Source: Calditrichota bacterium | GTDB lineage: Bacteria > Calditrichota > Calditrichia > RBG-13-44-9 > J042 | DNA: 59,335 bases | Direction: 5' to 3' | Assembly (NCBI GenBank): GCA_013150955.1 | Contig: JAADJD010000018.1 | Location: 1-59,335, forward strand | In this document: one piece after another, positions 1 to 59,335 of the stretch | Layout of the letters: every line of letters starts with the position of its first letter | Numbering within the stretch: the stretch's first letter is position 1 | Program-made: the position numbers and the translations under genes | The notes under the pieces: model-generated | Seen by the model: only the letters and a program-made list of their open reading frames with translations | Told to the model about the DNA's origin: nothing | The model's database searches: none

Positions 1-1266
1 AGTCCCGTAAACCATTCTCTTCTTTTCAGGGCAAGCGAGAGTTTCAACACCACCCATCTTCCTTCTTTCACAAGGTAGGCCCCAATGGCAAACGTTTTAT
101 ATCGTAAGGTGGACAACCGATGTTGGGTTTGGCTATTCAGGATCACCTGCCGGAAAAGACTCATCAGGTTATACGCTAACATCACAAAGTTTAAAGCCGC
201 TTCGGTTCCGAAAAAATTGTGGATGTTGAAACTTCCAAAACCAAAATCATATTTTAATTCCTTGATTCGGTTCTCTGAATTGGCCCGTTGACGATAAAGA
301 CGCCACACATCCGCTGCCGATAGTTTTAAATTGGTAATGTAGCAACTGTATCGATAGTGCTTATAAATACCCTCATCCTCGAACAGTCTTAACGGCTTTC
401 CGCTACATTGAGGCCGGCACTGGAGTTGTTGACGCACGATGATCATGCGGCGGGGTTTATCCCAAAGAGGACTCTGATACATCGTCTCGGCCACCTCCAC
501 ACCTTCATCTAAGGTTAACCACGTCTTCTGGCTGGCGATGGCGAACTGAATCGGCCGATAAAAACGGGCCGCTACAATGTAGGAGAGCTGACGCTTCTCC
601 AGGTATTCGAAAACTTCTTTTGCATAAAAACCGCTGTCTAAACGTACCAGGCTTACCTCTTTGCCCGCTAACTTATTCAACGTATCCTCCAGAAATGACA
701 CAAAATTGTTGGCCGTATGGGCATCGCCACTGCGGAGCCAGAGATTGGCAACCATGAGCGTGTCAGCAACAAAAGCCATTAACGGATGATGGGAACCGCG
801 ACCCGGTTTCTGGGGATTATAGCCCTTGAGCGAACCCTGCTGGTTTCCATAGCGGGTTAAAATGGAGGAATCAAAGTCCAGTGTAAAATGATTGAATTTT
901 AACTGTGAAAAAAACCAACCGTAAAAATAATCAAACACTTGCTGATTCACTGCCTGGCTAAACTTTGAAAAATAACGCCTATAGCTATCATGACCCGGCG
1001 TCTGGCGCCAGTCGAATATCTGCCTCAGGGCATCGTCATGACGGGTAACCTCCGTGTGTAAAAAGATTGGCCCCACACCATACACTCACGATAAATGCCT
1101 CCAAAATGGTCACAGGACGATACCCACGGTTCGAACCCGGCTGGGGTAAAGCCGGACATTTCCCCACCACTTCACGAAATCCCATCTGGTCTAACATGTT
1201 CTTTAATAAAATCATCCCTCCCCAGGGAGTGATCGACTTATCGGTAAAATCAATCTTTATTTCCAT
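1..1266 (-). pseudogene. IS1380-family transposase, frameshifted and cut by the window edge
   Basis: DDE transposase on the minus strand starting at the ATG at 1264-1266. The N-terminus (TPWGGMILLKNML) matches the IS1380 family. The first frame closes after 76 codons at 1036. Shifting to the adjacent frame near 1055, I read an open frame with no stop all the way to position 1. It carries the expected acidic residues: an aspartate in 'LDFDSSILTRYG', another in 'RLDSGFY', and a glutamate in 'RANSENRIKELK'. The break lies in an AC run (ACACAC where ACACACAC would restore the frame), so a 2-bp deletion is the simplest explanation. The C-terminal end and the left IS terminus lie outside the window. 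It is probably inactive. A programmed frameshift is unlikely because no X-XXY-YYZ heptamer is in the right phase and the required shift is +1/-2. Confidence 0.85.
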
Positions 1267-1380
1267 CGCCAGCCCCGTAAGATTTTCTTACACCGAAAAT
1301 CATGGGAAATATGCCATTGCAATTCCCAAATAATCAATAGGTTAAAATAATTATTTTCTATTGCTACGCATTAGAAATTT

Positions 1381-1415
1381 CGTTCTATTGCGTAATCTGG
1401 GAATCTGGGATAAAT
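1381..1415 (-). repeat. Terminal fragment of the dispersed MITE-like repeat
   Basis: About 35 bp ending in GCGTAATCTGGGA, with an extra 'ATCTGGGA' tandem copy, resembles the 'CTATTGCATAATCTGGGA' terminus of the dispersed repeat family. It lies upstream of the IS1380 transposase. The rest of the element is not recognisable here. Confidence 0.4.
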
Positions 1416-1454
1416 ACAAGCATTACGAAATTTTTATTCCCACTACGAATTTTG

Positions 1455-1660
1455 CGGTCCTGTCCTAAATTTCCTGTAAAAATAGAAAATGGTGCAGCCT
1501 CGCATTATATTAGGATTTTTCACATTCACCAAAAAGGAAAGGAGGCTATACCATATGAAGAAGTTACAACCGTCAGAGCAGTTAAGCAACCAGATTGCGG
1601 AGTTGTTAGAGAGAGGCGTCCGTAGTGGAGAGAACTTGTTGAGCCAATTGATTCATTTAC
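1455..1660 (+). pseudogene. IS256 (Mutator)-family transposase N-terminal remnant
   Basis: An ATG at 1555, preceded by AAAGGAGG, opens a frame whose first 34 residues (MKKLQPSEQLSNQIAELL...) match the N-terminus of IS256-family transposases. The frame then runs directly into a dispersed MITE-like repeat at about 1661, which supplies a chimeric tail and a stop at 1704. No further transposase sequence follows the repeat. The upstream 'TCCTGTCCTAAATTTCCTG' near 1457 may be the left IS end. Only about 10% of the gene survives. The assignment rests on the N-terminal motif alone. Confidence 0.6.
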
Positions 1661-1827
1661 CCCAGATTATGCATTCGCCTACGAATTACACAAATGAACA
1701 CTAATAAAAATAATAAAATGCACTTGATTCTATCTGAATGAAAATGTTTTCCCGGATATATTCGCTATTTTGTTGATATTTTTGGTTTCATTCGTGTGAT
1801 TCGCGGTTTAATGCATTATTTGGGTTT
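1661..1827 (+). repeat. MITE-like dispersed repeat, copy 1 (complete)
   Basis: Starts CCCAGATTATGCATT and ends GCATTATTTGGG. TTTA lies on both sides, with one extra C at the left junction, consistent with a target duplication. It interrupts the IS256 remnant. Confidence 0.85.
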
Positions 1828-1830
1828 ATT

Positions 1831-1937
1831 TGTGATCCTTCGTATTATCCGTGGTTCAAACTCAATTTGGGATTATTTTTTTGGTGTGAATTGGTGTTAT
1901 TCGTGGGTGAATGCGAAAATCCGGGATAAAATCCATA
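1831..1937. repeat. Degenerate MITE-like repeat fragments
   Basis: Two decayed termini abut here: one ending 'AATTTGGGA' and one ending 'GAAAATCCGGGA'. They retain the 'GTGTTATTCGTGG' subterminal signature. No gene is visible in 1830-1960. Confidence 0.45.
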
Positions 1938-1967
1938 CAATGGTTTTATGCAAAGTATACCATAGTC

Positions 1968-2212
1968 TCACCCAAAACATTTAATTCTTTAATTCAAAAC
2001 ATACAGTTGCTTTACTCAAAACATATAATTGTTTTGTTCAAAACATACGGTTGTTTTACTCAAAACATACGATTGCTTTTTTCAAAACATATAAATGTTT
2101 TATTCAAAACATACGGTTGTTTTGTCCAAAACATATAATTGTTTTTTGAAAAACAAACTTTGTTTTAATGAAAACAACCGTATGTTTTCGAGAAAACAAC
2201 CGGTCGTTTCTC
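1968..2212. repeat. 22-bp tandem repeat array with dyad units
   Basis: Seven to eight tandem copies of a 22-bp unit of the form AAAACATACGGTTGTTTT plus a 4-bp linker (ACTC, GTTC, TTTC, ATTC, GTCC). Each unit is itself an inverted repeat (AAAACA...TGTTTT). The last two units near 2170-2212 are in the opposite orientation (GAAAACAACCGTATGTTTTC). The array lies 3' of the LuxR-like gene, in an AT-rich stretch with no gene. The 22-bp period is two helical turns, typical of protein-binding iterons, but the function is unknown. Confidence 0.8.
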
Positions 2213-2300
2213 AACTCACCAGGGGAAGCAACTGCTGGACCCACGGTCATGCTGAAGTGAGGAACTATTCGTATCTGATGATTGCCAATTGTTGCACGGC

Positions 2301-2807
2301 TTATTGCCGGGGCAGTAGCAAGTCTTCCAGAAAAAATGCCGTCAACTCCGAGCGGCCGGACAGGCCAGACTTCGAGTAGATGGCGTTCATCTGCGTTCGC
2401 ACCGTCTTTACACTGGTCTTGCGAATCCGGGCAATCTGGGTGGCACTGAATCCCTTCAATAAAAGAAACGCCACCTCCTTCTCGGCTTCGGTCAGTCCCC
2501 AGCGGTTCAATTGTTCGTCGATCTCCCGGCTCAAACCTTCCAGGTAAATGCGGGAGACCCGTTTCCACTTCTGGGCTTCGGTTTTTAAATCGCTGGAAAA
2601 CTGGCGCTCCCGGTGCAAGGCCCGCTGCAGACGGATTCGCGTGCGAATCAAATAGTATCCCCAGATTAAAGAAATAATCGCCACCACTAACTCAATGCCA
2701 ATGTGCCAGAGCGCCACCCCTTCAAAATAATCATTGTAAATGTCTAAAAAGGCCAGGCCGGAAACCGTCAGTAAAAATACGGCCAGAATCAATCGTTCAT
2801 AACGCAT
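2301..2807 (-). CDS. Membrane-anchored LuxR-type HTH regulator
   Basis: A 168-residue protein. Two hydrophobic segments (about residues 5-25 and 33-55) are followed by a charged, probably coiled-coil stretch (about 60-105) and a C-terminal LuxR/GerE helix-turn-helix (about 105-165: LTEAEKEVAFLLLKGFSATQIA ... SVKTVRTQMNAIYSK). There is no receiver domain, so any signal is probably sensed through the membrane part. I chose the ATG at 2805-2807 because it overlaps the end of the upstream cytochrome gene by 11 bp (ATGCGTTATGA), which suggests translational coupling. Longer in-frame starts read through the acidic tail of that gene. Such DNA-binding proteins tethered to the membrane are known in Bacteroidota-type bacteria. 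Target genes are unknown; the coupled cytochrome is the obvious partner. Confidence 0.85.
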   Translation of the reverse strand: MRYERLILAVFLLTVSGLAFLDIYNDYFEGVALWHIGIELVVAIISLIWGYYLIRTRIRLQRALHRERQFSSDLKTEAQKWKRVSRIYLEGLSREIDEQLNRWGLTEAEKEVAFLLLKGFSATQIARIRKTSVKTVRTQMNAIYSKSGLSGRSELTAFFLEDLLLPRQ

Positions 2808-3594
2808 CCAGTCCGTCTTCGTCCTCTTCTTCGTGCTCGTCGTCGTCTTCTTCATATTCCTCCTGAGCTTCGTGTTCATCTTCATTATCGGCACCGGATT
2901 CGGATTCATGCTCCACTTCTCCCGCGCGCAGCTCCAACCCGAACATCCGAAGCGTCCGCGTGCCCTCATCATAATGGGCACGGAGATAGCCCACCCAGAA
3001 TATGCCCAGCACTACCACCAGCATGCCCACCACCGGCCACGTCCGGGCAACGCCAGCCGCTTCGTCTTCCGTGGTCTTCTCTCCGGTAATCATGCTCAAA
3101 TATAATGCATCCCGATGCGAAAGGTGATGCCAGATTAATCCAAAAAGATGAAGGAGAACCGTCAGTAAAAATCCATTGGCCAGCAGTTCGTGAATATCTT
3201 CAAAGAAATCGTTTTTGTATCCCATGGCCATCAGGATGCCGGTCACGACCAGTCCCCCGCCCAGGGCAAACATCGCCAGCGCGGAATAACTGGAGGCCGG
3301 ATTGTGACCGGGATACAATCGGGTTCCGGAACCCATAAGCTGCCTGAAATATTGAAGGAGCTCCGGGGGATGCAACCGAAACGAGGAAAAACGGGCATAT
3401 CGGGTACCAATAAATCCCCATATGATCCGGAACAGCAGCAGGTAGCCCAAAAACAATCCAGCCAGGATATGATAATAGAACAGGGGACTTTCGTCCTCCA
3501 CAATCTTGGCAATGCCAAAGGCCACCACAAACGTCAATGCAAATAACCAGTGAAACACCCGCAGGGGCACATCATACACCGTTGTCTTCTTCAT
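2797..3594 (-). CDS. Cytochrome b561-like membrane protein with acidic C-terminal tail
   Basis: 265 residues. The ATG at 3592-3594 has GGAGG 7-8 nt upstream. The N-terminal 190 residues form a four-helix di-haem cytochrome b561 domain (Ni/Fe-hydrogenase b-type subunit-like). Likely haem histidines are in 'RVFHWLFAL', 'YYHILAGL', 'DIHELLANG' and 'LLHLFGLIWHHL'. A fifth hydrophobic segment lies near 198-218 (WPVVGMLVVVLGIFWVGY). The last ~45 residues are almost entirely Glu, Asp, His and Ser, a low-complexity acidic tail unusual for this family. It probably carries electrons between quinone and a soluble or periplasmic partner, which is not encoded nearby. It is translationally coupled to the LuxR-like regulator downstream. 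Confidence 0.88.
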   Translation of the reverse strand: MKKTTVYDVPLRVFHWLFALTFVVAFGIAKIVEDESPLFYYHILAGLFLGYLLLFRIIWGFIGTRYARFSSFRLHPPELLQYFRQLMGSGTRLYPGHNPASSYSALAMFALGGGLVVTGILMAMGYKNDFFEDIHELLANGFLLTVLLHLFGLIWHHLSHRDALYLSMITGEKTTEDEAAGVARTWPVVGMLVVVLGIFWVGYLRAHYDEGTRTLRMFGLELRAGEVEHESESGADNEDEHEAQEEYEEDDDEHEEEDEDGLDAL

Positions 3595-3780
3595 CCTGAA
3601 CCTCCGTTTTTTCTTTTTGCCTGTTTTTGGGCGGGAATATATCAAAAACCCTTGCGTTGCACATCGGTCAAATGATGTATGGCCCTCCATTATAGGCACT
3701 AATGCGGATAAATTCAGCGCACCATGGCCCACAAAACCAATCGCTGAGGGAAACAAGAGGGGTTCACCGATTTCCTTTCA

Positions 3781-3948
3781 TCCCAGATTATGCAATAGCC
3801 TACGAATGACACGAATTAAAGCGAATAAAAATAATAAAATCCAATTGATGATCTCTGGATGAAAATATGTTTCAGGGTTTTTTCACGATTTTGCAGATAT
3901 TTTTTGGCTTCATTCGCGTGATTCGCAGTTTAATACATTATTTTATTT
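3781..3948 (+). repeat. MITE-like dispersed repeat, copy 2
   Basis: Full-length body starting CCCAGATTATGCAATAGCC, with a decayed right end (ACATTATTTTATT). No other feature is seen between 3606 and 4320. Confidence 0.8.
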
Positions 3949-4320
3949 TTCCTGAGCAAAGGGGATTCGTCCTTTTCCCGGGGCGGTTCAAAGCAGATGC
4001 ATTCTCATTTGTGGATGGAAAATCAGCGCAAGATGCCCGCGTCTCTGGAAGCATATTTTGCCATTCCCCATCCCCCCATTCCGGATGCAAACGTCTCCAG
4101 ACACCGGATGCGGCACCACCTCCCTTTACCCCTGTGACCGCAATCACCCCTGATTAATGAATGTTGTCTATCTTGCCACTCGTATGTACGCATGATCGTT
4201 TTGCAGCACTCGAAAACATCCGAACCTTTTGGTTTCCATTGTTTCATCTCTGGTGGAACATCGCTGATCACCTCCAATAAATATTTGCGTCACGATAGTC
4301 ACCTGCCTGTCAAATAGTGA
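3949..4320. other. Non-coding gap upstream of the serine hydrolase
   Basis: No convincing gene. The short open frames lack ribosome binding sites and recognisable sequence. It presumably contains the promoter of the gene starting at 4332. Confidence 0.5.
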
Positions 4321-4331
4321 AGGGAGGTCAT

Positions 4332-7046
4332 ATGGCCATTTTTTCATTCTCAGCATCCCCGATCCGGAGATTGGGTTCGACGTTGAAATCCATCATCATC
4401 ATCATCATCGTTCTGATTGGCGCGTTCACATTCGCCCCTGCTCAGGATTATTCCCGGGGCATCAGCTGGCCAGAACTGGCGGCAAAGATTGATACGTTGA
4501 TCGAGGCCACCCGGCAACACTATAAAATTATCGGCATGACCGTTGCGGTGAGTCAGGCCGGCCGATTGCTCCACAGCAAAGGATATGGCTATGCGAAGGC
4601 CAATATACTGCCTCAGGGCGGACTTGAGTTTGCCCCCATGCTACAGGACATGCGCACGCGGATCGGTTCGGTGACCAAAGCCGTCATCACCGGCCCGGTG
4701 GCCTACCAGGCCATGGAAGAAAAAGGCATTGACCCCAGGAAACAATCCCTCTACGGCGCCGATGGCATTCTGGGCAATCAATTTGCTGCATATCAGGCGA
4801 TCAGTAACCGACGATTTTTCCCCATTATTGCCATGGCGATTTCGACAGAAGACCGGGTGTACACCTGGTACACCCATGGCCAATTCACCGTGGGCAGCAG
4901 CAACAAGCTGGATCGGTATCAGGGCACAAAGCCTTATTCTTTGCCAGCGGACTATTCCCCCATTGACATTCAAGCAATGGCCATATCGAAATCGAATAAA
5001 GTTTACGTGTGGTATAAAAACGGGACCCGCAGCATCGGAACACCCGACGATCTCGATCGCCACCAAAAACCGGATCCCGCGAAAAGGGTGAAGTTCCCTT
5101 CCGGGAAATCCATGCTGAACGTGGTTGGGATTGCCATAGCCAAATCGAATGATCGGGTCTACGTCTGGTACGACGACGGAACCCGTAGCATCGGCACCTC
5201 GCTGGATTTTGCCAAATACGAAGCACCGAAAAAATACAGCACCCCATCGATGACGCCGGGAACCATGTCCGTTTACGATATCCGTGGACTGGGCATTTCC
5301 TCCAAAGACCGGGTGTATGCCTGGTACAGTAACGATCGGGCCACCAGCGGTACCAGCAAGGACCTGGATCGGTACCGTTCCCCCTACAGTTATTCCCTGC
5401 CCGAATTGAAGATCTACAACCATCCCATTTTTGACTGGCGGGCGTGGTGGGGACAGATCACCCTGCATTATTTGCTTACCCATCGGTCCGGCTTTGAGCG
5501 TAGCGGAGATGGCCCCGGCAGCATGCAAATGTTTGGCGTCAGCGAAGCCAATCTCACCTACACTCACATCCACAAGCATTTCCTGGCCACCCGATTCTTA
5601 AAATGGGAGCCCGGACTGGTGATCATTAAGGGCATGCAGCAGACCCAGAAAAAATCCTATTCCAACCACGGTTTTGGATTGTGGACGATGATCATTCCAG
5701 AAATCACCAACGGGCAGAGTTATCGGGATTACGCTCGAAAGCGGTATTTTGCGCCGCTGGGATTGTATCAGCGGGTGCGTCCCATGACGGCTTCCCCGGA
5801 CATCATGGATTCCGATGGTTACAATATGGACAGGAACAACAAAGCCATTCTGAACGCCCCGCGCAATGCCGGGTTGGGATTGGCCGCCGGAGGGTGGACG
5901 GCTTCGGCAAAAAGCCTGTTGTGGATCACCCGATACCTGTCCAATAAATACTCCATAGAGGAGTTGAAGAGTATGGGCTGGGGAGCCCGCACGGGTGGGA
6001 AAAACAATCAGTACGAAAAACTGCACCACAACGGACTGATCGCGGGCGGTATGGCCTATGTGGTTCTGTTCCCCGCCGGTTATGTTTCCAAATCGGGAAA
6101 GAATTTAAGCGAAATTCACGTGGCCATTGCCACCAACACCAGCGATTTCACAAAATTATCCGGTGAAAAACTCCGCGCCCTGGAGCAGCTGGCCAGTCAG
6201 ATTGCCCTGGCCGTTCCGGATGCCAACGTTCCCCGGAGCTGGAACATCTGGGGTGGGCTCCCGGAAATCGTTCGCTACGGGATCGACGCCGCCAGGTATC
6301 CCTTCACCTTCGAGCACGGTTATCGCCCGGTATGGTTGGATGCGTACTGGGTCAACGGAAAGACCTATTTTAACGTGATTTTTCATCCAGAAGACGGCAC
6401 CCCCTGGGTAGCCCGGCATGGACTGAGCGCCAGTCAATATCAGGCGGCCATCAATCACTGGATCCAGAGGGGCTACCGTCCCCTGCACGTGGAAAGTTAT
6501 CCTGACCACAACGGCATTCGATACGCGGTCATTTTTGTCAAACAAAAGGGACCGGCCTGGCGCACCTATCACGGGATATCTCCGGCGGATCATCAGCAGC
6601 GATTCTATCAGCTGACGTCCCAGGGTTACCATCCCCTGAATATCTCCGCCGTTTCCCTGAACGGAAAGGTGCGGATAACGGCACTGTACGAAAAAGGAGC
6701 CAGCGGCAGTTTTGTTGCGTTGCTTAACATCCCTGTTGCCGAATTTCAGCAACAAAACCACACACATCGGGCCGCGGGACGTACATTGACCTACCTGGAT
6801 GCCTGGCAACACAACGGGACAGTTTATTTCTCGGCCATCTGGAAGTCCGGGGCCCCAAAGAATGTGATGCTTCGGCACGAGCTCAATCCATCGCAATATG
6901 CCGATGTAATCGAGCAGCAACAATCGGCGGGAGCCAGAACGCTACTCATTGCCGGATACGAAGTGAAGCAAAGTCACCGTTTCACCAGCATCTGGCTCCG
7001 TAAGCCCGGCACCCGATTAAAACCGATGAACAAAATGGGGAATTGA
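4332..7046 (+). CDS. Exported SxxK serine hydrolase with internal repeat domain and BTRD1 repeats
   Basis: 904 residues. The ATG at 4332 has GGGAGG five bases upstream; the GTG at 4317 is less likely. A Sec signal peptide includes six consecutive isoleucines (21-26), with cleavage probably after 'FAPAQ' (about residue 38). The hydrolase is of the beta-lactamase class C/DD-peptidase type. The nucleophile motif is S113-V-T-K116, the YxN motif Y443-S-N445, and the third motif H566-N-G568. Between the first two motifs (about 160-360) sit four copies of a ~45-residue unit (AMAIS..DRVY.WY..G..S.GT..DLDRY). This makes the SxxK-YxN spacing about 330 residues, instead of the usual hundred or less. The C-terminal third (about 650-900) has repeats of the bacterial tandem repeat domain 1 type (RPVWLDAYWVNGKTYFNVIF and variants). 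It probably acts in the periplasm or at the surface; the substrate is unknown. Confidence 0.85.
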   Translation: MAIFSFSASPIRRLGSTLKSIIIIIIVLIGAFTFAPAQDYSRGISWPELAAKIDTLIEATRQHYKIIGMTVAVSQAGRLLHSKGYGYAKANILPQGGLEFAPMLQDMRTRIGSVTKAVITGPVAYQAMEEKGIDPRKQSLYGADGILGNQFAAYQAISNRRFFPIIAMAISTEDRVYTWYTHGQFTVGSSNKLDRYQGTKPYSLPADYSPIDIQAMAISKSNKVYVWYKNGTRSIGTPDDLDRHQKPDPAKRVKFPSGKSMLNVVGIAIAKSNDRVYVWYDDGTRSIGTSLDFAKYEAPKKYSTPSMTPGTMSVYDIRGLGISSKDRVYAWYSNDRATSGTSKDLDRYRSPYSYSLPELKIYNHPIFDWRAWWGQITLHYLLTHRSGFERSGDGPGSMQMFGVSEANLTYTHIHKHFLATRFLKWEPGLVIIKGMQQTQKKSYSNHGFGLWTMIIPEITNGQSYRDYARKRYFAPLGLYQRVRPMTASPDIMDSDGYNMDRNNKAILNAPRNAGLGLAAGGWTASAKSLLWITRYLSNKYSIEELKSMGWGARTGGKNNQYEKLHHNGLIAGGMAYVVLFPAGYVSKSGKNLSEIHVAIATNTSDFTKLSGEKLRALEQLASQIALAVPDANVPRSWNIWGGLPEIVRYGIDAARYPFTFEHGYRPVWLDAYWVNGKTYFNVIFHPEDGTPWVARHGLSASQYQAAINHWIQRGYRPLHVESYPDHNGIRYAVIFVKQKGPAWRTYHGISPADHQQRFYQLTSQGYHPLNISAVSLNGKVRITALYEKGASGSFVALLNIPVAEFQQQNHTHRAAGRTLTYLDAWQHNGTVYFSAIWKSGAPKNVMLRHELNPSQYADVIEQQQSAGARTLLIAGYEVKQSHRFTSIWLRKPGTRLKPMNKMGN

Positions 7047-7220
7047 TCCGGATTATGCATTAGAACCCCGAATTACACGAATTAACACAAATAAAAATAA
7101 TAAAATACATTCGATTAAATCTGGATAATGATTTGTTCCGGGGGCTTATTCGCGATTTTGTGGATATTTTTTGGATTCATTCACGTGATTCGCGTTTAAT
7201 TCATTATTTGAGATAATCCA
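7047..7220 (+). repeat. MITE-like dispersed repeat, copy 3
   Basis: Begins CCGGATTATGCATTAG immediately after the stop codon of the serine hydrolase and ends TTCATTATTTGAG. No target duplication is visible. The remaining gap to 7319 shows nothing recognisable. Confidence 0.75.
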
Positions 7221-7319
7221 GGTCTACGACCCATCCGCGTATACGTATCCCCGGTCTCATCATAAAAATATGAATGAAGAATTGATGAATACGTGAAGAC
7301 GTTGTGGACAAATCCGAGT

Positions 7320-8423
7320 TTACCGCCAGAGTATTTTCCATTCCCGATGGTCAGTGGTGTCCGCCACAACCACGCGGAAGGGAATGCGTCCCAGCAGCAG
7401 TCCATCCTCGGTCTCCACATCCACCCGCCATTTTCCGGGACGAATGTTTCGTTTATAAGTATAGCCCCGATATCCTGCTTCCCTGCCCCCACGGATGACA
7501 AACTGGCGCCGATCGGTGGTTTGCCATTGCTGGCGCCGTTCATCATAAACCTGCCAGTGATGCACAATCTGCTTTTCCAGTCGCGTGGGGGCAAACACCG
7601 CCGTGAAGCAGAAAACGGTATCTCCGGGCACCCAGCGGAAGGGATCATCCTGCTCCTTCCAGAACTGATACCAGGCCGGACGTTCCATCCTTAGCAGGTA
7701 CCGTTCCCCCTCCCGATGCACATGATGATACACACCACCGGCCTTTAGCGACAGAGGCACCGGTGGAATCCAGTTTAAAAAATAAAATATCAGCATGATG
7801 CCCCACAGGCCAATCACTCCCCGGCGAATGCGCCGAAATTGCGGCACGGTCAGCGCCTTTTGCCGCACCGTCAGCCACCACCACATTCCCATGGAGATGG
7901 CCAGACTGATGAACGCCGACAGCAAAAACATCCAGACGTTCATTATCCGGCTAATCACGGGGAGGAAAAAAATAAAAAAAGAAAAACCGACCAGGAAGTG
8001 CAGTGCACTCTGCAAATACACATTTTCCAGACGTTTTTCCAGGAATTCGTTCCCGATGAGCAACAAAATCAACAATCCCAGAAAAATTGCGCTTTTGGTA
8101 AAGGAGGCGCTCTGGAAGTAGAAAATCACATAGCTGCTGAACAATCCCCCAAAGAAAAATTGAATCGCCAGCGGATACCACGGGCGAAATCGATAGAAAA
8201 TGAGCGGTTTTACCCGCTCGGCATCCACCAGGTGCATGAGCAGGATGGCACCACTGGCCAGCAGGTAATAAAGTAACAGGATCATATTGTCGGACAGGCG
8301 ATCGATTCGGGTCAGGGTGGCACTATCCCACAAAAATCCGCCGATAAAGGAAAACACCGGCACCAGGCGCTCATACCGCCGATACCGTTCCTGCCATCGA
8401 CGAAACGATTCTTTCCATCGCAT
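7320..8423 (-). CDS. DUF2914 polytopic membrane protein
   Basis: 367 residues from the ATG at 8421-8423, which lies 1 nt after the stop of the upstream phosphatase gene. Seven to eight hydrophobic segments occupy about residues 25-235. A soluble C-terminal DUF2914-like domain follows (about 245-367), with an ordered beta-rich pattern (DTVFCFTAVFAP ... VYDERRQQWQ ... RPGKWRVDVETEDGLLLGR). DUF2914 proteins have no established biochemical role. The tight spacing with the SpoIIE-type phosphatase suggests one transcript and a shared envelope or stress function (inference). Confidence 0.8.
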   Translation of the reverse strand: MRWKESFRRWQERYRRYERLVPVFSFIGGFLWDSATLTRIDRLSDNMILLLYYLLASGAILLMHLVDAERVKPLIFYRFRPWYPLAIQFFFGGLFSSYVIFYFQSASFTKSAIFLGLLILLLIGNEFLEKRLENVYLQSALHFLVGFSFFIFFLPVISRIMNVWMFLLSAFISLAISMGMWWWLTVRQKALTVPQFRRIRRGVIGLWGIMLIFYFLNWIPPVPLSLKAGGVYHHVHREGERYLLRMERPAWYQFWKEQDDPFRWVPGDTVFCFTAVFAPTRLEKQIVHHWQVYDERRQQWQTTDRRQFVIRGGREAGYRGYTYKRNIRPGKWRVDVETEDGLLLGRIPFRVVVADTTDHREWKILWR

Positions 8424-8424
8424 G

Positions 8425-9555
8425 TCATTCCCCCACATGGCGAATGATGACCAGGGTTCGATCGTCCACCGGCCGGATCTGGCGATTGACATGGGTGAGT
8501 ATGGCGCCGCATATGGCCTCCAGCGATGCCTGCGCGTGCGCCCTTACCACCTCCGCAATGTCCCGGATGTCGATCCAGAGTTCCTTGTTTTCCGGGGATT
8601 CCAGCATGCCGTCGGTGAACAGGACAAACAGATCCCCCGGCTGAAACGATACCAACAGGGTCTGGTATTCGGGCGAAAAGGGCGCACCCAGCGGCACCTG
8701 GGAGAGGTGACGATACTGCACCTGATGATCGTGCTTCTGATAATGAAGAATGGGAAGATGACCGGCGGTGACCACCTCGGCCATCGGATTGTCCGGGTGG
8801 AGCTGAACACCCGCGAAGGTCACGAACATGGTGCGCTCTTTTAAGGATTCCACCACCGGATGCACGGTTTTCAGCAGCGATCTCAGATTCAAATCCTGAT
8901 GCAGGGCGGTACGAACGGCGCTCTTCACCACCCCCATGAGCAATCCCGCAGAAATGCCGTGACCGGACACATCCGCCACATAGACGGTTACCACTTTCTC
9001 CCGGTGAATCACATCCATTAGATCCCCACCAATTTCCTGAGCCGCCTGAGACCGACCGTAAATTTCCCACAGGCCAATGCGTTCGTGAATGGGGGGAACC
9101 AGCGTCCGATGCATCTTCGCGCCCAGTTCCAGCTCCTGGCGAATGCGCCCTATGCGATCGCCCACACGGGAGATGAGCAGCACAAAGAAGAGATAGCCCA
9201 GAATGACATGGGCCAGAATGAGCACTCCCACACCCACCAGATGCGCCCTTGAGGGCACCGTAGCGCTTTCGGGCTGGCGTGACAACCAGAAGAAAATAGA
9301 CAGGTGTGCCACAACCAGGAGGATCAACAATTTCCTTCGCTGGCGAATGGAGGCATATGCGTATCCCACGGACAACAATCCAATGAAGCCCACCAGGAAG
9401 AACAAACGCGACCAGGAGAGCGTCCCCCCATTGATGAGGTCGATCACGTAGGCGATCATGGAAAACGAGAAAAAGACCGCCAGGAGGAAAAAGGCAAATT
9501 CACGTCGGGAGATTTCCTGCCAGAATCTCAGGGTAAAATAGGATACACCTCTCAT
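8425..9555 (-). CDS. Membrane-bound PP2C/SpoIIE-type protein phosphatase (RsbU-like)
   Basis: 376 residues. The N-terminal ~135 residues hold four hydrophobic helices. A short linker (about 140-160) leads to a SpoIIE/PP2C phosphatase domain (about 165-376). The metal-binding acidic motifs are 'EIGGDLMDV', 'VTVYVADVSGHG', 'VLFTDGMLE' and 'VDDRTLVII'. Family members dephosphorylate anti-anti-sigma (STAS) proteins in partner-switching cascades. No STAS antagonist or anti-sigma kinase is encoded adjacently, so the substrate is unknown. It is first in a two-gene unit with the DUF2914 protein. Confidence 0.9.
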   Translation of the reverse strand: MRGVSYFTLRFWQEISRREFAFFLLAVFFSFSMIAYVIDLINGGTLSWSRLFFLVGFIGLLSVGYAYASIRQRRKLLILLVVAHLSIFFWLSRQPESATVPSRAHLVGVGVLILAHVILGYLFFVLLISRVGDRIGRIRQELELGAKMHRTLVPPIHERIGLWEIYGRSQAAQEIGGDLMDVIHREKVVTVYVADVSGHGISAGLLMGVVKSAVRTALHQDLNLRSLLKTVHPVVESLKERTMFVTFAGVQLHPDNPMAEVVTAGHLPILHYQKHDHQVQYRHLSQVPLGAPFSPEYQTLLVSFQPGDLFVLFTDGMLESPENKELWIDIRDIAEVVRAHAQASLEAICGAILTHVNRQIRPVDDRTLVIIRHVGE

Positions 9556-9594
9556 GCACTCAGATCCTCATTCAACCCGCAGTGCTTTGTTAAA

Positions 9595-9759
9595 CCCAGA
9601 TTATGAAATAGCCTACGAATTACACGAATTAAAACGAATAAAAATAATAAAATCCATTTGATGATATCTGGATAAAAATATGTCCCAGGGTTTTTTCGCG
9701 ATTTTGCAGATATTTTTTGGCTTCATTCGCGTGATTCGTGGTTTAACGCATTATTTGGG
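9595..9759 (+). repeat. MITE-like dispersed repeat, copy 4, with perfect target duplication
   Basis: A 165-bp element from CCCAGATTATGAAATAG to GCATTATTTGGG, flanked on both sides by TTAAA (9590-9594 and 9760-9764). Confidence 0.9.
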
Positions 9760-9764
9760 TTAAA

Positions 9765-10023
9765 ACATTTTGCTCTCCAGGAAAAGGCTGGCATCCTCTT
9801 TCCCCGCGAACCGTTCGGGGAATCGTTCGACCGCCGCTATGCCCTTTCCGGTTTTCTGGTGCCCGACCCGGCTCACCTTTTTACCAGCATCCAGCGGATG
9901 CGAAGGCCTCCCATTCACTGCTTGTGATACGGGTCTTCCCCACAACCTCTCCGCGCGTTTTTTTGCCCCCTATCTCCCCTGGACCCGTGAGCGCTACGGG
10001 CCGCAGACGCCTTTCGCTGTTCC
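9765..10023. other. Non-coding gap 3' of the S9 peptidase gene
   Basis: GC-rich sequence with no gene that can be supported, lying between the repeat and the end of the peptidase gene. Confidence 0.5.
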
Positions 10024-12630
10024 CTATTCACTGACGGGTGGATACAGATCGTTCCACCACTGAGGCTGATCTTTCAACCAGCGATCGAACCAGGCCAGGA
10101 TGGTGCGCTGCCACATCTGCCGCTTTTTGTAATCCAGAATATGATGGTTCTGATCGAAAATCTGCACATATTCCACCTGCTTGCCCAGCAGCTTCAGGGC
10201 GGCAAAAAATTGGGTGCTTTCGCCCGGTGGCACGTTGGTATCCACCGTCCCGTGCAGCAACAGCAGCGGATTTTTGACCTTATCCGCATGAAACAGCGGG
10301 CTCTGATCCACATAAATATCCCGGCGATTCCAGGGGAAGCTAAATGCCGCGGACATGGCGTTGTAGATGTAGCCCCAGTAGCCTTCGCCCCAGTAACTGG
10401 AAATGGAGCTAATGCCGGCATGGGCAATACCGGTGGCAAAGATGTCTGTTTTGGTCATCAACAGCATGGTCATGAAGCCGCCGTAAGAGGCCCCAATAGC
10501 CCCCACGCGTTTTCGATCCACAAACGGATGCGCATCCAGAAACTTCTTCACCCCATCGATGATTTCATCGGCAACGATTTTTCCCCAGTCATTGACATGC
10601 AGGGCGGAAAATTCCTGACCGTATCCGGTTGCCCCGCTGGGCTGAAGCACATACACCACGTATCCCTGCGCAGCAAATAGGTTTTTGGGATAGCGACCGG
10701 CAAACGCCCGATTGGTTGGATTGACACCACCGTAATAATAAACAATACAGGGATACGTCTGTTGCGGATTAAAATCCGGTGGGTAATACACCCGACCATC
10801 GATCTCCACGCCCCGTTCATTCACGAATGTCCACTTTTCCACTTTGCCAAACTTCACATGGCGAAAATCGTCGGCAGAGGGATCGGACAGCACCCGATAG
10901 CGATCACGTTTCAAATCGATGATCATGGCCACGTGGGGACGGGTGGCACTGGATCCGTAGTACACGCCCACCGGTTTCTTGCGGGCCAGCTCAAAGCGGT
11001 TGATCACCTCCACCCCCGTTTCCAGGCGCTGAAAACGGCGTTTCCTGAGATCAAAGCGATACAGCGAGCGGTATTCTCGATCAATGGTGAGGAAGTAAAT
11101 CTGGCGTCCATTCTGTGACCAGAAGGCATCCACAATATCAGGATCGAATTCGCGGGTCAGACACTCCACTTTTTTGCTGGCCAGGTCCATCAGATAGGCC
11201 TGGGTATCGAATTCATTGGGAATGACGCCCTCCGGCACCGCATGCCCCAATTGGCCAAACATGGACGGGCCACCCAGAAACAGCAACTGTTTGCCATCCG
11301 GAGACCATTTGACCTTGTCGAACCAGCTTCCCACAAACAGGGTGTCCACAGTCAGGGTTCGGAGATTCAACCGAAAGATTTCGCTGCGGACATAGGGACG
11401 GGCATCGTAATCGTCGCGTTCGCGTTCGAATATGAGCCAGTTCCCATCGGGACTGATGGCATCCAGATCGGTACTTAAAGCGCCCGCTGTCAATCGCTGG
11501 CGGACACCGGATGAAACATCCACCCTGTAAAGGTATGTTCGATTCCGCGACCAGGGCCAGCGATCGCGCAGATTGATCACCCGCTTCACGCCGGTCTTGT
11601 TCTTTGGAGCCTTTTCTTCCACCTCGTATACAATAAAGCGGCCATCTGGCGACCAGGCGTGCGATTTCAGATTCTTGATGCCTTCCAGCAGCAGGTGCGT
11701 TTCGCCGGTGCGTAAATCCACGATCCATAAATTTCCCCGCTCCTTTTCGCTGGTGGTATAGGAAAATCGTTTTCCATCCGGCGCCCATTTCACGGACCGA
11801 ATGCTCCTGGCACCCCGATACGTCTCCACCAGCCGGCCATCGGCTACCCGCCGCAGTTCAATCCAGTTCTCCGATTTTCCCTCCGGAGGCATCACCCGCC
11901 GGATGGTCACCGTGGCCAGCTCGGCATCCGGGGAAATGGATACCCCGGTCACCTTGGGCCCTTCCAGCAAGTGGCGAATATTCATCCAGTGGGTGGGATC
12001 GGTGGTTACTTCCAGAGCGGTGTTTCCAAATTCCGCTTCAAATGAGAATGTTGCACGAATGGTCCAGGGTTGATCGGCCTTTGGATCGCGCACGGTTTTT
12101 AGCAACACGATGTGTTTACCGGTCTCCAGCTTGACCGTTCCACTGGCTTTGGCGGAATCGTCTTCTTTAGAAACCGTTTCCTTCTTTGCAATGGACTGGC
12201 CATCCACAAACACCTGTACCAGATGGGGTGTGGTGACCTCCAGCTTTGCGTTGACCCATCGATGGGCCCGGACGTAAACGGCCAGAAAGGCCACCTGAGG
12301 AGTGAGATCCGGTTGTACCGGCGACAGGGTAATTTCCCCTCCATCGGCCGCAACCGACCGCCAGCGGGTGATCTCTCCCGATGGCCATTGAACGCTCTCA
12401 AACACCGCCGGCCAGGCGGTCTTCACCAACCCTTCATCAAAGGCCAGCAACTGGGAGAGGCCAAACGGCTTTTTCCCCTCATCATGAAAAGCAGGCAGGG
12501 GTTGCGCCACCGGGCCCAGCAGCAACCATTCATCCACCTCAACCGTCACGCGGGCATCACCCGCCATTAATTGAATGGCCAGCAACCATCCCAATAACCA
12601 ACCCCATTTTACAGCATTTATGGTCTTCAT
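10024..12630 (-). CDS. Exported S9-family prolyl oligopeptidase / dipeptidyl peptidase
   Basis: 868 residues. The ATG at 12628-12630 has GGAGG seven bases upstream. A Sec signal peptide ends near 'LMAGDA' (about 25). A linker/beta domain is followed by WD40-like (PD40) beta-propeller blades (about 240-570), with repeats such as 'WSPDGRFIVYE', 'ISPDGNWLIFE' and 'WSPDGKQLLFL'. The C-terminal alpha/beta hydrolase domain carries the triad: Ser in 'GASYGG' (about 714), Asp in 'LLLHGTVDTNVPP' (about 796) and His in 'FDQNHHILDY' (about 827). S9 enzymes cleave short peptides, often after proline or acylated residues. Secretion suggests peptide scavenging in the periplasm. It stands alone between repeat-filled gaps. 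Confidence 0.92.
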   Translation of the reverse strand: MKTINAVKWGWLLGWLLAIQLMAGDARVTVEVDEWLLLGPVAQPLPAFHDEGKKPFGLSQLLAFDEGLVKTAWPAVFESVQWPSGEITRWRSVAADGGEITLSPVQPDLTPQVAFLAVYVRAHRWVNAKLEVTTPHLVQVFVDGQSIAKKETVSKEDDSAKASGTVKLETGKHIVLLKTVRDPKADQPWTIRATFSFEAEFGNTALEVTTDPTHWMNIRHLLEGPKVTGVSISPDAELATVTIRRVMPPEGKSENWIELRRVADGRLVETYRGARSIRSVKWAPDGKRFSYTTSEKERGNLWIVDLRTGETHLLLEGIKNLKSHAWSPDGRFIVYEVEEKAPKNKTGVKRVINLRDRWPWSRNRTYLYRVDVSSGVRQRLTAGALSTDLDAISPDGNWLIFERERDDYDARPYVRSEIFRLNLRTLTVDTLFVGSWFDKVKWSPDGKQLLFLGGPSMFGQLGHAVPEGVIPNEFDTQAYLMDLASKKVECLTREFDPDIVDAFWSQNGRQIYFLTIDREYRSLYRFDLRKRRFQRLETGVEVINRFELARKKPVGVYYGSSATRPHVAMIIDLKRDRYRVLSDPSADDFRHVKFGKVEKWTFVNERGVEIDGRVYYPPDFNPQQTYPCIVYYYGGVNPTNRAFAGRYPKNLFAAQGYVVYVLQPSGATGYGQEFSALHVNDWGKIVADEIIDGVKKFLDAHPFVDRKRVGAIGASYGGFMTMLLMTKTDIFATGIAHAGISSISSYWGEGYWGYIYNAMSAAFSFPWNRRDIYVDQSPLFHADKVKNPLLLLHGTVDTNVPPGESTQFFAALKLLGKQVEYVQIFDQNHHILDYKKRQMWQRTILAWFDRWLKDQPQWWNDLYPPVSE

Positions 12631-12784
12631 GAACATTCCTCCAGATGTTTCGTTTCCCATACGTTTCGCCATTTTTTTGCCAGCAGATTCAAGCGCGATT
12701 TACTGGATTTACGCCGCTTCATTTTCAAGTATCAAACATAAAATATTGCCGGGAAAAATCCAATTCGAACCTGATCTTCTTTAA

Positions 12785-13118
12785 CCCGGATCATGAATTA
12801 AACCACGCATTGCACGAAATAACACGAATAAAATTAATAAAATGCATTAGATTATCCCAAATCATGCATTTAACCGCGAATCACACAAATGAATTCAATA
12901 AATATCCACAAAATCGCGAATAAACCCCGGAACACAATTTCATCCAGACACAATCCAATGTATTATATTGGTTTTATTGGTGTGAATTCGTGTCATTCGT
13001 AGGCGAATGCATAATCTGGGATGATATCTGGATGAAAATTCGCTTCGAGGTTTTTCGCGATTTTGGGAATATCTTTTGGATTCATTGGCGTCATTCGGGG
13101 TCTAATGCATTATTCGGG
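12785..13118 (+). repeat. MITE-like repeat, copy 5: a plus copy split by copy 6
   Basis: The left part (12785-12855, starting CCCGGATCATGAATT) and right part (13021-13118, ending GCATTATTCGGG) form one element, interrupted by an opposite-oriented copy at 12856-13020. The right end supplies the TAA stop of the ndh gene at 13110. Confidence 0.85.
12856..13020 (-). repeat. MITE-like repeat, copy 6, inserted inside copy 5
   Basis: A 165-bp element from CCCAAATCATGCATT to GCATAATCTGGG. It is flanked by ATTAT on the left and ATGAT on the right, an imperfect 5-bp target duplication. Confidence 0.88.
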
Positions 13119-14468
13119 TTTATCATGGGCGTCACACCCGATGGATCGTGGATGGCGCACCGCGGGAAATGGCGGCTCGCCGGTAATCAATCGCGCCCCT
13201 TTCTTCCGCGTGAAATAATCCCAGGCCCACTGGAAGAGCACCAGCAACTTGTTGTCGAATTCGATCAAATACCAGATGTGAACGAACAACCAGGCCAACC
13301 AGGCCGGAAATCCCGCCAGTTGCCATTTTCGGAACCGGGCCACCGCCTGGTTTCGGCCGATGACGGCCAGGCTGCCCTTATCCCGATAACGAAAAGCGGG
13401 GGTGGATTTTCCCTGAAGGGCTCGCAGAATGCGGCGGGCCACATAACGTCCCTGCTGCATGGCCACGGGGGCAATTCCGGGCAGCGGCTGTCCAGACTCG
13501 GTTTCCAGATGGGCCAGATCGCCAATGACAAAAATCTCCGGATAATCCGGCAAGGAAAGATCGGGTCGAACCATCACCCGCCCGTTCCGATCCAGCGGTA
13601 CCCCTGTTTTTCGCCGCAACCACTCTCCCACTCCCGATGCCCGCACCCCGGCCGCCCAGAGCACCGTGTGGGTTCGCAACGCTGCTTTCCGACCATCCTC
13701 CAGCCAGGTCACCCAATCCTCAAATATTTCCGTTAGCCGCGTCCGGGTTTTCACGGTCACGCCCAGTCGGGTTAGCGATTTTTCCGCCTGTCGGGATAGT
13801 TTTTCGGGGAAGGTGGGCAGGATGCGTTCCGTGGCCTCTATCAGATAAATGCGCGCATCGGTAGGCCGGATGAATCGAAAATCCCGCCGAAGGGTGTGCC
13901 GGGCCAGTTCGGCCAGCGCACCCGCCAGTTCCACTCCCGTGGGCCCACCGCCAACGACCACAAAGGTTAACCAGGCCTGCTGCTCCTGTGGATCGCTTTC
14001 TTTTTCGGCAGCCTCGAAGGCCATGAAGATTCGCCGCCGGATTTCCAATGCATCTTCAATGGTCTTCAATCCCGGTGCCAGCCGGGCCCAGGCATCGTTC
14101 CCGAAATAATGATGCGACACTCCGGTGGACAGGATCAACACATCGTAACACACATCGCTGGCCGATAACTGCAAGCGCTTTTCATCCGGAAAGATATCCC
14201 GCACCTCATCCTGAATCACCGTAATATTGCGAAAGCGATTGAGAATGGCCCGAAGCGGCGAGGCAATGTCGCCGGGAGACAGGCCACCCGTAGCCACCTG
14301 ATACAGCAGCGGCTGGAACAGATGGAAATTGCGTCGATCAATCAGGGTTACCTGTACCGGTTGATTGCCCAGGGCTTTGGCGGCGTAAAGCCCACCAAAG
14401 CCGCCTCCGACGATGACCACGTGCGGTTGTGCCGTTCGATTTATGTGGAATGGATGATGGGATTTCAT
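13110..14468 (-). CDS. ndh: Type II NADH:quinone oxidoreductase (NDH-2)
   Basis: 452 residues. The ATG at 14466-14468 follows a GGGGAGG site; an in-frame GTG lies one codon before. An N-terminal FAD-binding Rossmann motif (HVVIVGGGFGGLYAAKAL) and a second NADH-binding motif (FVVVGGGPTGVELAGALAEL, about 165-185) are present. The quinone-side motif 'FVIGDLAHLE' and an amphipathic C-terminal membrane anchor (LIEFDNKLLVLFQWAWDYF) match NDH-2. The enzyme passes electrons from NADH to quinone without pumping protons. The last residues (HDKPE) and the TAA stop are encoded by the terminal inverted repeat of an adjacent MITE-like element, so the original C-terminus was probably slightly different. Confidence 0.93.
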   Translation of the reverse strand: MKSHHPFHINRTAQPHVVIVGGGFGGLYAAKALGNQPVQVTLIDRRNFHLFQPLLYQVATGGLSPGDIASPLRAILNRFRNITVIQDEVRDIFPDEKRLQLSASDVCYDVLILSTGVSHHYFGNDAWARLAPGLKTIEDALEIRRRIFMAFEAAEKESDPQEQQAWLTFVVVGGGPTGVELAGALAELARHTLRRDFRFIRPTDARIYLIEATERILPTFPEKLSRQAEKSLTRLGVTVKTRTRLTEIFEDWVTWLEDGRKAALRTHTVLWAAGVRASGVGEWLRRKTGVPLDRNGRVMVRPDLSLPDYPEIFVIGDLAHLETESGQPLPGIAPVAMQQGRYVARRILRALQGKSTPAFRYRDKGSLAVIGRNQAVARFRKWQLAGFPAWLAWLFVHIWYLIEFDNKLLVLFQWAWDYFTRKKGARLITGEPPFPAVRHPRSIGCDAHDKPE

Positions 14469-14857
14469 CACAACCTCCCCTGTTTATTCCATAAAACATA
14501 AAACACACCGGTGAAGGAATACAGGGAAATTTCGATTTTGTGCGTTTGCGGCGCAAATAACCGGGGGAATCGAACAGGACGATTCGCGCCGGCTTCAGTG
14601 GGTAGAATCGCCAACGGATTGCTGCTGCAGATTGATCAATTCTTGAATGACTCCTTGCCCAAAGCCCTGTGCCCCATCCATCCCATTCCAGCAGATCCCA
14701 TCCCCAATAAGATTGCTGAAAAACCATGCCAGAAACCCGCGGTCAGATCCGCATCAATTATTCAGAAAGCGAAAATTCAGTTTTATTATAGGTGTTCCTT
14801 GGCTAAATTTAATGCCGTAAACGAATTGACTGGAAACAAAACCATTGGGAGATAACC
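14469..14857. other. Divergent intergenic region between ndh and tatA
   Basis: 389 bp with no supported gene. It must hold the promoters of both divergent units. I could not identify a confident -35/-10 pair. Confidence 0.5.
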
Positions 14858-15115
14858 ATGTTTGGTTTAGGACCCTGGGAATTATTAGTCATCTTTGTGG
14901 TGATCATCATCCTGTTTGGCCCCAAACGGTTGCCCGAGCTGGCCCGGTCGCTGGGTCGTTCGATCAAGGAATTCAAACATGCCAGTCAGGGACTGAAAGA
15001 GGAGCTGGATTTAACCAACATTGACGAACCCTCCATACCCGAAAGCACCGCCAATCCAGCGGAGAAAACCCAGAAAAAGGATCAGGAAACGGCTTCGGCA
15101 AAAAACGATCAGTAA
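14858..15115 (+). CDS. tatA: Twin-arginine translocase subunit TatA/TatE
   Basis: 85 residues. One N-terminal membrane helix (about 5-21), the conserved 'FGPKRLPELARSLGRSIKEFK' amphipathic region (about 21-41) and a charged tail are typical of TatA. GGGAGAT precedes the ATG. TatA oligomerises to form the translocation pore with TatC, which is not encoded in the window. A Tat-type signal (RRDFLK) occurs on the NusG-II protein at 51.6-52.2 kb. It lies 42 bp upstream of gatA and is probably cotranscribed. Confidence 0.95.
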   Translation: MFGLGPWELLVIFVVIIILFGPKRLPELARSLGRSIKEFKHASQGLKEELDLTNIDEPSIPESTANPAEKTQKKDQETASAKNDQ

Positions 15116-15157
15116 ATCAAACCACGGAAAATGGGATTTAATGGAAAGGAGGTGACG

Positions 15158-16600
15158 GTGGATTCTGCACGTGTTCGTCATCAGCAATACGTTGAGGGGA
15201 AATTTCGTCTGGCCGATGCTGTAGAGGATTATCTGGAACGTATTGAGGCGCATAAGGATTTAAACGCCTTCATTCAGGTATATGCCGACGAAGCCCGGGA
15301 GCGGGCGCGGGAGCTGGATGCACGTCGGGAACGGGGGGAATCCCTGGGCGATCTGGCCGGACTGATCATTGCCGTTAAAGACAACATCGTTATCAAGGAT
15401 CACCTGACCACCTGCGCGTCGCACATCCTGGAGAATTTTGTTTCTCCCTACCATGCCACCGTGGTGGAAAAGATTCTGCAGGCGGACGGCCTCATCATCG
15501 GGAAAACCAATCTGGACGAATTTGCCATGGGCTCTTCCACGGAGAATTCCTACTTTGGCGCCACTCGCAACCCTGTGGATCCGGAACGGGTACCGGGCGG
15601 ATCCAGCGGTGGCTCTGCCGTGGCCATTGCCGCTGGCATGGCCGATCTGGCCCTGGGAAGCGATACCGGTGGATCCATTCGTCAGCCAGCCGCTTTTTGT
15701 GGCGTGGTGGGACTCAAGCCGACGTATGGTCGGGTGTCCCGTTACGGTCTGGTGGCATATGCCTCTTCGCTGGATCAGATTGGCCCCTTTGGCCGCACGG
15801 TCGAAGACGTGGCCCTGTTTACCCGGATCATCGCGGGGGCAGACGAACGCGATTCCACCACGGTACCCACGGAAGTGCCCGATTATCTGCAGGAACTGCA
15901 GCGCGACCCCCGGGATCTGACCATCGGCATTCCGCAGGAGTATTTTCAGGAAGGGCTGGATGGGGAAATCCGCACCGCCATTTTCCAGGTCATCGATCGG
16001 CTGAAAGAAGAAGGATTTACCCTAAAAGAAATTCGCCTGCCGCTGACCGATTACGCCATCGCCACCTACTACATTGTGGCAACGGCAGAGGCCTCTTCCA
16101 ATCTGGCGCGTTACGACGGTGTGCGCTATGGTTTCCGTGCCGAGGGGGTAGAAGATCTTCAGGAAATGTATTTTCGCACCCGCAGCGAAGGATTTGGCAC
16201 CGAGGTCAAACGCCGCATCATGCTGGGAACCTACGTGCTTTCTGCCGGTTACTACGAGGCGTATTACAAAAAGGCGCAGCAGGTTCGTCGGATGATCAAG
16301 GACGAATTTGATGCGGCCTTCCGGGAGGTGGACATCCTGATCACTCCAACCACCCCCACACCCGCATTTCGGCTGGGGGAAAAGCTGGACGATCCGTTGC
16401 AAATGTACCTGTCGGACATTTACACCGTCACCGTGAATCTGGCGGGAATCTGTGCCCTGAATCTCCCCATTGCCCGAACACAGCAGGGACTTCCCATCGG
16501 CATGCAGTTAATGGCCGGCATGTTCCGGGAAAGCGATCTGTTCCGACTGGGGCATTTCATTGAACGTCAACTGACCCCGTCCACCCAACAGGTTCCGTGA
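15158..16600 (+). CDS. gatA: Asp-tRNA(Asn)/Glu-tRNA(Gln) amidotransferase subunit A
   Basis: 480 residues from a GTG at 15158, set by AAGGAGG at 15146-15152; the upstream ATG at 15131 has no comparable site. It is an amidase-signature protein. The catalytic Lys is in 'IAVKDNI' (about K74). The glycine/serine-rich signature is 'GGSSGGSAVAIAAG', and the nucleophile Ser lies in 'GSDTGGSIRQPAAF' (about 173). GatA releases ammonia from glutamine for transamidation of misacylated Gln- or Asn-tRNA. gatB follows after a 175-bp gap. No gatC was found in the window. Confidence 0.96.
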   Translation: MDSARVRHQQYVEGKFRLADAVEDYLERIEAHKDLNAFIQVYADEARERARELDARRERGESLGDLAGLIIAVKDNIVIKDHLTTCASHILENFVSPYHATVVEKILQADGLIIGKTNLDEFAMGSSTENSYFGATRNPVDPERVPGGSSGGSAVAIAAGMADLALGSDTGGSIRQPAAFCGVVGLKPTYGRVSRYGLVAYASSLDQIGPFGRTVEDVALFTRIIAGADERDSTTVPTEVPDYLQELQRDPRDLTIGIPQEYFQEGLDGEIRTAIFQVIDRLKEEGFTLKEIRLPLTDYAIATYYIVATAEASSNLARYDGVRYGFRAEGVEDLQEMYFRTRSEGFGTEVKRRIMLGTYVLSAGYYEAYYKKAQQVRRMIKDEFDAAFREVDILITPTTPTPAFRLGEKLDDPLQMYLSDIYTVTVNLAGICALNLPIARTQQGLPIGMQLMAGMFRESDLFRLGHFIERQLTPSTQQVP

Positions 16601-16775
16601 ATCAGACCGGCTGCGAGCCGTTTCCGGGGAGACCGCGGCCGAATCATGTGGCGGAATAACGGGGACGTCCCTTTCGGGGAGGGGATCGGGAATGAAAACG
16701 AAACAGCACGTCCAGACTTCAACGATTGACAACTTGTAAGAAAATAGACCGGAAAAACGGGAGGCAGATAAACTC

Positions 16776-18215
16776 ATGAAATACGAAGCGGTCATTGGCC
16801 TGGAAGTTCATGCCCAGTTGTTAACCGATTCCAAGATTTTTTGTGGGTGTTCCACCACCTTTGGAGCGGAACCCAATTCCCAGACCTGTCCGGTGTGCCT
16901 GGGCATGCCCGGCGTTTTGCCAGTTTTAAACGAGCGCGCGGTGGAATTTGCCATTAAAATGGGATTGGCCACCCATTGCAAGATTGCCCCTTTTAGCCGC
17001 TTTGCCCGTAAAAATTACTTTTACCCCGACCTGCCCAAGGGCTATCAAATCTCTCAATACGAATTGCCCCTCTGCAGCGATGGTTACGTGGACATTGAAC
17101 TGGAAGACGGCACCCGCAAGCGGATTGGCATCATCCGCATTCATCTGGAAGAGGATGCCGGTAAATCCATTCACGATCCGGTGCTGGCCGGCGAGGATAC
17201 GCTGGTCGACCTGAATCGCTGTGGGGTACCGTTAATCGAAATCGTCAGTGCGCCGGACTTACGTTCCCCGCAGGAAGCCTATGCCTATCTGGTGCGCTTA
17301 AAACAGCTGGTCACCTACCTGGGCATCTGCGATGGCAATATGGAAGAGGGTAGCCTGCGCTGCGATGCCAACGTGTCCGTGCGTCCGGTGGGTTCCACCG
17401 AATTTGGCGTCAAAACCGAAGTAAAAAATATGAACTCCTTCCGAAATGTCGAACGGGCATTGACGTTCGAAATTAATCGCCAGATTCAATTGCTGGAATC
17501 GGGAGGGGAGGTGGTTCAGGAAACGTTGCTCTGGGATGCCCATGCGGGAGAAGCGCGCCCCATGCGCAGCAAGGAAGAAGCCCACGATTACCGCTACTTT
17601 CCGGAACCTGACCTGGTGCCAATGGTGATCGAAGAAAGCTGGGTGCAGAAGATCCGGGAATCCCTGCCGGAATTGCCCCTGGCCCGTAAAGAGCGCTTCA
17701 TGGAACAGTACAAACTTCCGGCTTATGATGCCGGAATACTAACGATGACCCGTGAACTGGCCGATTATTATGAGGCAGTGGTTACCGAATGTCGGGATTA
17801 CAAACTGGCCAGCAACTGGGTAATGGGAGAGGTTTTGCGGGTGCTAAATGAACGGAAAATCGAGATCACCGAGTTTCCCATATCGGCACAGCAGCTGGCC
17901 CGCTTGCTGAACTTGATACTGGACGAGACCATCAGTTCCAAAATTGCCAAGACGGTTTACGAAGAGATGCTGAACACTGGCGAGGATCCGGCGAAGATTG
18001 TGGAAAAGAAGGGTCTGGCACAGGTTACGGATCGCGCCACCATTGAAGCCATCGTCGTTAAAGTGCTGGAAGAAAATCCCAAACAGGTCGAACAGTACCG
18101 TTCGGGAAAAGAAAAAGTGTTTGGTTATTTTGTCGGGCAGGTGATGCGTGCAACCCGAGGGAAGGCGAATCCGGGTTTGGTGAATGAAATTCTTAAAGAA
18201 AAATTAAGAGAATGA
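16776..18215 (+). CDS. gatB: Asp-tRNA(Asn)/Glu-tRNA(Gln) amidotransferase subunit B
   Basis: 479 residues, the usual length. It opens with the family signature ([19 protein letters not shown]) and contains the zinc-type cysteines C23, C25, C38 and C41. The tRNA-binding helical and YqeY-like C-terminal domains are present (about 330-479, ending [15 protein letters not shown]). GatB activates the tRNA-bound Glu or Asp by phosphorylation and receives ammonia from GatA. GGGAGG lies upstream of the ATG. The next gene begins 1 nt after the stop. Confidence 0.97.
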
Positions 18216-18216
18216 T

Positions 18217-18588
18217 ATGCCCATCAACAAAGTGCTGTTAATCGAAGACGAGTCCGATATTGCCCTGATCATTCAAAACATCCTGGACATGCAGCAGATC
18301 GAAACCATCGTTGCACCCGACGGCACCACAGCCCTGGAACTGTTAAAGCAGCATCAGGTTCAGGGGGTCATCATGGATTTAAATTTACCCGACATGGGCG
18401 GAATGGAGTTGCATGATCGCATCATCGCAACGTTTCCGGAGCTGGAAGGGAAATTTCTTTTTATGTCCGGCTATGATATCGATAACGAACTGGAAGCGGT
18501 ACTGCAACGGACGCGGAATTTGTTTATCCACAAGCCCTTCCATCTGGACAAATTTCGCCAGGCTGTGGAGTCGTTGCTCTCGCGATAA
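18217..18588 (+). CDS. Stand-alone CheY-like response regulator receiver
   Basis: 123 residues, a receiver domain only. The acidic pocket is E10/D11, the phosphoacceptor D54 is in 'VIMDLNLPD', S84 is in 'FLFMSGY', and the conserved K106 is in 'FIHKPF'. There is no output domain, so it probably works by protein contact or in a phosphorelay. It begins one base after gatB and is almost certainly cotranscribed with it. No dedicated kinase is adjacent; the hybrid kinase at 21.4-27 kb is a candidate partner only by proximity. Confidence 0.9.
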   Translation: MPINKVLLIEDESDIALIIQNILDMQQIETIVAPDGTTALELLKQHQVQGVIMDLNLPDMGGMELHDRIIATFPELEGKFLFMSGYDIDNELEAVLQRTRNLFIHKPFHLDKFRQAVESLLSR

Positions 18589-18703
18589 GGCCACCTCAAT
18601 CGGGCAGGGGCAAATATTGGCAACACCCGCAATCCGGTGAACTCCGTGAGCGCTCATGGATCGGACAGCATATGGGTGCACCACACAATTCCCCTCAATT
18701 CAA

Positions 18704-18866
18704 CCCGGATGACGCATGAAACCACGAATCGCGCGAATGAAACCAAAAATATCCACAAAATTGCGAATAGATCCTGGAACACATTTTCATCCAGATATCA
18801 TCAAATAGATTTTATTTTTTTATTCGTGTTAATTCGTGTCATTCGTAGGCTATTTGATAATCCGGG
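18704..18866 (-). repeat. MITE-like dispersed repeat, copy 7
   Basis: From CCCGGATGACGCATG to GATAATCCGGG, flanked by TCAA on both sides. The rest of the gap to tnaA (18867-19108) is AT-rich and shows no gene. Confidence 0.88.
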
Positions 18867-19108
18867 TCAAACATCATCGAAAATATTCCGGAAAATATCG
18901 AAAGATATGCAATAATATACACATGATACATCCTATTGTTTATTCTGATATTGGCTACCCATTCGCCCATAAAATTATCCAGTTTCTTTTTTAGAATTTG
19001 CATTTATCGAGATTTTATACAAAATTTGATGGTCATGTTGGAGCTTAAACGGAACAGCAACACGCGTCAAACCACCCGGAAACCTCATCACAAAGAAAGG
19101 CGTGACCC

Positions 19109-20482
19109 ATGAATATCCCGGTTGAACCCTTCAAAATCAAGATGGTGGAACCCATCCAGCTGTTGCCCAGGGAGGAGCGCGAGCGGTGGTTGCGGGAGGC
19201 GGGATTCAATCTGTTTAAAATTCCTGCAGAAGCGGTTTTCATCGATCTGCTCACCGATTCCGGCACCTCGGCGATGAGCGATCGCCAGTGGGCGGCGTTA
19301 ATGCAGGGGGATGAAGCCTACGCCCAGTCCCGCAGTTTCTTCCGATTTCAGGAAGTAGTGCAGTCGATCACCGGACTTCCGCATGTGATTCCCGCGCATC
19401 AGGGACGGGCTGCGGAAAACATCCTGTTCTCCGTGCTGGTGAAACCGGGGGATGTGGTGCCCAATAACATACACTTCGACACCACGCGGGCCAACATCGA
19501 ATATCTGGGAGCAACTGCACTGGACTGCGTCATCGATGAGGCGTACGATCCTTACCGGGAACATCCATTCAAAGGGAACATGGACATCCACAAATTACAG
19601 CAGGCTATACGCACTTACGGAAGGGAGCGCATTCCCCTGGTGATGCTCACCATCACCAACAATAGCGGTGGGGGACAACCGGTTTCCATGGAAAACATTC
19701 GACAGGTCAGTCAATTGTGCCGGGAACATCGCATTCCCTTTTTCTTTGATGCGGCCCGCTTTGCCGAGAACAGTTTTTTCATTCAGCAGCGAGAACCGGG
19801 ATATCAAAACAAGTCCATTGCCGACATCGCGCGGGAAATGTTCTCGTACGTGGACGGATGCACCATGAGCGCCAAAAAGGATGCACTGGTCAATATCGGG
19901 GGATTTCTGGCATTACGGGATGATGAGCTGGCCCAGAAGGTGAAAGATCTTCTGATTTTAAAAGAAGGGTTTCCCACCTACGGCGGCCTGGCGGGACGGG
20001 ATCTGGAGGCCATGGCAGCGGGTCTTCAGGAAGTGGTGCAGGAATCGTACTTATCGCATCGGGTGGCCCAGGTGGCCTACCTGGGGCAACTGTTGCAGGA
20101 AAAAGGTATTCCTGTGGTGAAACCGTTTGGCGGCCACGCCATTTATGTGGATGCACGGGCCCTGGTGCCGCACATCCCTCAGGAACAATTTCCCGGGCAG
20201 GCCATTGTGGTGGCCCTGTACCGGGAAGGGGGAATTCGGGCGGTGGAAATTGGCAGCCTGATGTTTGCCCGTCAAACCGAAGCCGGCAACTGGGAATTTC
20301 CCCGCATGGAACTGGTGCGCCTGGCCATTCCCCGACGGGTGTACACCGTGTCTCACCTGCAGTTCGTGGCCCAGACACTGGGCACCATTCAACAGCGGGC
20401 GGCCGATTTAAAGGGATTTCGCATCCGCTCAGCCCCGCCGTTTCTCCGGCACTTCACGGTGGAACTGGAAGAACTTCAATAA
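19109..20482 (+). CDS. tnaA: Tryptophanase (beta-eliminating lyase)
   Basis: 457 residues, PLP-dependent fold type I. The PLP lysine is K257 in 'MSAKKD', with 'FIDLLTDSGTSAMS' near residue 44 and 'PTYGGLAGRDLEA' near 289. The family includes tryptophanase and tyrosine phenol-lyase. Aligned by eye, the residue matching TPL Thr124 is Asp124 (HFDTTR) and the one matching TPL Arg381 is Ile381 (RAVEIGS). Both are tryptophanase-like choices, so I call it tryptophanase: L-tryptophan to indole, pyruvate and ammonia. GAAAGGCG precedes the ATG. No TnaC-like leader with a key Trp and no permease is adjacent. The TAA stop lies inside the target duplication of the next MITE-like element. Confidence 0.88.
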   Translation: MNIPVEPFKIKMVEPIQLLPREERERWLREAGFNLFKIPAEAVFIDLLTDSGTSAMSDRQWAALMQGDEAYAQSRSFFRFQEVVQSITGLPHVIPAHQGRAAENILFSVLVKPGDVVPNNIHFDTTRANIEYLGATALDCVIDEAYDPYREHPFKGNMDIHKLQQAIRTYGRERIPLVMLTITNNSGGGQPVSMENIRQVSQLCREHRIPFFFDAARFAENSFFIQQREPGYQNKSIADIAREMFSYVDGCTMSAKKDALVNIGGFLALRDDELAQKVKDLLILKEGFPTYGGLAGRDLEAMAAGLQEVVQESYLSHRVAQVAYLGQLLQEKGIPVVKPFGGHAIYVDARALVPHIPQEQFPGQAIVVALYREGGIRAVEIGSLMFARQTEAGNWEFPRMELVRLAIPRRVYTVSHLQFVAQTLGTIQQRAADLKGFRIRSAPPFLRHFTVELEELQ

Positions 20483-20483
20483 T

Positions 20484-20647
20484 CCCAAATCAGGCATTAA
20501 ACCGCGAATCCGCGAATGGAACTAAAAAATTACAAACAAAATCGCGAATAAACCTCGAAACACATTTTCATCTGGATCTAATCCAATGGATTCTTTATTT
20601 GTATTTGTGTGGATTCGTGTCATTCGTAGGCTATTGCATAATCCGGG
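20484..20647 (-). repeat. MITE-like dispersed repeat, copy 8, inserted at the tnaA stop codon
   Basis: A 164-bp element from CCCAAATCAGGCATT to GCATAATCCGGG. ATAAT flanks it at 20479-20483 and 20648-20652. The left duplicate contains the TAA of tnaA. Confidence 0.92.
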
Positions 20648-20664
20648 ATAATCCATTGAAGGCG

Positions 20665-21273
20665 ATGGTGCAGACTGGTGATCCCCTCTGGCAACACCCA
20701 CTGCCGCGTTCTTTCTTTGCCCGCCCCACCCTGACGGTGGCACAGGGACTCCTTGGGCACCTGCTGGTGCGGACGTATCAATCCCATCTTCTGGTCGGTC
20801 GCATTGTGGAGACGGAAGCTTACATTGGAAAGGACGATCCCGCCTGCCATGCCGCCCGGGGTCGAACGCCGCGCAATGCCGTGATGTTTGGGCCACCCGG
20901 ATACAGCTACATCTATTTTATCTACGGAAAACATTACTGCCTGAACGTGGTTACCGAACCGGAGGGCTTTCCCGCCGCGGTACTCATTCGCGCACTCGAA
21001 CCGGTGGAAGGCATCGAATGGATGCAACAACTTCGAAGCGGCGTTCCCCGGGAACAACTAACCAACGGGCCGGGGAAATTGTGCCAGGCACTGGCACTGG
21101 ATCACCAGCTGAACGGCATCGATATGTGTCGGGTGGGGCCATTGTACATCGTTCCGGGAACAGCGGTTGCGCGGGAGCAGATCGTGCAGTTGTCCCGAAT
21201 CGGCATCAAACAGGGTACCGAACACCCCTGGCGTTTTTATGTGAAGGGCAATCCCTTTGTCTCACGCCCGTAA
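20665..21273 (+). CDS. 3-methyladenine DNA glycosylase (AAG/MPG family)
   Basis: 202 residues from the ATG at 20665, just beyond the preceding repeat. An upstream in-frame ATG at 20599 would lie within that repeat and is rejected. Family signatures: 'RSFFARPTLTVAQGLLG', 'GRIVETEAYIGKDDPACHA' with the catalytic Glu, 'RNAVMFGPPGYSYIYFIYG' and 'TNGPGKLCQALAL'. The enzyme removes alkylated purines to start base excision repair. The ribosome binding site is weak (TTGAAGG). Insertion of the repeat 17 bp upstream has probably replaced the native promoter region. Confidence 0.93.
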   Translation: MVQTGDPLWQHPLPRSFFARPTLTVAQGLLGHLLVRTYQSHLLVGRIVETEAYIGKDDPACHAARGRTPRNAVMFGPPGYSYIYFIYGKHYCLNVVTEPEGFPAAVLIRALEPVEGIEWMQQLRSGVPREQLTNGPGKLCQALALDHQLNGIDMCRVGPLYIVPGTAVAREQIVQLSRIGIKQGTEHPWRFYVKGNPFVSRP

Positions 21274-21274
21274 A

Positions 21275-21453
21275 CCCGATGACGCTTGAGATCAAATAAT
21301 GCATAAAACCGTGAATCACACGAATGGAACCAAAAATTACAAACAAATCGTGAATAACCCCTGAAACACAGTTTCATCCAAATCTAATCCAGTGTATTTT
21401 TTATTTGTATTTGTGTGAATTCGTGTCATTCGTGGTCGAATGCATCATACGGG
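21275..21453 (-). repeat. MITE-like dispersed repeat, copy 9, between two convergent stop codons
   Basis: From CCCGATGACGCTTGAG (extended left end) to GCATCATACGGG, flanked by (G)TAAA at 21270-21274 and TTAAA at 21454-21458. The left flank holds the TAA of the glycosylase and the right flank, read on the minus strand, the TAA of the histidine kinase. Confidence 0.85.
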
Positions 21454-24400
21454 TTAAACCCGGGACAGCACATTGTGGAGGATTTCGCTTACCTCTTCGA
21501 TCCGATACGGTTTTTTCATCACGCCCATGAATCCGTAATCGCGGTAATTGGCCATGACCGGATCGTTGGAATATCCACTGGATACGATGGCCACCACATC
21601 GGGATCGATCTCCCGCAGCCGCGAGATGGTTTCCACCCCGCCCATGCCACCGGGTACGGTCAGATCCATGATGACCGCATCGAAGCGTTCGCCGCGTGCC
21701 TGGTGCTCTTTGTAAATCTCGATTGCTTCTTCCCCCGTGTGTGCCTGGAACGCGTGATATCCCAGCTGGGATAAAATCTGCGACAGAATATCCAGAATGT
21801 AATCCTCGTCGTCCATGATCAGGATTTTCCCCTGTCCCTGCAGGGCTTCGGCGGCCTGCTGCGGTGCGACCTGAGGACGCCGCCTGGTGGCAGGCAGGAA
21901 AATCGTAAATACGGTGCCCACCCCAACGGACGACTGCACCATGATGTGCCCATCGTGCTTCTTGATGATCGAATATGCACTGGACAGTCCCAGACCGCTG
22001 CCCTTCTGCTTGGTTGTGAAAAACGGGTCGAAAATCTTTTCCAGATATTCCGGGGGAATACCTATGCCTTCGTCCCGAATGGTAATTTTGATATACAATC
22101 CCGGCTTTAACGGGACACCACCGTTCTGAGCGGTGATGCGAACATTTTCCACACCAATATGAATGGTTCCACCAGAGGGCATGGCCTGATCGGCATTAAT
22201 GATCAGGTTTTGAATCACCTGGCTGATCTGGCCTTCATCCACTTCCACCGACCAGATGGGTTCCTTGTAATTGAATTCGTACTTCACATTTGAACCGCGG
22301 AGGGCAAATTCGGTGGATTCTTTGATAATATCGATAATGGACGCGGTCTTTTTAATCGGGGTACCGCCTTTTGCAAAGGTCAACAGCTGCTGGGTCAAAT
22401 CCTGTGCCCGCAGGGTGGCCTTTTCGGCAATGGTCAACCGTTCAAAGATTTTATCGTTGGGATCGGCAAACATCTTTGCCAGCGAAATGTTCCCCAGAAT
22501 GGACGTCAAAATGTTGTTGAAGTCGTGTGCGATTCCACCGGCCAGAATGCCCAGCGATTCCAGCTTCTGCGTGCGCGCCAGCTCTTCTTCCAGCTTCTGC
22601 TGCTCGGTAATGTCCCGAAACACCAGCACCGCACCAATGTTATTGCTGGATTTATCCCGAATGGGTGCAAAGCTGACCTGAATGATGCGTTCCTGTCCAT
22701 TGCGGGACTTCAGCAGGATGGGCGAATTGGATTCCCAGATGATGCCGGAATTCAGGATGTCTCTCAAAGGGCTGCGAATGGGTTTGCGGGTCTTCTGATC
22801 GTAGATGTGGAACACCGTATCCAGCGATTTGCCCAGCACTTCCTCCTGCGTACATCCCAGCAGGTTCTCGGCCACCCGATTGATCAGGGTAATGGTGCCT
22901 TCCTGATTGGTACTGATCACCCCTTCGCCGATGGAGCGCAGGGTCACGCTCAGCCGCTCTTTCTGGGCTTCCAGCAATTCCTGCGCCTGCTTGCGCTCGG
23001 TAATGTCCCGCGCAATGGCAATCACCACTTCCTGCCCAAAATACTGGCTCTTCGTCAATGCCACTTCTTTGGGGAAAATCTCGCCGTTTTTCCGAACCCC
23101 CCACCATTCAAACTTCTGGGGGATGCCATCAAAGGCCTTCTTCAGGTGCTGCAGGGTCTTTTCCATGTCCACTTTTTCGTGATAGGCCAGAAAGGCCGGT
23201 GTGCGTCCCAGAAATTCTTCCTTGGAATATCCATACATGTTCACCGCACCCTGATTCACATCCAGGAATTTACCTTCTTTATCCTGAACGTAAATGGCAT
23301 CCGGAATGCTGTTGAACAGGTCGCGGTAGCTCTTTTCGGAATCGCGCAGGCGCTTCTCGGCCAGCTTGTTTTCGGTGATATCGCGACCAATGACCAGCAG
23401 CCCTTTGCGGTGCCCTTCCGGCGTAAACAGGGGCACCTTGATGGTGTCAAAGATGCGATCCTCCCCGCTTCTCAACGTCACCACCTCTTCTCCACGGGTA
23501 ATGGTGCGATTCCGCCAGGCATTTTCGTCAGAGGTGACACAAAATTCCAGCGCATCCTTAAAGAAAGGACGTTCACAGGCCAGCTCCAGATCGGTCTTGC
23601 CCTTGTAATCCACATCGGTCAATTCAAACAATTCCAGCGCCGTTTTGTTGGCTTCCAGCCAGCGTCCCTGCCCGTCTTTGAACACAATCATATCGGGAAT
23701 GTTGTTGATCAGGGTGCGCAGATTCTCCTCGCTCTCCCGCAGGGCTTCTTCGGTAATCTTGCGATCGGTGATGTCCACACAAATGCCGTTGATTTCCTTG
23801 ATCTGCCCATCGCCATCCAGCGTGGGTGTGGCCACATCGTAAATCCAGCGCACGGTGCCGTCCTTGCAAATAATTCGATACTCCCCGGAAACCGATTCCC
23901 CTTTCAGCAGATCGGCCACTTTTTCTTCCACCTGCTTGCGATCCTCCGGGTGTACCAGATTCATCCAGAATGGATATCCCCCTTCCAGAAATTCTTCCTT
24001 GGAATAGCCGGTGACCTTGATGACATTATCGGTGTAAAAACTGTATTGAATGCCGCCGTTGCCATTCACATGGGCGCTCCACAAATACGCATCCACATTG
24101 GACAGCACATTGCGCAATCGTTTTTCCGTGCGGCGCAGATTTTCCTCGGTGATCTTGCGATCGGTAATGTCGAAGGCTGTTCCCAGGGCAGCAGGCTGAT
24201 CTTCGTAAATGATGGGTCGGGCGGTAAAGTCAATCCACTTCACCTGGCCATCTTTGGTCACAATCTTAAACTCGTAGCGACTGGGCACCGGTGTCCCCGT
24301 CTGCCGCAACAATCCCCGCTGCCGAACCACCTCTTTGTAATCTTCATGAACAATCTCCCAGAACTTCATCTTCATGATTTCATCCTGGGTGTAGCCGGTG

Positions 24401-27003
24401 ATCTGGCAGGTGGCGGGATTGACGTATTTAAATCGGGATTGCTGGTAAATAAAGATGGCGCTGGGGGTGGTTTCCGCCAGAGCCCGGAATTTTTCTTCGC
24501 TTTCCTGCAGGGCACGATAGGCCTTTTCCACTTTTTCTTTTTCCTCCAGCAACTCCTGTGTACGCGTGCGCACCCGTTCTTCCAGAATGATGTTTTCTCG
24601 CTCAATGCGGCGCACCCGCTGCCGGTGCAACCCAAACACGCCGGCCGTTAAGGTGCCAATCACCAGCAAAATAAACCAGGCCTTCTGCCAGAAGGGGGAC
24701 TGGATGGTGAAGGTGTACTGGGCGGCATCTTTAGACCAGATGCCGTTGTTGTTACAGGCAATGACTTTGAAAACATAATCCCCTGGCGGCAGATTGGAAA
24801 AAGTGGCCGAACGTTCGGTGGTTGGCGGCGACCATTCCTCGCTAAACCCTTCCAGCTTGTATTTGTACAGGATTTTTTCCGGCACGCTCAGGCTCAGCGC
24901 TGTGTAATAGATCTTGATATCGTTTTTGGAATAGGGAATCTTGGCGCTGGTCGGAACGGGCTCATCGTACAGGAAATATTTGACCGATGTAATCCGCAAT
25001 GTGGGGGGAATTAGATTGGGACGATCTTCCCGGGGATTGTATTTGATGGCCCCCGCAATGGTGCCAAACCAGATGTTCCCATTTCGATCTTTAAAAATCG
25101 CATTCTGATTGTTCTCCAGGCCCAGCACCCCATCCAGCTTGCCGTAATGGTGAAACGTGGTATCCTTTAAATTCAACCGATCAATGCCACGGGTGTTGCC
25201 GATCCACAGATAATCGTTATCTGCCAGAATGGAATAAATCAGATTGCCGCTGAGTCCGTCCCGATCCGTTAGATTGGTGAACTTCTTGCCGTCAAAACAA
25301 AACAGGCCGTGCCCTGAGGAACCAAACCACATGTTCCCCATGGCATCTTCGGTAATGGACATGACGGTTTCTGCAGTTAATCCGTCCTTATGGGTATAAT
25401 GGACGATCGTGTCCCCATCAAACATACACACCCCACCGCCATCGGTGGCAAACCAGACCCGATCCCGCGAATCGATGTAAATGGCATTTAAGTAATTGCT
25501 GCTCAGTCCCTCATCCGTGGTCAGCTGAAAGATCTCGCCCGTGTCCACGTCGTAGCGCAGGGCACCGGCACCAAAGGTGGCCATCCAGATGCGCCCCTGC
25601 CGATCCTGCTTTAAGTGGAAAATGGCATTGATGGGCAAGCCATTCTTCATGTTCAGGTACTCAAACTTTCCCGTTCGGGGGGAATAAATCCCCACTCCGC
25701 TGCGGGCGGTGCCGAACCAGATCCGACCCTTCTTATCCTCCAGAATGGTGATCACATGGTATCCGGGAATGCCATCTTTGACGGTAATCTGGCGGTGATT
25801 GTCCAGATCCAGCTTGCCATCGCGTTCCGGGAAGAAGGTAACGCCTTTATCGGTGGCAATCCAGTAATTGCCCTGGCGATCCTGCATAATCGACCAGACA
25901 ATGGGATCGACCAGTCCTTCCTCCACCCCATAAATTTCAAAGCGTTTTCCGCGGAACTGACAGACACCCCCACCCGATGTGCCGAACCAGAGATTCCCCT
26001 CGCGATCCTGCAATATGGAAAGCACGCGGTTTTTACTTAGCCCGTTCTTTTCGGAAATCACTTCGAACGTGGGTTGGGCATGTTCCGCAGAAGGCGGAAT
26101 GTAGCGCAATACCCCGCGAGTGGTGCTGCCCATCCAGATGGTCTGATTCCGATCTTCGTAAATCACGTTGATGAAATTGTCCTTGACATCGGGCAGCTCC
26201 AGATGTTCGAATTCCCCAAATTGGGGATGCAGCGGATTGGCGTGATAAATGGAGACCACCCCGACGTTGTAACCGATCCAGATGTTTCCCTGAGAATCCC
26301 GAAACAGCGCCCCCACGTAGTTGCTGTACAGCCCATCCTCTTTGGTCATCAAAGAAAATTGTTGCTGTGCGGGCTGGTAGACCACAATGCCCTTCCGGGT
26401 GGAAAACCAGATCTCTCCACGGGGCGTTTCCACAATATCCAGTACGTTGGTGTCGATGATCCCGTCCTCGCTGTTAAACTCGGAGATCAGCCCGTTTTTG
26501 ATGGTGAACACCTTCCGCGCCTGGGTGGCAATCCAGTAAATCCCCCGACTGTCCTTGTAAATCTTGCGAATGTCCGATCGTGTGGGCAGGTCGCTCAGTG
26601 TTAAAATGGTAAATTTTTCTGTGATTGGATCATAGATCGTAATTTTTCCCCCGGGATGCCCGAACCAGATCTTCCCATCCTCATCCTGAAAAGAAGTGGA
26701 GATGGCATTGTTGGCCAGACCGTCCTTGCGGGTAAAGGTGGTAAAGGTGTAACCGTCGTAGCGGGAAAGGCCATCGAAGGAGCCAAACCACAGGTAACCG
26801 TTAATATCCTGATTGATCGACAGCACCTGCGATTGTGCCAGCCCGTCCTCGACGTTGAAATTGCGAAAATAGTACTTCTGGGCATGCATTTTCAGCGGGA
26901 AAACAAACAGACAAACAAAAACAATGAGAAGGGTGACCATGCGTGGGGTAATGGGGATACGGCAATGTTGATTTACCATAGGCTTACCCTGCATTTTGGG
27001 CAT
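21454..27003 (-). CDS. Giant hybrid sensor kinase: Reg_prop propeller, Y_Y_Y, five PAS, HK, receiver
   Basis: 1849 residues from the ATG at 27001-27003; an alternative ATG lies at 26979. A signal anchor comes first (MVTLLIVFVCLFVFPL). About 14 two-component-regulator propeller repeats fill residues 40-690 (pattern G.IWFGT..GV..Y....F...T...GL). A Y_Y_Y domain follows (about 700-765), then a membrane helix (about 773-793) and a coiled coil. Five PAS domains occupy about 830-1465. The HisKA phosphoacceptor is His1492 in 'GIAHDFNN'. HATPase_c (about 1597-1702) has N-box 'NLIINADQAM' and G-box 'DEGIGIPPEY'. The C-terminal receiver carries Asp1778 in 'VIMDLTVPG'. SusC/D-associated hybrid systems of Bacteroidota share this periplasmic sensor, but here there is no AraC output domain and no polysaccharide locus nearby. 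It stands alone. Confidence 0.92.
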   Translation of the reverse strand: MPKMQGKPMVNQHCRIPITPRMVTLLIVFVCLFVFPLKMHAQKYYFRNFNVEDGLAQSQVLSINQDINGYLWFGSFDGLSRYDGYTFTTFTRKDGLANNAISTSFQDEDGKIWFGHPGGKITIYDPITEKFTILTLSDLPTRSDIRKIYKDSRGIYWIATQARKVFTIKNGLISEFNSEDGIIDTNVLDIVETPRGEIWFSTRKGIVVYQPAQQQFSLMTKEDGLYSNYVGALFRDSQGNIWIGYNVGVVSIYHANPLHPQFGEFEHLELPDVKDNFINVIYEDRNQTIWMGSTTRGVLRYIPPSAEHAQPTFEVISEKNGLSKNRVLSILQDREGNLWFGTSGGGVCQFRGKRFEIYGVEEGLVDPIVWSIMQDRQGNYWIATDKGVTFFPERDGKLDLDNHRQITVKDGIPGYHVITILEDKKGRIWFGTARSGVGIYSPRTGKFEYLNMKNGLPINAIFHLKQDRQGRIWMATFGAGALRYDVDTGEIFQLTTDEGLSSNYLNAIYIDSRDRVWFATDGGGVCMFDGDTIVHYTHKDGLTAETVMSITEDAMGNMWFGSSGHGLFCFDGKKFTNLTDRDGLSGNLIYSILADNDYLWIGNTRGIDRLNLKDTTFHHYGKLDGVLGLENNQNAIFKDRNGNIWFGTIAGAIKYNPREDRPNLIPPTLRITSVKYFLYDEPVPTSAKIPYSKNDIKIYYTALSLSVPEKILYKYKLEGFSEEWSPPTTERSATFSNLPPGDYVFKVIACNNNGIWSKDAAQYTFTIQSPFWQKAWFILLVIGTLTAGVFGLHRQRVRRIERENIILEERVRTRTQELLEEKEKVEKAYRALQESEEKFRALAETTPSAIFIYQQSRFKYVNPATCQITGYTQDEIMKMKFWEIVHEDYKEVVRQRGLLRQTGTPVPSRYEFKIVTKDGQVKWIDFTARPIIYEDQPAALGTAFDITDRKITEENLRRTEKRLRNVLSNVDAYLWSAHVNGNGGIQYSFYTDNVIKVTGYSKEEFLEGGYPFWMNLVHPEDRKQVEEKVADLLKGESVSGEYRIICKDGTVRWIYDVATPTLDGDGQIKEINGICVDITDRKITEEALRESEENLRTLINNIPDMIVFKDGQGRWLEANKTALELFELTDVDYKGKTDLELACERPFFKDALEFCVTSDENAWRNRTITRGEEVVTLRSGEDRIFDTIKVPLFTPEGHRKGLLVIGRDITENKLAEKRLRDSEKSYRDLFNSIPDAIYVQDKEGKFLDVNQGAVNMYGYSKEEFLGRTPAFLAYHEKVDMEKTLQHLKKAFDGIPQKFEWWGVRKNGEIFPKEVALTKSQYFGQEVVIAIARDITERKQAQELLEAQKERLSVTLRSIGEGVISTNQEGTITLINRVAENLLGCTQEEVLGKSLDTVFHIYDQKTRKPIRSPLRDILNSGIIWESNSPILLKSRNGQERIIQVSFAPIRDKSSNNIGAVLVFRDITEQQKLEEELARTQKLESLGILAGGIAHDFNNILTSILGNISLAKMFADPNDKIFERLTIAEKATLRAQDLTQQLLTFAKGGTPIKKTASIIDIIKESTEFALRGSNVKYEFNYKEPIWSVEVDEGQISQVIQNLIINADQAMPSGGTIHIGVENVRITAQNGGVPLKPGLYIKITIRDEGIGIPPEYLEKIFDPFFTTKQKGSGLGLSSAYSIIKKHDGHIMVQSSVGVGTVFTIFLPATRRRPQVAPQQAAEALQGQGKILIMDDEDYILDILSQILSQLGYHAFQAHTGEEAIEIYKEHQARGERFDAVIMDLTVPGGMGGVETISRLREIDPDVVAIVSSGYSNDPVMANYRDYGFMGVMKKPYRIEEVSEILHNVLSRV

Positions 27004-27280
27004 TCATTTCTTAGAACCTTTTTGAAACCATTATTCAAAACCCGATAAAACGCAAAATTTTTAATTAAGAATAAATCGGCTGTTTTTGCAAAAATATGAG
27101 TACATGTTCGCTGATGTTTAAAAAAAATTGGATACAGGCTGTGAAAATTGCAAGAATAACGGAACGCCCATTCCCTCCCCAGAACTGTCCCTAATTAACG
27201 GGAAAGTGAAAAATAATGCAAATGATTAGAAAAATAATTCCATCCTATGGCATGTTAAATCCCATTCGGACGTGAATTAC
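27004..27280. other. Upstream region of the hybrid kinase gene
   Basis: AT-rich, with no gene seen. It probably contains the promoter of the kinase gene. The right part leads into nested MITE-like copies. Confidence 0.5.
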
Positions 27281-27632
27281 CCCGGATGTTGCGAATGACG
27301 GATAAAATTCATTAGATGCCATCTGGATGAAGATGGGTTCCGGGGGTTGACAGCCATTTTGGGGGTATTTTTTTGAACCCAAATAATGCATTAAACCGCG
27401 AATCCCGCGAATGAACCCAAACCATATCCACAAAATCGCGAATAAACTTCAAAACGAATTTTCATCCAGATCTGATCTAATGGATTTGATTATTTTTATT
27501 TGTGTTCATTCGTGCAATTCGTGGTCTAATGCATAATCTGGGTTAATGTATTATTTGTGTTCATTCGCGTCATTCGTGGTTTGTTCAGATGAATTCCCGT
27601 AACTCACAGTTTCATGCATCATATGGGATGAT
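27281..27632 (+). repeat. MITE-like repeat, copy 10: decayed plus copy split by copy 11
   Basis: The left part (27281-27377, starting CCCGGATGTTGCGAATG) and right part (27543-27632, containing TTCATTCGCGTCATTCGTGG) read as one decayed element around an opposite-oriented intact copy. Confidence 0.65.
27378..27542 (-). repeat. MITE-like repeat, copy 11, nested in copy 10
   Basis: A 165-bp element from CCCAAATAATGCATT to GCATAATCTGGG. The flanks TTGAA and TTAAT are only partly alike. Confidence 0.85.
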
Positions 27633-27654
27633 TGGTGTAATGCGTGGGTAAATC

Positions 27655-28449
27655 CTACGAACGGGTGGGCATGCCTTCACCTTTGCCTTTCCGGAAGAAC
27701 TCTTCAATCCGGGCAATTCCCGATTGCAATCCCTCCTGTAACGTGCCCTCAAATACCACGCGTCCCGCATCCAGAAAGATAATCCGATCCGCCAGGCGAA
27801 AGATGCTGGGAACTTCGTGGGTGATAAGAACAATGGTCATGCCCAGCTGATGTTTAAGATTGAGGATTAGCTCGTCCAGTGCCGCCATGGTGATGGGATC
27901 CAATCCCGCAGACGGCTCATCGCAGAAAAGCAGGGGAGGATCCAGCGCAATGGCGCGGGCCAATGCCGCCCGTTTCCGCATGCCACCGGACAGCTCCGAT
28001 GGGAGCAAATGGGCCGCATGTTCCAATTCCACCAGTTTCAATTTCAAACGCACCAGATCCTGGATCACGTCGGGTGGCAAATCGGTGTGCTGCTCCAGGG
28101 GAATGGCGACATTTTCTGCCACCGTAATGGAATTGAGCAGCGCCCCATTCTGGAATAACACCCCCATCTTCAGGGACAACTGTTGTTTCTGCGGTTCATC
28201 CAGCGCGGCAAGTTCCTGTTGCATGATTCTGACCTGTCCCGAACGAATGGGATACAATCCGATCAAATGCTTCAACACCGTGGTTTTACCGCAACCACTG
28301 CTGCCCAGTATCACCGTCACCTGATTGGGATAAACCCGGAAAGACACATCGGTGAGCACCTGCCGTTCCCCCAGGGTGGCTGACAGGTGCGACACGTCGA
28401 TGATCGGCGATTGTGACGATGGCATTGAATGCGGCTCCCGGATTTCCAC
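27655..28449 (-). CDS. Mla-type lipid transport ABC ATPase (MlaF-like)
   Basis: 264 residues from a GTG at 28447-28449 with GCGAGGAA six bases upstream; a longer TTG start at 28494 would overlap the permease gene. Walker A is 'GSSGCGKTT', the signature is 'LSGGMRKRAALARA', and Walker B plus catalytic Glu is 'LLFCDEPSAGLDP'. The switch His is in 'LITHEV'. 'LPSELSGGMRKRAA' and 'CDEPSAGLDP' are typical of the MCE/Mla (Ttg2A) branch. It powers movement of phospholipid between the membranes. It is the last gene of a three-gene unit (lipoprotein, permease, ATPase). No MCE-domain MlaD protein follows; the DNA beyond is nested repeats. Confidence 0.9.
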   Translation of the reverse strand: MEIREPHSMPSSQSPIIDVSHLSATLGERQVLTDVSFRVYPNQVTVILGSSGCGKTTVLKHLIGLYPIRSGQVRIMQQELAALDEPQKQQLSLKMGVLFQNGALLNSITVAENVAIPLEQHTDLPPDVIQDLVRLKLKLVELEHAAHLLPSELSGGMRKRAALARAIALDPPLLFCDEPSAGLDPITMAALDELILNLKHQLGMTIVLITHEVPSIFRLADRIIFLDAGRVVFEGTLQEGLQSGIARIEEFFRKGKGEGMPTRS

Positions 28450-28490
28450 TTTTGTTCCTCGCAAATTATCCCCAAAGAAACGGACGGTTG

Positions 28491-29621
28491 TCAATAAAAA
28501 ATCAGTCCCAGAATGCTGTCCGCAACGATGACCAGGATAATAGCACCCACCACCGCGGTGGTGGTAACCTTACCCACCCCTTCTGCACCCCCCTTTACCC
28601 GAAAACCAAAGAAGCTACCATTCAACACGATGAGTACGGCGAACACCAGGGATTTCACGAAACCGATGGCCACATCCCGGACATAAAGCACCTCCACCAT
28701 GCGGTTGTAAAATACCTGGGGCGCCAGATCCAGATTCAAATACGCCACCAGCAATCCACCGGTGATGCCCAGGGCATCGGCCAGGATGGTTAAGAAGGGC
28801 AGTGTAAAAACCAGTGCATGCATCTTGGGTACCACGATGAATCGAATGGGATTGAGCCCCATGGTTTTGAGGGCATCCACTTCTTCAGTGACCACCATGG
28901 TGGCAATTTCGGATGCAATGGAGGAACCGCTGCGTCCCGCCACCATGATGGCCGTAATCAATGGCCCCATTTCCTGCACCATGGCCACCACGGTCAGATC
29001 GGCTACAAAAATATTGGCCCCAAATTGGCGGAGCTGCTCGCCGGACTGCAGCGCCAGCACCACCCCGATCAAAAAGGCAATGAGCCCGATGATGGGTACG
29101 GCGTTGACGCCAATGAGGGTGGCCTGATTGAAAAACTCCCCTTTGCGATGGGCCTTCCGCTGGAACAGATCCACCACCGAATAATAAATGACGTCCACCA
29201 GAAGCAGCAGGAATTCGTAAACGTCCCGTACCCAGAAGTCGTACACCCTCTCGCCGAACCGTTCCAGGGCAGAATCCTTTTCCCCAGCCGGTGCCGCCGT
29301 TTGCGGGGGAATGGCAAAGGTTTGCATGATCTGTTGAATGCCAGGGGGAACAGCTTCTATTTCCGTTTTAATGCCCTGAGCCTGAAGCCAGTCTCGCAGA
29401 TGCTGTAGTGCCGCCACACCAATGCTATCGATGCGCTGGAGTTCCCGCAGGTTTATCCGAAGAAATTTGCGCGGATATTTTCGTAGCTGTTTTTTCAATT
29501 TTGGGAGTTGCTGATCCACTCCCGCCAGTACCAGCGAACCTTTCAGGTACAGGACATCGCCTTCCAGCTGAAAGGCAAATGCGGCCGGAGTGGAGGGCGC
29601 TGCGTCGGATCGGGTCTTCAT
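28491..29621 (-). CDS. MlaE-type permease with N-terminal STAS domain
   Basis: 376 residues. A STAS domain occupies about residues 15-110 (SLVLAGVDQQL ... NLRELQRIDSIGVAALQHLRDWL). The MlaE permease domain follows (about 120-376) with the signatures 'PIIGLIAFLIGVVLALQSG', 'EMGPLITAIMVAGRSGSSIASEI' and 'TEEVDALKTMGLNP'. Fusion of STAS to the permease occurs in many non-proteobacterial Mla systems, where STAS is otherwise the separate MlaB. It overlaps the upstream lipoprotein gene by 4 bp (ATGA), so the two are translationally coupled. It acts in the inner membrane with the ATPase encoded next. Confidence 0.93.
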   Translation of the reverse strand: MKTRSDAAPSTPAAFAFQLEGDVLYLKGSLVLAGVDQQLPKLKKQLRKYPRKFLRINLRELQRIDSIGVAALQHLRDWLQAQGIKTEIEAVPPGIQQIMQTFAIPPQTAAPAGEKDSALERFGERVYDFWVRDVYEFLLLLVDVIYYSVVDLFQRKAHRKGEFFNQATLIGVNAVPIIGLIAFLIGVVLALQSGEQLRQFGANIFVADLTVVAMVQEMGPLITAIMVAGRSGSSIASEIATMVVTEEVDALKTMGLNPIRFIVVPKMHALVFTLPFLTILADALGITGGLLVAYLNLDLAPQVFYNRMVEVLYVRDVAIGFVKSLVFAVLIVLNGSFFGFRVKGGAEGVGKVTTTAVVGAIILVIVADSILGLIFY

Positions 29622-30277
29622 CGGGATTCGGGGGTTATCGTTTCACCAACGGACTGGGGCAATTCCAGGCGTTTGAAATACGCCCGAATTTTTTTGCTGA
29701 AATCCGAAAGTCCCTGCTTCAACATGGTGCTGATGGCTCCGGCGAATTCATCCAGATCTTTACGTGCCAGTGGCTGATACCGGTCAAAACTGTACTGAAC
29801 CACTGCCTGGCGTTTTTCGGTGTCAATTAAAAACAAATCCATGTGCAGATGGGCCACAAACTTGCCCTTCTCCTTGCGCACTTCCAGTTGATGCACATAC
29901 CCCTTGATGCGATAATCAGGCAGCGAACGCCAGGCTTCACCGGAAACTTCTCCAAAAATTGCCGCGTTCAGCATGAATTTTTCCACCAGGGAGGTCATGA
30001 TCTCTGCTGGGGGACTGGCCCACTGGTGATAAACAAAATACGAGATTTCGTAATTCTTCTCCCGTATGGCAATGCGGCGGCCGGCGAATGCGGAAGAAAT
30101 GGTCACCGGTAAGATTTCGCAGACGGCTTCCGGGCGCATCGGCTTTTGCAATTCCCTGTGAAGGGGCAGGTCTGGCAATTCAATCACATAATATTTATGA
30201 ACCACCGCCTTTTTCCCGCATCCCAGCATAAACATTCCCACCAATCCCACCCACACAGCCAATCGCCATTTGTTCAT
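29618..30277 (-). CDS. ABC-type transport auxiliary lipoprotein (PqiC/ABC_trans_aux family)
   Basis: 219 residues from the ATG at 30275-30277. A lipoprotein signal ends in lipobox 'MLGC' with Cys20. The mature part resembles the ABC_trans_aux family: 'YYVIELPDLPLHRELQKP', 'ILPVTISSAFAGRRIAIRE', 'YEISYFVYHQWASPPAEIM'. These outer-membrane lipoproteins partner MCE/Mla-type lipid transporters. It is first in the operon and overlaps the permease by 4 bp. It is divergent from the glycosyltransferase at 30.4 kb; the 117-bp gap must hold both promoters. Confidence 0.85.
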   Translation of the reverse strand: MNKWRLAVWVGLVGMFMLGCGKKAVVHKYYVIELPDLPLHRELQKPMRPEAVCEILPVTISSAFAGRRIAIREKNYEISYFVYHQWASPPAEIMTSLVEKFMLNAAIFGEVSGEAWRSLPDYRIKGYVHQLEVRKEKGKFVAHLHMDLFLIDTEKRQAVVQYSFDRYQPLARKDLDEFAGAISTMLKQGLSDFSKKIRAYFKRLELPQSVGETITPESR

Positions 30278-30394
30278 GAAGCACCGTCCGGTTTCGTGTC
30301 CAGGACTCAAGAAATTAATTTTGGTAACAAAAATTTTAAGGTTTTTCCTTAAATTAATCCACTAAAAAATAAACGAATCGCAATACAGGTAAAT

Positions 30395-31510
30395 ATGCTG
30401 CCTTTCTGGGGATGCATCCTGATACTGGTTTTTTTATATGGGGCGGTGACCGTTTACATTCATCTGGGACTGAAACGGCCATCGGTCACACCGCGCCCCC
30501 TCCGAAGAATTTCCATTCTGGTTGCTGCACGCAATGAAGAGGCAACGCTGCCCGGATGTCTCCAGAGCCTGGCAGAGCTGGATTATCCCACCGAATACCT
30601 GGATATCTGGATTGTGAACGATCGCTCCAGCGATGCGACTCCCCGGATCGCCACGCAATACTGTCAGCAATACGATCATTTCCATTTATTGAACATTTCA
30701 GATGATTTGCCGGGATTACGGGGCAAAATGAATGCCCTGGCCCAGGGAATCGAACGCAGTCAGGGGGAAATCCTGTTGATTACCGATGCTGACTGCCGGG
30801 TGGCACCGGAATGGGTACGCGCTTACAACGATTTGTTTGATCAGGATACCGGAATGGTCGCTGGAATGACCCTGCTGGAAAGCGGGACGGCCAATCCTGG
30901 CATCTGGGAGCGGATACAGGCGCTGGATTTGAGCTACCTGTTGAGCATTGCCGCCGGTACCGCTCAACAGGGTCGACCGGTGACCGTGCTGGGGAACAAT
31001 TTTGGCTTTCGGCGAAGCGCGTATGAGGAAGTGGGAGGCTTTCAGGGAATTGGTTTTTCTCTGACTGAGGACATGAAGCTCATGCAGGCCATCGATCGGC
31101 AGACCCGCTGGAAAATTCGGTATTATTTGATCCCCGGAATGCACGTGCAAACCCGTCCGCTGGAAGATTGGCGTGCCTTTTATGAGCAACGGAAGCGCTG
31201 GATCATCGGTGGACGGGAAACCCGACCCTGGGGTTACTTTCTGGTTGGGGTGAGCGTCCTTACCCGCCTGAGCGTCCTGCTGGGATTGGCTATGTTTTAT
31301 AACCAGTTGAGCATCTGGGCTGCGGTCGGGGGAATTCTGCTGGCGGATGCCAGCCTGCTATGGCGCATCCGAAAACGCTTTAACCGGCGTTTTTCCCTGC
31401 TGGACTTTCTGCTGTTCGAAGGATTCCACACCGCTTATTTACTCCTCTTTGCAGCATTCACCCCCTTCTTACGGGAAGTTCGCTGGAAGGGGCGACGGCA
31501 TCGGGAATGA
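30395..31510 (+). CDS. Membrane-associated family 2 glycosyltransferase
   Basis: 371 residues. An N-terminal membrane helix (about 3-22) is followed by a GT2 GT-A domain: 'ISILVAARNEEATLPGCL', 'IVNDRSSDATPRIA', metal-binding D-A-D in 'LLITDADCRV', 'SLTEDMKLM' and 'EQRKRW'. Two to three C-terminal membrane helices follow (about 275-360). This layout matches the processive or CESA-like branch and carotenoid/hopanoid glycosyltransferases such as CrtQ-like proteins. The acceptor cannot be told from sequence. The gene is monocistronic. Confidence 0.88.
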   Translation: MLPFWGCILILVFLYGAVTVYIHLGLKRPSVTPRPLRRISILVAARNEEATLPGCLQSLAELDYPTEYLDIWIVNDRSSDATPRIATQYCQQYDHFHLLNISDDLPGLRGKMNALAQGIERSQGEILLITDADCRVAPEWVRAYNDLFDQDTGMVAGMTLLESGTANPGIWERIQALDLSYLLSIAAGTAQQGRPVTVLGNNFGFRRSAYEEVGGFQGIGFSLTEDMKLMQAIDRQTRWKIRYYLIPGMHVQTRPLEDWRAFYEQRKRWIIGGRETRPWGYFLVGVSVLTRLSVLLGLAMFYNQLSIWAAVGGILLADASLLWRIRKRFNRRFSLLDFLLFEGFHTAYLLLFAAFTPFLREVRWKGRRHRE

Positions 31511-31538
31511 TTCCCGCCAATGCGAACGAATCAAAAAA

Positions 31539-32086
31539 TACCCCCCACGCAAGGCGTGGGGGGCAATCGTATGGTAGCCCTTCGCGCAATTCGCCCTGAA
31601 AGGGCAAAATAGGTTAGCCCGGGGCATCGCCCCGGGATTGGGGACATCCATCATTTATTCATTTCGCCCTGAAGGGGCATAATCATTTTATTGCTGCTCT
31701 TCAGGCAGCGGGGTTGGAAAATGTTGGGGCATTTCTTCCCCCCCCCACGCAAGGCGTGGGGGCTAACGTATCATTGCCCTTCGGGCAATTCACGCTGAAA
31801 GGGCAAAATAGGGTAGCCAGGGGTAACACCCCTAGAAAAAAGGAAACCACCATTCATGGTTTACCTCGCCCTGAAAGGGCAAAATAGGTTAGCCCGGGGT
31901 ATCGCCCCGGGATTGGGGAATTCCATCATTTATGCATTCCACCCTGAAGGGGCATAATCATTTTATTGCTGCCCTTCAGGCAGCGGGGTTGATTTGGGAC
32001 GGACTGTTTTCCCACTCCCCACGCAAGGCGTGGGGGCTAACGTATGGTAGCCCTTCGGGCAATTCGCCCTGAAAGGGCAAAATAAA
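31539..32086. repeat. REP-like palindromic repeat block, about two and a half tandem units
   Basis: Three units start with a perfect hairpin of the type CCCCACGC-AAG-GCGTGGGG (31541, 31740 and 32016). They continue with 'GCCCTTCGGGC', 'CGCCCTGAAAGGGC', 'GCCCGGGG.ATCGCCCCGGG' and 'CACCCTGAAGGGGC' palindromes and 'CTTCAGGCAGCGGGGTTG'. The block lies between the 3' ends of two convergent glycosyltransferase genes. The first hairpin, with 10-bp stems and a 3-nt loop, could end transcription of the plus-strand gene. Similar palindromes are common in FCB-group genomes. Confidence 0.85.
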
Positions 32087-32403
32087 ACCACCAATTACGC
32101 GAATGAAACCAAAACATATCCATAAAATCGCAAATAAACCCAAATAAAGCGTTAAACCACGAATCACGCGAATGAATTCGAATGAAATCAACAAAATAGC
32201 GAATATATCCAAGAAAACACTTTCATTCAGATATAATCCAATGCATTTTATTATTTTTATTGGTGTTAATTCGTGTAATTCGCGGTTCTAATACATAATC
32301 TGGGATAAAACCCGAAACAAATTTTCATCCAAATACTACTCATGTACTTTAGTATTTTTATTTGGGTTAATTCGTGTCATTCGTAGGCTATCGCATAACC
32401 TGG
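32087..32403 (-). repeat. MITE-like repeat, copy 12: truncated minus copy split by copy 13
   Basis: The left part (32087-32138) lacks its terminus where it meets the REP block. The right part (32310-32403) ends GCATAACCTGGG. Together they make one element interrupted by copy 13. Confidence 0.8.
32139..32304 (-). repeat. MITE-like repeat, copy 13, nested in copy 12 with perfect duplication
   Basis: From CCCAAATAAAGCGTT to ACATAATCTGGG, flanked by ATAAA at 32134-32138 and 32305-32309. Confidence 0.92.
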
Positions 32404-32490
32404 GTTTATTTTTCTCGCGTGAATTCGTGGTGAAATCGGGTTCATCAACTTTACGATTAGCGGCAGAAGCGGAAAAACCGCACTGGAGTT

Positions 32491-34014
32491 TCAGCTTTCC
32501 ACCAGCTGCAATTCGTGGGCGATGCGTTTGACCACTTCGGCCTTGCGGAGGATCTGGATGATTTCCTGTCGGGAGGCCGCACGCATCAACAGTTCCCGGA
32601 AACGCTGATCTTTCAATATGTTCGATAGACTGGCCAGGATCTCCAGATACTGTCGACGCCGGGTAACCGGTGCAATCACCGCAAAAATCAAATGCACCAG
32701 TTGCCCATCCAGCGAGTGAAAATCCACGCCTGCACGACTGCGATAAATCAGGATTTTCATGTTTTTCACTTCCGGAAAGATGGCATGGGGGATGGCAATC
32801 CCACTGCCAATGCCCGTGGTTAACGAATTTTCCCGGCGGTAGAATTCGTGAAGCAGCTGGGCGCGATTACTGACAATGCCAATGCTGGCCAGATGCTGGC
32901 TGATCTCCGAAAGGACGTCGTCTTTATTCCGTGCCTCCCCGTCCAGAATCACCAGTCGCGGATCCAGAAACTGGCTAAAGGTGGTGAAGGGATAACGCCG
33001 TTTTTTCTGAATTTCTTCGATGATCACCAGATCTTCTTCGTCCAGACCCCGCAGTTGCTGGTAAGGTTCCAGCAAAATCATTGGAGGCCGCTCAAATTCC
33101 TGCAGATCCTGCACCATCAATTCAAACTGGTGCTGATCGCTCTGGATCAAATTCATTAGCTGGGGCTTAAGGGCTTCCATCAAGACTAACTTGCCATGCT
33201 GTTCGGCACGGGTGAATAGCACGCGCAAAATCCCGGTGGCCATTTTCCGCAGCGCCTGCAAATCCTGATTGCGATGGATGCGGACTTCCAGATTGACCTG
33301 GGCCATTCGATGGAGCCCGAAGCGATCCTCGATATCGATGAGCAATCCGGTCTCCACACCGTAACCGGTAAAAAAGGGAATGCGCTCTAAAATTTCCCGA
33401 CGTCCGGCATATTCTCCACTCAGCGGCTGTTGAAACACCGATAGCTGCGGATAAAGCAGGTTAAAGAACGGTTTGACCAGAATTTCGGTGACCCGTCCAC
33501 CGCCCACCGGCTGCAGTTTTTTTCCTATTTTTATGGGCCGCCGGTAGAATCCCTTCACAAAACCGATTTCTTTCTGGAACAGCAAGGGACCAATCAATCC
33601 GTAAACAAATCGCGGATGCATGTTCTGGATGTCCGTATCCAGCCAGATGATGATGTCCCCTTTTGCCAGGTAAACCGACTTCCAGAGATTCTCCCCTTTT
33701 CCCCGCACCGTCCCGTATTCACGAAGCACATCGTTTGCATAATACACCATTGCGCCGTGCTTGCGGGCAATTTCCACCGTGCGATCGGTGGATCCGCTAT
33801 CGATGACCAGGATTTCGTCCAGCAGGGGAACCCGATCGTATAATTCTTTTTTCAGAATTTTAATGATTTGCCCAATGGTTTCTTCTTCATTCAGGGTAGG
33901 TAAGCAAAGACTGATGGAAACTTGAAGGTCACGTTTTTTTTGATAGAGTAGATGCAGGTCGGAAAATTGTTGGTGGTGAAAGGTTCGGAGTTGTAGCCAG
34001 TCGTTTAATCTCAT
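32491..34014 (-). CDS. Glucosyl-3-phosphoglycerate synthase-like glycosyltransferase fused to PTS EIIA
   Basis: 507 residues. Residues 30-340 are a GT-A (GT81/GpgS-like) domain: 'SISLCLPTLNEEETIG', 'ILVIDSGSTDRT', metal-binding D126-T-D128 in 'WLDTDIQN', 'QQPLSGEYAGRREIL' and 'TGYGVETGLLIDI'. GpgS makes glucosyl-3-phosphoglycerate, a precursor of the solute glucosylglycerate. Residues about 350-500 form a PTS EIIA type-2 (fructose/nitrogen) domain with the phosphorylatable His410 in 'GIGSGIAIPHA'. No EI, HPr or EIIBC gene is in the window. The fusion suggests phosphorelay control of compatible-solute synthesis (inference). No downstream phosphatase (GpgP) is present. No internal frameshift is apparent. 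Confidence 0.85.
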   Translation of the reverse strand: MRLNDWLQLRTFHHQQFSDLHLLYQKKRDLQVSISLCLPTLNEEETIGQIIKILKKELYDRVPLLDEILVIDSGSTDRTVEIARKHGAMVYYANDVLREYGTVRGKGENLWKSVYLAKGDIIIWLDTDIQNMHPRFVYGLIGPLLFQKEIGFVKGFYRRPIKIGKKLQPVGGGRVTEILVKPFFNLLYPQLSVFQQPLSGEYAGRREILERIPFFTGYGVETGLLIDIEDRFGLHRMAQVNLEVRIHRNQDLQALRKMATGILRVLFTRAEQHGKLVLMEALKPQLMNLIQSDQHQFELMVQDLQEFERPPMILLEPYQQLRGLDEEDLVIIEEIQKKRRYPFTTFSQFLDPRLVILDGEARNKDDVLSEISQHLASIGIVSNRAQLLHEFYRRENSLTTGIGSGIAIPHAIFPEVKNMKILIYRSRAGVDFHSLDGQLVHLIFAVIAPVTRRRQYLEILASLSNILKDQRFRELLMRAASRQEIIQILRKAEVVKRIAHELQLVES

Positions 34015-34310
34015 ACTGGCCTCCTCTTTTAGGTTGGCCGGTTCTCTTCCTCCCTGAATTTTCTTTCTTCCTGAAAATTCGCGATGCCGAGCCGTCTAAT
34101 CGATCGCCGGAGAAAAGGCGCTTAAAATCTCGCGTCTACACCTGAAACGGGTGACAAAGGGTTAAAGTTCCGTTTGTGACATTCGGCACATTGAGGAAAT
34201 ACTTTAACGTGAAATCGAAAAAAGTAAGTTCCGTGGCGATGTCAAAGATAATTTTGAATGGCGCATTTAAATATCGGAAATTCCGTGCCCGCAGGCAACC
34301 CCTTTCTGAA
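34015..34310. other. Upstream region of the GpgS-EIIA gene
   Basis: 296 bp with no supported gene. It presumably contains the promoter of the minus-strand gene. A 34-codon frame from 34236 runs into the next repeat and lacks a ribosome binding site. Confidence 0.45.
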
Positions 34311-34315
34311 TTGAA

Positions 34316-34665
34316 TCCATATTATGCATTCGCCTACGAATGACACAAATGAACACCAATAAAATAAAAATAACAAAATGCACTTGATTCTATCTGGATG
34401 AACATGTTTTCCCGGATATGCTATTTTGATGATATTTTTCGAATTCATTCATGTGATTCGTAGTTTAACCCAGATTATGCAGTAGCCTACGAATTACACG
34501 AATTAAAACGAATAAAAATAATAAAATTCATTGGATGATATATGGATGAAAATGTGTTTTGTGGTTTATTCGCGATTTTGTAGATATTTTTTGGTTTCAT
34601 TCGTGCGATTCGCGGTTTAATGCATGATTTGGGATGCATGATTTGGGTTTAACGCATTATTTAGG
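34316..34665 (+). repeat. MITE-like repeat, copy 14: plus copy split by copy 15, both with perfect duplications
   Basis: From TCCATATTATGCATT to GCATTATTTAGG, flanked by TTGAA at 34311-34315 and 34666-34670. Copy 15 interrupts it at 34469. Confidence 0.92.
34469..34647 (+). repeat. MITE-like repeat, copy 15, nested in copy 14
   Basis: From CCCAGATTATGCAGT to GCATGATTTGGG, with a 14-bp tandem duplication of the right end. It is flanked by TTTAA at 34464-34468 and 34648-34652. Confidence 0.93.
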
Positions 34666-34785
34666 TTGAATCCATTTCCCTGTTTCGACAATTGGGTTGA
34701 ACGGTGGGCATAGTATCCCACCTGTGCAACACGGATATCCATCAATCAACTAAAAATCCACCTCACCACTGAAAAATATCGAAAA

Positions 34786-35105
34786 CCGGTAGGCGCCGGC
34801 TTTACGCCTGCGCTAACACGGGCTAAAGCCCGTGGCTACCCTGTTCACTGGACGGGCACAAAATAGCAGAACAAAATTCCACCTCATTCACGGGAAAATC
34901 CCGAACCACGGTAGGCGCAGGTCTCTTGCCTGCGCTATTACAGGCATAAAGCCCGTGGCTACCCTGTTCACCGGACAGGCAGAAAATAGCAGAACAAAAT
35001 TCCACCTCATTCACGGGAAAATCCCAAACAATGGTCGCCCCAGGCTTTACGCCTGCATTTCCAACTGCTCACTGCAAACTGCCAGCTGCTTACTGGCTAC
35101 TGCCA
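34786..35105. repeat. Palindrome-rich block, left member of an inverted pair
   Basis: Two tandem units of about 125 bp contain 'GGCTTTACGCCTGCGC', 'AAAGCCCGTGGCTACCCTG' and 'CCACCTCATTCACGGG'. They end in 'CAACTGCTCACTGCAAACTG' low-complexity sequence. The same modules recur in opposite orientation at 38.03-38.5 kb, on the other side of the symporter/aminotransferase operon. Confidence 0.8.
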
Positions 35106-35228
35106 ACTGAACACAAACCCTGACGCACACTCCACACAATTTCACAACGGGCTTTGTTATTTGGGTTTCTTTTTTTAGTATTATGAGTAAATTAGGTGGG
35201 TAGTCGGTTTAGATGGAGGAGGTCTCAA

Positions 35229-36653
35229 GTGGTGTGGAATCAACAAATGAAACCCGCAATCGGGGTTGCGTTTCTGATCTGTCTGGTGCTTTCGGTCGTG
35301 GGCTACACAGTTCCCCCGGAAGCCTTTTATCCGCTCTCCGGTAGCATCATTCAACTCATTCGCGCTTCCGCGCTCATTCTCGCCCTGGTGCTGTTGTTCG
35401 AAAAAATACTGAACATCCAGCTTCTCAATAAAATCCTGCTGGGAATGATCCTGGGCATTTTGTTGGGACTTCAATTCGGAGCGCAAATCTCCGAAGTGAA
35501 GCCCGTGGGCACGGCCTTCCTGCGGTTGATCCAGATGATTGTGGTCCCGCTGGTACTGGCCTCGCTCATCGTGGGAACGGCCAGTCTGGGAGATCCCAAA
35601 AAGCTGGGTCGCATCGGGATGAAAACGTTTGCTTATTACCTGAGTACCACCGCGCTGGCCATTACCATCGGGTTGCTGATGGCAAACATTTTTCAGCCGG
35701 GCAGCGGGCTATCCCCGGAAGCCCAGGCCCAGCTGTTGCAAAACTATCAGGGACAGGCCAGCGAGAAGATGGCCCAGATGGGCAAAACGTCCATCGTGGA
35801 TACCATCCTGAACATCATTCCCACCAATCCAATCGACGCGCTCAGCTCCGGTAAAATGCTGCAGATCATTTTCTTTGCCATTTTCACGGGCATCGCGCTA
35901 ACCATCATTCCGCAGGAAAAATCCCGGCCGGTCATTGCCTTCTTTGACGGCCTGAACGAAGCCATGTTAAAGATCGTCCTGATCGCCATAAAAATCGCCC
36001 CTTACGGTGTGTTTGCGCTGATCGCCGACGCCGTGGGCAGTTTTGGTCTGGACATCATTATTACCCTGTTGAAATATACCCTGGTCACCACCGCAGGCCT
36101 GTTAATCATGGCCTCGATTTACCCGTTTATTGCCCGGACATTCAGCGGCATATCCCCCATCAAATACCTGAAGGCCATTCGTCCGGCCCAGATCATTGCC
36201 TTCAGCACCAGCTCCAGCGGAGCCACGCTTCCGGTTACCATGGAAGTGAGTGAAGAAAATCTGGGCGTATCCAACAACATCGCCAGTTTCGTGTTGCCGC
36301 TGGGGGCCACGGTAAACATGGACGGTACCGCCCTGTATCAGGGAGTCGCCTCCGTGTTTATTGCCCAGGTGTACGGCATTCATCTGGGGGTTGGGGATCA
36401 GCTGATGATTGTGTTAACGGCCACGCTGGCTTCGATCGGTACTGCAGCAGCACCAGGTGTGGGCCTGCTGATGCTGGTCATGATCCTGAAACAGGTGGGG
36501 ATCCCCCTGGAAGGAATCGCGCTCATCCTGTCCGTGGATCGACTGTTAGACATGTTTCGCACCGTCATTAACGTTACCAGTGATTTGACCGCCTCGGTGG
36601 TGGTCGCATCCACAGAAAATCAAATTCAACCACCAGAAGAACTCAGGTCATAA
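35229..36653 (+). CDS. Dicarboxylate/amino acid:cation symporter (SDF/DAACS family)
   Basis: 474 residues from a GTG at 35229, chosen because AGGAGG lies six bases upstream at 35217-35222. Eight transmembrane segments and two re-entrant loops are expected. The serine-rich loop 'FSTSSSGATLPVTM', the 'LPLGATVNMDGTALYQGV' motif with the NMDGT cation/substrate site, and 'SIGTAAAPGVGLLML' are diagnostic of GltP/GltPh-like transporters. It imports acidic amino acids or C4-dicarboxylates with Na+ or H+. The aminotransferase gene begins 3 bp after its stop, which suggests uptake and transamination of the same substrate class. Confidence 0.93.
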   Translation: MVWNQQMKPAIGVAFLICLVLSVVGYTVPPEAFYPLSGSIIQLIRASALILALVLLFEKILNIQLLNKILLGMILGILLGLQFGAQISEVKPVGTAFLRLIQMIVVPLVLASLIVGTASLGDPKKLGRIGMKTFAYYLSTTALAITIGLLMANIFQPGSGLSPEAQAQLLQNYQGQASEKMAQMGKTSIVDTILNIIPTNPIDALSSGKMLQIIFFAIFTGIALTIIPQEKSRPVIAFFDGLNEAMLKIVLIAIKIAPYGVFALIADAVGSFGLDIIITLLKYTLVTTAGLLIMASIYPFIARTFSGISPIKYLKAIRPAQIIAFSTSSSGATLPVTMEVSEENLGVSNNIASFVLPLGATVNMDGTALYQGVASVFIAQVYGIHLGVGDQLMIVLTATLASIGTAAAPGVGLLMLVMILKQVGIPLEGIALILSVDRLLDMFRTVINVTSDLTASVVVASTENQIQPPEELRS

Positions 36654-36656
36654 TCG

Positions 36657-37955
36657 ATGGTATCGATCCGGAAAGCAGCACCTCATATCAATCTGAATCT
36701 TAACGTGCGGGGCATGGAGCAATCCGCCACGTTAAAGATTAACGAAATCTGTCGCCAGTTTTTACGAGAAGGCAAACAGGTGTTCCGGCTGGGTCTGGGA
36801 CAATCGCCTTTCCCGGTGCCCACGCCCGTGGTGGAAGAGCTCAAAGCCAATGCCCATCAAAAAGATTATTTACCGGTTTTTGGATTGCCCCAGCTTCGGG
36901 AATCCATTGCCAATTACTTCCGTCGCACGCAGAGTCTGGGATGCCACCCCGAAGATGTCATCATTGGACCCGGTTCCAAAGAGCTCATGTTTATTCTGCA
37001 ACTGGTTTATTACGGAGATCTGGTGATTCCCAATCCCAGCTGGGTGTCTTATGCCCCACAGGCCCGGATTGTGGGACGACAGATCTCCTGGCTGCACACC
37101 AGCCTGATTACCGAATGGAAAATCACCCCGGAAGAGATCGAAGAATTGTGCCAATCCGATCCGGAACGGCCGCGACTGATCATCCTGAATTACCCGTCCA
37201 ATCCGGCCGGTACCACCTATCACGTGGACGAGTTGAAAGCCATTGCCCGGGTGGCCCGTCATTATCGCATTGTGTTGTTATCCGATGAAATTTACGGCGA
37301 GCTGCACCACAGCGGTCGGCATGTGTCCATCGCCCGGTTTTATCCGGAAGGCACCATCATCAGCAGTGGATTGAGCAAGTGGTGTGGGGCCGGCGGCTGG
37401 CGTCTGGGATGCTTCGTGTTCCCCAAGTCGCTGTACTGGCTGCGGGACGCCATGGGCGTGGTGGCCTCGGAGACGTTTACTTCGACCTCCGCACCCATTC
37501 AATATGCGGCAGTGCGGGCGTTTAAAGGGGGATTGGAAATTGAACATTACCTCTGGCAGGCCCGGCGCATTTTGCGCAGTCTGGGACGCTACCTGTACCA
37601 GAAACTCAAGAAGGCGGGCGTGGGCATTGCCGAGCCCCGGGGAGCCTTCTACCTATTTCCGGATTTTGAACCTTTCCGGGAAAAGTTGATGAAAAAGGGC
37701 ATCCTGACCAGCCAGCAACTGGCCGAGCGTTTGCTATTGGAAACGGGGGTGGCGGTGTTACCGGGACATGTTTTCGGAAGGCCGCTGGAAGAATTTACCG
37801 TGCGGATTGCCTACGTGGATTTTGACGGTGCCCGGGCATTGTCCGCCGCCGAGCAGATCCCTCAGAACAAACACCTGAATAAAGATTTTCTATATTATTA
37901 TTGCAACAACACCGTCACGGCCATTGATCGGTTGTGCGATTGGTTGTGTGGTTGA
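36657..37955 (+). CDS. Class I/II PLP-dependent aminotransferase
   Basis: 432 residues, fold type I. PLP-binding residues: N182 in 'NYPSNPAG', D210-E-I-Y213, S240-K241 with the Schiff-base lysine in 'SSGLSKWCGAGGWRLG', and R249. The C-terminal substrate Arg is in 'EFTVRIAYVDFD'. It is closest in pattern to aspartate/aromatic aminotransferases; exact specificity cannot be read by eye. The last ~45 residues, after 'GARALSAAEQIP', extend beyond the core fold. It is cotranscribed with the acidic-amino-acid symporter upstream. Confidence 0.88.
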   Translation: MVSIRKAAPHINLNLNVRGMEQSATLKINEICRQFLREGKQVFRLGLGQSPFPVPTPVVEELKANAHQKDYLPVFGLPQLRESIANYFRRTQSLGCHPEDVIIGPGSKELMFILQLVYYGDLVIPNPSWVSYAPQARIVGRQISWLHTSLITEWKITPEEIEELCQSDPERPRLIILNYPSNPAGTTYHVDELKAIARVARHYRIVLLSDEIYGELHHSGRHVSIARFYPEGTIISSGLSKWCGAGGWRLGCFVFPKSLYWLRDAMGVVASETFTSTSAPIQYAAVRAFKGGLEIEHYLWQARRILRSLGRYLYQKLKKAGVGIAEPRGAFYLFPDFEPFREKLMKKGILTSQQLAERLLLETGVAVLPGHVFGRPLEEFTVRIAYVDFDGARALSAAEQIPQNKHLNKDFLYYYCNNTVTAIDRLCDWLCG

Positions 37956-38029
37956 TCCTTCCGCGGGTTAAATTTCAGACAAAGTTGGATGTTCCCCGGA
38001 TTTGACCGTCATGAGATTTGTGCTGGATT

Positions 38030-38500
38030 TTCAGTTGGCAGTCGGCAGTGAGCAGTTGGCAGTTGGCAGTTTGCAGTTGGCAGTAAGCAATGGGCAGTTG
38101 GAAATGTAGGGGAAAGCCCGTGGCAATCATGGTTCGAGATTTCCCCGTGAATGAGGTGGAATTTTGTACTGCAATTTTATGCCAAATAATGCATTAAACC
38201 GCGAATCACACGAATGAAACCAAAACATATCTACAAAATCGCGAATAAACTCCGGAACACATTTTCATCCAGACACAATCCAAAGTATTTTATTGGTTTT
38301 ATTTGTGTGAATTCGTGTCATTCGTAGGCTAATGCATCATCTGGGTTTATGCCTGTCCAGTGAACAGGGTAGCCACGGGCTTTATGCCCGTGATAGCGCA
38401 GGCATAAAGCCTGCGCCTACCGGCGGTTGGAATTTTGCCATGGTGAAACGGATTTTACACTGCTGATTAATCCCCGTGCAGCGCAGGCGTAAAGCCTGCG
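38030..38500. repeat. Palindrome-rich block, right member of the inverted pair, split by a MITE
   Basis: Contains 'GTGAGCAGTTGGCAGTTGG' low-complexity sequence, 'CCGTGAATGAGGTGGAATTT', 'GAACAGGGTAGCCACGGGC' and two 'GCGCAGGC.TAAAGCCTGCGC' hairpins. These are the reverse complement of modules at 34.8-35.1 kb. The last hairpin (about 38483-38503) lies just beyond the stop of the minus-strand DUF4321 gene and may serve as its terminator. A MITE-like copy interrupts the block at 38181. Confidence 0.8.
38181..38345 (-). repeat. MITE-like dispersed repeat, copy 16, inside the palindrome block
   Basis: From GCCAAATAATGCATT to GCATCATCTGGG, flanked by TTTAT at 38176-38180 and 38346-38350. The uninterrupted version of this site is present near 34.97 kb in opposite orientation. 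Confidence 0.92.
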
Positions 38501-38526
38501 CCGACCAATCATTTTTTTCTTGTGGA

Positions 38527-38790
38527 TCAATCTATCCAGCGCAAAATGTAGGCCGCTATCAGGATGCCAATCACCCCGATCACATTAATTTTCATGCTAA
38601 ATCCCAGCGTCACGGTGAAAACGATCAAATTCAACACGGCCGGCCCCACAGAAAAACTGGCGGAACGGAGGAAAAATTCCTTCACCACACCGTTGGGTAA
38701 AATCAATCCCAGCACCTCCCCCATCGCGCTCCCGATAATCGCCCCCAAGAAGATAATGACCAGAATCAATCCCAATCCTTTCCTGCGCAT
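38527..38790 (-). CDS. Small membrane protein, DUF4321-like
   Basis: 87 residues with two to three hydrophobic segments (about 5-30, 48-65, 68-84). The pattern 'GLGLILVIIFLGAIIGSAMGEVLG' followed by 'FFLRSASFSVGPAVLNLIVFT' fits DUF4321. Function is unknown. It lies 207 bp downstream of purQ, at the end of the long minus-strand gene series. It could be read through from that operon or have its own promoter. GGAGAGA lies upstream of the ATG. Confidence 0.75.
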   Translation of the reverse strand: MRRKGLGLILVIIFLGAIIGSAMGEVLGLILPNGVVKEFFLRSASFSVGPAVLNLIVFTVTLGFSMKINVIGVIGILIAAYILRWID

Positions 38791-38997
38791 GGGGTCTCTC
38801 CTTTCCCGTGATAATTGTTCTCCCCTGCCTTACGGTTCCCGGCATTTTGCCGGCACCGCCCAAAACTTAGGGAAAAAAATCATTTTAAACAAATATTCGG
38901 CACGGATTTCTCCCACTCCTCAAAGAAAATCATCGGGGCAATCGAGGGATCGATCGGGGACAGGGAAATCCATTCCTTTCCGGATCATCGAAACGGC

Positions 38998-39684
38998 CTA
39001 ACCGGTCATCAGCGATTCGAAAACCCAGCGACCATCTTCGGATCCCAGCAGGGCTTCCACAGCCCGTTCTGGATGGGGCATCATTCCCAGCACGTTGCCC
39101 TCCCGATTGATGATTCCCGCAATGTTGCCAACGGATCCATTGGGATTGGCCTCCGGGGTCACCCGATTATCCGCGGTGGCGTACCGAAACACGATCTGTC
39201 CGTTCGCCTCCAGTTCCTCCAGTCCCGCGGCATCAATAAAATAATTTCCCTCCCCGTGGGCAATGGGAATGCGTAGCGGTTTTTGATCAGGAATCCGATG
39301 GGTAAACGGTGTGTGGGTATTTTCGACCCGCACATGCACAAATTTACAAATAAACCGGAGGTTCTGATTGCGCAACAGTGCACCGGGTAGCAAACCGGCT
39401 TCGGTTAATATTTGAAAGCCGTTGCAGATCCCCAGCACCCGCCCCCCTTTGCGGGCAAAGCGGACAACCTCCTGCATGATCGGCGAAAAGCGGGCAATTG
39501 CCCCCGCGCGCAAATAATCGCCGTAGGAAAATCCACCCGGTAACACAACCAGATCGTACCCATCCAGTCGGCGTTCTTTGTGCCACACGTATTCCACCTG
39601 TGCTCCCATCAAACGAAGCGCTTCGTACACATCCGCATCACAATTGGAACCGGGAAACACAATGACCGCGCTTTTCACTCCCAC
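38998..39684 (-). CDS. purQ: Phosphoribosylformylglycinamidine synthase, glutaminase subunit PurQ
   Basis: 228 residues, class I glutamine amidotransferase. The nucleophile is Cys87 in '[11 protein letters not shown]', and the His/Glu pair is in '[11 protein letters not shown]'. The N-terminus is typical ([17 protein letters not shown]). The start GTG at 39682-39684 overlaps the TAG of purS, with GGAGG just upstream; a second GTG two codons later is possible. PurQ supplies ammonia to PurL for FGAM synthesis, with PurS as the bridging subunit. purL is not in the window. Confidence 0.96.
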
Positions 39685-39926
39685 TACTCCTCCGGCTGAA
39701 TCTCAAAATCTTCGATGACGGGATTGGCCAGTAACTTCTGGCTGGCTTCTTCCAGAATCTGCCGGGCCTTCCGGGGATCGCTTTCATCAATTTCCACTTC
39801 AATGAGCTTCCCGATGCGCACATCCCGGATTTGCTCGTAACCCAGATGGTGCAGGGCCTGATTCACCGTTTTGCCCTGCGGATCCAGAATTCCTTTCTTC
39901 AATCGCACTTTGATCACGAATTTCAT
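39684..39926 (-). CDS. purS: Phosphoribosylformylglycinamidine synthase subunit PurS
   Basis: 80 residues, the normal length. Signature '[20 protein letters not shown]' is followed by '[12 protein letters not shown]'. PurS is the small dimeric subunit that docks PurQ on the small-type PurL, so the organism uses the three-part FGAM synthase. Its ATG overlaps the end of pssA by 4 bp, and its stop overlaps the purQ start. Confidence 0.95.
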
Positions 39927-40678
39927 AAGTGGCTATCTTCCTCTGAGGTTGGACTTTCTTCGGGACCTCCTTTAATCACTAACCACAGGGACCGGGCCAG
40001 TCCGGAAAGCACGTAAACGATGGCCCAGGGGAAAAATGCTTCCTGGGGAAAGATAATCAGAATCAGCACCCCCATGCTGACCACCAGAATCTTCACCCGA
40101 TTGGCGGTATTGGTTCGCAGGGAAAACTGGGGCATGGTTTCGTAACGAATGTTGGTGATCATCAGTATCGACACCAGGAGAATGAGCGTCAGAAACAGCT
40201 TGGACCAGCGGAGCATTTCCCAGAAGTGATAATTGAAAATCACAAACGACCCCAGGGTAACGGCGGCAGCGGGTATGGGCAATCCCTCGAAAAAGGCCTT
40301 GTCGTATCCTTTCAGGCGCACGTTAAAACGGGCCAATCGGATGGAACCAAAAACCAGGGGGACAAAGCTGAGCATCAGTCCCAGCGTGCCCCAGTTTTGC
40401 AGATAGACGAAATATGCCAGCACAGATGGCGCCAATCCAAAGGAGACCACGTCGGCCAGCGAATCGTACTGCACCCCAAAGGGGGAAGCACTCTTGGTCA
40501 GGCGCGCCAGCTTTCCATCCACGGTATCCAGAATGGCAGCGGCAATGATTAGCCAGGCCGCCTGAATAAATTGCCCCCGGGAGGAAAGTATGGCCGAATA
40601 AAAGCCACAGAACATATTGGCCATGGTAAAAAAACTGGGGACTAAACCCGCTCTCACTCGAACCACATCAGACCTCAT
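39923..40678 (-). CDS. pssA: CDP-diacylglycerol-serine O-phosphatidyltransferase
   Basis: 251 residues with six or so membrane helices. The CDP-alcohol phosphatidyltransferase motif is complete (D-x2-D-G-x2-A-R-x8-G-x3-D-x3-D: 'DTVDGKLARLTKSASPFG' then 'VQYDSLAD'). It makes phosphatidylserine from CDP-diacylglycerol and serine in the inner membrane. psd lies immediately upstream, so the two make phosphatidylethanolamine. The C-terminus is hydrophilic (GGPEESPTSEED). It overlaps purS by 4 bp. Confidence 0.95.
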   Translation of the reverse strand: MRSDVVRVRAGLVPSFFTMANMFCGFYSAILSSRGQFIQAAWLIIAAAILDTVDGKLARLTKSASPFGVQYDSLADVVSFGLAPSVLAYFVYLQNWGTLGLMLSFVPLVFGSIRLARFNVRLKGYDKAFFEGLPIPAAAVTLGSFVIFNYHFWEMLRWSKLFLTLILLVSILMITNIRYETMPQFSLRTNTANRVKILVVSMGVLILIIFPQEAFFPWAIVYVLSGLARSLWLVIKGGPEESPTSEEDSHL

Positions 40679-40738
40679 AATTATCGTTCATGCTCCTGTA
40701 TCGATGCCACCCCCTGCTCAGACTGGCTGTCTGCCGCC

Positions 40739-41449
40739 CTAATATACTTCCTCCACCGGGGTATCCACCACATTGGCCTCAACCTTTTCCTGATCGCCTT
40801 CATCGGTAAACTGGGCAATGACTGTTTCCCCGGCCCTGACGCGTTGTCCCGGGCTGACCATCACCCGGGCGTTCAGGTCAAAGAAGATATCGACCCGGCT
40901 GCCGTAACGAATCATGCCCATGCGGTCGCCGGCCTGAACGGTGTGCCCTTCCCGTAGATTGCACACAATTCGGCGGGCCACAATGCCGGCTATCTGTTTA
41001 AACAGCACCCGACGCCCCCGGGGATCCACAATCCCGATCGCCGTGTGCTCGTTCTCTTCCGATGCCTTATCCTTAAATGCCGCCAAAAACTTGCCCGGCT
41101 GATAATGGAAGTAACGCACCTTTCCGGAAATGGGTACCCGGTTGACGTGCACATCAAATACCGACAGGAAGATGCTGACCATGCGCACCTTTTCATCAAA
41201 AAACCGGGGCTCGTACACTTCGGTGATTTTGATGATCTTGCCATCGGCCGGGGAAAGAATGGCATTGGGATTTTGCGGGGGCTCCCGGTGGGGATCCCGG
41301 AAAAAATACAGATTAAACACCGAGAACACCCCCAGCAATACGGTAATGACCGTTAAAACCGGCTGTTGCACGTACAGCCGAATGATCAGAAAGATCAGAA
41401 AAATCACCAGCGAACCAATAACCAGTGCCAAACCGTCTTTTGCTATCAA
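40739..41449 (-). CDS. psd: Phosphatidylserine decarboxylase proenzyme
   Basis: 236 residues from a TTG at 41447-41449 with AGGAG eight bases upstream. Longer starts would run into purC. Two N-terminal membrane helices are followed by the decarboxylase domain: 'FFRDPHREPP', 'ILSPADGKI', 'SVFDVHVNRVPISG' and 'NEHTAIGI'. The autocatalytic site is G183-S184 in 'MIRYGSRVDIFF'; cleavage there yields the pyruvoyl enzyme. The short length and motifs match the archaetidylserine/short-Psd subgroup. It converts phosphatidylserine to phosphatidylethanolamine. It lies 60 bp upstream of pssA. Confidence 0.94.
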   Translation of the reverse strand: MIAKDGLALVIGSLVIFLIFLIIRLYVQQPVLTVITVLLGVFSVFNLYFFRDPHREPPQNPNAILSPADGKIIKITEVYEPRFFDEKVRMVSIFLSVFDVHVNRVPISGKVRYFHYQPGKFLAAFKDKASEENEHTAIGIVDPRGRRVLFKQIAGIVARRIVCNLREGHTVQAGDRMGMIRYGSRVDIFFDLNARVMVSPGQRVRAGETVIAQFTDEGDQEKVEANVVDTPVEEVY

Positions 41450-41468
41450 CGTCGTTACTCCTGATTGG

Positions 41469-42185
41469 TTATGCTTTCTTACCCACCACATGTTCCTGGA
41501 TTTGCTGATACACCTCCAGCTTTTTGGAACCGGTGATGGCAAATTTTTTGGGATCGGTAATCTGGCCCTTTTCATCCACGGCAAAAAGGGTCATGGTATC
41601 CGCCGAAATTTCGTCGGCCAGCAGGATTTGATTCTGGGCCCTCCCGAATTCCATGCGAAAATCGCCCAGACGCAATTGATGCCGTTGAAAATAGGATTTC
41701 AACACCGCATTCACCTTGGTGGCAATGCGGGTAATCTGGGTCATTTCACTGCGATCGCACAATCCCAGGGCGTAGGCATGGTATTCGTTGATCATGGGAT
41801 TTCCGAGATCGGGGTTTTTGTAATAGATCTCGATGATGGGATATTCCAGCGGCTGTAACGGCTCCAGCCGAAACCGGGAGGCCAGATCCTCCCCCGCAAT
41901 ATTCCAGATGTGAAAGTACATGGGTAGCATTTCCAGTCGCCGTGCGGCAAAGCTCTTCTCGTCCAGCTTGCGAACAAAATGCGTGGGCACGTTGTAGCTA
42001 TTCAAATAGTCAAATAAGAATGACGAAATGCTGTTGTTAATGGCCCCCTTACCGGCAACTTTCTCCTTCTTTTTCGATAACCAGGGGGGCAGAGTATCCT
42101 GAAATTCGATGATGACCTGATCGGCCTGATCCGTCGCATACACTTTCTTCGTGGATCCCTCAACAAGCAATTCTTTGATTTCCAC
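41469..42185 (-). CDS. purC: Phosphoribosylaminoimidazole-succinocarboxamide synthase
   Basis: 238 residues, typical of bacterial PurC. 'LLVEGSTKKVYATDQADQV' binds ATP, followed by 'RRLEMLPMYFHIWNIAGEDLA', 'LGDFRMEFGRAQNQILLADEISADTM' and a C-terminal region lacking fusions. It condenses CAIR with aspartate (step 8 of purine synthesis). It lies between purB (18 bp upstream) and psd (19 bp downstream) in one minus-strand series. Confidence 0.95.
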   Translation of the reverse strand: MEIKELLVEGSTKKVYATDQADQVIIEFQDTLPPWLSKKKEKVAGKGAINNSISSFLFDYLNSYNVPTHFVRKLDEKSFAARRLEMLPMYFHIWNIAGEDLASRFRLEPLQPLEYPIIEIYYKNPDLGNPMINEYHAYALGLCDRSEMTQITRIATKVNAVLKSYFQRHQLRLGDFRMEFGRAQNQILLADEISADTMTLFAVDEKGQITDPKKFAITGSKKLEVYQQIQEHVVGKKA

Positions 42186-42203
42186 CGTTCTTCCTCCACC
42201 GTT

Positions 42204-43499
42204 TTAACCTATGCCTAATCGTTCAAAAATTAAATCGATATTTTTCAATCGCCGTTGCAAACTGCAGATCCGATCAATCTCATCCGGAGACAGATACTGC
42301 GTCAATTCGGCGTCTTCTTTAATCAGGGCCACAAAATCCCCTCCCTCTTCCCAGCTCTGCATGGCATTGCGCTGCACCAGTCGATACGCTTCTTCCCGAC
42401 TCAATCCTTTATCGATTAAATTTAATAAAATTGCCTGAGAAAAAATCAATCCTCTACTTTTTTCCAGATTGGCCTGCATGCGTTCGGGGTACACCACCAT
42501 GTCTTCGATGATTTGCCGCATTTTTTCCAGCATGTAATATACGGTAATGGTGGCATCCGGCAAAATCACGCGCTCCACCGAAGAGTGGGAAATATCCCGT
42601 TCGTGCCACAGGGCCACGTTTTCCAGTGCGGCGGTGACATGTCCCCGAAGCAGGCGCGCCAGTCCACTGATCCGTTCCGAAAGGATGGGATTCCGCTTGT
42701 GGGGCATGGCGGATGAACCTTTCTGTCCCCGGCGGAACGGCTCTTCCACCTCCAGCACTTCGGTGCGCTGCAAATGGCGAATTTCCACGGCCATTTTTTC
42801 CAGGGTGGCCGCCAGCTGAGCCAGCACCGCCACATACTCCGCGTGACGATCCCGCTGTAAGATTTGCGTGGAGATGGGAGCCGGCTGCAGGCCCAGTTTC
42901 TCGCACACATAGGCTTCCACAAACGGATCCAGATGATCGAAGGTGCCCACGGCTCCGGAAATTTTGCCCACCGAAACCCGCTGAATGGCCGCCTTTAAGC
43001 GCTCCTGGTGCCGTTGCAATTCGGCAAACCAGACGGCCAGCTTAAATCCAAACGTGATCGGTTCCGCATGTACCCCGTGGGTGCGTCCCACCATCAGGGT
43101 ATGCCGATGTGCCCTGGCCTGTTGCCGCACCCGATCCACCAGAATGGCCAGCTTTTCCTGAATGCGCTCCCCGGCCTGCTTCATCTGAACCGCCAGTGCG
43201 GTGTCCAGTACATCGGAAGAGGTCATCCCGTAATGGATGTAGCGGGCGGCCTCGCCCACATACTCCGCCACGTTGGTTAAAAATGCAATTACATCGTGAT
43301 GTGTCCGGGCTTCGATTTCCTGAATGCGCTGCACATCGAACCGCGCCTTCTGGCGAATCTCCTGCACGGCCGATTCGGGGATGCGCCCCAGCTTCGCCTG
43401 AGCCTCGCAGGCCAGAATTTCAATCTCCAGCCAGATCCGAAACTTGTTCTCCTCGCTCCAGATCTGACCGATCTCCGGTAACGTATATCGTTCTATCAT
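42204..43499 (-). CDS. purB: Adenylosuccinate lyase
   Basis: 431 residues. Fumarase-superfamily signature 'GSSAMPHKRNPILSERI' holds the mobile catalytic loop, preceded by 'TRTHHDVIAF'-like 'EARTHHDVIAFL' and 'YIHYGMTSSDVLDTALAVQM'. PurB acts twice in purine synthesis, releasing fumarate from SAICAR and adenylosuccinate. It begins 3 bp after the htrA stop, so it is probably in the same transcript. Upstream of its ATG the sequence is 'CCCCGATAAGCG', with no strong ribosome site. Confidence 0.96.
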   Translation of the reverse strand: MIERYTLPEIGQIWSEENKFRIWLEIEILACEAQAKLGRIPESAVQEIRQKARFDVQRIQEIEARTHHDVIAFLTNVAEYVGEAARYIHYGMTSSDVLDTALAVQMKQAGERIQEKLAILVDRVRQQARAHRHTLMVGRTHGVHAEPITFGFKLAVWFAELQRHQERLKAAIQRVSVGKISGAVGTFDHLDPFVEAYVCEKLGLQPAPISTQILQRDRHAEYVAVLAQLAATLEKMAVEIRHLQRTEVLEVEEPFRRGQKGSSAMPHKRNPILSERISGLARLLRGHVTAALENVALWHERDISHSSVERVILPDATITVYYMLEKMRQIIEDMVVYPERMQANLEKSRGLIFSQAILLNLIDKGLSREEAYRLVQRNAMQSWEEGGDFVALIKEDAELTQYLSPDEIDRICSLQRRLKNIDLIFERLGIG

Positions 43500-43502
43500 C
43501 GC

Positions 43503-44720
43503 TTATCGGGGTAATGGTTTTAAAGTTACCTGAATATCCATTTTGGTTTTACCGCGAACCACGGTAAAGGTCAACACGTCGCCCACTTTCAGATCCATAT
43601 TTTCCAGCACATCGACCAGATGCTGGGCATTTTCGATGCGCTGCCCGTTCAGGGCAATGATGACATCTTCTTCTTTCAATCCCGCCTTTGCCGCAGGACT
43701 CCGGGGTTCAATCTGGGCGATGATGGCTCCGTAGTCCACGTTCAATCCCAGCGCCGAGATAATGAAGGGGTTCAAATCCTGCACCTTCAAAATGCCCAGC
43801 CAGTAATTCCGGTTTATGCCCCCCTTTTCTTTAATCTCGCGCACCACTTCCTTAATGCGATTGATGGGAATGGCAAATCCAATGCCGACAAATCCTTCCT
43901 GATACCGGCTGCCGGTGTAGATAAACGTATTCATTCCAATGACCTGCCCCAGCGAATTCACCAGCGGCCCCCCGCTGTTTCCGTGATTGATGGCGGCATC
44001 GGTCTGGATCATGTCCAGGTACAGACGGCCGGTTTCGGTGCGCCCCCAATCCCGATCCACGGCACTGATCACCCCTACCGTTACCGTGGGCTTGTCGTTT
44101 AACTCAAACAATCCAAAGGGATTGCCCAGCGCGATCACCCATTCGCCCACAATCAGATCGTCGGAGTCGCCCATCTCGATGTAGGGGAAGTTCTCGCCTT
44201 CGATTTTGAGCAGGGCAATGTCGGTCACCCAGTCGCTGCCCACCAATTCCGCTTCGTAATGCTTGCCATTGGTCATGGTAACCACAATCTCGGCGGCATT
44301 TTCCACCACATGCTCGTTGGTAATCAGATAGCCATCCGGGGACACCAGAAATCCCGATCCCAGGGACTTGATCCGCTGCTCATAGACGCGGTCGCGAAAC
44401 AGCTCGGGGAAAATGGCTCGCCACAGGGGATCGTCGATGTTGAAGGGGCTTTTTTGCACAATTCGGCGCACCTGCAACACGTTAATTCCCACCACGGCGG
44501 GACTCACCTTTGCCACGGCACGGGTGATGGCATTTTCCCGCAATTGATGCAGGCGTCGGGTGTTCTCGCGCACCTGCTCGGTGTCCGGACGGGCGTAGAC
44601 AGCGTTCAGGAATAGGGAATCGCCCCCGGTGGCGCTGCTCCCGCCGTTTCGATCACACACGTGAAAAATGCCCAGGGCAATCACCACGCCTATCAAAACC
44701 CCGATGAACAGGTTCTTCAT
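43503..44720 (-). CDS. HtrA/DegP-like envelope serine protease with one PDZ domain
   Basis: 405 residues from the ATG at 44718-44720 (GAGG eight bases upstream). An N-terminal membrane anchor (about 2-22) is followed by a trypsin-like domain with triad His137 (ITNEHVV), Asp167 (DIALLKI) and Ser249 (NHGNSGGPLV). A single C-terminal PDZ domain spans about 305-400 (GAIIAQIEPRSPAAKAGLKEEDVI). One PDZ plus an uncleaved anchor is the DegS/HhoA-like layout. It degrades misfolded envelope proteins or triggers a stress cascade. It is first before purB in the minus-strand series, with an unusual housekeeping partnership. Confidence 0.93.
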   Translation of the reverse strand: MKNLFIGVLIGVVIALGIFHVCDRNGGSSATGGDSLFLNAVYARPDTEQVRENTRRLHQLRENAITRAVAKVSPAVVGINVLQVRRIVQKSPFNIDDPLWRAIFPELFRDRVYEQRIKSLGSGFLVSPDGYLITNEHVVENAAEIVVTMTNGKHYEAELVGSDWVTDIALLKIEGENFPYIEMGDSDDLIVGEWVIALGNPFGLFELNDKPTVTVGVISAVDRDWGRTETGRLYLDMIQTDAAINHGNSGGPLVNSLGQVIGMNTFIYTGSRYQEGFVGIGFAIPINRIKEVVREIKEKGGINRNYWLGILKVQDLNPFIISALGLNVDYGAIIAQIEPRSPAAKAGLKEEDVIIALNGQRIENAQHLVDVLENMDLKVGDVLTFTVVRGKTKMDIQVTLKPLPR

Positions 44721-44833
44721 TTTTTTATCCTCTGCCAATTTCTGGCCATTGATTTTCGCAACCCTTCATGCCCCGCCCTGCCCGGTTTCCGATCTTCCCG
44801 GCTCCGCTGTTTTCTGCAATCGCTGAGACGCTC

Positions 44834-45478
44834 CTACTTCTGAATCTTCTTCCAGTCGCTTAAGAAACGCTCAATGCCCACATCCGTTAAGGGATGTTTG
44901 AACAGTTGATTGATGACTTTAAAGGGAATGGTGCAGATGTCGGCACCCATCAGGGCCGCTTCCACCACATGCATGGGGTGGCGCACGCTGGCCACCAGAA
45001 TTTCCGTTTCAAATCCGTAATTGTTGTAGATTTGCACGATTTGTTCGATCAGGCGCATGCCATCGCTGCTCACGTCATCGATGCGGCCCACAAAGGGACT
45101 GACGAAGGTGGCACCGGCCCGCGCTACCAGAATGGCCTGAGCCGGGGAAAACACCAGGGTCATGTTGACCTGAATCCCCTCCGCCGACAACCGCTTACAC
45201 GCCTTGATTCCCTCCTTCGTCGTGGGCAATTTTATGACAATATTTTCCGCGATTTTTGCCAGCTCGTGGGCTTCGCGAATCATGCCATCCACATCGGTGG
45301 CAATCACTTCCGCACTGACCGGGCCACTCACAAGGTCGCAAATCTTTTTCAGATTCTCGAACGGATCGCCAGGCTCCCGCGACAGCAGGGTGGGATTCGT
45401 GGTCACCCCGTCCAGGATCCCCATGTCTGCGGCTTCCTGGATTTCCTGCAAATTGGCTGTATCGATGAAAAATTTCAT
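44834..45478 (-). CDS. Small transaldolase (TalC/fructose-6-phosphate aldolase type)
   Basis: 214 residues. The N-terminus ([15 protein letters not shown]) and '[12 protein letters not shown]' are typical. The Schiff-base lysine is K83 in 'NIVIKLPTT', with '[29 protein letters not shown]' following. The ~215-residue length separates this subfamily from the long TalB type. It transfers dihydroxyacetone units in the pentose phosphate pathway, or acts as fructose-6-phosphate aldolase; sequence by eye cannot decide. It lies between truA and htrA. Confidence 0.94.
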
Positions 45479-45547
45479 GGTACCTCCAGGATTTTTAACT
45501 TCTTGTCTTCATCTGCCCTGCCCGCCGGCACCCGCTTTCTCCACCGG

Positions 45548-46297
45548 TCATACCAGTGCCCGTTCTTCGTACTCCACCGCTTCCAGGATTAACCCTTTAG
45601 CGGGCGCGGCCGGCCCCGCTGCAGTACGATCCCGGGAATGAAAAATTTCCAGAAACTGCTCCTCCGTCAATTTCCCCCGGGCCACATCCATCATGGTGCC
45701 TACCAGGGTACGCACCATCCCGTGCAGAAACCGATTGGCCACAATTCGGTATACCCACATCCCCCGATCCTGAAACCAGCGAGATTCGTACACGATACAC
45801 CGCTTATGGTCGCTTTGTACTTCCATTCGGGAGAAGGCGCCAAAGTCGTGTTCTCCGCGAATGGTTTCTGCCAGGCGCTGAAGTACCTGCGGATCGAAGG
45901 GTTGAAAAAACTGCCAGCAGAAGTTTCGGTACAGGGCCGTTCGGCGGGGCGAAATGTAATAATGATACACCCGTTTCCGGGCGCTGAAACGGGCATTAAA
46001 TTCGGCAGGAACTTCCGTTGCCGATTTCACCACAATGTCCCGTGGCAGGTAGGCATTTAATCCGGCCTCGATGTTATGCAGGGGCAGATCTTTTTGCATA
46101 AAAAAATTGGCCACCTGGCCACGTGCATGCACCCCCGCATCCGTACGTCCCGCCCCGATGATGGTAACCGATTCGCCGGTCAACCGCCGGACGGCTTCCG
46201 TCAATCGTCCCTGAATGGTATCCGCATTCTCCTGAATCTGCCAGCCATGATACCGCGTGCCTTCGTACTCCACTTCAATGCGTATGTTGCGCTCCAT
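45548..46297 (-). CDS. truA: tRNA pseudouridine(38-40) synthase TruA
   Basis: 249 residues. 'EVEYEGTRYHGWQIQ' at the start and the catalytic Asp53 in 'GAGRTDAGVHARGQV' are diagnostic. 'RKRVYHYYI' and 'RFLHGMVRTLVGTMMDVARGK' follow. It isomerises uridines 38-40 in the anticodon arm. It is the first gene of the dense minus-strand series that runs to purQ; a promoter probably lies in 46298-46520. Confidence 0.96.
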   Translation of the reverse strand: MERNIRIEVEYEGTRYHGWQIQENADTIQGRLTEAVRRLTGESVTIIGAGRTDAGVHARGQVANFFMQKDLPLHNIEAGLNAYLPRDIVVKSATEVPAEFNARFSARKRVYHYYISPRRTALYRNFCWQFFQPFDPQVLQRLAETIRGEHDFGAFSRMEVQSDHKRCIVYESRWFQDRGMWVYRIVANRFLHGMVRTLVGTMMDVARGKLTEEQFLEIFHSRDRTAAGPAAPAKGLILEAVEYEERALV

Positions 46298-46524
46298 TTT
46301 CTATTCGAACCTGCCCTTACCCGGGCACTGAATTTTTCTTCAGGCTCCAAAGACCCGCTGTGTCCCTCGCTTATCAGCGCCTTCTCTGCGGGCCTCTCCC
46401 CCGCCGTCCACACATCCCGTCAGAAATGACTTCTTCGTCCGGTCGGACGTTGTGTTTGAGAAGCAAAAATATAACAATTTTCCCGCGGAAATCAAAACAC
46501 TTAAGGCAGGAGGCCGGGAGCCGT

Positions 46525-47748
46525 TCATGATCGGGGAAGCACAATTTTCACCCACTCGATCTTCCGGCGAGTGGCCCGGGTGATGATGAACTTGATCTGC
46601 TGAAATTCAAATTCCTCCTCGCGACGGGGAATGTGACCCAGATGATATAGCAAAAACCCAGCCAGGGTCTCGTAATTCCCTTCGGGTAAATGAATACCCA
46701 GCTCACGATTCAACTGCTCGATCTCGATCCGGGCATTCACGGAGTAGGTGTGGTCATCCAGCTTGCGGACGAGCGTGGGGGCCATATCGTATTCGTCCTG
46801 TATCTCCCCGAACAGTTCTTCCACCAGATCCTCAGTAGTCACCAGTCCCGCCGTTCCACCGTACTCATCCACCACAATGGCAATGCTGGTATTGTTTTCC
46901 CGAAACTCCGACAACAGTTCGATGACCCGCTTGCTGTCCGGCACCATCATAATCGGGCGGATGATGTCCTTCAGGCTGCGCGGCTGTTGAAACAGATCCT
47001 TTAAAAACACCACGCCCACCACATTATCCAGGGTACCGCTGTAAACCGGTAGACGGGTAAATCCGTGCTTGGTGAAAATTTCGCCAACTTCCTTTAGGGA
47101 CATGTTTTCCGAAACTGCAACGATCTCCGTCCGCGGAATCATGGCGTCCCGCACTCGCAATTCTCGCATCTCCAGAATCCGCCGTAAGAATTCGCTTTCC
47201 CGACGGGGAATTTGCCGCACCATGTCCTGGCTTTCGTACAATAAAATCTCAATGTCCTTTTTGGAAAAAAATCGCTGCAATTCCCCGCGCTGAACCCCAA
47301 ACAATCGTAAAAACATTTCGGAGATGTGGCTGACAATGAGAATGAAGGGATAAAACAGCCGGTAAAAAAATTCCAGCGGGTAAACGGCCCCCCGCACCAC
47401 CCAATCGGCCAGACTGCGAAATAGCGTTTTGGGAATGATTTCGCCCAGGAAAATGGTCAGCAGCAAAATGCCCAGCCAGGTCAATCGGGGATTGAGATAC
47501 TGATTGAAATAGATGGTGGCAAAGGAGGCAAAGGCGACATTAAAAATGTTGTTGCCCACCAGGGTGGTGTACAGAAAACGTTCCGGTTTTTTCAGAAAAT
47601 TGTAGATGAGCTGGGCGGCGCGAATCCGTTGCCGCCGCCACAATTCCACCCGAACCTTGTTTACCGATACGAATGCAGTTTCAGTACCCGAAAAATAGAA
47701 GGATAAAACGAGCGAAATAACAATGACTGTTAAATAGTAAACCTGCAA
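46525..47748 (-). CDS. CorC/HlyC-type CNNM membrane protein with CBS pair
   Basis: 407 residues. A CNNM (DUF21) domain with three to four membrane helices occupies about 1-190 (FYFSGTETAFVSVNKVR ... LTIFLGEIIPKTLFR). A CBS pair follows (about 200-320: 'VRDAMIPRTEIVAVSENM', 'SIAIVVDEYGGTAGLVTTEDLVEELFGEI'), then a CorC_HlyC domain (about 330-407). Family members are Mg2+ or Co2+ efflux factors; 'hemolysin' is a historic label. Gene context gives no further clue. Confidence 0.93.
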   Translation of the reverse strand: MQVYYLTVIVISLVLSFYFSGTETAFVSVNKVRVELWRRQRIRAAQLIYNFLKKPERFLYTTLVGNNIFNVAFASFATIYFNQYLNPRLTWLGILLLTIFLGEIIPKTLFRSLADWVVRGAVYPLEFFYRLFYPFILIVSHISEMFLRLFGVQRGELQRFFSKKDIEILLYESQDMVRQIPRRESEFLRRILEMRELRVRDAMIPRTEIVAVSENMSLKEVGEIFTKHGFTRLPVYSGTLDNVVGVVFLKDLFQQPRSLKDIIRPIMMVPDSKRVIELLSEFRENNTSIAIVVDEYGGTAGLVTTEDLVEELFGEIQDEYDMAPTLVRKLDDHTYSVNARIEIEQLNRELGIHLPEGNYETLAGFLLYHLGHIPRREEEFEFQQIKFIITRATRRKIEWVKIVLPRS

Positions 47749-47816
47749 TCTGCTCCGCTTTGTTTTGTCGCTGCAAAATTAATGCATCGCTAATGACCAT
47801 TGCAAATAAAATTCAT

Positions 47817-48008
47817 CCCGGATAAGCCTTAGACCACAAATGAAACGAATTAGCACAAAAAGCATTTGCCTACGAATGACACGAATGAACGCGAACAAAA
47901 ATAATAAATTGCTCTTGATTCTATCTGGATGAAAATGGTTTCCCGGAACATTCTTTATTTTGTTAATATTATTCGAATTCATTCGCGTGATTCGCGGTTT
48001 CAAACATA
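47817..48008 (+). repeat. MITE-like repeat, copy 17, rearranged
   Basis: Starts CCCGGATAAGCCTTAG, repeats its left part at about 47860 (GCATTTGCCTACGAATGAC) and ends in a decayed 'TTTCAAACATAAT'. It abuts copy 18. Confidence 0.7.
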
Positions 48009-48010
48009 AT

Positions 48011-48201
48011 CCCAGATTAAGCAATAGCCTACGAATGACACGAATGAACACAAATAAAACCAATAAAATACATTGAATTTTGTCTGGATGAAAATGTGTT
48101 CCAGGGTTTATTCGCGATTTTGTAGATATTTTTTGGTTTCATTCGCGTGATTCGCGGTTTATTGCATAATTCGTGATTCGCGGTTTATTGCATAATTTGG
48201 G
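48011..48201 (+). repeat. MITE-like repeat, copy 18, with perfect duplication
   Basis: From CCCAGATTAAGCAATAG to GCATAATTTGGG. A ~26-bp internal duplication of 'GATTCGCGGTTTATTGCATAA' type lies near the right end. ATAAT flanks it at 48006-48010 and 48202-48206. A further decayed right-end fragment extends to about 48260. Confidence 0.88.
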
Positions 48202-48351
48202 ATAATTTGTTTCTATTTTTTATTCGCATCATTCGTGGTCTCGATCATCATTCGGGTTTAAGCCAGAAAGAGCAGGTTGCACCGGCTGAATCCCGGTTCA
48301 TCTTTCGTCACAATAGATCCCGCGTCTCTTTTCCACCAGACAGCAACCACG

Positions 48352-49965
48352 TTACCCGGCAGAGTCGTCTGTATCGGCAGTTGCACCCAGATGACGCGGC
48401 CGCAACAAATCGAAAACCGTTTTGACGGGATTGAATGTTTCCAGCGGCACCTCTACAAAAATGGAATTCCAGAACGCCATGGAGCCATTCCACAGTCCCG
48501 GCAGCTCCATCACCCGAACCTCCTGCCCTTCCAGATATTTCACCGTGATGAAACCGGTTTCGGGATCCCGGAAGCGCATCAAATCGAAGGGCTGGCCTTT
48601 GAAATTGCGCACCCCACACACCAGATCGGTGGGATTAAAGTGGGTGGACTGTTCCCAGATGCGCTGCTGTTCCGCATCGCGGGTGTCCACCTGCGCCTGT
48701 TCCACAATTTGCAGGGACAGAGAACCGTCCCGCCCTTTCACCCAGAACGGCCCTCCTCCGGGCTCTCCCTCATTTTTGACCATACCGCACACCCGCAGGG
48801 GACGATCCAGCCGCTGACGCAGGTAGGCCTTTCGTTGTTCAAGCGACCAGCTGGAATAGTCATCCGGGAACGGCTCGAACATCCACTCTTTTAACACCTG
48901 TTCAATTCGGACGAAATCGGCTTCCACAAGCTGACCGGCTTCCAGCCTGTTCAAAAAATCGAAAATCTGCTGTTGAACGGCCACCAGAATGCCACCCAGC
49001 ACCTTCTTGTACCGCACCACCGGATCCTTAAACGCATCGGGAACCACATTGTCGATGTTTTTAATGAAAACAATATCGCCCTTCAGGGCATTCAAATTTT
49101 CCAGCAGGGCACCGTGGCCTCCCGGCCTAAAAACCAGTCGTCCAGAAGCATCGCGAATTGGCCGATTGTGAAAATCCACCGCAATTAAATCCAGCGCCGG
49201 ATTCTGAGTGGAATAATCAATGTGGAAACGCACCCCATCCTGCTCGTATTCCGGTTGAACCTGCTGCACGAATCGGGCAATGGATTCCTGGTAGGCAACC
49301 GGCACGGTAAAATGCAGGCGCACATTCCCCTGCGCATCCCGCACATGGTGTCGTCCCTCCACCAGATGCTCCTCGATGGGCGTGCGCGCCCGATGATTGG
49401 CGCGATGGAATAAAATCAGCGCCTTGGGCAACTGACCGTAGTTCAATCCCTTTTCCGTAAGCAGATAGGTGAGCAGCGTGCGATAGTCCTTGCGGCGCAG
49501 AATAGCGGCCAGATCCTGCCCCGCGCGCCTCAACACCTCTTGCAGCGCCTCGTAAAACGCAAAGCGATGCAGATTGTCCACGAATCGCCTCAGGGGTTGC
49601 AGGGATTCCTCCCATTGCGCTTCCGGTTTGTTCTGAATGCTATCCACATACCGATCGTAATGGGTAAGGATCTGCTGCAAATCGCGAAACATGCGCGTGG
49701 CCGCACCGGAGGCGGGGACAAATTTCATGGCCCGCCCCTGAGCCATGGCCGCTTCGTACCGGGTGATGAAATGATCTTCCTCTTCCGGGGTCAACTGCCG
49801 AATCCCATCACCAGGGGTGCAGGGACGCACCAGTTGAATGCGTGGAAATCCCGTACGGAAGCGCTCCAGTTGCGCCTCAATTTCCGAAACACCAATCCCG
49901 CGCTCCCGAAGCTGTTCCTGCACCACGGGGGAATGTTTCCAGTCGTTTGCCGATGATTGTCCCAT
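48352..49965 (-). CDS. DUF4301 family protein
   Basis: 537 residues from the ATG at 49963-49965, preceded by GGGTGGG. The N-terminal pattern 'LRERGIGVSEIEAQLERF' followed by 'MKFVPASGAATRMFRDLQ', and later 'FRPGGHGALLENLNAL' and 'IFIKNIDNVVPD'-like 'DIVFIKNIDNVVPD', match DUF4301 of FCB-group bacteria. The 'GGHGALLENLN' and 'KNIDNV' motifs resemble UDP-sugar pyrophosphorylase/nucleotidyltransferase active sites, suggesting a GT-A nucleotidyl- or sugar-transfer enzyme, but the activity is unproven. No signal peptide. It stands alone between a repeat cluster and apbE. Confidence 0.82.
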   Translation of the reverse strand: MGQSSANDWKHSPVVQEQLRERGIGVSEIEAQLERFRTGFPRIQLVRPCTPGDGIRQLTPEEEDHFITRYEAAMAQGRAMKFVPASGAATRMFRDLQQILTHYDRYVDSIQNKPEAQWEESLQPLRRFVDNLHRFAFYEALQEVLRRAGQDLAAILRRKDYRTLLTYLLTEKGLNYGQLPKALILFHRANHRARTPIEEHLVEGRHHVRDAQGNVRLHFTVPVAYQESIARFVQQVQPEYEQDGVRFHIDYSTQNPALDLIAVDFHNRPIRDASGRLVFRPGGHGALLENLNALKGDIVFIKNIDNVVPDAFKDPVVRYKKVLGGILVAVQQQIFDFLNRLEAGQLVEADFVRIEQVLKEWMFEPFPDDYSSWSLEQRKAYLRQRLDRPLRVCGMVKNEGEPGGGPFWVKGRDGSLSLQIVEQAQVDTRDAEQQRIWEQSTHFNPTDLVCGVRNFKGQPFDLMRFRDPETGFITVKYLEGQEVRVMELPGLWNGSMAFWNSIFVEVPLETFNPVKTVFDLLRPRHLGATADTDDSAG

Positions 49966-50112
49966 GGTTCCCACCCATTATCGATTTTCCCTTCCTGCAG
50001 ATGCTGCGGTGCCTTGAAAATACGGGCAACCCGGCCCACCCGAAACCGGCGTCAAAACCGGGGGTTCTTCCTGGCATCTGCTTCGCTCGGGCGTCTTTAT
50101 TTAAAACGAATT

Positions 50113-51219
50113 TTAGCGGGATAAAAGAAATTTTTGAAAATTTCGGGAATAGTGGGTCACCCCGGAGGAATCGATCACCATCCCCTCCACATCTTCCAGC
50201 TGATCAATCCAGGCCAGTCCCCGCCGGGCGCCCAGAACAAAAAGAGCGGTGGCAAAGGCGTCCGCCTGTTCGGTGGTGGGGGCAATCACGGTGGCGCTCT
50301 GGCTCTTCCGCGCCGGCTGACCGGTTTGAGGATCCAGAATGTGATGATACCGGTTTCCCTGATACACATAGAACCGTTGATAATCGCCGGAAGTGGCCAC
50401 CGCGCGATCCTGCAGCTGTAACACCGCCACCACCGCTCCCGGCTGACGAGGATGCTGGATACCCACCACCCAGGGCCGTCCACGCTTGCTGCCCAGGCAG
50501 TACAAATCCCCACCCGCATTGATCAATGCCTGTTGAATGCCATGTTGACGCAAAACGTCAATGGCGCGATCCACTGCATATCCCTTGGCCACCCCACCCA
50601 GCGCCACCTGAACGGCCGGATTTTCTTTTTCGAATTGCCCCTCATTGCCGGGAAGGATGCGAAACCAGCCCACCGCTGGCAATCGCTCCTGAATGGTAGA
50701 TCGCGAAGGCGGTGTGGGATGGGCCGGTCTGCCAACCTGGCCGGGCTGACCAAACCCGTAAAGATCCAGCACCGGCTTGATGGTCACATCGAAGGCACCG
50801 TTAGACAGTTGACTGTACCGCAAACTGCGCCGGAAAAGGCCGGCCACTTCGGGGGGTAGCATTCCGCCATGCGGGGAATGATTCCATTTATAGACGGGAC
50901 TGGATGGATTCTCTTCCCAGAATAGCGAATCAATGCGCTGGATTTCCCGGTGGGCGGCATCTACCGCCTGCCGGGCCTGATCGCGATCCCGCGCCACTAC
51001 CCGATACTCCACCACCGTATCCATGGAAAATCGGGTAAATGAATACACTTTTGCCTGTCGCCCAGGCGAAGGAGAACGGTCACAGGAAAGCTGGAGCGCC
51101 ACCGCAACCACGGCAACCCACAGACCAATCGTGCAGATAAAATAGAAACCCGGATGACGCCTTAGCAGATGGCTCACTCGGGATCTAATAGGATTCAAAT
51201 CAATGAATTCACGTAACAT
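50113..51219 (-). CDS. apbE: FAD:protein FMN transferase ApbE
   Basis: 368 residues from the ATG at 51217-51219; a longer start at 51297 would lie in a repeat fragment. An N-terminal membrane segment (about 26-45) ends in a possible lipobox 'LQLSC' (Cys46). The ApbE domain contains 'FSMDTVVEYRV', 'ALGGVAKGYAVDRAIDVL', 'ALINAGGDLYCLG' and 'VATSGDYQRFY...YHHILDPQTGQPA'. Mg2+-dependent ApbE moves FMN from FAD to a Ser/Thr of Rnf, Nqr or extracellular flavoproteins. Its position next to the NusG-II protein repeats a context known around Rnf clusters. No flavoprotein target is in this window. Confidence 0.94.
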   Translation of the reverse strand: MLREFIDLNPIRSRVSHLLRRHPGFYFICTIGLWVAVVAVALQLSCDRSPSPGRQAKVYSFTRFSMDTVVEYRVVARDRDQARQAVDAAHREIQRIDSLFWEENPSSPVYKWNHSPHGGMLPPEVAGLFRRSLRYSQLSNGAFDVTIKPVLDLYGFGQPGQVGRPAHPTPPSRSTIQERLPAVGWFRILPGNEGQFEKENPAVQVALGGVAKGYAVDRAIDVLRQHGIQQALINAGGDLYCLGSKRGRPWVVGIQHPRQPGAVVAVLQLQDRAVATSGDYQRFYVYQGNRYHHILDPQTGQPARKSQSATVIAPTTEQADAFATALFVLGARRGLAWIDQLEDVEGMVIDSSGVTHYSRNFQKFLLSR

Positions 51220-51221
51220 TC

Positions 51222-51601
51222 TTCGTTTAAGCACCGGTATGCCTTGCCTGCGATAATATCGTCTTCCAGGAATTGATTTTTTGATTATCCGCGTCATTCA
51301 TGGTCGAACGCATCATTCAGGACAGAAACGAAGCCATTCGGTAGGGCCGGGATGAACGGCCACAAAAATGAGGGCGTTGTGCCCTCAGAAAACATTCCCG
51401 GGAAATGACCTTCTGTGCGCCGGTCACGAACCGCAGAAAATTCCTCCCGGAATAGTTTTACAGCCGTCTGGAATCCAGGGAAAAATCCAGGTGGTGAAAG
51501 GAAATATTGAACCAACCTTCCGGACAGACCGAACCGGCGGCAGAAAAACACCGTGGCGCCACCGGTGACATGTAAAACAGAACCTTCCCATCAAATCGGC
51601 A
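51222..51601. other. Gap with a MITE-like terminal fragment near 51280-51320
   Basis: 'TCCGCGTCATTCATGGTCGA' followed by 'CGCATCATTCAGG' resembles one end of the dispersed repeat. The rest shows nothing recognisable. Confidence 0.4.
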
Positions 51602-52222
51602 TCATCCGACCACGGCATCCAGCGAAGTGGGCGCCAGGGTGACCAGCAGCCGATTGGGTGCACAGATCAATTTTCCCTGCGCCATGGGGCCCATCTGTTC
51701 GCACAGCCTGTGGCGACAACTGGATTGGATCACCTGCATCTTCCCATCCCGATACCGAAGCACCGTTTTTCCCATCGGGCCCGGAACGTCAATCCGATCA
51801 TAATTCCGGGTACCGTCCAGCCTGGCAAATAGCACACCATCCACGCGAATCTCCACGCCCTCCTCCCGTGTCCGGACGGCCGGCCGCGCCAGAATCAGAG
51901 TGTAGCCGGGACGGTGACGTTGCCGCATTTCCCGCGCCAGACGGGTCACCAATCCTGGCACCGCAACACCCTTCACTGGATCCATCAACACCCCGTTCCG
52001 GATGAGCGTCACATCCTGCGGCAGGGCATCCACGGGGTAATATTCCACTTCCCAGGGATCACTGCCCGCCTCCAGCAACGGAGATAATTGCGCCAGATCA
52101 CGCCGGGGTTGATCGGTGATGAGTACCAGCGTCTGCGACTCCCGGAAAGGCCACCACCAGCTTCCCACAGCACTTCCCACACCCGCCACCGCAATCCACT
52201 TCAAAAAGTCTCGACGTTTCAT
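51602..52222 (-). CDS. Tat-exported NusG domain II protein
   Basis: 206 residues. A twin-arginine signal (MKRRDFLKWIAVAGVGSAVG) precedes a linker. A C-terminal NusG domain-II-like fold follows (about 118-200: 'VEIRVDGVLFARLDGT', 'KTVLRYRDGKMQVIQSSCRHRLCEQM'), with clustered cysteines in 'SSCRHRLC' and 'GKLICAPNRL'. Proteins of this kind are encoded beside apbE and Rnf genes, where their role is unclear. The middle part (about 30-115) is not recognised. The Tat signal fits the presence of tatA in the window. Confidence 0.78.
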   Translation of the reverse strand: MKRRDFLKWIAVAGVGSAVGSWWWPFRESQTLVLITDQPRRDLAQLSPLLEAGSDPWEVEYYPVDALPQDVTLIRNGVLMDPVKGVAVPGLVTRLAREMRQRHRPGYTLILARPAVRTREEGVEIRVDGVLFARLDGTRNYDRIDVPGPMGKTVLRYRDGKMQVIQSSCRHRLCEQMGPMAQGKLICAPNRLLVTLAPTSLDAVVG

Positions 52223-52609
52223 ACCCGTACCTGCCTGTTATCGATTCCTTCTTTCGACCCACCCAAATTAATTCCGCCACCCGATAAATTCAAGCTCCGT
52301 GTAGAAATGTTTTTGGCCTTTCTTCAGGGCAATTTTTCTTTTGCTTGTGTTTTTCCGGATCCGGATTATATTTTGTAAAGGAACCCTATCGCAGCAACCA
52401 ACGCCCTCAGGGGCGATCACATACAATCATTTCCTGAAAACGATTTGTTAACGTTGTGCAACGGATCAAATGAGGGCGCATCAATTGGATGCAAAATCCA
52501 GATGACCGAAGAACAGAGAGAAGAAGTGGCTTTTTCCGATCGGGACGGCAATATGTTGGGGGTATCCATCCGTTCCCGAAAAGGTTTAAACCAAGGAAAG
52601 GAGGATTCC
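52223..52609. other. Divergent region between the NusG-II and hemerythrin-like genes
   Basis: 387 bp with no supported gene. An open frame in phase with the hemerythrin gene starts at 52445, but the strong AAAGGAGG just before 52610 argues against that longer start. Confidence 0.5.
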
Positions 52610-53071
52610 ATGGAGGCACGCAAGACAGACATTACCTTAAAAATTGAAAAAGAGCACGAAGCGCTCAAGCAATTAATGAACACCATCATCCAGGAAATGC
52701 ACCAGCCCATCCCGGAAGATGGGTTCGATGCCTGGAAACTGGAATTTGTCTGGCGCCTGCGAGATTTTCGGAATCAGCTTCTAAAGCACTTTGAGCTGGA
52801 GGAGCACGGGGGTTTTGCAGAGGACATGTTGCGGATTAAGCCTGAGAATCATACCCGACTGAAGGAGCTGGAAGCCGAGCATCAGGAAATTATCGATACG
52901 CTGGACGGCATCATCGCGGCTCTGAAGGCACTGGGTTGTCGGGACTGCGACCAGTTTCCGGGAATTCGGGCGCAGATTGAGCAGTTGTTGAAGCGGCTGG
53001 AGGCCCATGAGGCGGCGGAGCGGGATTTGATTCAGAGCACGTATTTACAGGACTTTGGTGCAGCCGATTGA
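52610..53071 (+). CDS. Hemerythrin-like HHE domain protein
   Basis: 153 residues from the ATG at 52610 (AAAGGAGG six bases upstream). It is all-helical, with metal-ligand candidates H16 (EKEHEAL), H60 and E64 (KHFELEEHGG), H91 (EAEHQEI), and H133/E137 (EAHEAAERDL). This spacing is that of HHE cation-binding four-helix bundles, which bind a di-iron centre and sense or carry oxygen, NO or peroxide. It is cytoplasmic. It is followed by the CRISPR leader. Confidence 0.85.
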   Translation: MEARKTDITLKIEKEHEALKQLMNTIIQEMHQPIPEDGFDAWKLEFVWRLRDFRNQLLKHFELEEHGGFAEDMLRIKPENHTRLKELEAEHQEIIDTLDGIIAALKALGCRDCDQFPGIRAQIEQLLKRLEAHEAAERDLIQSTYLQDFGAAD

Positions 53072-53365
53072 TCCCGCGGCGATGGTGTTTTTTGGCGGGA
53101 CAAGAAAAGAGGTTGATTTTTATCGCGGGGGATTGTAGTATTGGGTTGGGGATTTGAAAAATGCGTTGAAGGAAATTGGGGTGGTGAGGGCGATTTTTGT
53201 AAGCTCAGGAAAAACAAGAAAATAACTGCAATGTGCTCTACGCAAAACAAAAACAAGAACTTAGGTTCATTTTTTGGGTTTGGGAATGGTTTTGCAGGGC
53301 GAGATTTGGGTTCTTCACGCAAACGCCTCTGGAGCTTGCGGTATTGCGTAAGTTACGGGGGTGCT
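53072..53365 (+). promoter_or_regulatory. Probable CRISPR leader
   Basis: 294 bp with no convincing gene, A-rich in its middle (AACAAGAAAATAACTGC, CAAAACAAAAACAAGAAC). It lies on the side where repeats are intact. The repeat end ATTGAGAC resembles the 8-nt ATTGAAAC crRNA 5' handle, which places transcription left to right and the leader here. No promoter could be pinned down. Confidence 0.6.
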
Positions 53366-54989
53366 GTCTGAAAAGCCCCGTTTTTCAGAGGGGATTGAGA
53401 CCCAAGTGCCGGGTTATCACGAAAAAACATCCGCTCGGGTGTCTGAAAAGCCCCGTTTTTCAGAGGGGATTGAGACCGACAATTGCGTTGACACGGCCGA
53501 CGCCGGTAATCTCAGACGTCTGAAAAGCCCCGTTTTTCAGAGGGGATTGAGACTGATGCACAATCTGTATCCCGCGTTCTCGCAGTTCCCGCGTCTGAAA
53601 AGCCCCGTTATTCAGAGGGGATTGAGACGTACCATTTGCGCCCTTCCTTAGCACCCTTGTTAGGTTGTGTCTGAAAAGCCCCGTTATTCAGAGGGGATTG
53701 AGACACCATGCCGGCCACGAGGCCGGTGGCGAAGGCTTCGGGTAGTCTGAAAAGCCCCGTTATTCAGAGGGGATTGAGACGGCTCTCGTTCTCCATAACG
53801 TAGTGCCACAACGTATCAGTAGTCTGAAAAGCCCCGTTATTCAGAGGGGATTGAGACTTTCGGTGGCCATTTTGATTGTATAACGTAATCTTTAGGTCTG
53901 AAAAGCCCCGTTATTCAGAGGGGATTGAGACCCTCCATTTTTTGGTTCATCATTAAATCCACCATTAATATGTCTGAAAAGCCCCGTTATTCAGAGGGGA
54001 TTGAGACAATACATGACTCATGGCATTCTCCTTTCTGTTAAGTGAAGTCTGAAAAGCCCCGTTATTCAGAGGGGATTGAGACATGCTAATAGTTTCTCCT
54101 CGGAAACGATAAATTTGCTTCCCTGTCTGAAAAGCCCCGTTATTCAGAGGGGATTGAGACAATTCGTCCCAAATATGCCGGATTTCTACTACACGTTCCG
54201 GTCTGAAAAGCCCCGTTATTCAGAGGGGATTGAGACTTTGTGGTTCACGGCTTTTCACAAAGCCGTTCGCTGCCCGTCTGAAAAGCCCCGTTTTTCAGAG
54301 GGGATTGAGACCCTGAAATGCTGCCAAATTCCACAAGGACAGTCCCATCCATGGTCTGAAAAGCCCCGTTTTTCAGAGGGGATTGAGACCAGATCACCTG
54401 GTCTCTTCTTGATGATTTTTCTCAGATATGTCTGAAAAGCCCCGTTTTTCAGAGGGGATTGAGACCTTAGTTCTATGTGCTCGTAATCCTCGTCCCTCGG
54501 ATCCCACCGTCTGAAAAGCCCCGTTTTTCAGAGGGGATTGAGACTCGACGGCACTTTTTACACAGTTATATGGCAAATCTAACCAGTCTGAAAAGCCCCG
54601 TTTTTCAGAGGGGATTGAGACATCCCCGCCAATAGTTCCAAGACAGCATCGGCCGGCGGGGTCTGAAAAGCCCCGTTATTCAGAGGGGATTGAGACTTCA
54701 TTCCCATCCGCTATAAAAGTAACCGATACTTCAAATCGTCTGAAAAGCCCCGTTATTCAGAGGGGATTGAGACTATATTATTAGTGACCACTCTTAGGGG
54801 GAATTATGATAGCCGTCTGAAAAGCCCCGTTATTCAGAGGGGATTGAGACAACAAAATCGATCAAGAAATCCCAGAACTGATCCCAGAAGTCTGAAAAGC
54901 CCCGTTATTCAGAGGGGATTGAGACGGTAAAAGCGTTTAGGAAACACAACAATTCCTTAAGGCTTGTGTCTGAAAAGCCCCGTTATTCA

Positions 54990-55043
54990 TCCCGATAATC
55001 GTGCCGTCCGGGCACGATCGGGATGTCGCCCGTCCACGGGCTC
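54990..55043. repeat. Double-hairpin insert splitting CRISPR repeat 22
   Basis: 54 bp forming TCCCGAT-AA-TCGTGCC-GTCC-GGCACGA-TCGGGA and then GCCCG-TCCA-CGGGC. It interrupts the repeat after 'TTATTCA'. The right half resumes as CAGAGGGATTGAGAC (one G missing), so CA is present at both junctions. Confidence 0.85.
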
Positions 55044-55106
55044 CAGAGGGATTGAGACATTGGTGAATGGACTCTCGGTGAAGGCTGGATTAGGTATCTG
55101 AAAAGC

Positions 55107-55178
55107 TGAGGCCGGGAGGGCCTGTCTGCCGCCAGGCAGGCCGAAGTCCCGCCGAGCGCGGGGATGCGCGGTGGCGGG
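55107..55178. repeat. Second palindromic insert, in the degenerate terminal CRISPR repeat
   Basis: 72 bp of GC-rich palindromic sequence (core GCCTGTCTGCCGCCAGGCA) between 'TCTGAAAAGC' and 'AGCCCCGT'. AGC occurs at both junctions. The repeat is not recognisable beyond CCCCGT. Confidence 0.6.
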
Positions 55179-55336
55179 AGCCCCGTGGCGCGGCGCAATC
55201 ACCATCCCTGGTTTTCGCGCCATACCCCACATCCGGTGGCGCACATCTACCTTCCCTGATTCTTTCGCCATGTCCCGCATTCAACATCCCCCCACCCTGT
55301 TCTTCGCACCATCTCATCCTACCCGGATGAAATTAA

Positions 55337-55501
55337 CCCAGATTAAGCAATAGCCTACGAATGACACAAACCAAAACGAATAAAATAATAAAATCCAATT
55401 GATTAAGTCTGCATGAAAAATGTGTTCCAGGGTTTGTTCGCGATTTTGTAGATATTTTTTGGTTTCATTCGTGTGATTCGCAGTTTGATGCATTGTTTGG
55501 G
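55337..55501 (+). repeat. MITE-like dispersed repeat, copy 19
   Basis: From CCCAGATTAAGCAATAG to GCATTGTTTGGG, flanked by ATTAA and TTTAA (four of five matching). Confidence 0.88.
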
Positions 55502-55634
55502 TTTAACACAAACAAAAACTGTAAAACCCATTGGATTATTTTCGGATGAAAATTCGTTCGGGGTTTATTTACGATTTTGCGGTTATTTTTGGATACATTC
55601 ATGGGATTTGCGGTTTGATGCATTATTTGGGATA
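55502..55634 (+). repeat. MITE-like repeat, 5'-truncated copy
   Basis: Starts within the element (AACACAAACAAAAACTG) and ends GCATTATTTGGG. It is directly joined to copy 19. The remaining gap to 55791 holds no gene. Confidence 0.75.
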
Positions 55635-55791
55635 AACCGGGTTTAACCCCATTACATTCCTCCTTTTGAAAATAACTGGGGAGGAAGGTCCGGTTGTTTA
55701 TAAAAACATGGGGAATAGTTTTTTTATCAATCTCATTTTGCAATCTGTGCAAGGGGTAATGTAATAAGCAATCTTTTCATCCTCTCATATT

Positions 55792-58046
55792 TTACCGCAC
55801 CAGCACCATCTTCCGCATCTGCTCAAATTGGCCAACCTTCAGGCTGTAGAAATAAATACCCGCGGGAACAACCCGACCACTCTTATCCCGGCCATCCCAT
55901 TGCACGGTGTAGCGGCCGGCTGGCTGGTGCCGGTTAACCAGTGTATGTACTTTCTGGCCCAGACTGTTATAAATCACCAGCGTAACATCCCCTGCCCGGG
56001 GCAACGCATAACGAATGGTCGTTGTGGGGTTGAATGGATTGGGGTAATTAGGATGTAAAGCAAATTCTTCCTGTCGATGTTCTCCATCATTCTCAATACC
56101 CGTTGGTCCAGTGAATTTTAGAATATATACCCCATCATAACCGTCTGCCACAAAAACATAATCATTACTGATATAGACGCCTTTGGCCATATCCCCTGTA
56201 TTGAAATATCCCACTTCCTTGGGCCGGGCCGGATCGCTCACATCAATAACGCGAAGACCATTGAGTCTATTTGCCACAAAAGCATAGTCCCCGTTCACAT
56301 GGACGTCAAAAACCTGATCGCTGGTACTAAAATATCCCACATCCTGTGGCCTAACCGGATCACTCACATCGATGATGCGGAGGCCATTCCCACCATCTGC
56401 TACATAAACATAGCTGTCATTAACATAGATACCCACTGCATAACCGCCCGTATCGAAAAATCCCACTTCCTGTGGCCTAACCGGATCACTCACATCGATA
56501 ATACGAAGACCATTCGAACCATCTGCCATTCGAACCATCTGCCACATAAACATAGCTGTTACTAACATGGACATCCATTGCATAACCGCCCGTATCGAAA
56601 AATCCCACTTCCTGTGGCCTAACCGGATCACTCACATCGATAATACGAAGACCATTCGAACCATCTGCCTGCCACATAAACATAGCTGTTACTAACATGG
56701 ACATCCATTGCATAACCGCCCGTATCGAAAAATCCCAATTGCTGCGGTTGAGTTGGGTTGCTCACATCAATAATGCGTAGACCTGAATCTCCAACCGCTA
56801 CAAAGGCATTTTGGCCGCTGACATAAATACCTATAGCTTGATCGCCTGTATCGAATTGTCCCAATTCCTGGGGTCGGGCAGGATTACTCACATCTACAAT
56901 ATAAATACCATCATAACCATCTGCAATGTAAGCATAATGACCTCTAATATAAATATCTATAGCCTGATCGCCTGTATCAAAATAGCCCACTTCTTGTGGC
57001 TGAGCAGACTTACTTACATCGATAATTCGCAGTCCTTCCCATCCGTCCGCAACATATGCATAGTCACCGCTCACATAAACATCCCTGGCATGACCTTTCG
57101 TATCAAAATATCCTACTTCTTTTGGCTGAGTTGGATCACTCACATCAATAATGAGAAGCCCTTCCTCATAATCCGCTACATAGACATAACTATCGTTAAC
57201 GGATAATGCCTGGGCCTGAGATCTTGTGTTATAAGATCCTACTTCATTTGGACTAGCGGGATTACTCACATCAACAATTCGGACACCATTCCAGCTATCC
57301 GCTACATATGCATAATTACCACTAACGTAAACATCCAATGCCCAACCGGTATCATAATAACCCACTTCCTGTGGACTGGTCGGATCGCTCACATCGACGA
57401 TTCGGAGCCCACTTCCTCCAACTGTTACATAGGCATAATCACCAAGAACATATATTCCTCCTGGATAACCTTTAATATAATATCCCACTTCCTTGGGCTC
57501 GCTTGGATCGCTCACATCAAAAATACGTAAACCATTCCAATCGTCCGCCAAATAAGCATAATTTCCGCTAACGTATATGTCCCGAGCCCAACCACCTGTA
57601 ACGAAATTTCCAACCTCCTGAGGATTAGTTAAGTCACTTATATCAATAACACGTAACCCTGCATAGCCGTCCGCAACGTAAGCATAATTGCCACTAACAA
57701 CAACTCCATTAATAATTGATGGCAATAAAACTTTAGCTAATTTAATAGGGCTTCTTGGACTGCTCACATCGACTATTTCAAGGTATCCCCCATTGCCAAA
57801 ATAGGCAATATTTCTATGGACATAAGCTACCTTACAGTAACCATTTGCCCAACGGCCTATCAAAGTTACATTAGAATCTTTACGGATCTCGTTTACCTCG
57901 TAATTCCATCCTTTATTATAAAAACCAATTGACCAGGGATGAATACCATGCAGCTTACTTTCATTTACGTATTCTGTTCCTGTTTGAGCTACAAGACTCA
58001 TTGTTTGAACGATAACGAACCACATAATTAAAAACATCTTTAACAT
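55792..58046 (-). pseudogene. Secreted LVIVD-repeat propeller protein with T9SS-type tail, split by two frameshifts
   Basis: The ATG at 58044-58046 has AGGAGG seven bases upstream, followed by a signal peptide (MLKMFLIMWFVIVQTMSLVAQ). About 15 LVIVD units of ~42 residues follow (LRIIDVSDP..P.EVGYFDT....VYVSG.YAYVADG..G). The C-terminal ~85 residues contain 'HPNYPNPFNPTTTIRYALP' and 'GRVVPAGIYFYSLKVG', a FlgD-like/type IX sorting tail. The frame breaks twice. At about 56669 a 4-bp tandem copy (CTGC) ends the first frame at 56628. At about 56527 a 16-bp tandem copy (CATTCGAACCATCTGC) ends the second. Each adds +1, so three frames are needed. The duplicated LVIVD unit between them is almost identical to its neighbour. 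It is a pseudogene, a phase-variable gene or an assembly artefact. Confidence 0.82.
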
Positions 58047-58059
58047 GATTTTCCTCCTA

Positions 58060-58400
58060 ATTTTCTTATTTGGCAATTCTTGTTAGGATTAATATTTCAA
58101 TTAAAACCGTTTAATTTTTTGTTTGCCAGAAAATTCAAAAAGAAAGTAGGGTATTTCTACACATTATTTCAATCCATCGACTTGTTTAGTCTCTTAAAAA
58201 ATTATTTTGAAAAAATATATTACTATTTTTAGCACCTTCTCGATATCCGAAGAACAAACTTAAACATTCGATAGAAATTACAATAGTTATGCCAAAACAA
58301 AAATTATAGAGATTTACAAAGATTTCTGGAAAAAATGTGTACATAGTGAAACATATACGGATCAAAACTATGGCAAATATTGCCATTTATAAATAGGATT
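58060..58400. other. AT-rich upstream region of the LVIVD gene
   Basis: Much more AT-rich than the surroundings. A 66-codon hydrophobic frame (58386 to 58186) lacks a ribosome binding site and family signature, so I do not call it. The promoter of the LVIVD gene should be here. Confidence 0.4.
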
Positions 58401-58439
58401 GGTGGATGAAGATTTCAGAAAAAAGCAGGAAGTGAAAAG

Positions 58440-58790
58440 TTTTGTTTTAACCCAAGCCTACCCCCAATTCTTGCCAACCTCTAAGATTAAGCATAGGAAC
58501 TACGGATTTTCAGAGCGCAACGCGTTTGGTTTTCAGTGGATAGTAGCTCAACCCGAACGCATCATAAATCAACCGGTGAATAGCTTTAGATTAGGCGGAT
58601 TCTCGTGCATGAATTCGCTGGCCATCTCGGACGGTCGTAAATATGGCGGTTCGTACATGGGAGGGCAGCCGCTCACCGATACTCCGCCACTGCATATGAA
58701 TGCCCTAACTTCATAATTACGTTTGAATAGTGTGGAGTAAATGGTACGCCAGCACGGTAATGAACAAGTGCGCATCGCAACGCCCCTGTT
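58440..58790 (-). other. Decayed conserved element readable as peptides in several minus frames
   Basis: On the minus strand, 'EVRAFICSGGVSVSGCPP', 'SEMASEFMHENPPN', 'LIYDAFGLSYYPLKTKRVAL' and 'PMLNLRGWQELGVGLG' occur in order but not in one frame. From memory, similar strings recur in unrelated FCB genomes as fragmentary hypothetical proteins. Function and true coding status are unknown. Confidence 0.35.
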
Positions 58791-58802
58791 TTTGATGATA
58801 AA

Positions 58803-58866
58803 CCCAAAATAATGCTATAAACCGTGAACCGAGCGAATGATACCGAAAAGTATCAATAAAATAGTG
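58803..58866 (-). repeat. MITE-like repeat fragment cut by the IS5-family element
   Basis: Starts CCCAAAATAATGCTATAAACC, follows the dispersed repeat to about 'AATAAAATAGTG', then stops where the IS begins. Confidence 0.65.
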
Positions 58867-59335
58867 GAAACCTTTGATTTAATCGATTAAAAATTTTCTT
58901 TGCAAAACAAGCAAAAACCCCTTATAATTAAATAAAAACAACAAGATAGGGGGACGAACCGGTGATTGGCAAACCAAAATCTCAGCTCTCGCTTCTCGAC
59001 AGCGCTTTTAACAACCGAACGAAAAGAAGTCGCAGTGACCAGCTTCTTAAACAAATTGATGCGCTTGTGGACTGGAAACGGTTGGAGAAAGAAATAGAAC
59101 CTTTGTACAAGCCCTCTCGTCGGGGGCGTCCCACGGTGCCAATCATTTATTCTTTGAAATGTTTGTTTCTTCAATATCTTTATAAATTGAGCGACCCGCA
59201 ACTGAAAGATGCTTTGATCGATCGTCTTTCTCTTCAACGGTTTTTGGGGATTCGTTTTGAGGAGGAGATACCGGATTTTACGACCATCTGGCGATCTCAA
59301 GAGCGACTGGCGAAGTCGGGCGTTTTGGAGAAGCT
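58866..59335 (+). mobile_element. Left part of an IS5-family insertion sequence
   Basis: The IS probably begins near 'GGAAACCTTTGATTTAATCG' at about 58866. It contains the transposase start at 58962 and runs out of the window at 59335. The terminus is inferred from the break in the MITE-like repeat; the right end is not visible. Confidence 0.6.
58962..59335 (+). CDS. IS5-family transposase, N-terminal part (runs off the window)
   Basis: Starts at a GTG at 58962 with AGGGGG eight bases upstream and stays open to the window end (124 codons). The N-terminal DUF772-type domain is recognised: 'SDQLLKQIDALVDWKRLEKE', 'PLYKPSRRGRPTVPIIYSLK', 'YKLSDPQLKDALIDRLSLQR' and 'EEIPDFTTIWRSQERL'. The DDE catalytic residues lie downstream and outside the window. 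It is possibly intact. Confidence 0.85.
   Translation, partial: MIGKPKSQLSLLDSAFNNRTKRSRSDQLLKQIDALVDWKRLEKEIEPLYKPSRRGRPTVPIIYSLKCLFLQYLYKLSDPQLKDALIDRLSLQRFLGIRFEEEIPDFTTIWRSQERLAKSGVLEK

Follow-up and report, generated by a model that had tools for sequence, protein, structure and literature searches.

What kind of sequence splits the last recognizable repeat of a CRISPR array, and how did it come to lie there? The question is raised by a 59,335-nucleotide stretch of a Calditrichota genome (the window), in which a CRISPR array of 21 intact 36-nt repeats, followed by a 22nd repeat with an insert, could be read directly from the sequence at positions 53366–55058 of the forward strand, the strand of all window coordinates given here. 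It is preceded by a leader-like sequence (53240–53365) that, on side-by-side reading, is partly conserved upstream of a second array on contig C27 of the same genome. The conservation of this sequence upstream of repeat 1 in both arrays bears out the leader-distal position that the preliminary description of the locus had given to the inserts at the array end.

Repeat 22 (54968–55058) consists of a 5' part (54968–54989) and a 3' part (55044–55058), such that the 36-nt repeat GTCTGAAAAGCCCCGTTATTCAGAGGGGATTGAGAC is split into GTCTGAAAAGCCCCGTTATTCA and CAGAGGGATTGAGAC by 54 bp (54990–55043) placed between TTCA and CAGAGGG. CA is found on both sides of the insert, and the GGGG of the repeat is short by one G; the two CA dinucleotides could represent a 2-bp duplication or be part of the first hairpin. 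The earlier account of a 54-bp double hairpin cutting this repeat, with CA at both junctions, was thus exact. Folded as RNA, the insert forms two hairpins (−31.5 kcal/mol, z = −4.2), with none of 200 shuffled versions being as stable, and it is recognized at 25.3 bits by the covariance model R2 described below. Hairpin 1 (54988–55025) is built of an outer stem CATCCCGAT/ATCGGGATG, a 5' bulge, an inner stem and a loop with TCC, while hairpin 2 (55028–55041) has the predicted fold GCCCG-TCCA-CGGGC. The insert is located in the loop of the CCCC/GGGG stem of the predicted repeat RNA, and the RNA of the whole interrupted repeat would therefore be predicted to form a multi-branched structure.

The preliminary description had further proposed that the genome be searched for copies of the insert, seeing in a unique insert an argument against its reading. 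We found that the array on contig C27, which has the same repeat as the window array, features in its tail six repeats with a near-identical 54-bp insert at the same base as in repeat 22, and one further repeat, the 25th counted from the leader, with a diverged 54-bp insert, again at the same base; all of these copies lie in CRISPR repeats. The R2 score of the diverged insert is not significant, and its putative relation to the element rests on its position, its length and its TCATCCCG start. Five of the six near-identical copies are in tandem units of 130–138 bp, the 'spacers' of which are similar and of low complexity. Between the first interrupted C27 repeat and repeat 22 of the window the inserts differ at few positions and the spacers are unrelated. 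The 5' halves of the interrupted repeats display the same A/G and TTATT/TTTTT variants as the intact ones, in combinations that are independent of the insert variants. This uncoupling would fit a history of tandem duplication and recombination between repeats. Neither the sequence searches nor a structure search, which scored a limited number of candidates, recovered a copy outside CRISPR repeats in the source genome; the class-wide R2 run likewise returned no match from this genome, though its array copies do match R2.

Beyond repeat 22, the array ends in a degenerate repeat, represented by the 5' remnant TCTGAAAAGC (55097–55106), and GC-rich palindromic DNA (55107–55181), which had been described as a second insert with AGC at both junctions. 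The remnant, the palindrome of about 75 bp and the AGC before CCCGT were all recovered; the 3' junction proved weak, since no 3' half of the repeat follows and the junction amounts to a match of about five bases. Elsewhere in the genome, this DNA was found again only at the homologous C27 array end (83% identity over 45 bp), where the 5' remnant and a related palindrome are preserved and the CCCGT is lacking. Both arrays finish with a homologous shortened repeat and a GC-rich palindrome, the folding of which is unremarkable for its composition in the window (z = −1.85). Further downstream, between the array end and a gene with a T9SS signal (55792–56631), we also noticed a 52-nt direct repeat (55456–55507 and 55586–55637; 83% identical, 130 bp apart).

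A pattern search with TTCA and the outer stem recovered related hairpins outside CRISPR loci in five relatives (G008, G012, G015, G027 and G032). These share a common plan of about 54–62 bp: an outer stem that hardly varies (CATCCCGA/TCGGGATG), a one-sided bulge, a variable but paired inner stem and, usually, a TCC loop, directly followed by a second hairpin with a variable stem and usually again a TCC loop. We aligned 12 such non-CRISPR hairpins of relatives to build the model R2. Across these 12 dispersed copies the inner stem, on which the search had placed no condition, is paired in 84% of the cells, and six of its seven pairs show changes on both sides; none of 500 shuffles attained the covariation score of the complete structure. 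R2 in turn recognized the CRISPR inserts of the source genome (contigs C18 and C27) and of two relatives (G003 and G013) with 23.6–32.1 bits, one of the source-genome copies scoring 19.7 bits, against 17–18 bits for the best matches away from inserts. An earlier model, R1, constructed from the source-genome copies only, was too narrow and was set aside; its two weak matches on contig C47 look like coding sequence.

Among the scored candidates, R2 matches were obtained in 18 of 40 Calditrichia genomes, mostly metagenome assemblies, with 43 matches in G008 and 23 in G016; the E-values of such purpose-built models are rough. Extragenic copies are thus dispersed in the relatives, while in the source genome, again among scored candidates, the element is seen within CRISPR repeats only. 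In G016 there are many near-identical copies with differing wider surroundings, and the near flanks of the dispersed copies show a 7-base periodicity, which is weaker in G008. At two inspected loci with element pairs in G008, its congener G015 shares the flanking sequence and lacks the elements, which indicates gain or loss between close species; the flanks at these two empty sites have diverged, and no clean target duplication was seen there. No significant match was found in Rfam for the inserts or the dispersed copies tested, an exact insert pattern had no match across 84,980 species genomes, and 60 genomes searched by DNA similarity yielded a match in the source genome alone. The latter two results are attributable to the variation of the stems, as the pattern and structure searches did reach the relatives. 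Together, the copies in multiple genomes, the recognition of the inserts by R2 and the empty sites in the congener point to a short, structure-conserved, dispersed family of elements.

We compared the array ends of related genomes. The core of the CRISPR repeat is present in many genomes of the class Calditrichia, and many of the related array ends also bear palindromic inserts: on manual reading, 11 of the 14 readable ends have palindromic DNA within the last repeats or immediately behind them. Inserts of type A are double hairpins in the repeat loop, at the same base as in the window and with stems different from those of the window. In G013 such an insert splits the last repeat; in G003 one lies in a copy of the repeat that follows closely downstream of one array, and a truncated one lies at another array's end. 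G024 was assigned to this type by architecture alone, its R2 score not being significant. Thus, the placement of the first insert in the hairpin part of the repeat, asserted in the preliminary description for one locus, holds for a multi-copy palindromic element inside repeat loops at array ends, in related genera too. Type B inserts, found in G001 and G018, are triple hairpins between GGGGATT and GAGAC with visibly compensated stem changes, and type C inserts are palindromes in the loop, found in G022 and G023. The type B loci are L124 (1–250) and L109 (1400–1607; same-genus G001) and L050 (G018), with two distant families sharing the GGGGATT^..^GAGAC insert; in G001 the triple hairpin belongs to a tandem unit of CRISPR repeat and insert.

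Internal repeats of the related arrays are mostly intact; at the leader end, a single array type, from G022 and G023, showed interrupted repeats. A further array belonging to the same repeat family, at L136 (G023) and L134 (G022), has short palindromes such as ACGCCAGAGGCGGGCAGG inserted after the 5' handle and ahead of the CCCC stem; in G023 the leader-end repeat is among those interrupted. Both arrays of G017 are free of palindromes at their ends and have AT-rich tandem units instead (147 and 155 bp at L127 and L128), with the 5' half of the repeat replaced. Across the arrays, the interrupted repeats have the 5' half characteristic of their own array.

We consider it probable, at roughly two chances in three, that the 54-bp insert belongs to a double-hairpin family dispersed across Calditrichia, of which a copy was inserted ancestrally into the loop of an array-end repeat and then amplified. 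This reading is favored by the double hairpins that at least two further genera, with stems of their own, have at the identical base of repeats at array ends; the moderate R2 score of the window copy by itself (25.3 bits) speaks against it. An ancestral copy would have landed in a CRISPR repeat loop at the old end of the array. There, the interruption may have survived under relaxed constraint, probably because spacer uptake does not copy leader-distal repeats and the array has no strong need of them. Tandem duplication, and probably also recombination between repeats, would then have multiplied the insert locally. The array-specific 5' halves and the different insert type in the same-genus G001 favor repeated insertion events.

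The preliminary description had instead compared the inserts to REP-type elements or to IS200/IS605-like activity. Such an element, moved by the Y1 transposases of the genome, would account for a palindromic, multi-copy sequence, and Y1-transposase genes are indeed encoded by the source genome (two, RAYT-like) and by most of the relatives tested, many in relatives. The proposed transposase search thus succeeded in finding such genes, but the element is not near them: none of the 33 Y1-transposase loci from the source and related genomes has a copy within up to about 1.5 kb, and the loci that we inspected are flanked by other palindromes of their own. Further, the flanks that we read lack a GT[AG]G tag on the 5' side of the hairpin foot, and in place of an inverted pair of the same palindrome, the REPIN layout, there are two unlike hairpins in tandem. 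By these tests the element family is not RAYT/REP, and movement by the Y1 transposases of the genome is highly improbable. At one of these genes, on contig C35 (locus L018, 1–3300), the RAYT-like gene lies inside its own palindrome arrays (CCCCACGCGCTGCGTGGGG and others), parts of which match the Rfam family Acido-Lenti-1 just below the cut-off.

The end of an array should be its oldest part. A single insertion into a terminal repeat in the distant past, passed on together with the array by vertical descent or through transfer of the CRISPR locus and with stems drifting through compensated changes, would explain the identical insertion point in the source genome, G003 and G013. We regard this as rather unlikely, given the 5' halves typical of each array, the other insert type in G001, the strong stem differences within one family (source genome versus G003) and the dispersed pool, which offers a ready source. 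Somewhat less likely still is a functional cap, that is, a double hairpin kept by selection in the last repeat, for example to set the end of crRNA-precursor transcription or processing, or to hinder recombination at the array end. A shared base in three genera, stems that are kept paired and the frequency of palindromic DNA at the readable array ends are all in keeping with a cap; yet other genera have different palindromes at other repeat positions, no palindromes are found in the two G017 arrays, a cap would call for a single interrupted repeat whereas C27 has seven, and the same family is also dispersed outside CRISPR loci. As for an assembly artefact, the fragmentation of the genome into 66 contigs and the near-identity of the C27 tandem units speak for it, but copies of the insert on two different contigs have unique spacers next to them, and separately assembled genomes have different inserts at the same base, leaving this explanation with hardly any probability.

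Returning to the dispersed family, neither a mobilizing enzyme nor a clean target duplication was found at the places searched, namely the 33 Y1-transposase loci and the two empty sites of G015. As a tentative and, on balance, doubtful extension, these might be transposase-less mobile hairpins recognized by structure, with the loops, the bulge and the outer stem fixed and the inner stems freely replaced, which enter the loops of palindromes, including that of the CRISPR repeat at one exact base; array tails might then act as their reservoir, the only one found in the source genome.

Short dispersed hairpins are already known from several systems. The small dispersed repeats (SDRs) of Nostoc and related cyanobacteria (Elhai et al. 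2008) are reportedly very short dispersed single hairpins of about 21–27 nt, with a common structure kept by compensatory changes and often in heptamer tracts. One of them, SDR5, has its insertion site at a precise position of the palindrome HIP1 (PMC4390886). The Calditrichia element resembles these in its dispersal with a structure kept by compensatory changes (the 12-copy covariation), in the 7-base periodicity of its flanks and, with regard to SDR5, in entering a palindrome at a fixed point, here the CRISPR repeat. It differs in comprising two hairpins with TCC loops over 54–62 bp. Compared by description, it appears to work most like the Nostoc SDRs, a likeness of behavior rather than a claim of membership. 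REP and REPIN elements, which are short extragenic multi-copy palindromes with a GTRG tag, found beside RAYT and with reported compensatory changes (PMC3116915, PMC6006769), are similarly hairpin-forming and numerous, but the tag, the RAYT neighbor and the symmetric layout are all missing here, two unlike hairpins standing in tandem. The CGTC-tagged REPs are likewise dispersed palindromes with no dedicated transposase (PMC3733652), but they consist of a single hairpin with a CGTC end, a tag not seen in the Calditrichia element. The hairpin elements of mitochondria, some of which are double, are comparably compact, potentially mobile and set in non-critical places (PMC2800124); in those of sponges the stems are conserved and the loops vary (PMC2800124), the opposite of what we see here.

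What is added to these precedents is a two-hairpin family within CRISPR repeats. A covarying family of this kind that, in several genera, has entered CRISPR repeats at an identical base was not found in Rfam or the literature searched, nor did we find relevant literature on insertions within CRISPR repeats, and the family is apparently undescribed. Its distribution suggests that palindromic CRISPR repeats can serve as landing sites for other palindromic elements. The element offers a marker for the ageing, duplication and recombination of array tails, and the interrupted repeats are natural variants of the crRNA precursor, with a predicted multi-branched loop, that are suited to testing repeat processing.

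Finally, eight dispersed double hairpins in G027, G005, G039, G016 and G008 (L170, L176, L178, L187, L190/L236, L191, L219 and L224) lie at or just after the stop codon (−7 to +51 nt) of genes for proteins with a T9SS sorting signal (..KMILMK*), three of which were confirmed by Pfam/NCBIfam. The GGA loops are always on the mRNA strand, and these hairpins, as a candidate association, could have a role in the 3'-UTR.
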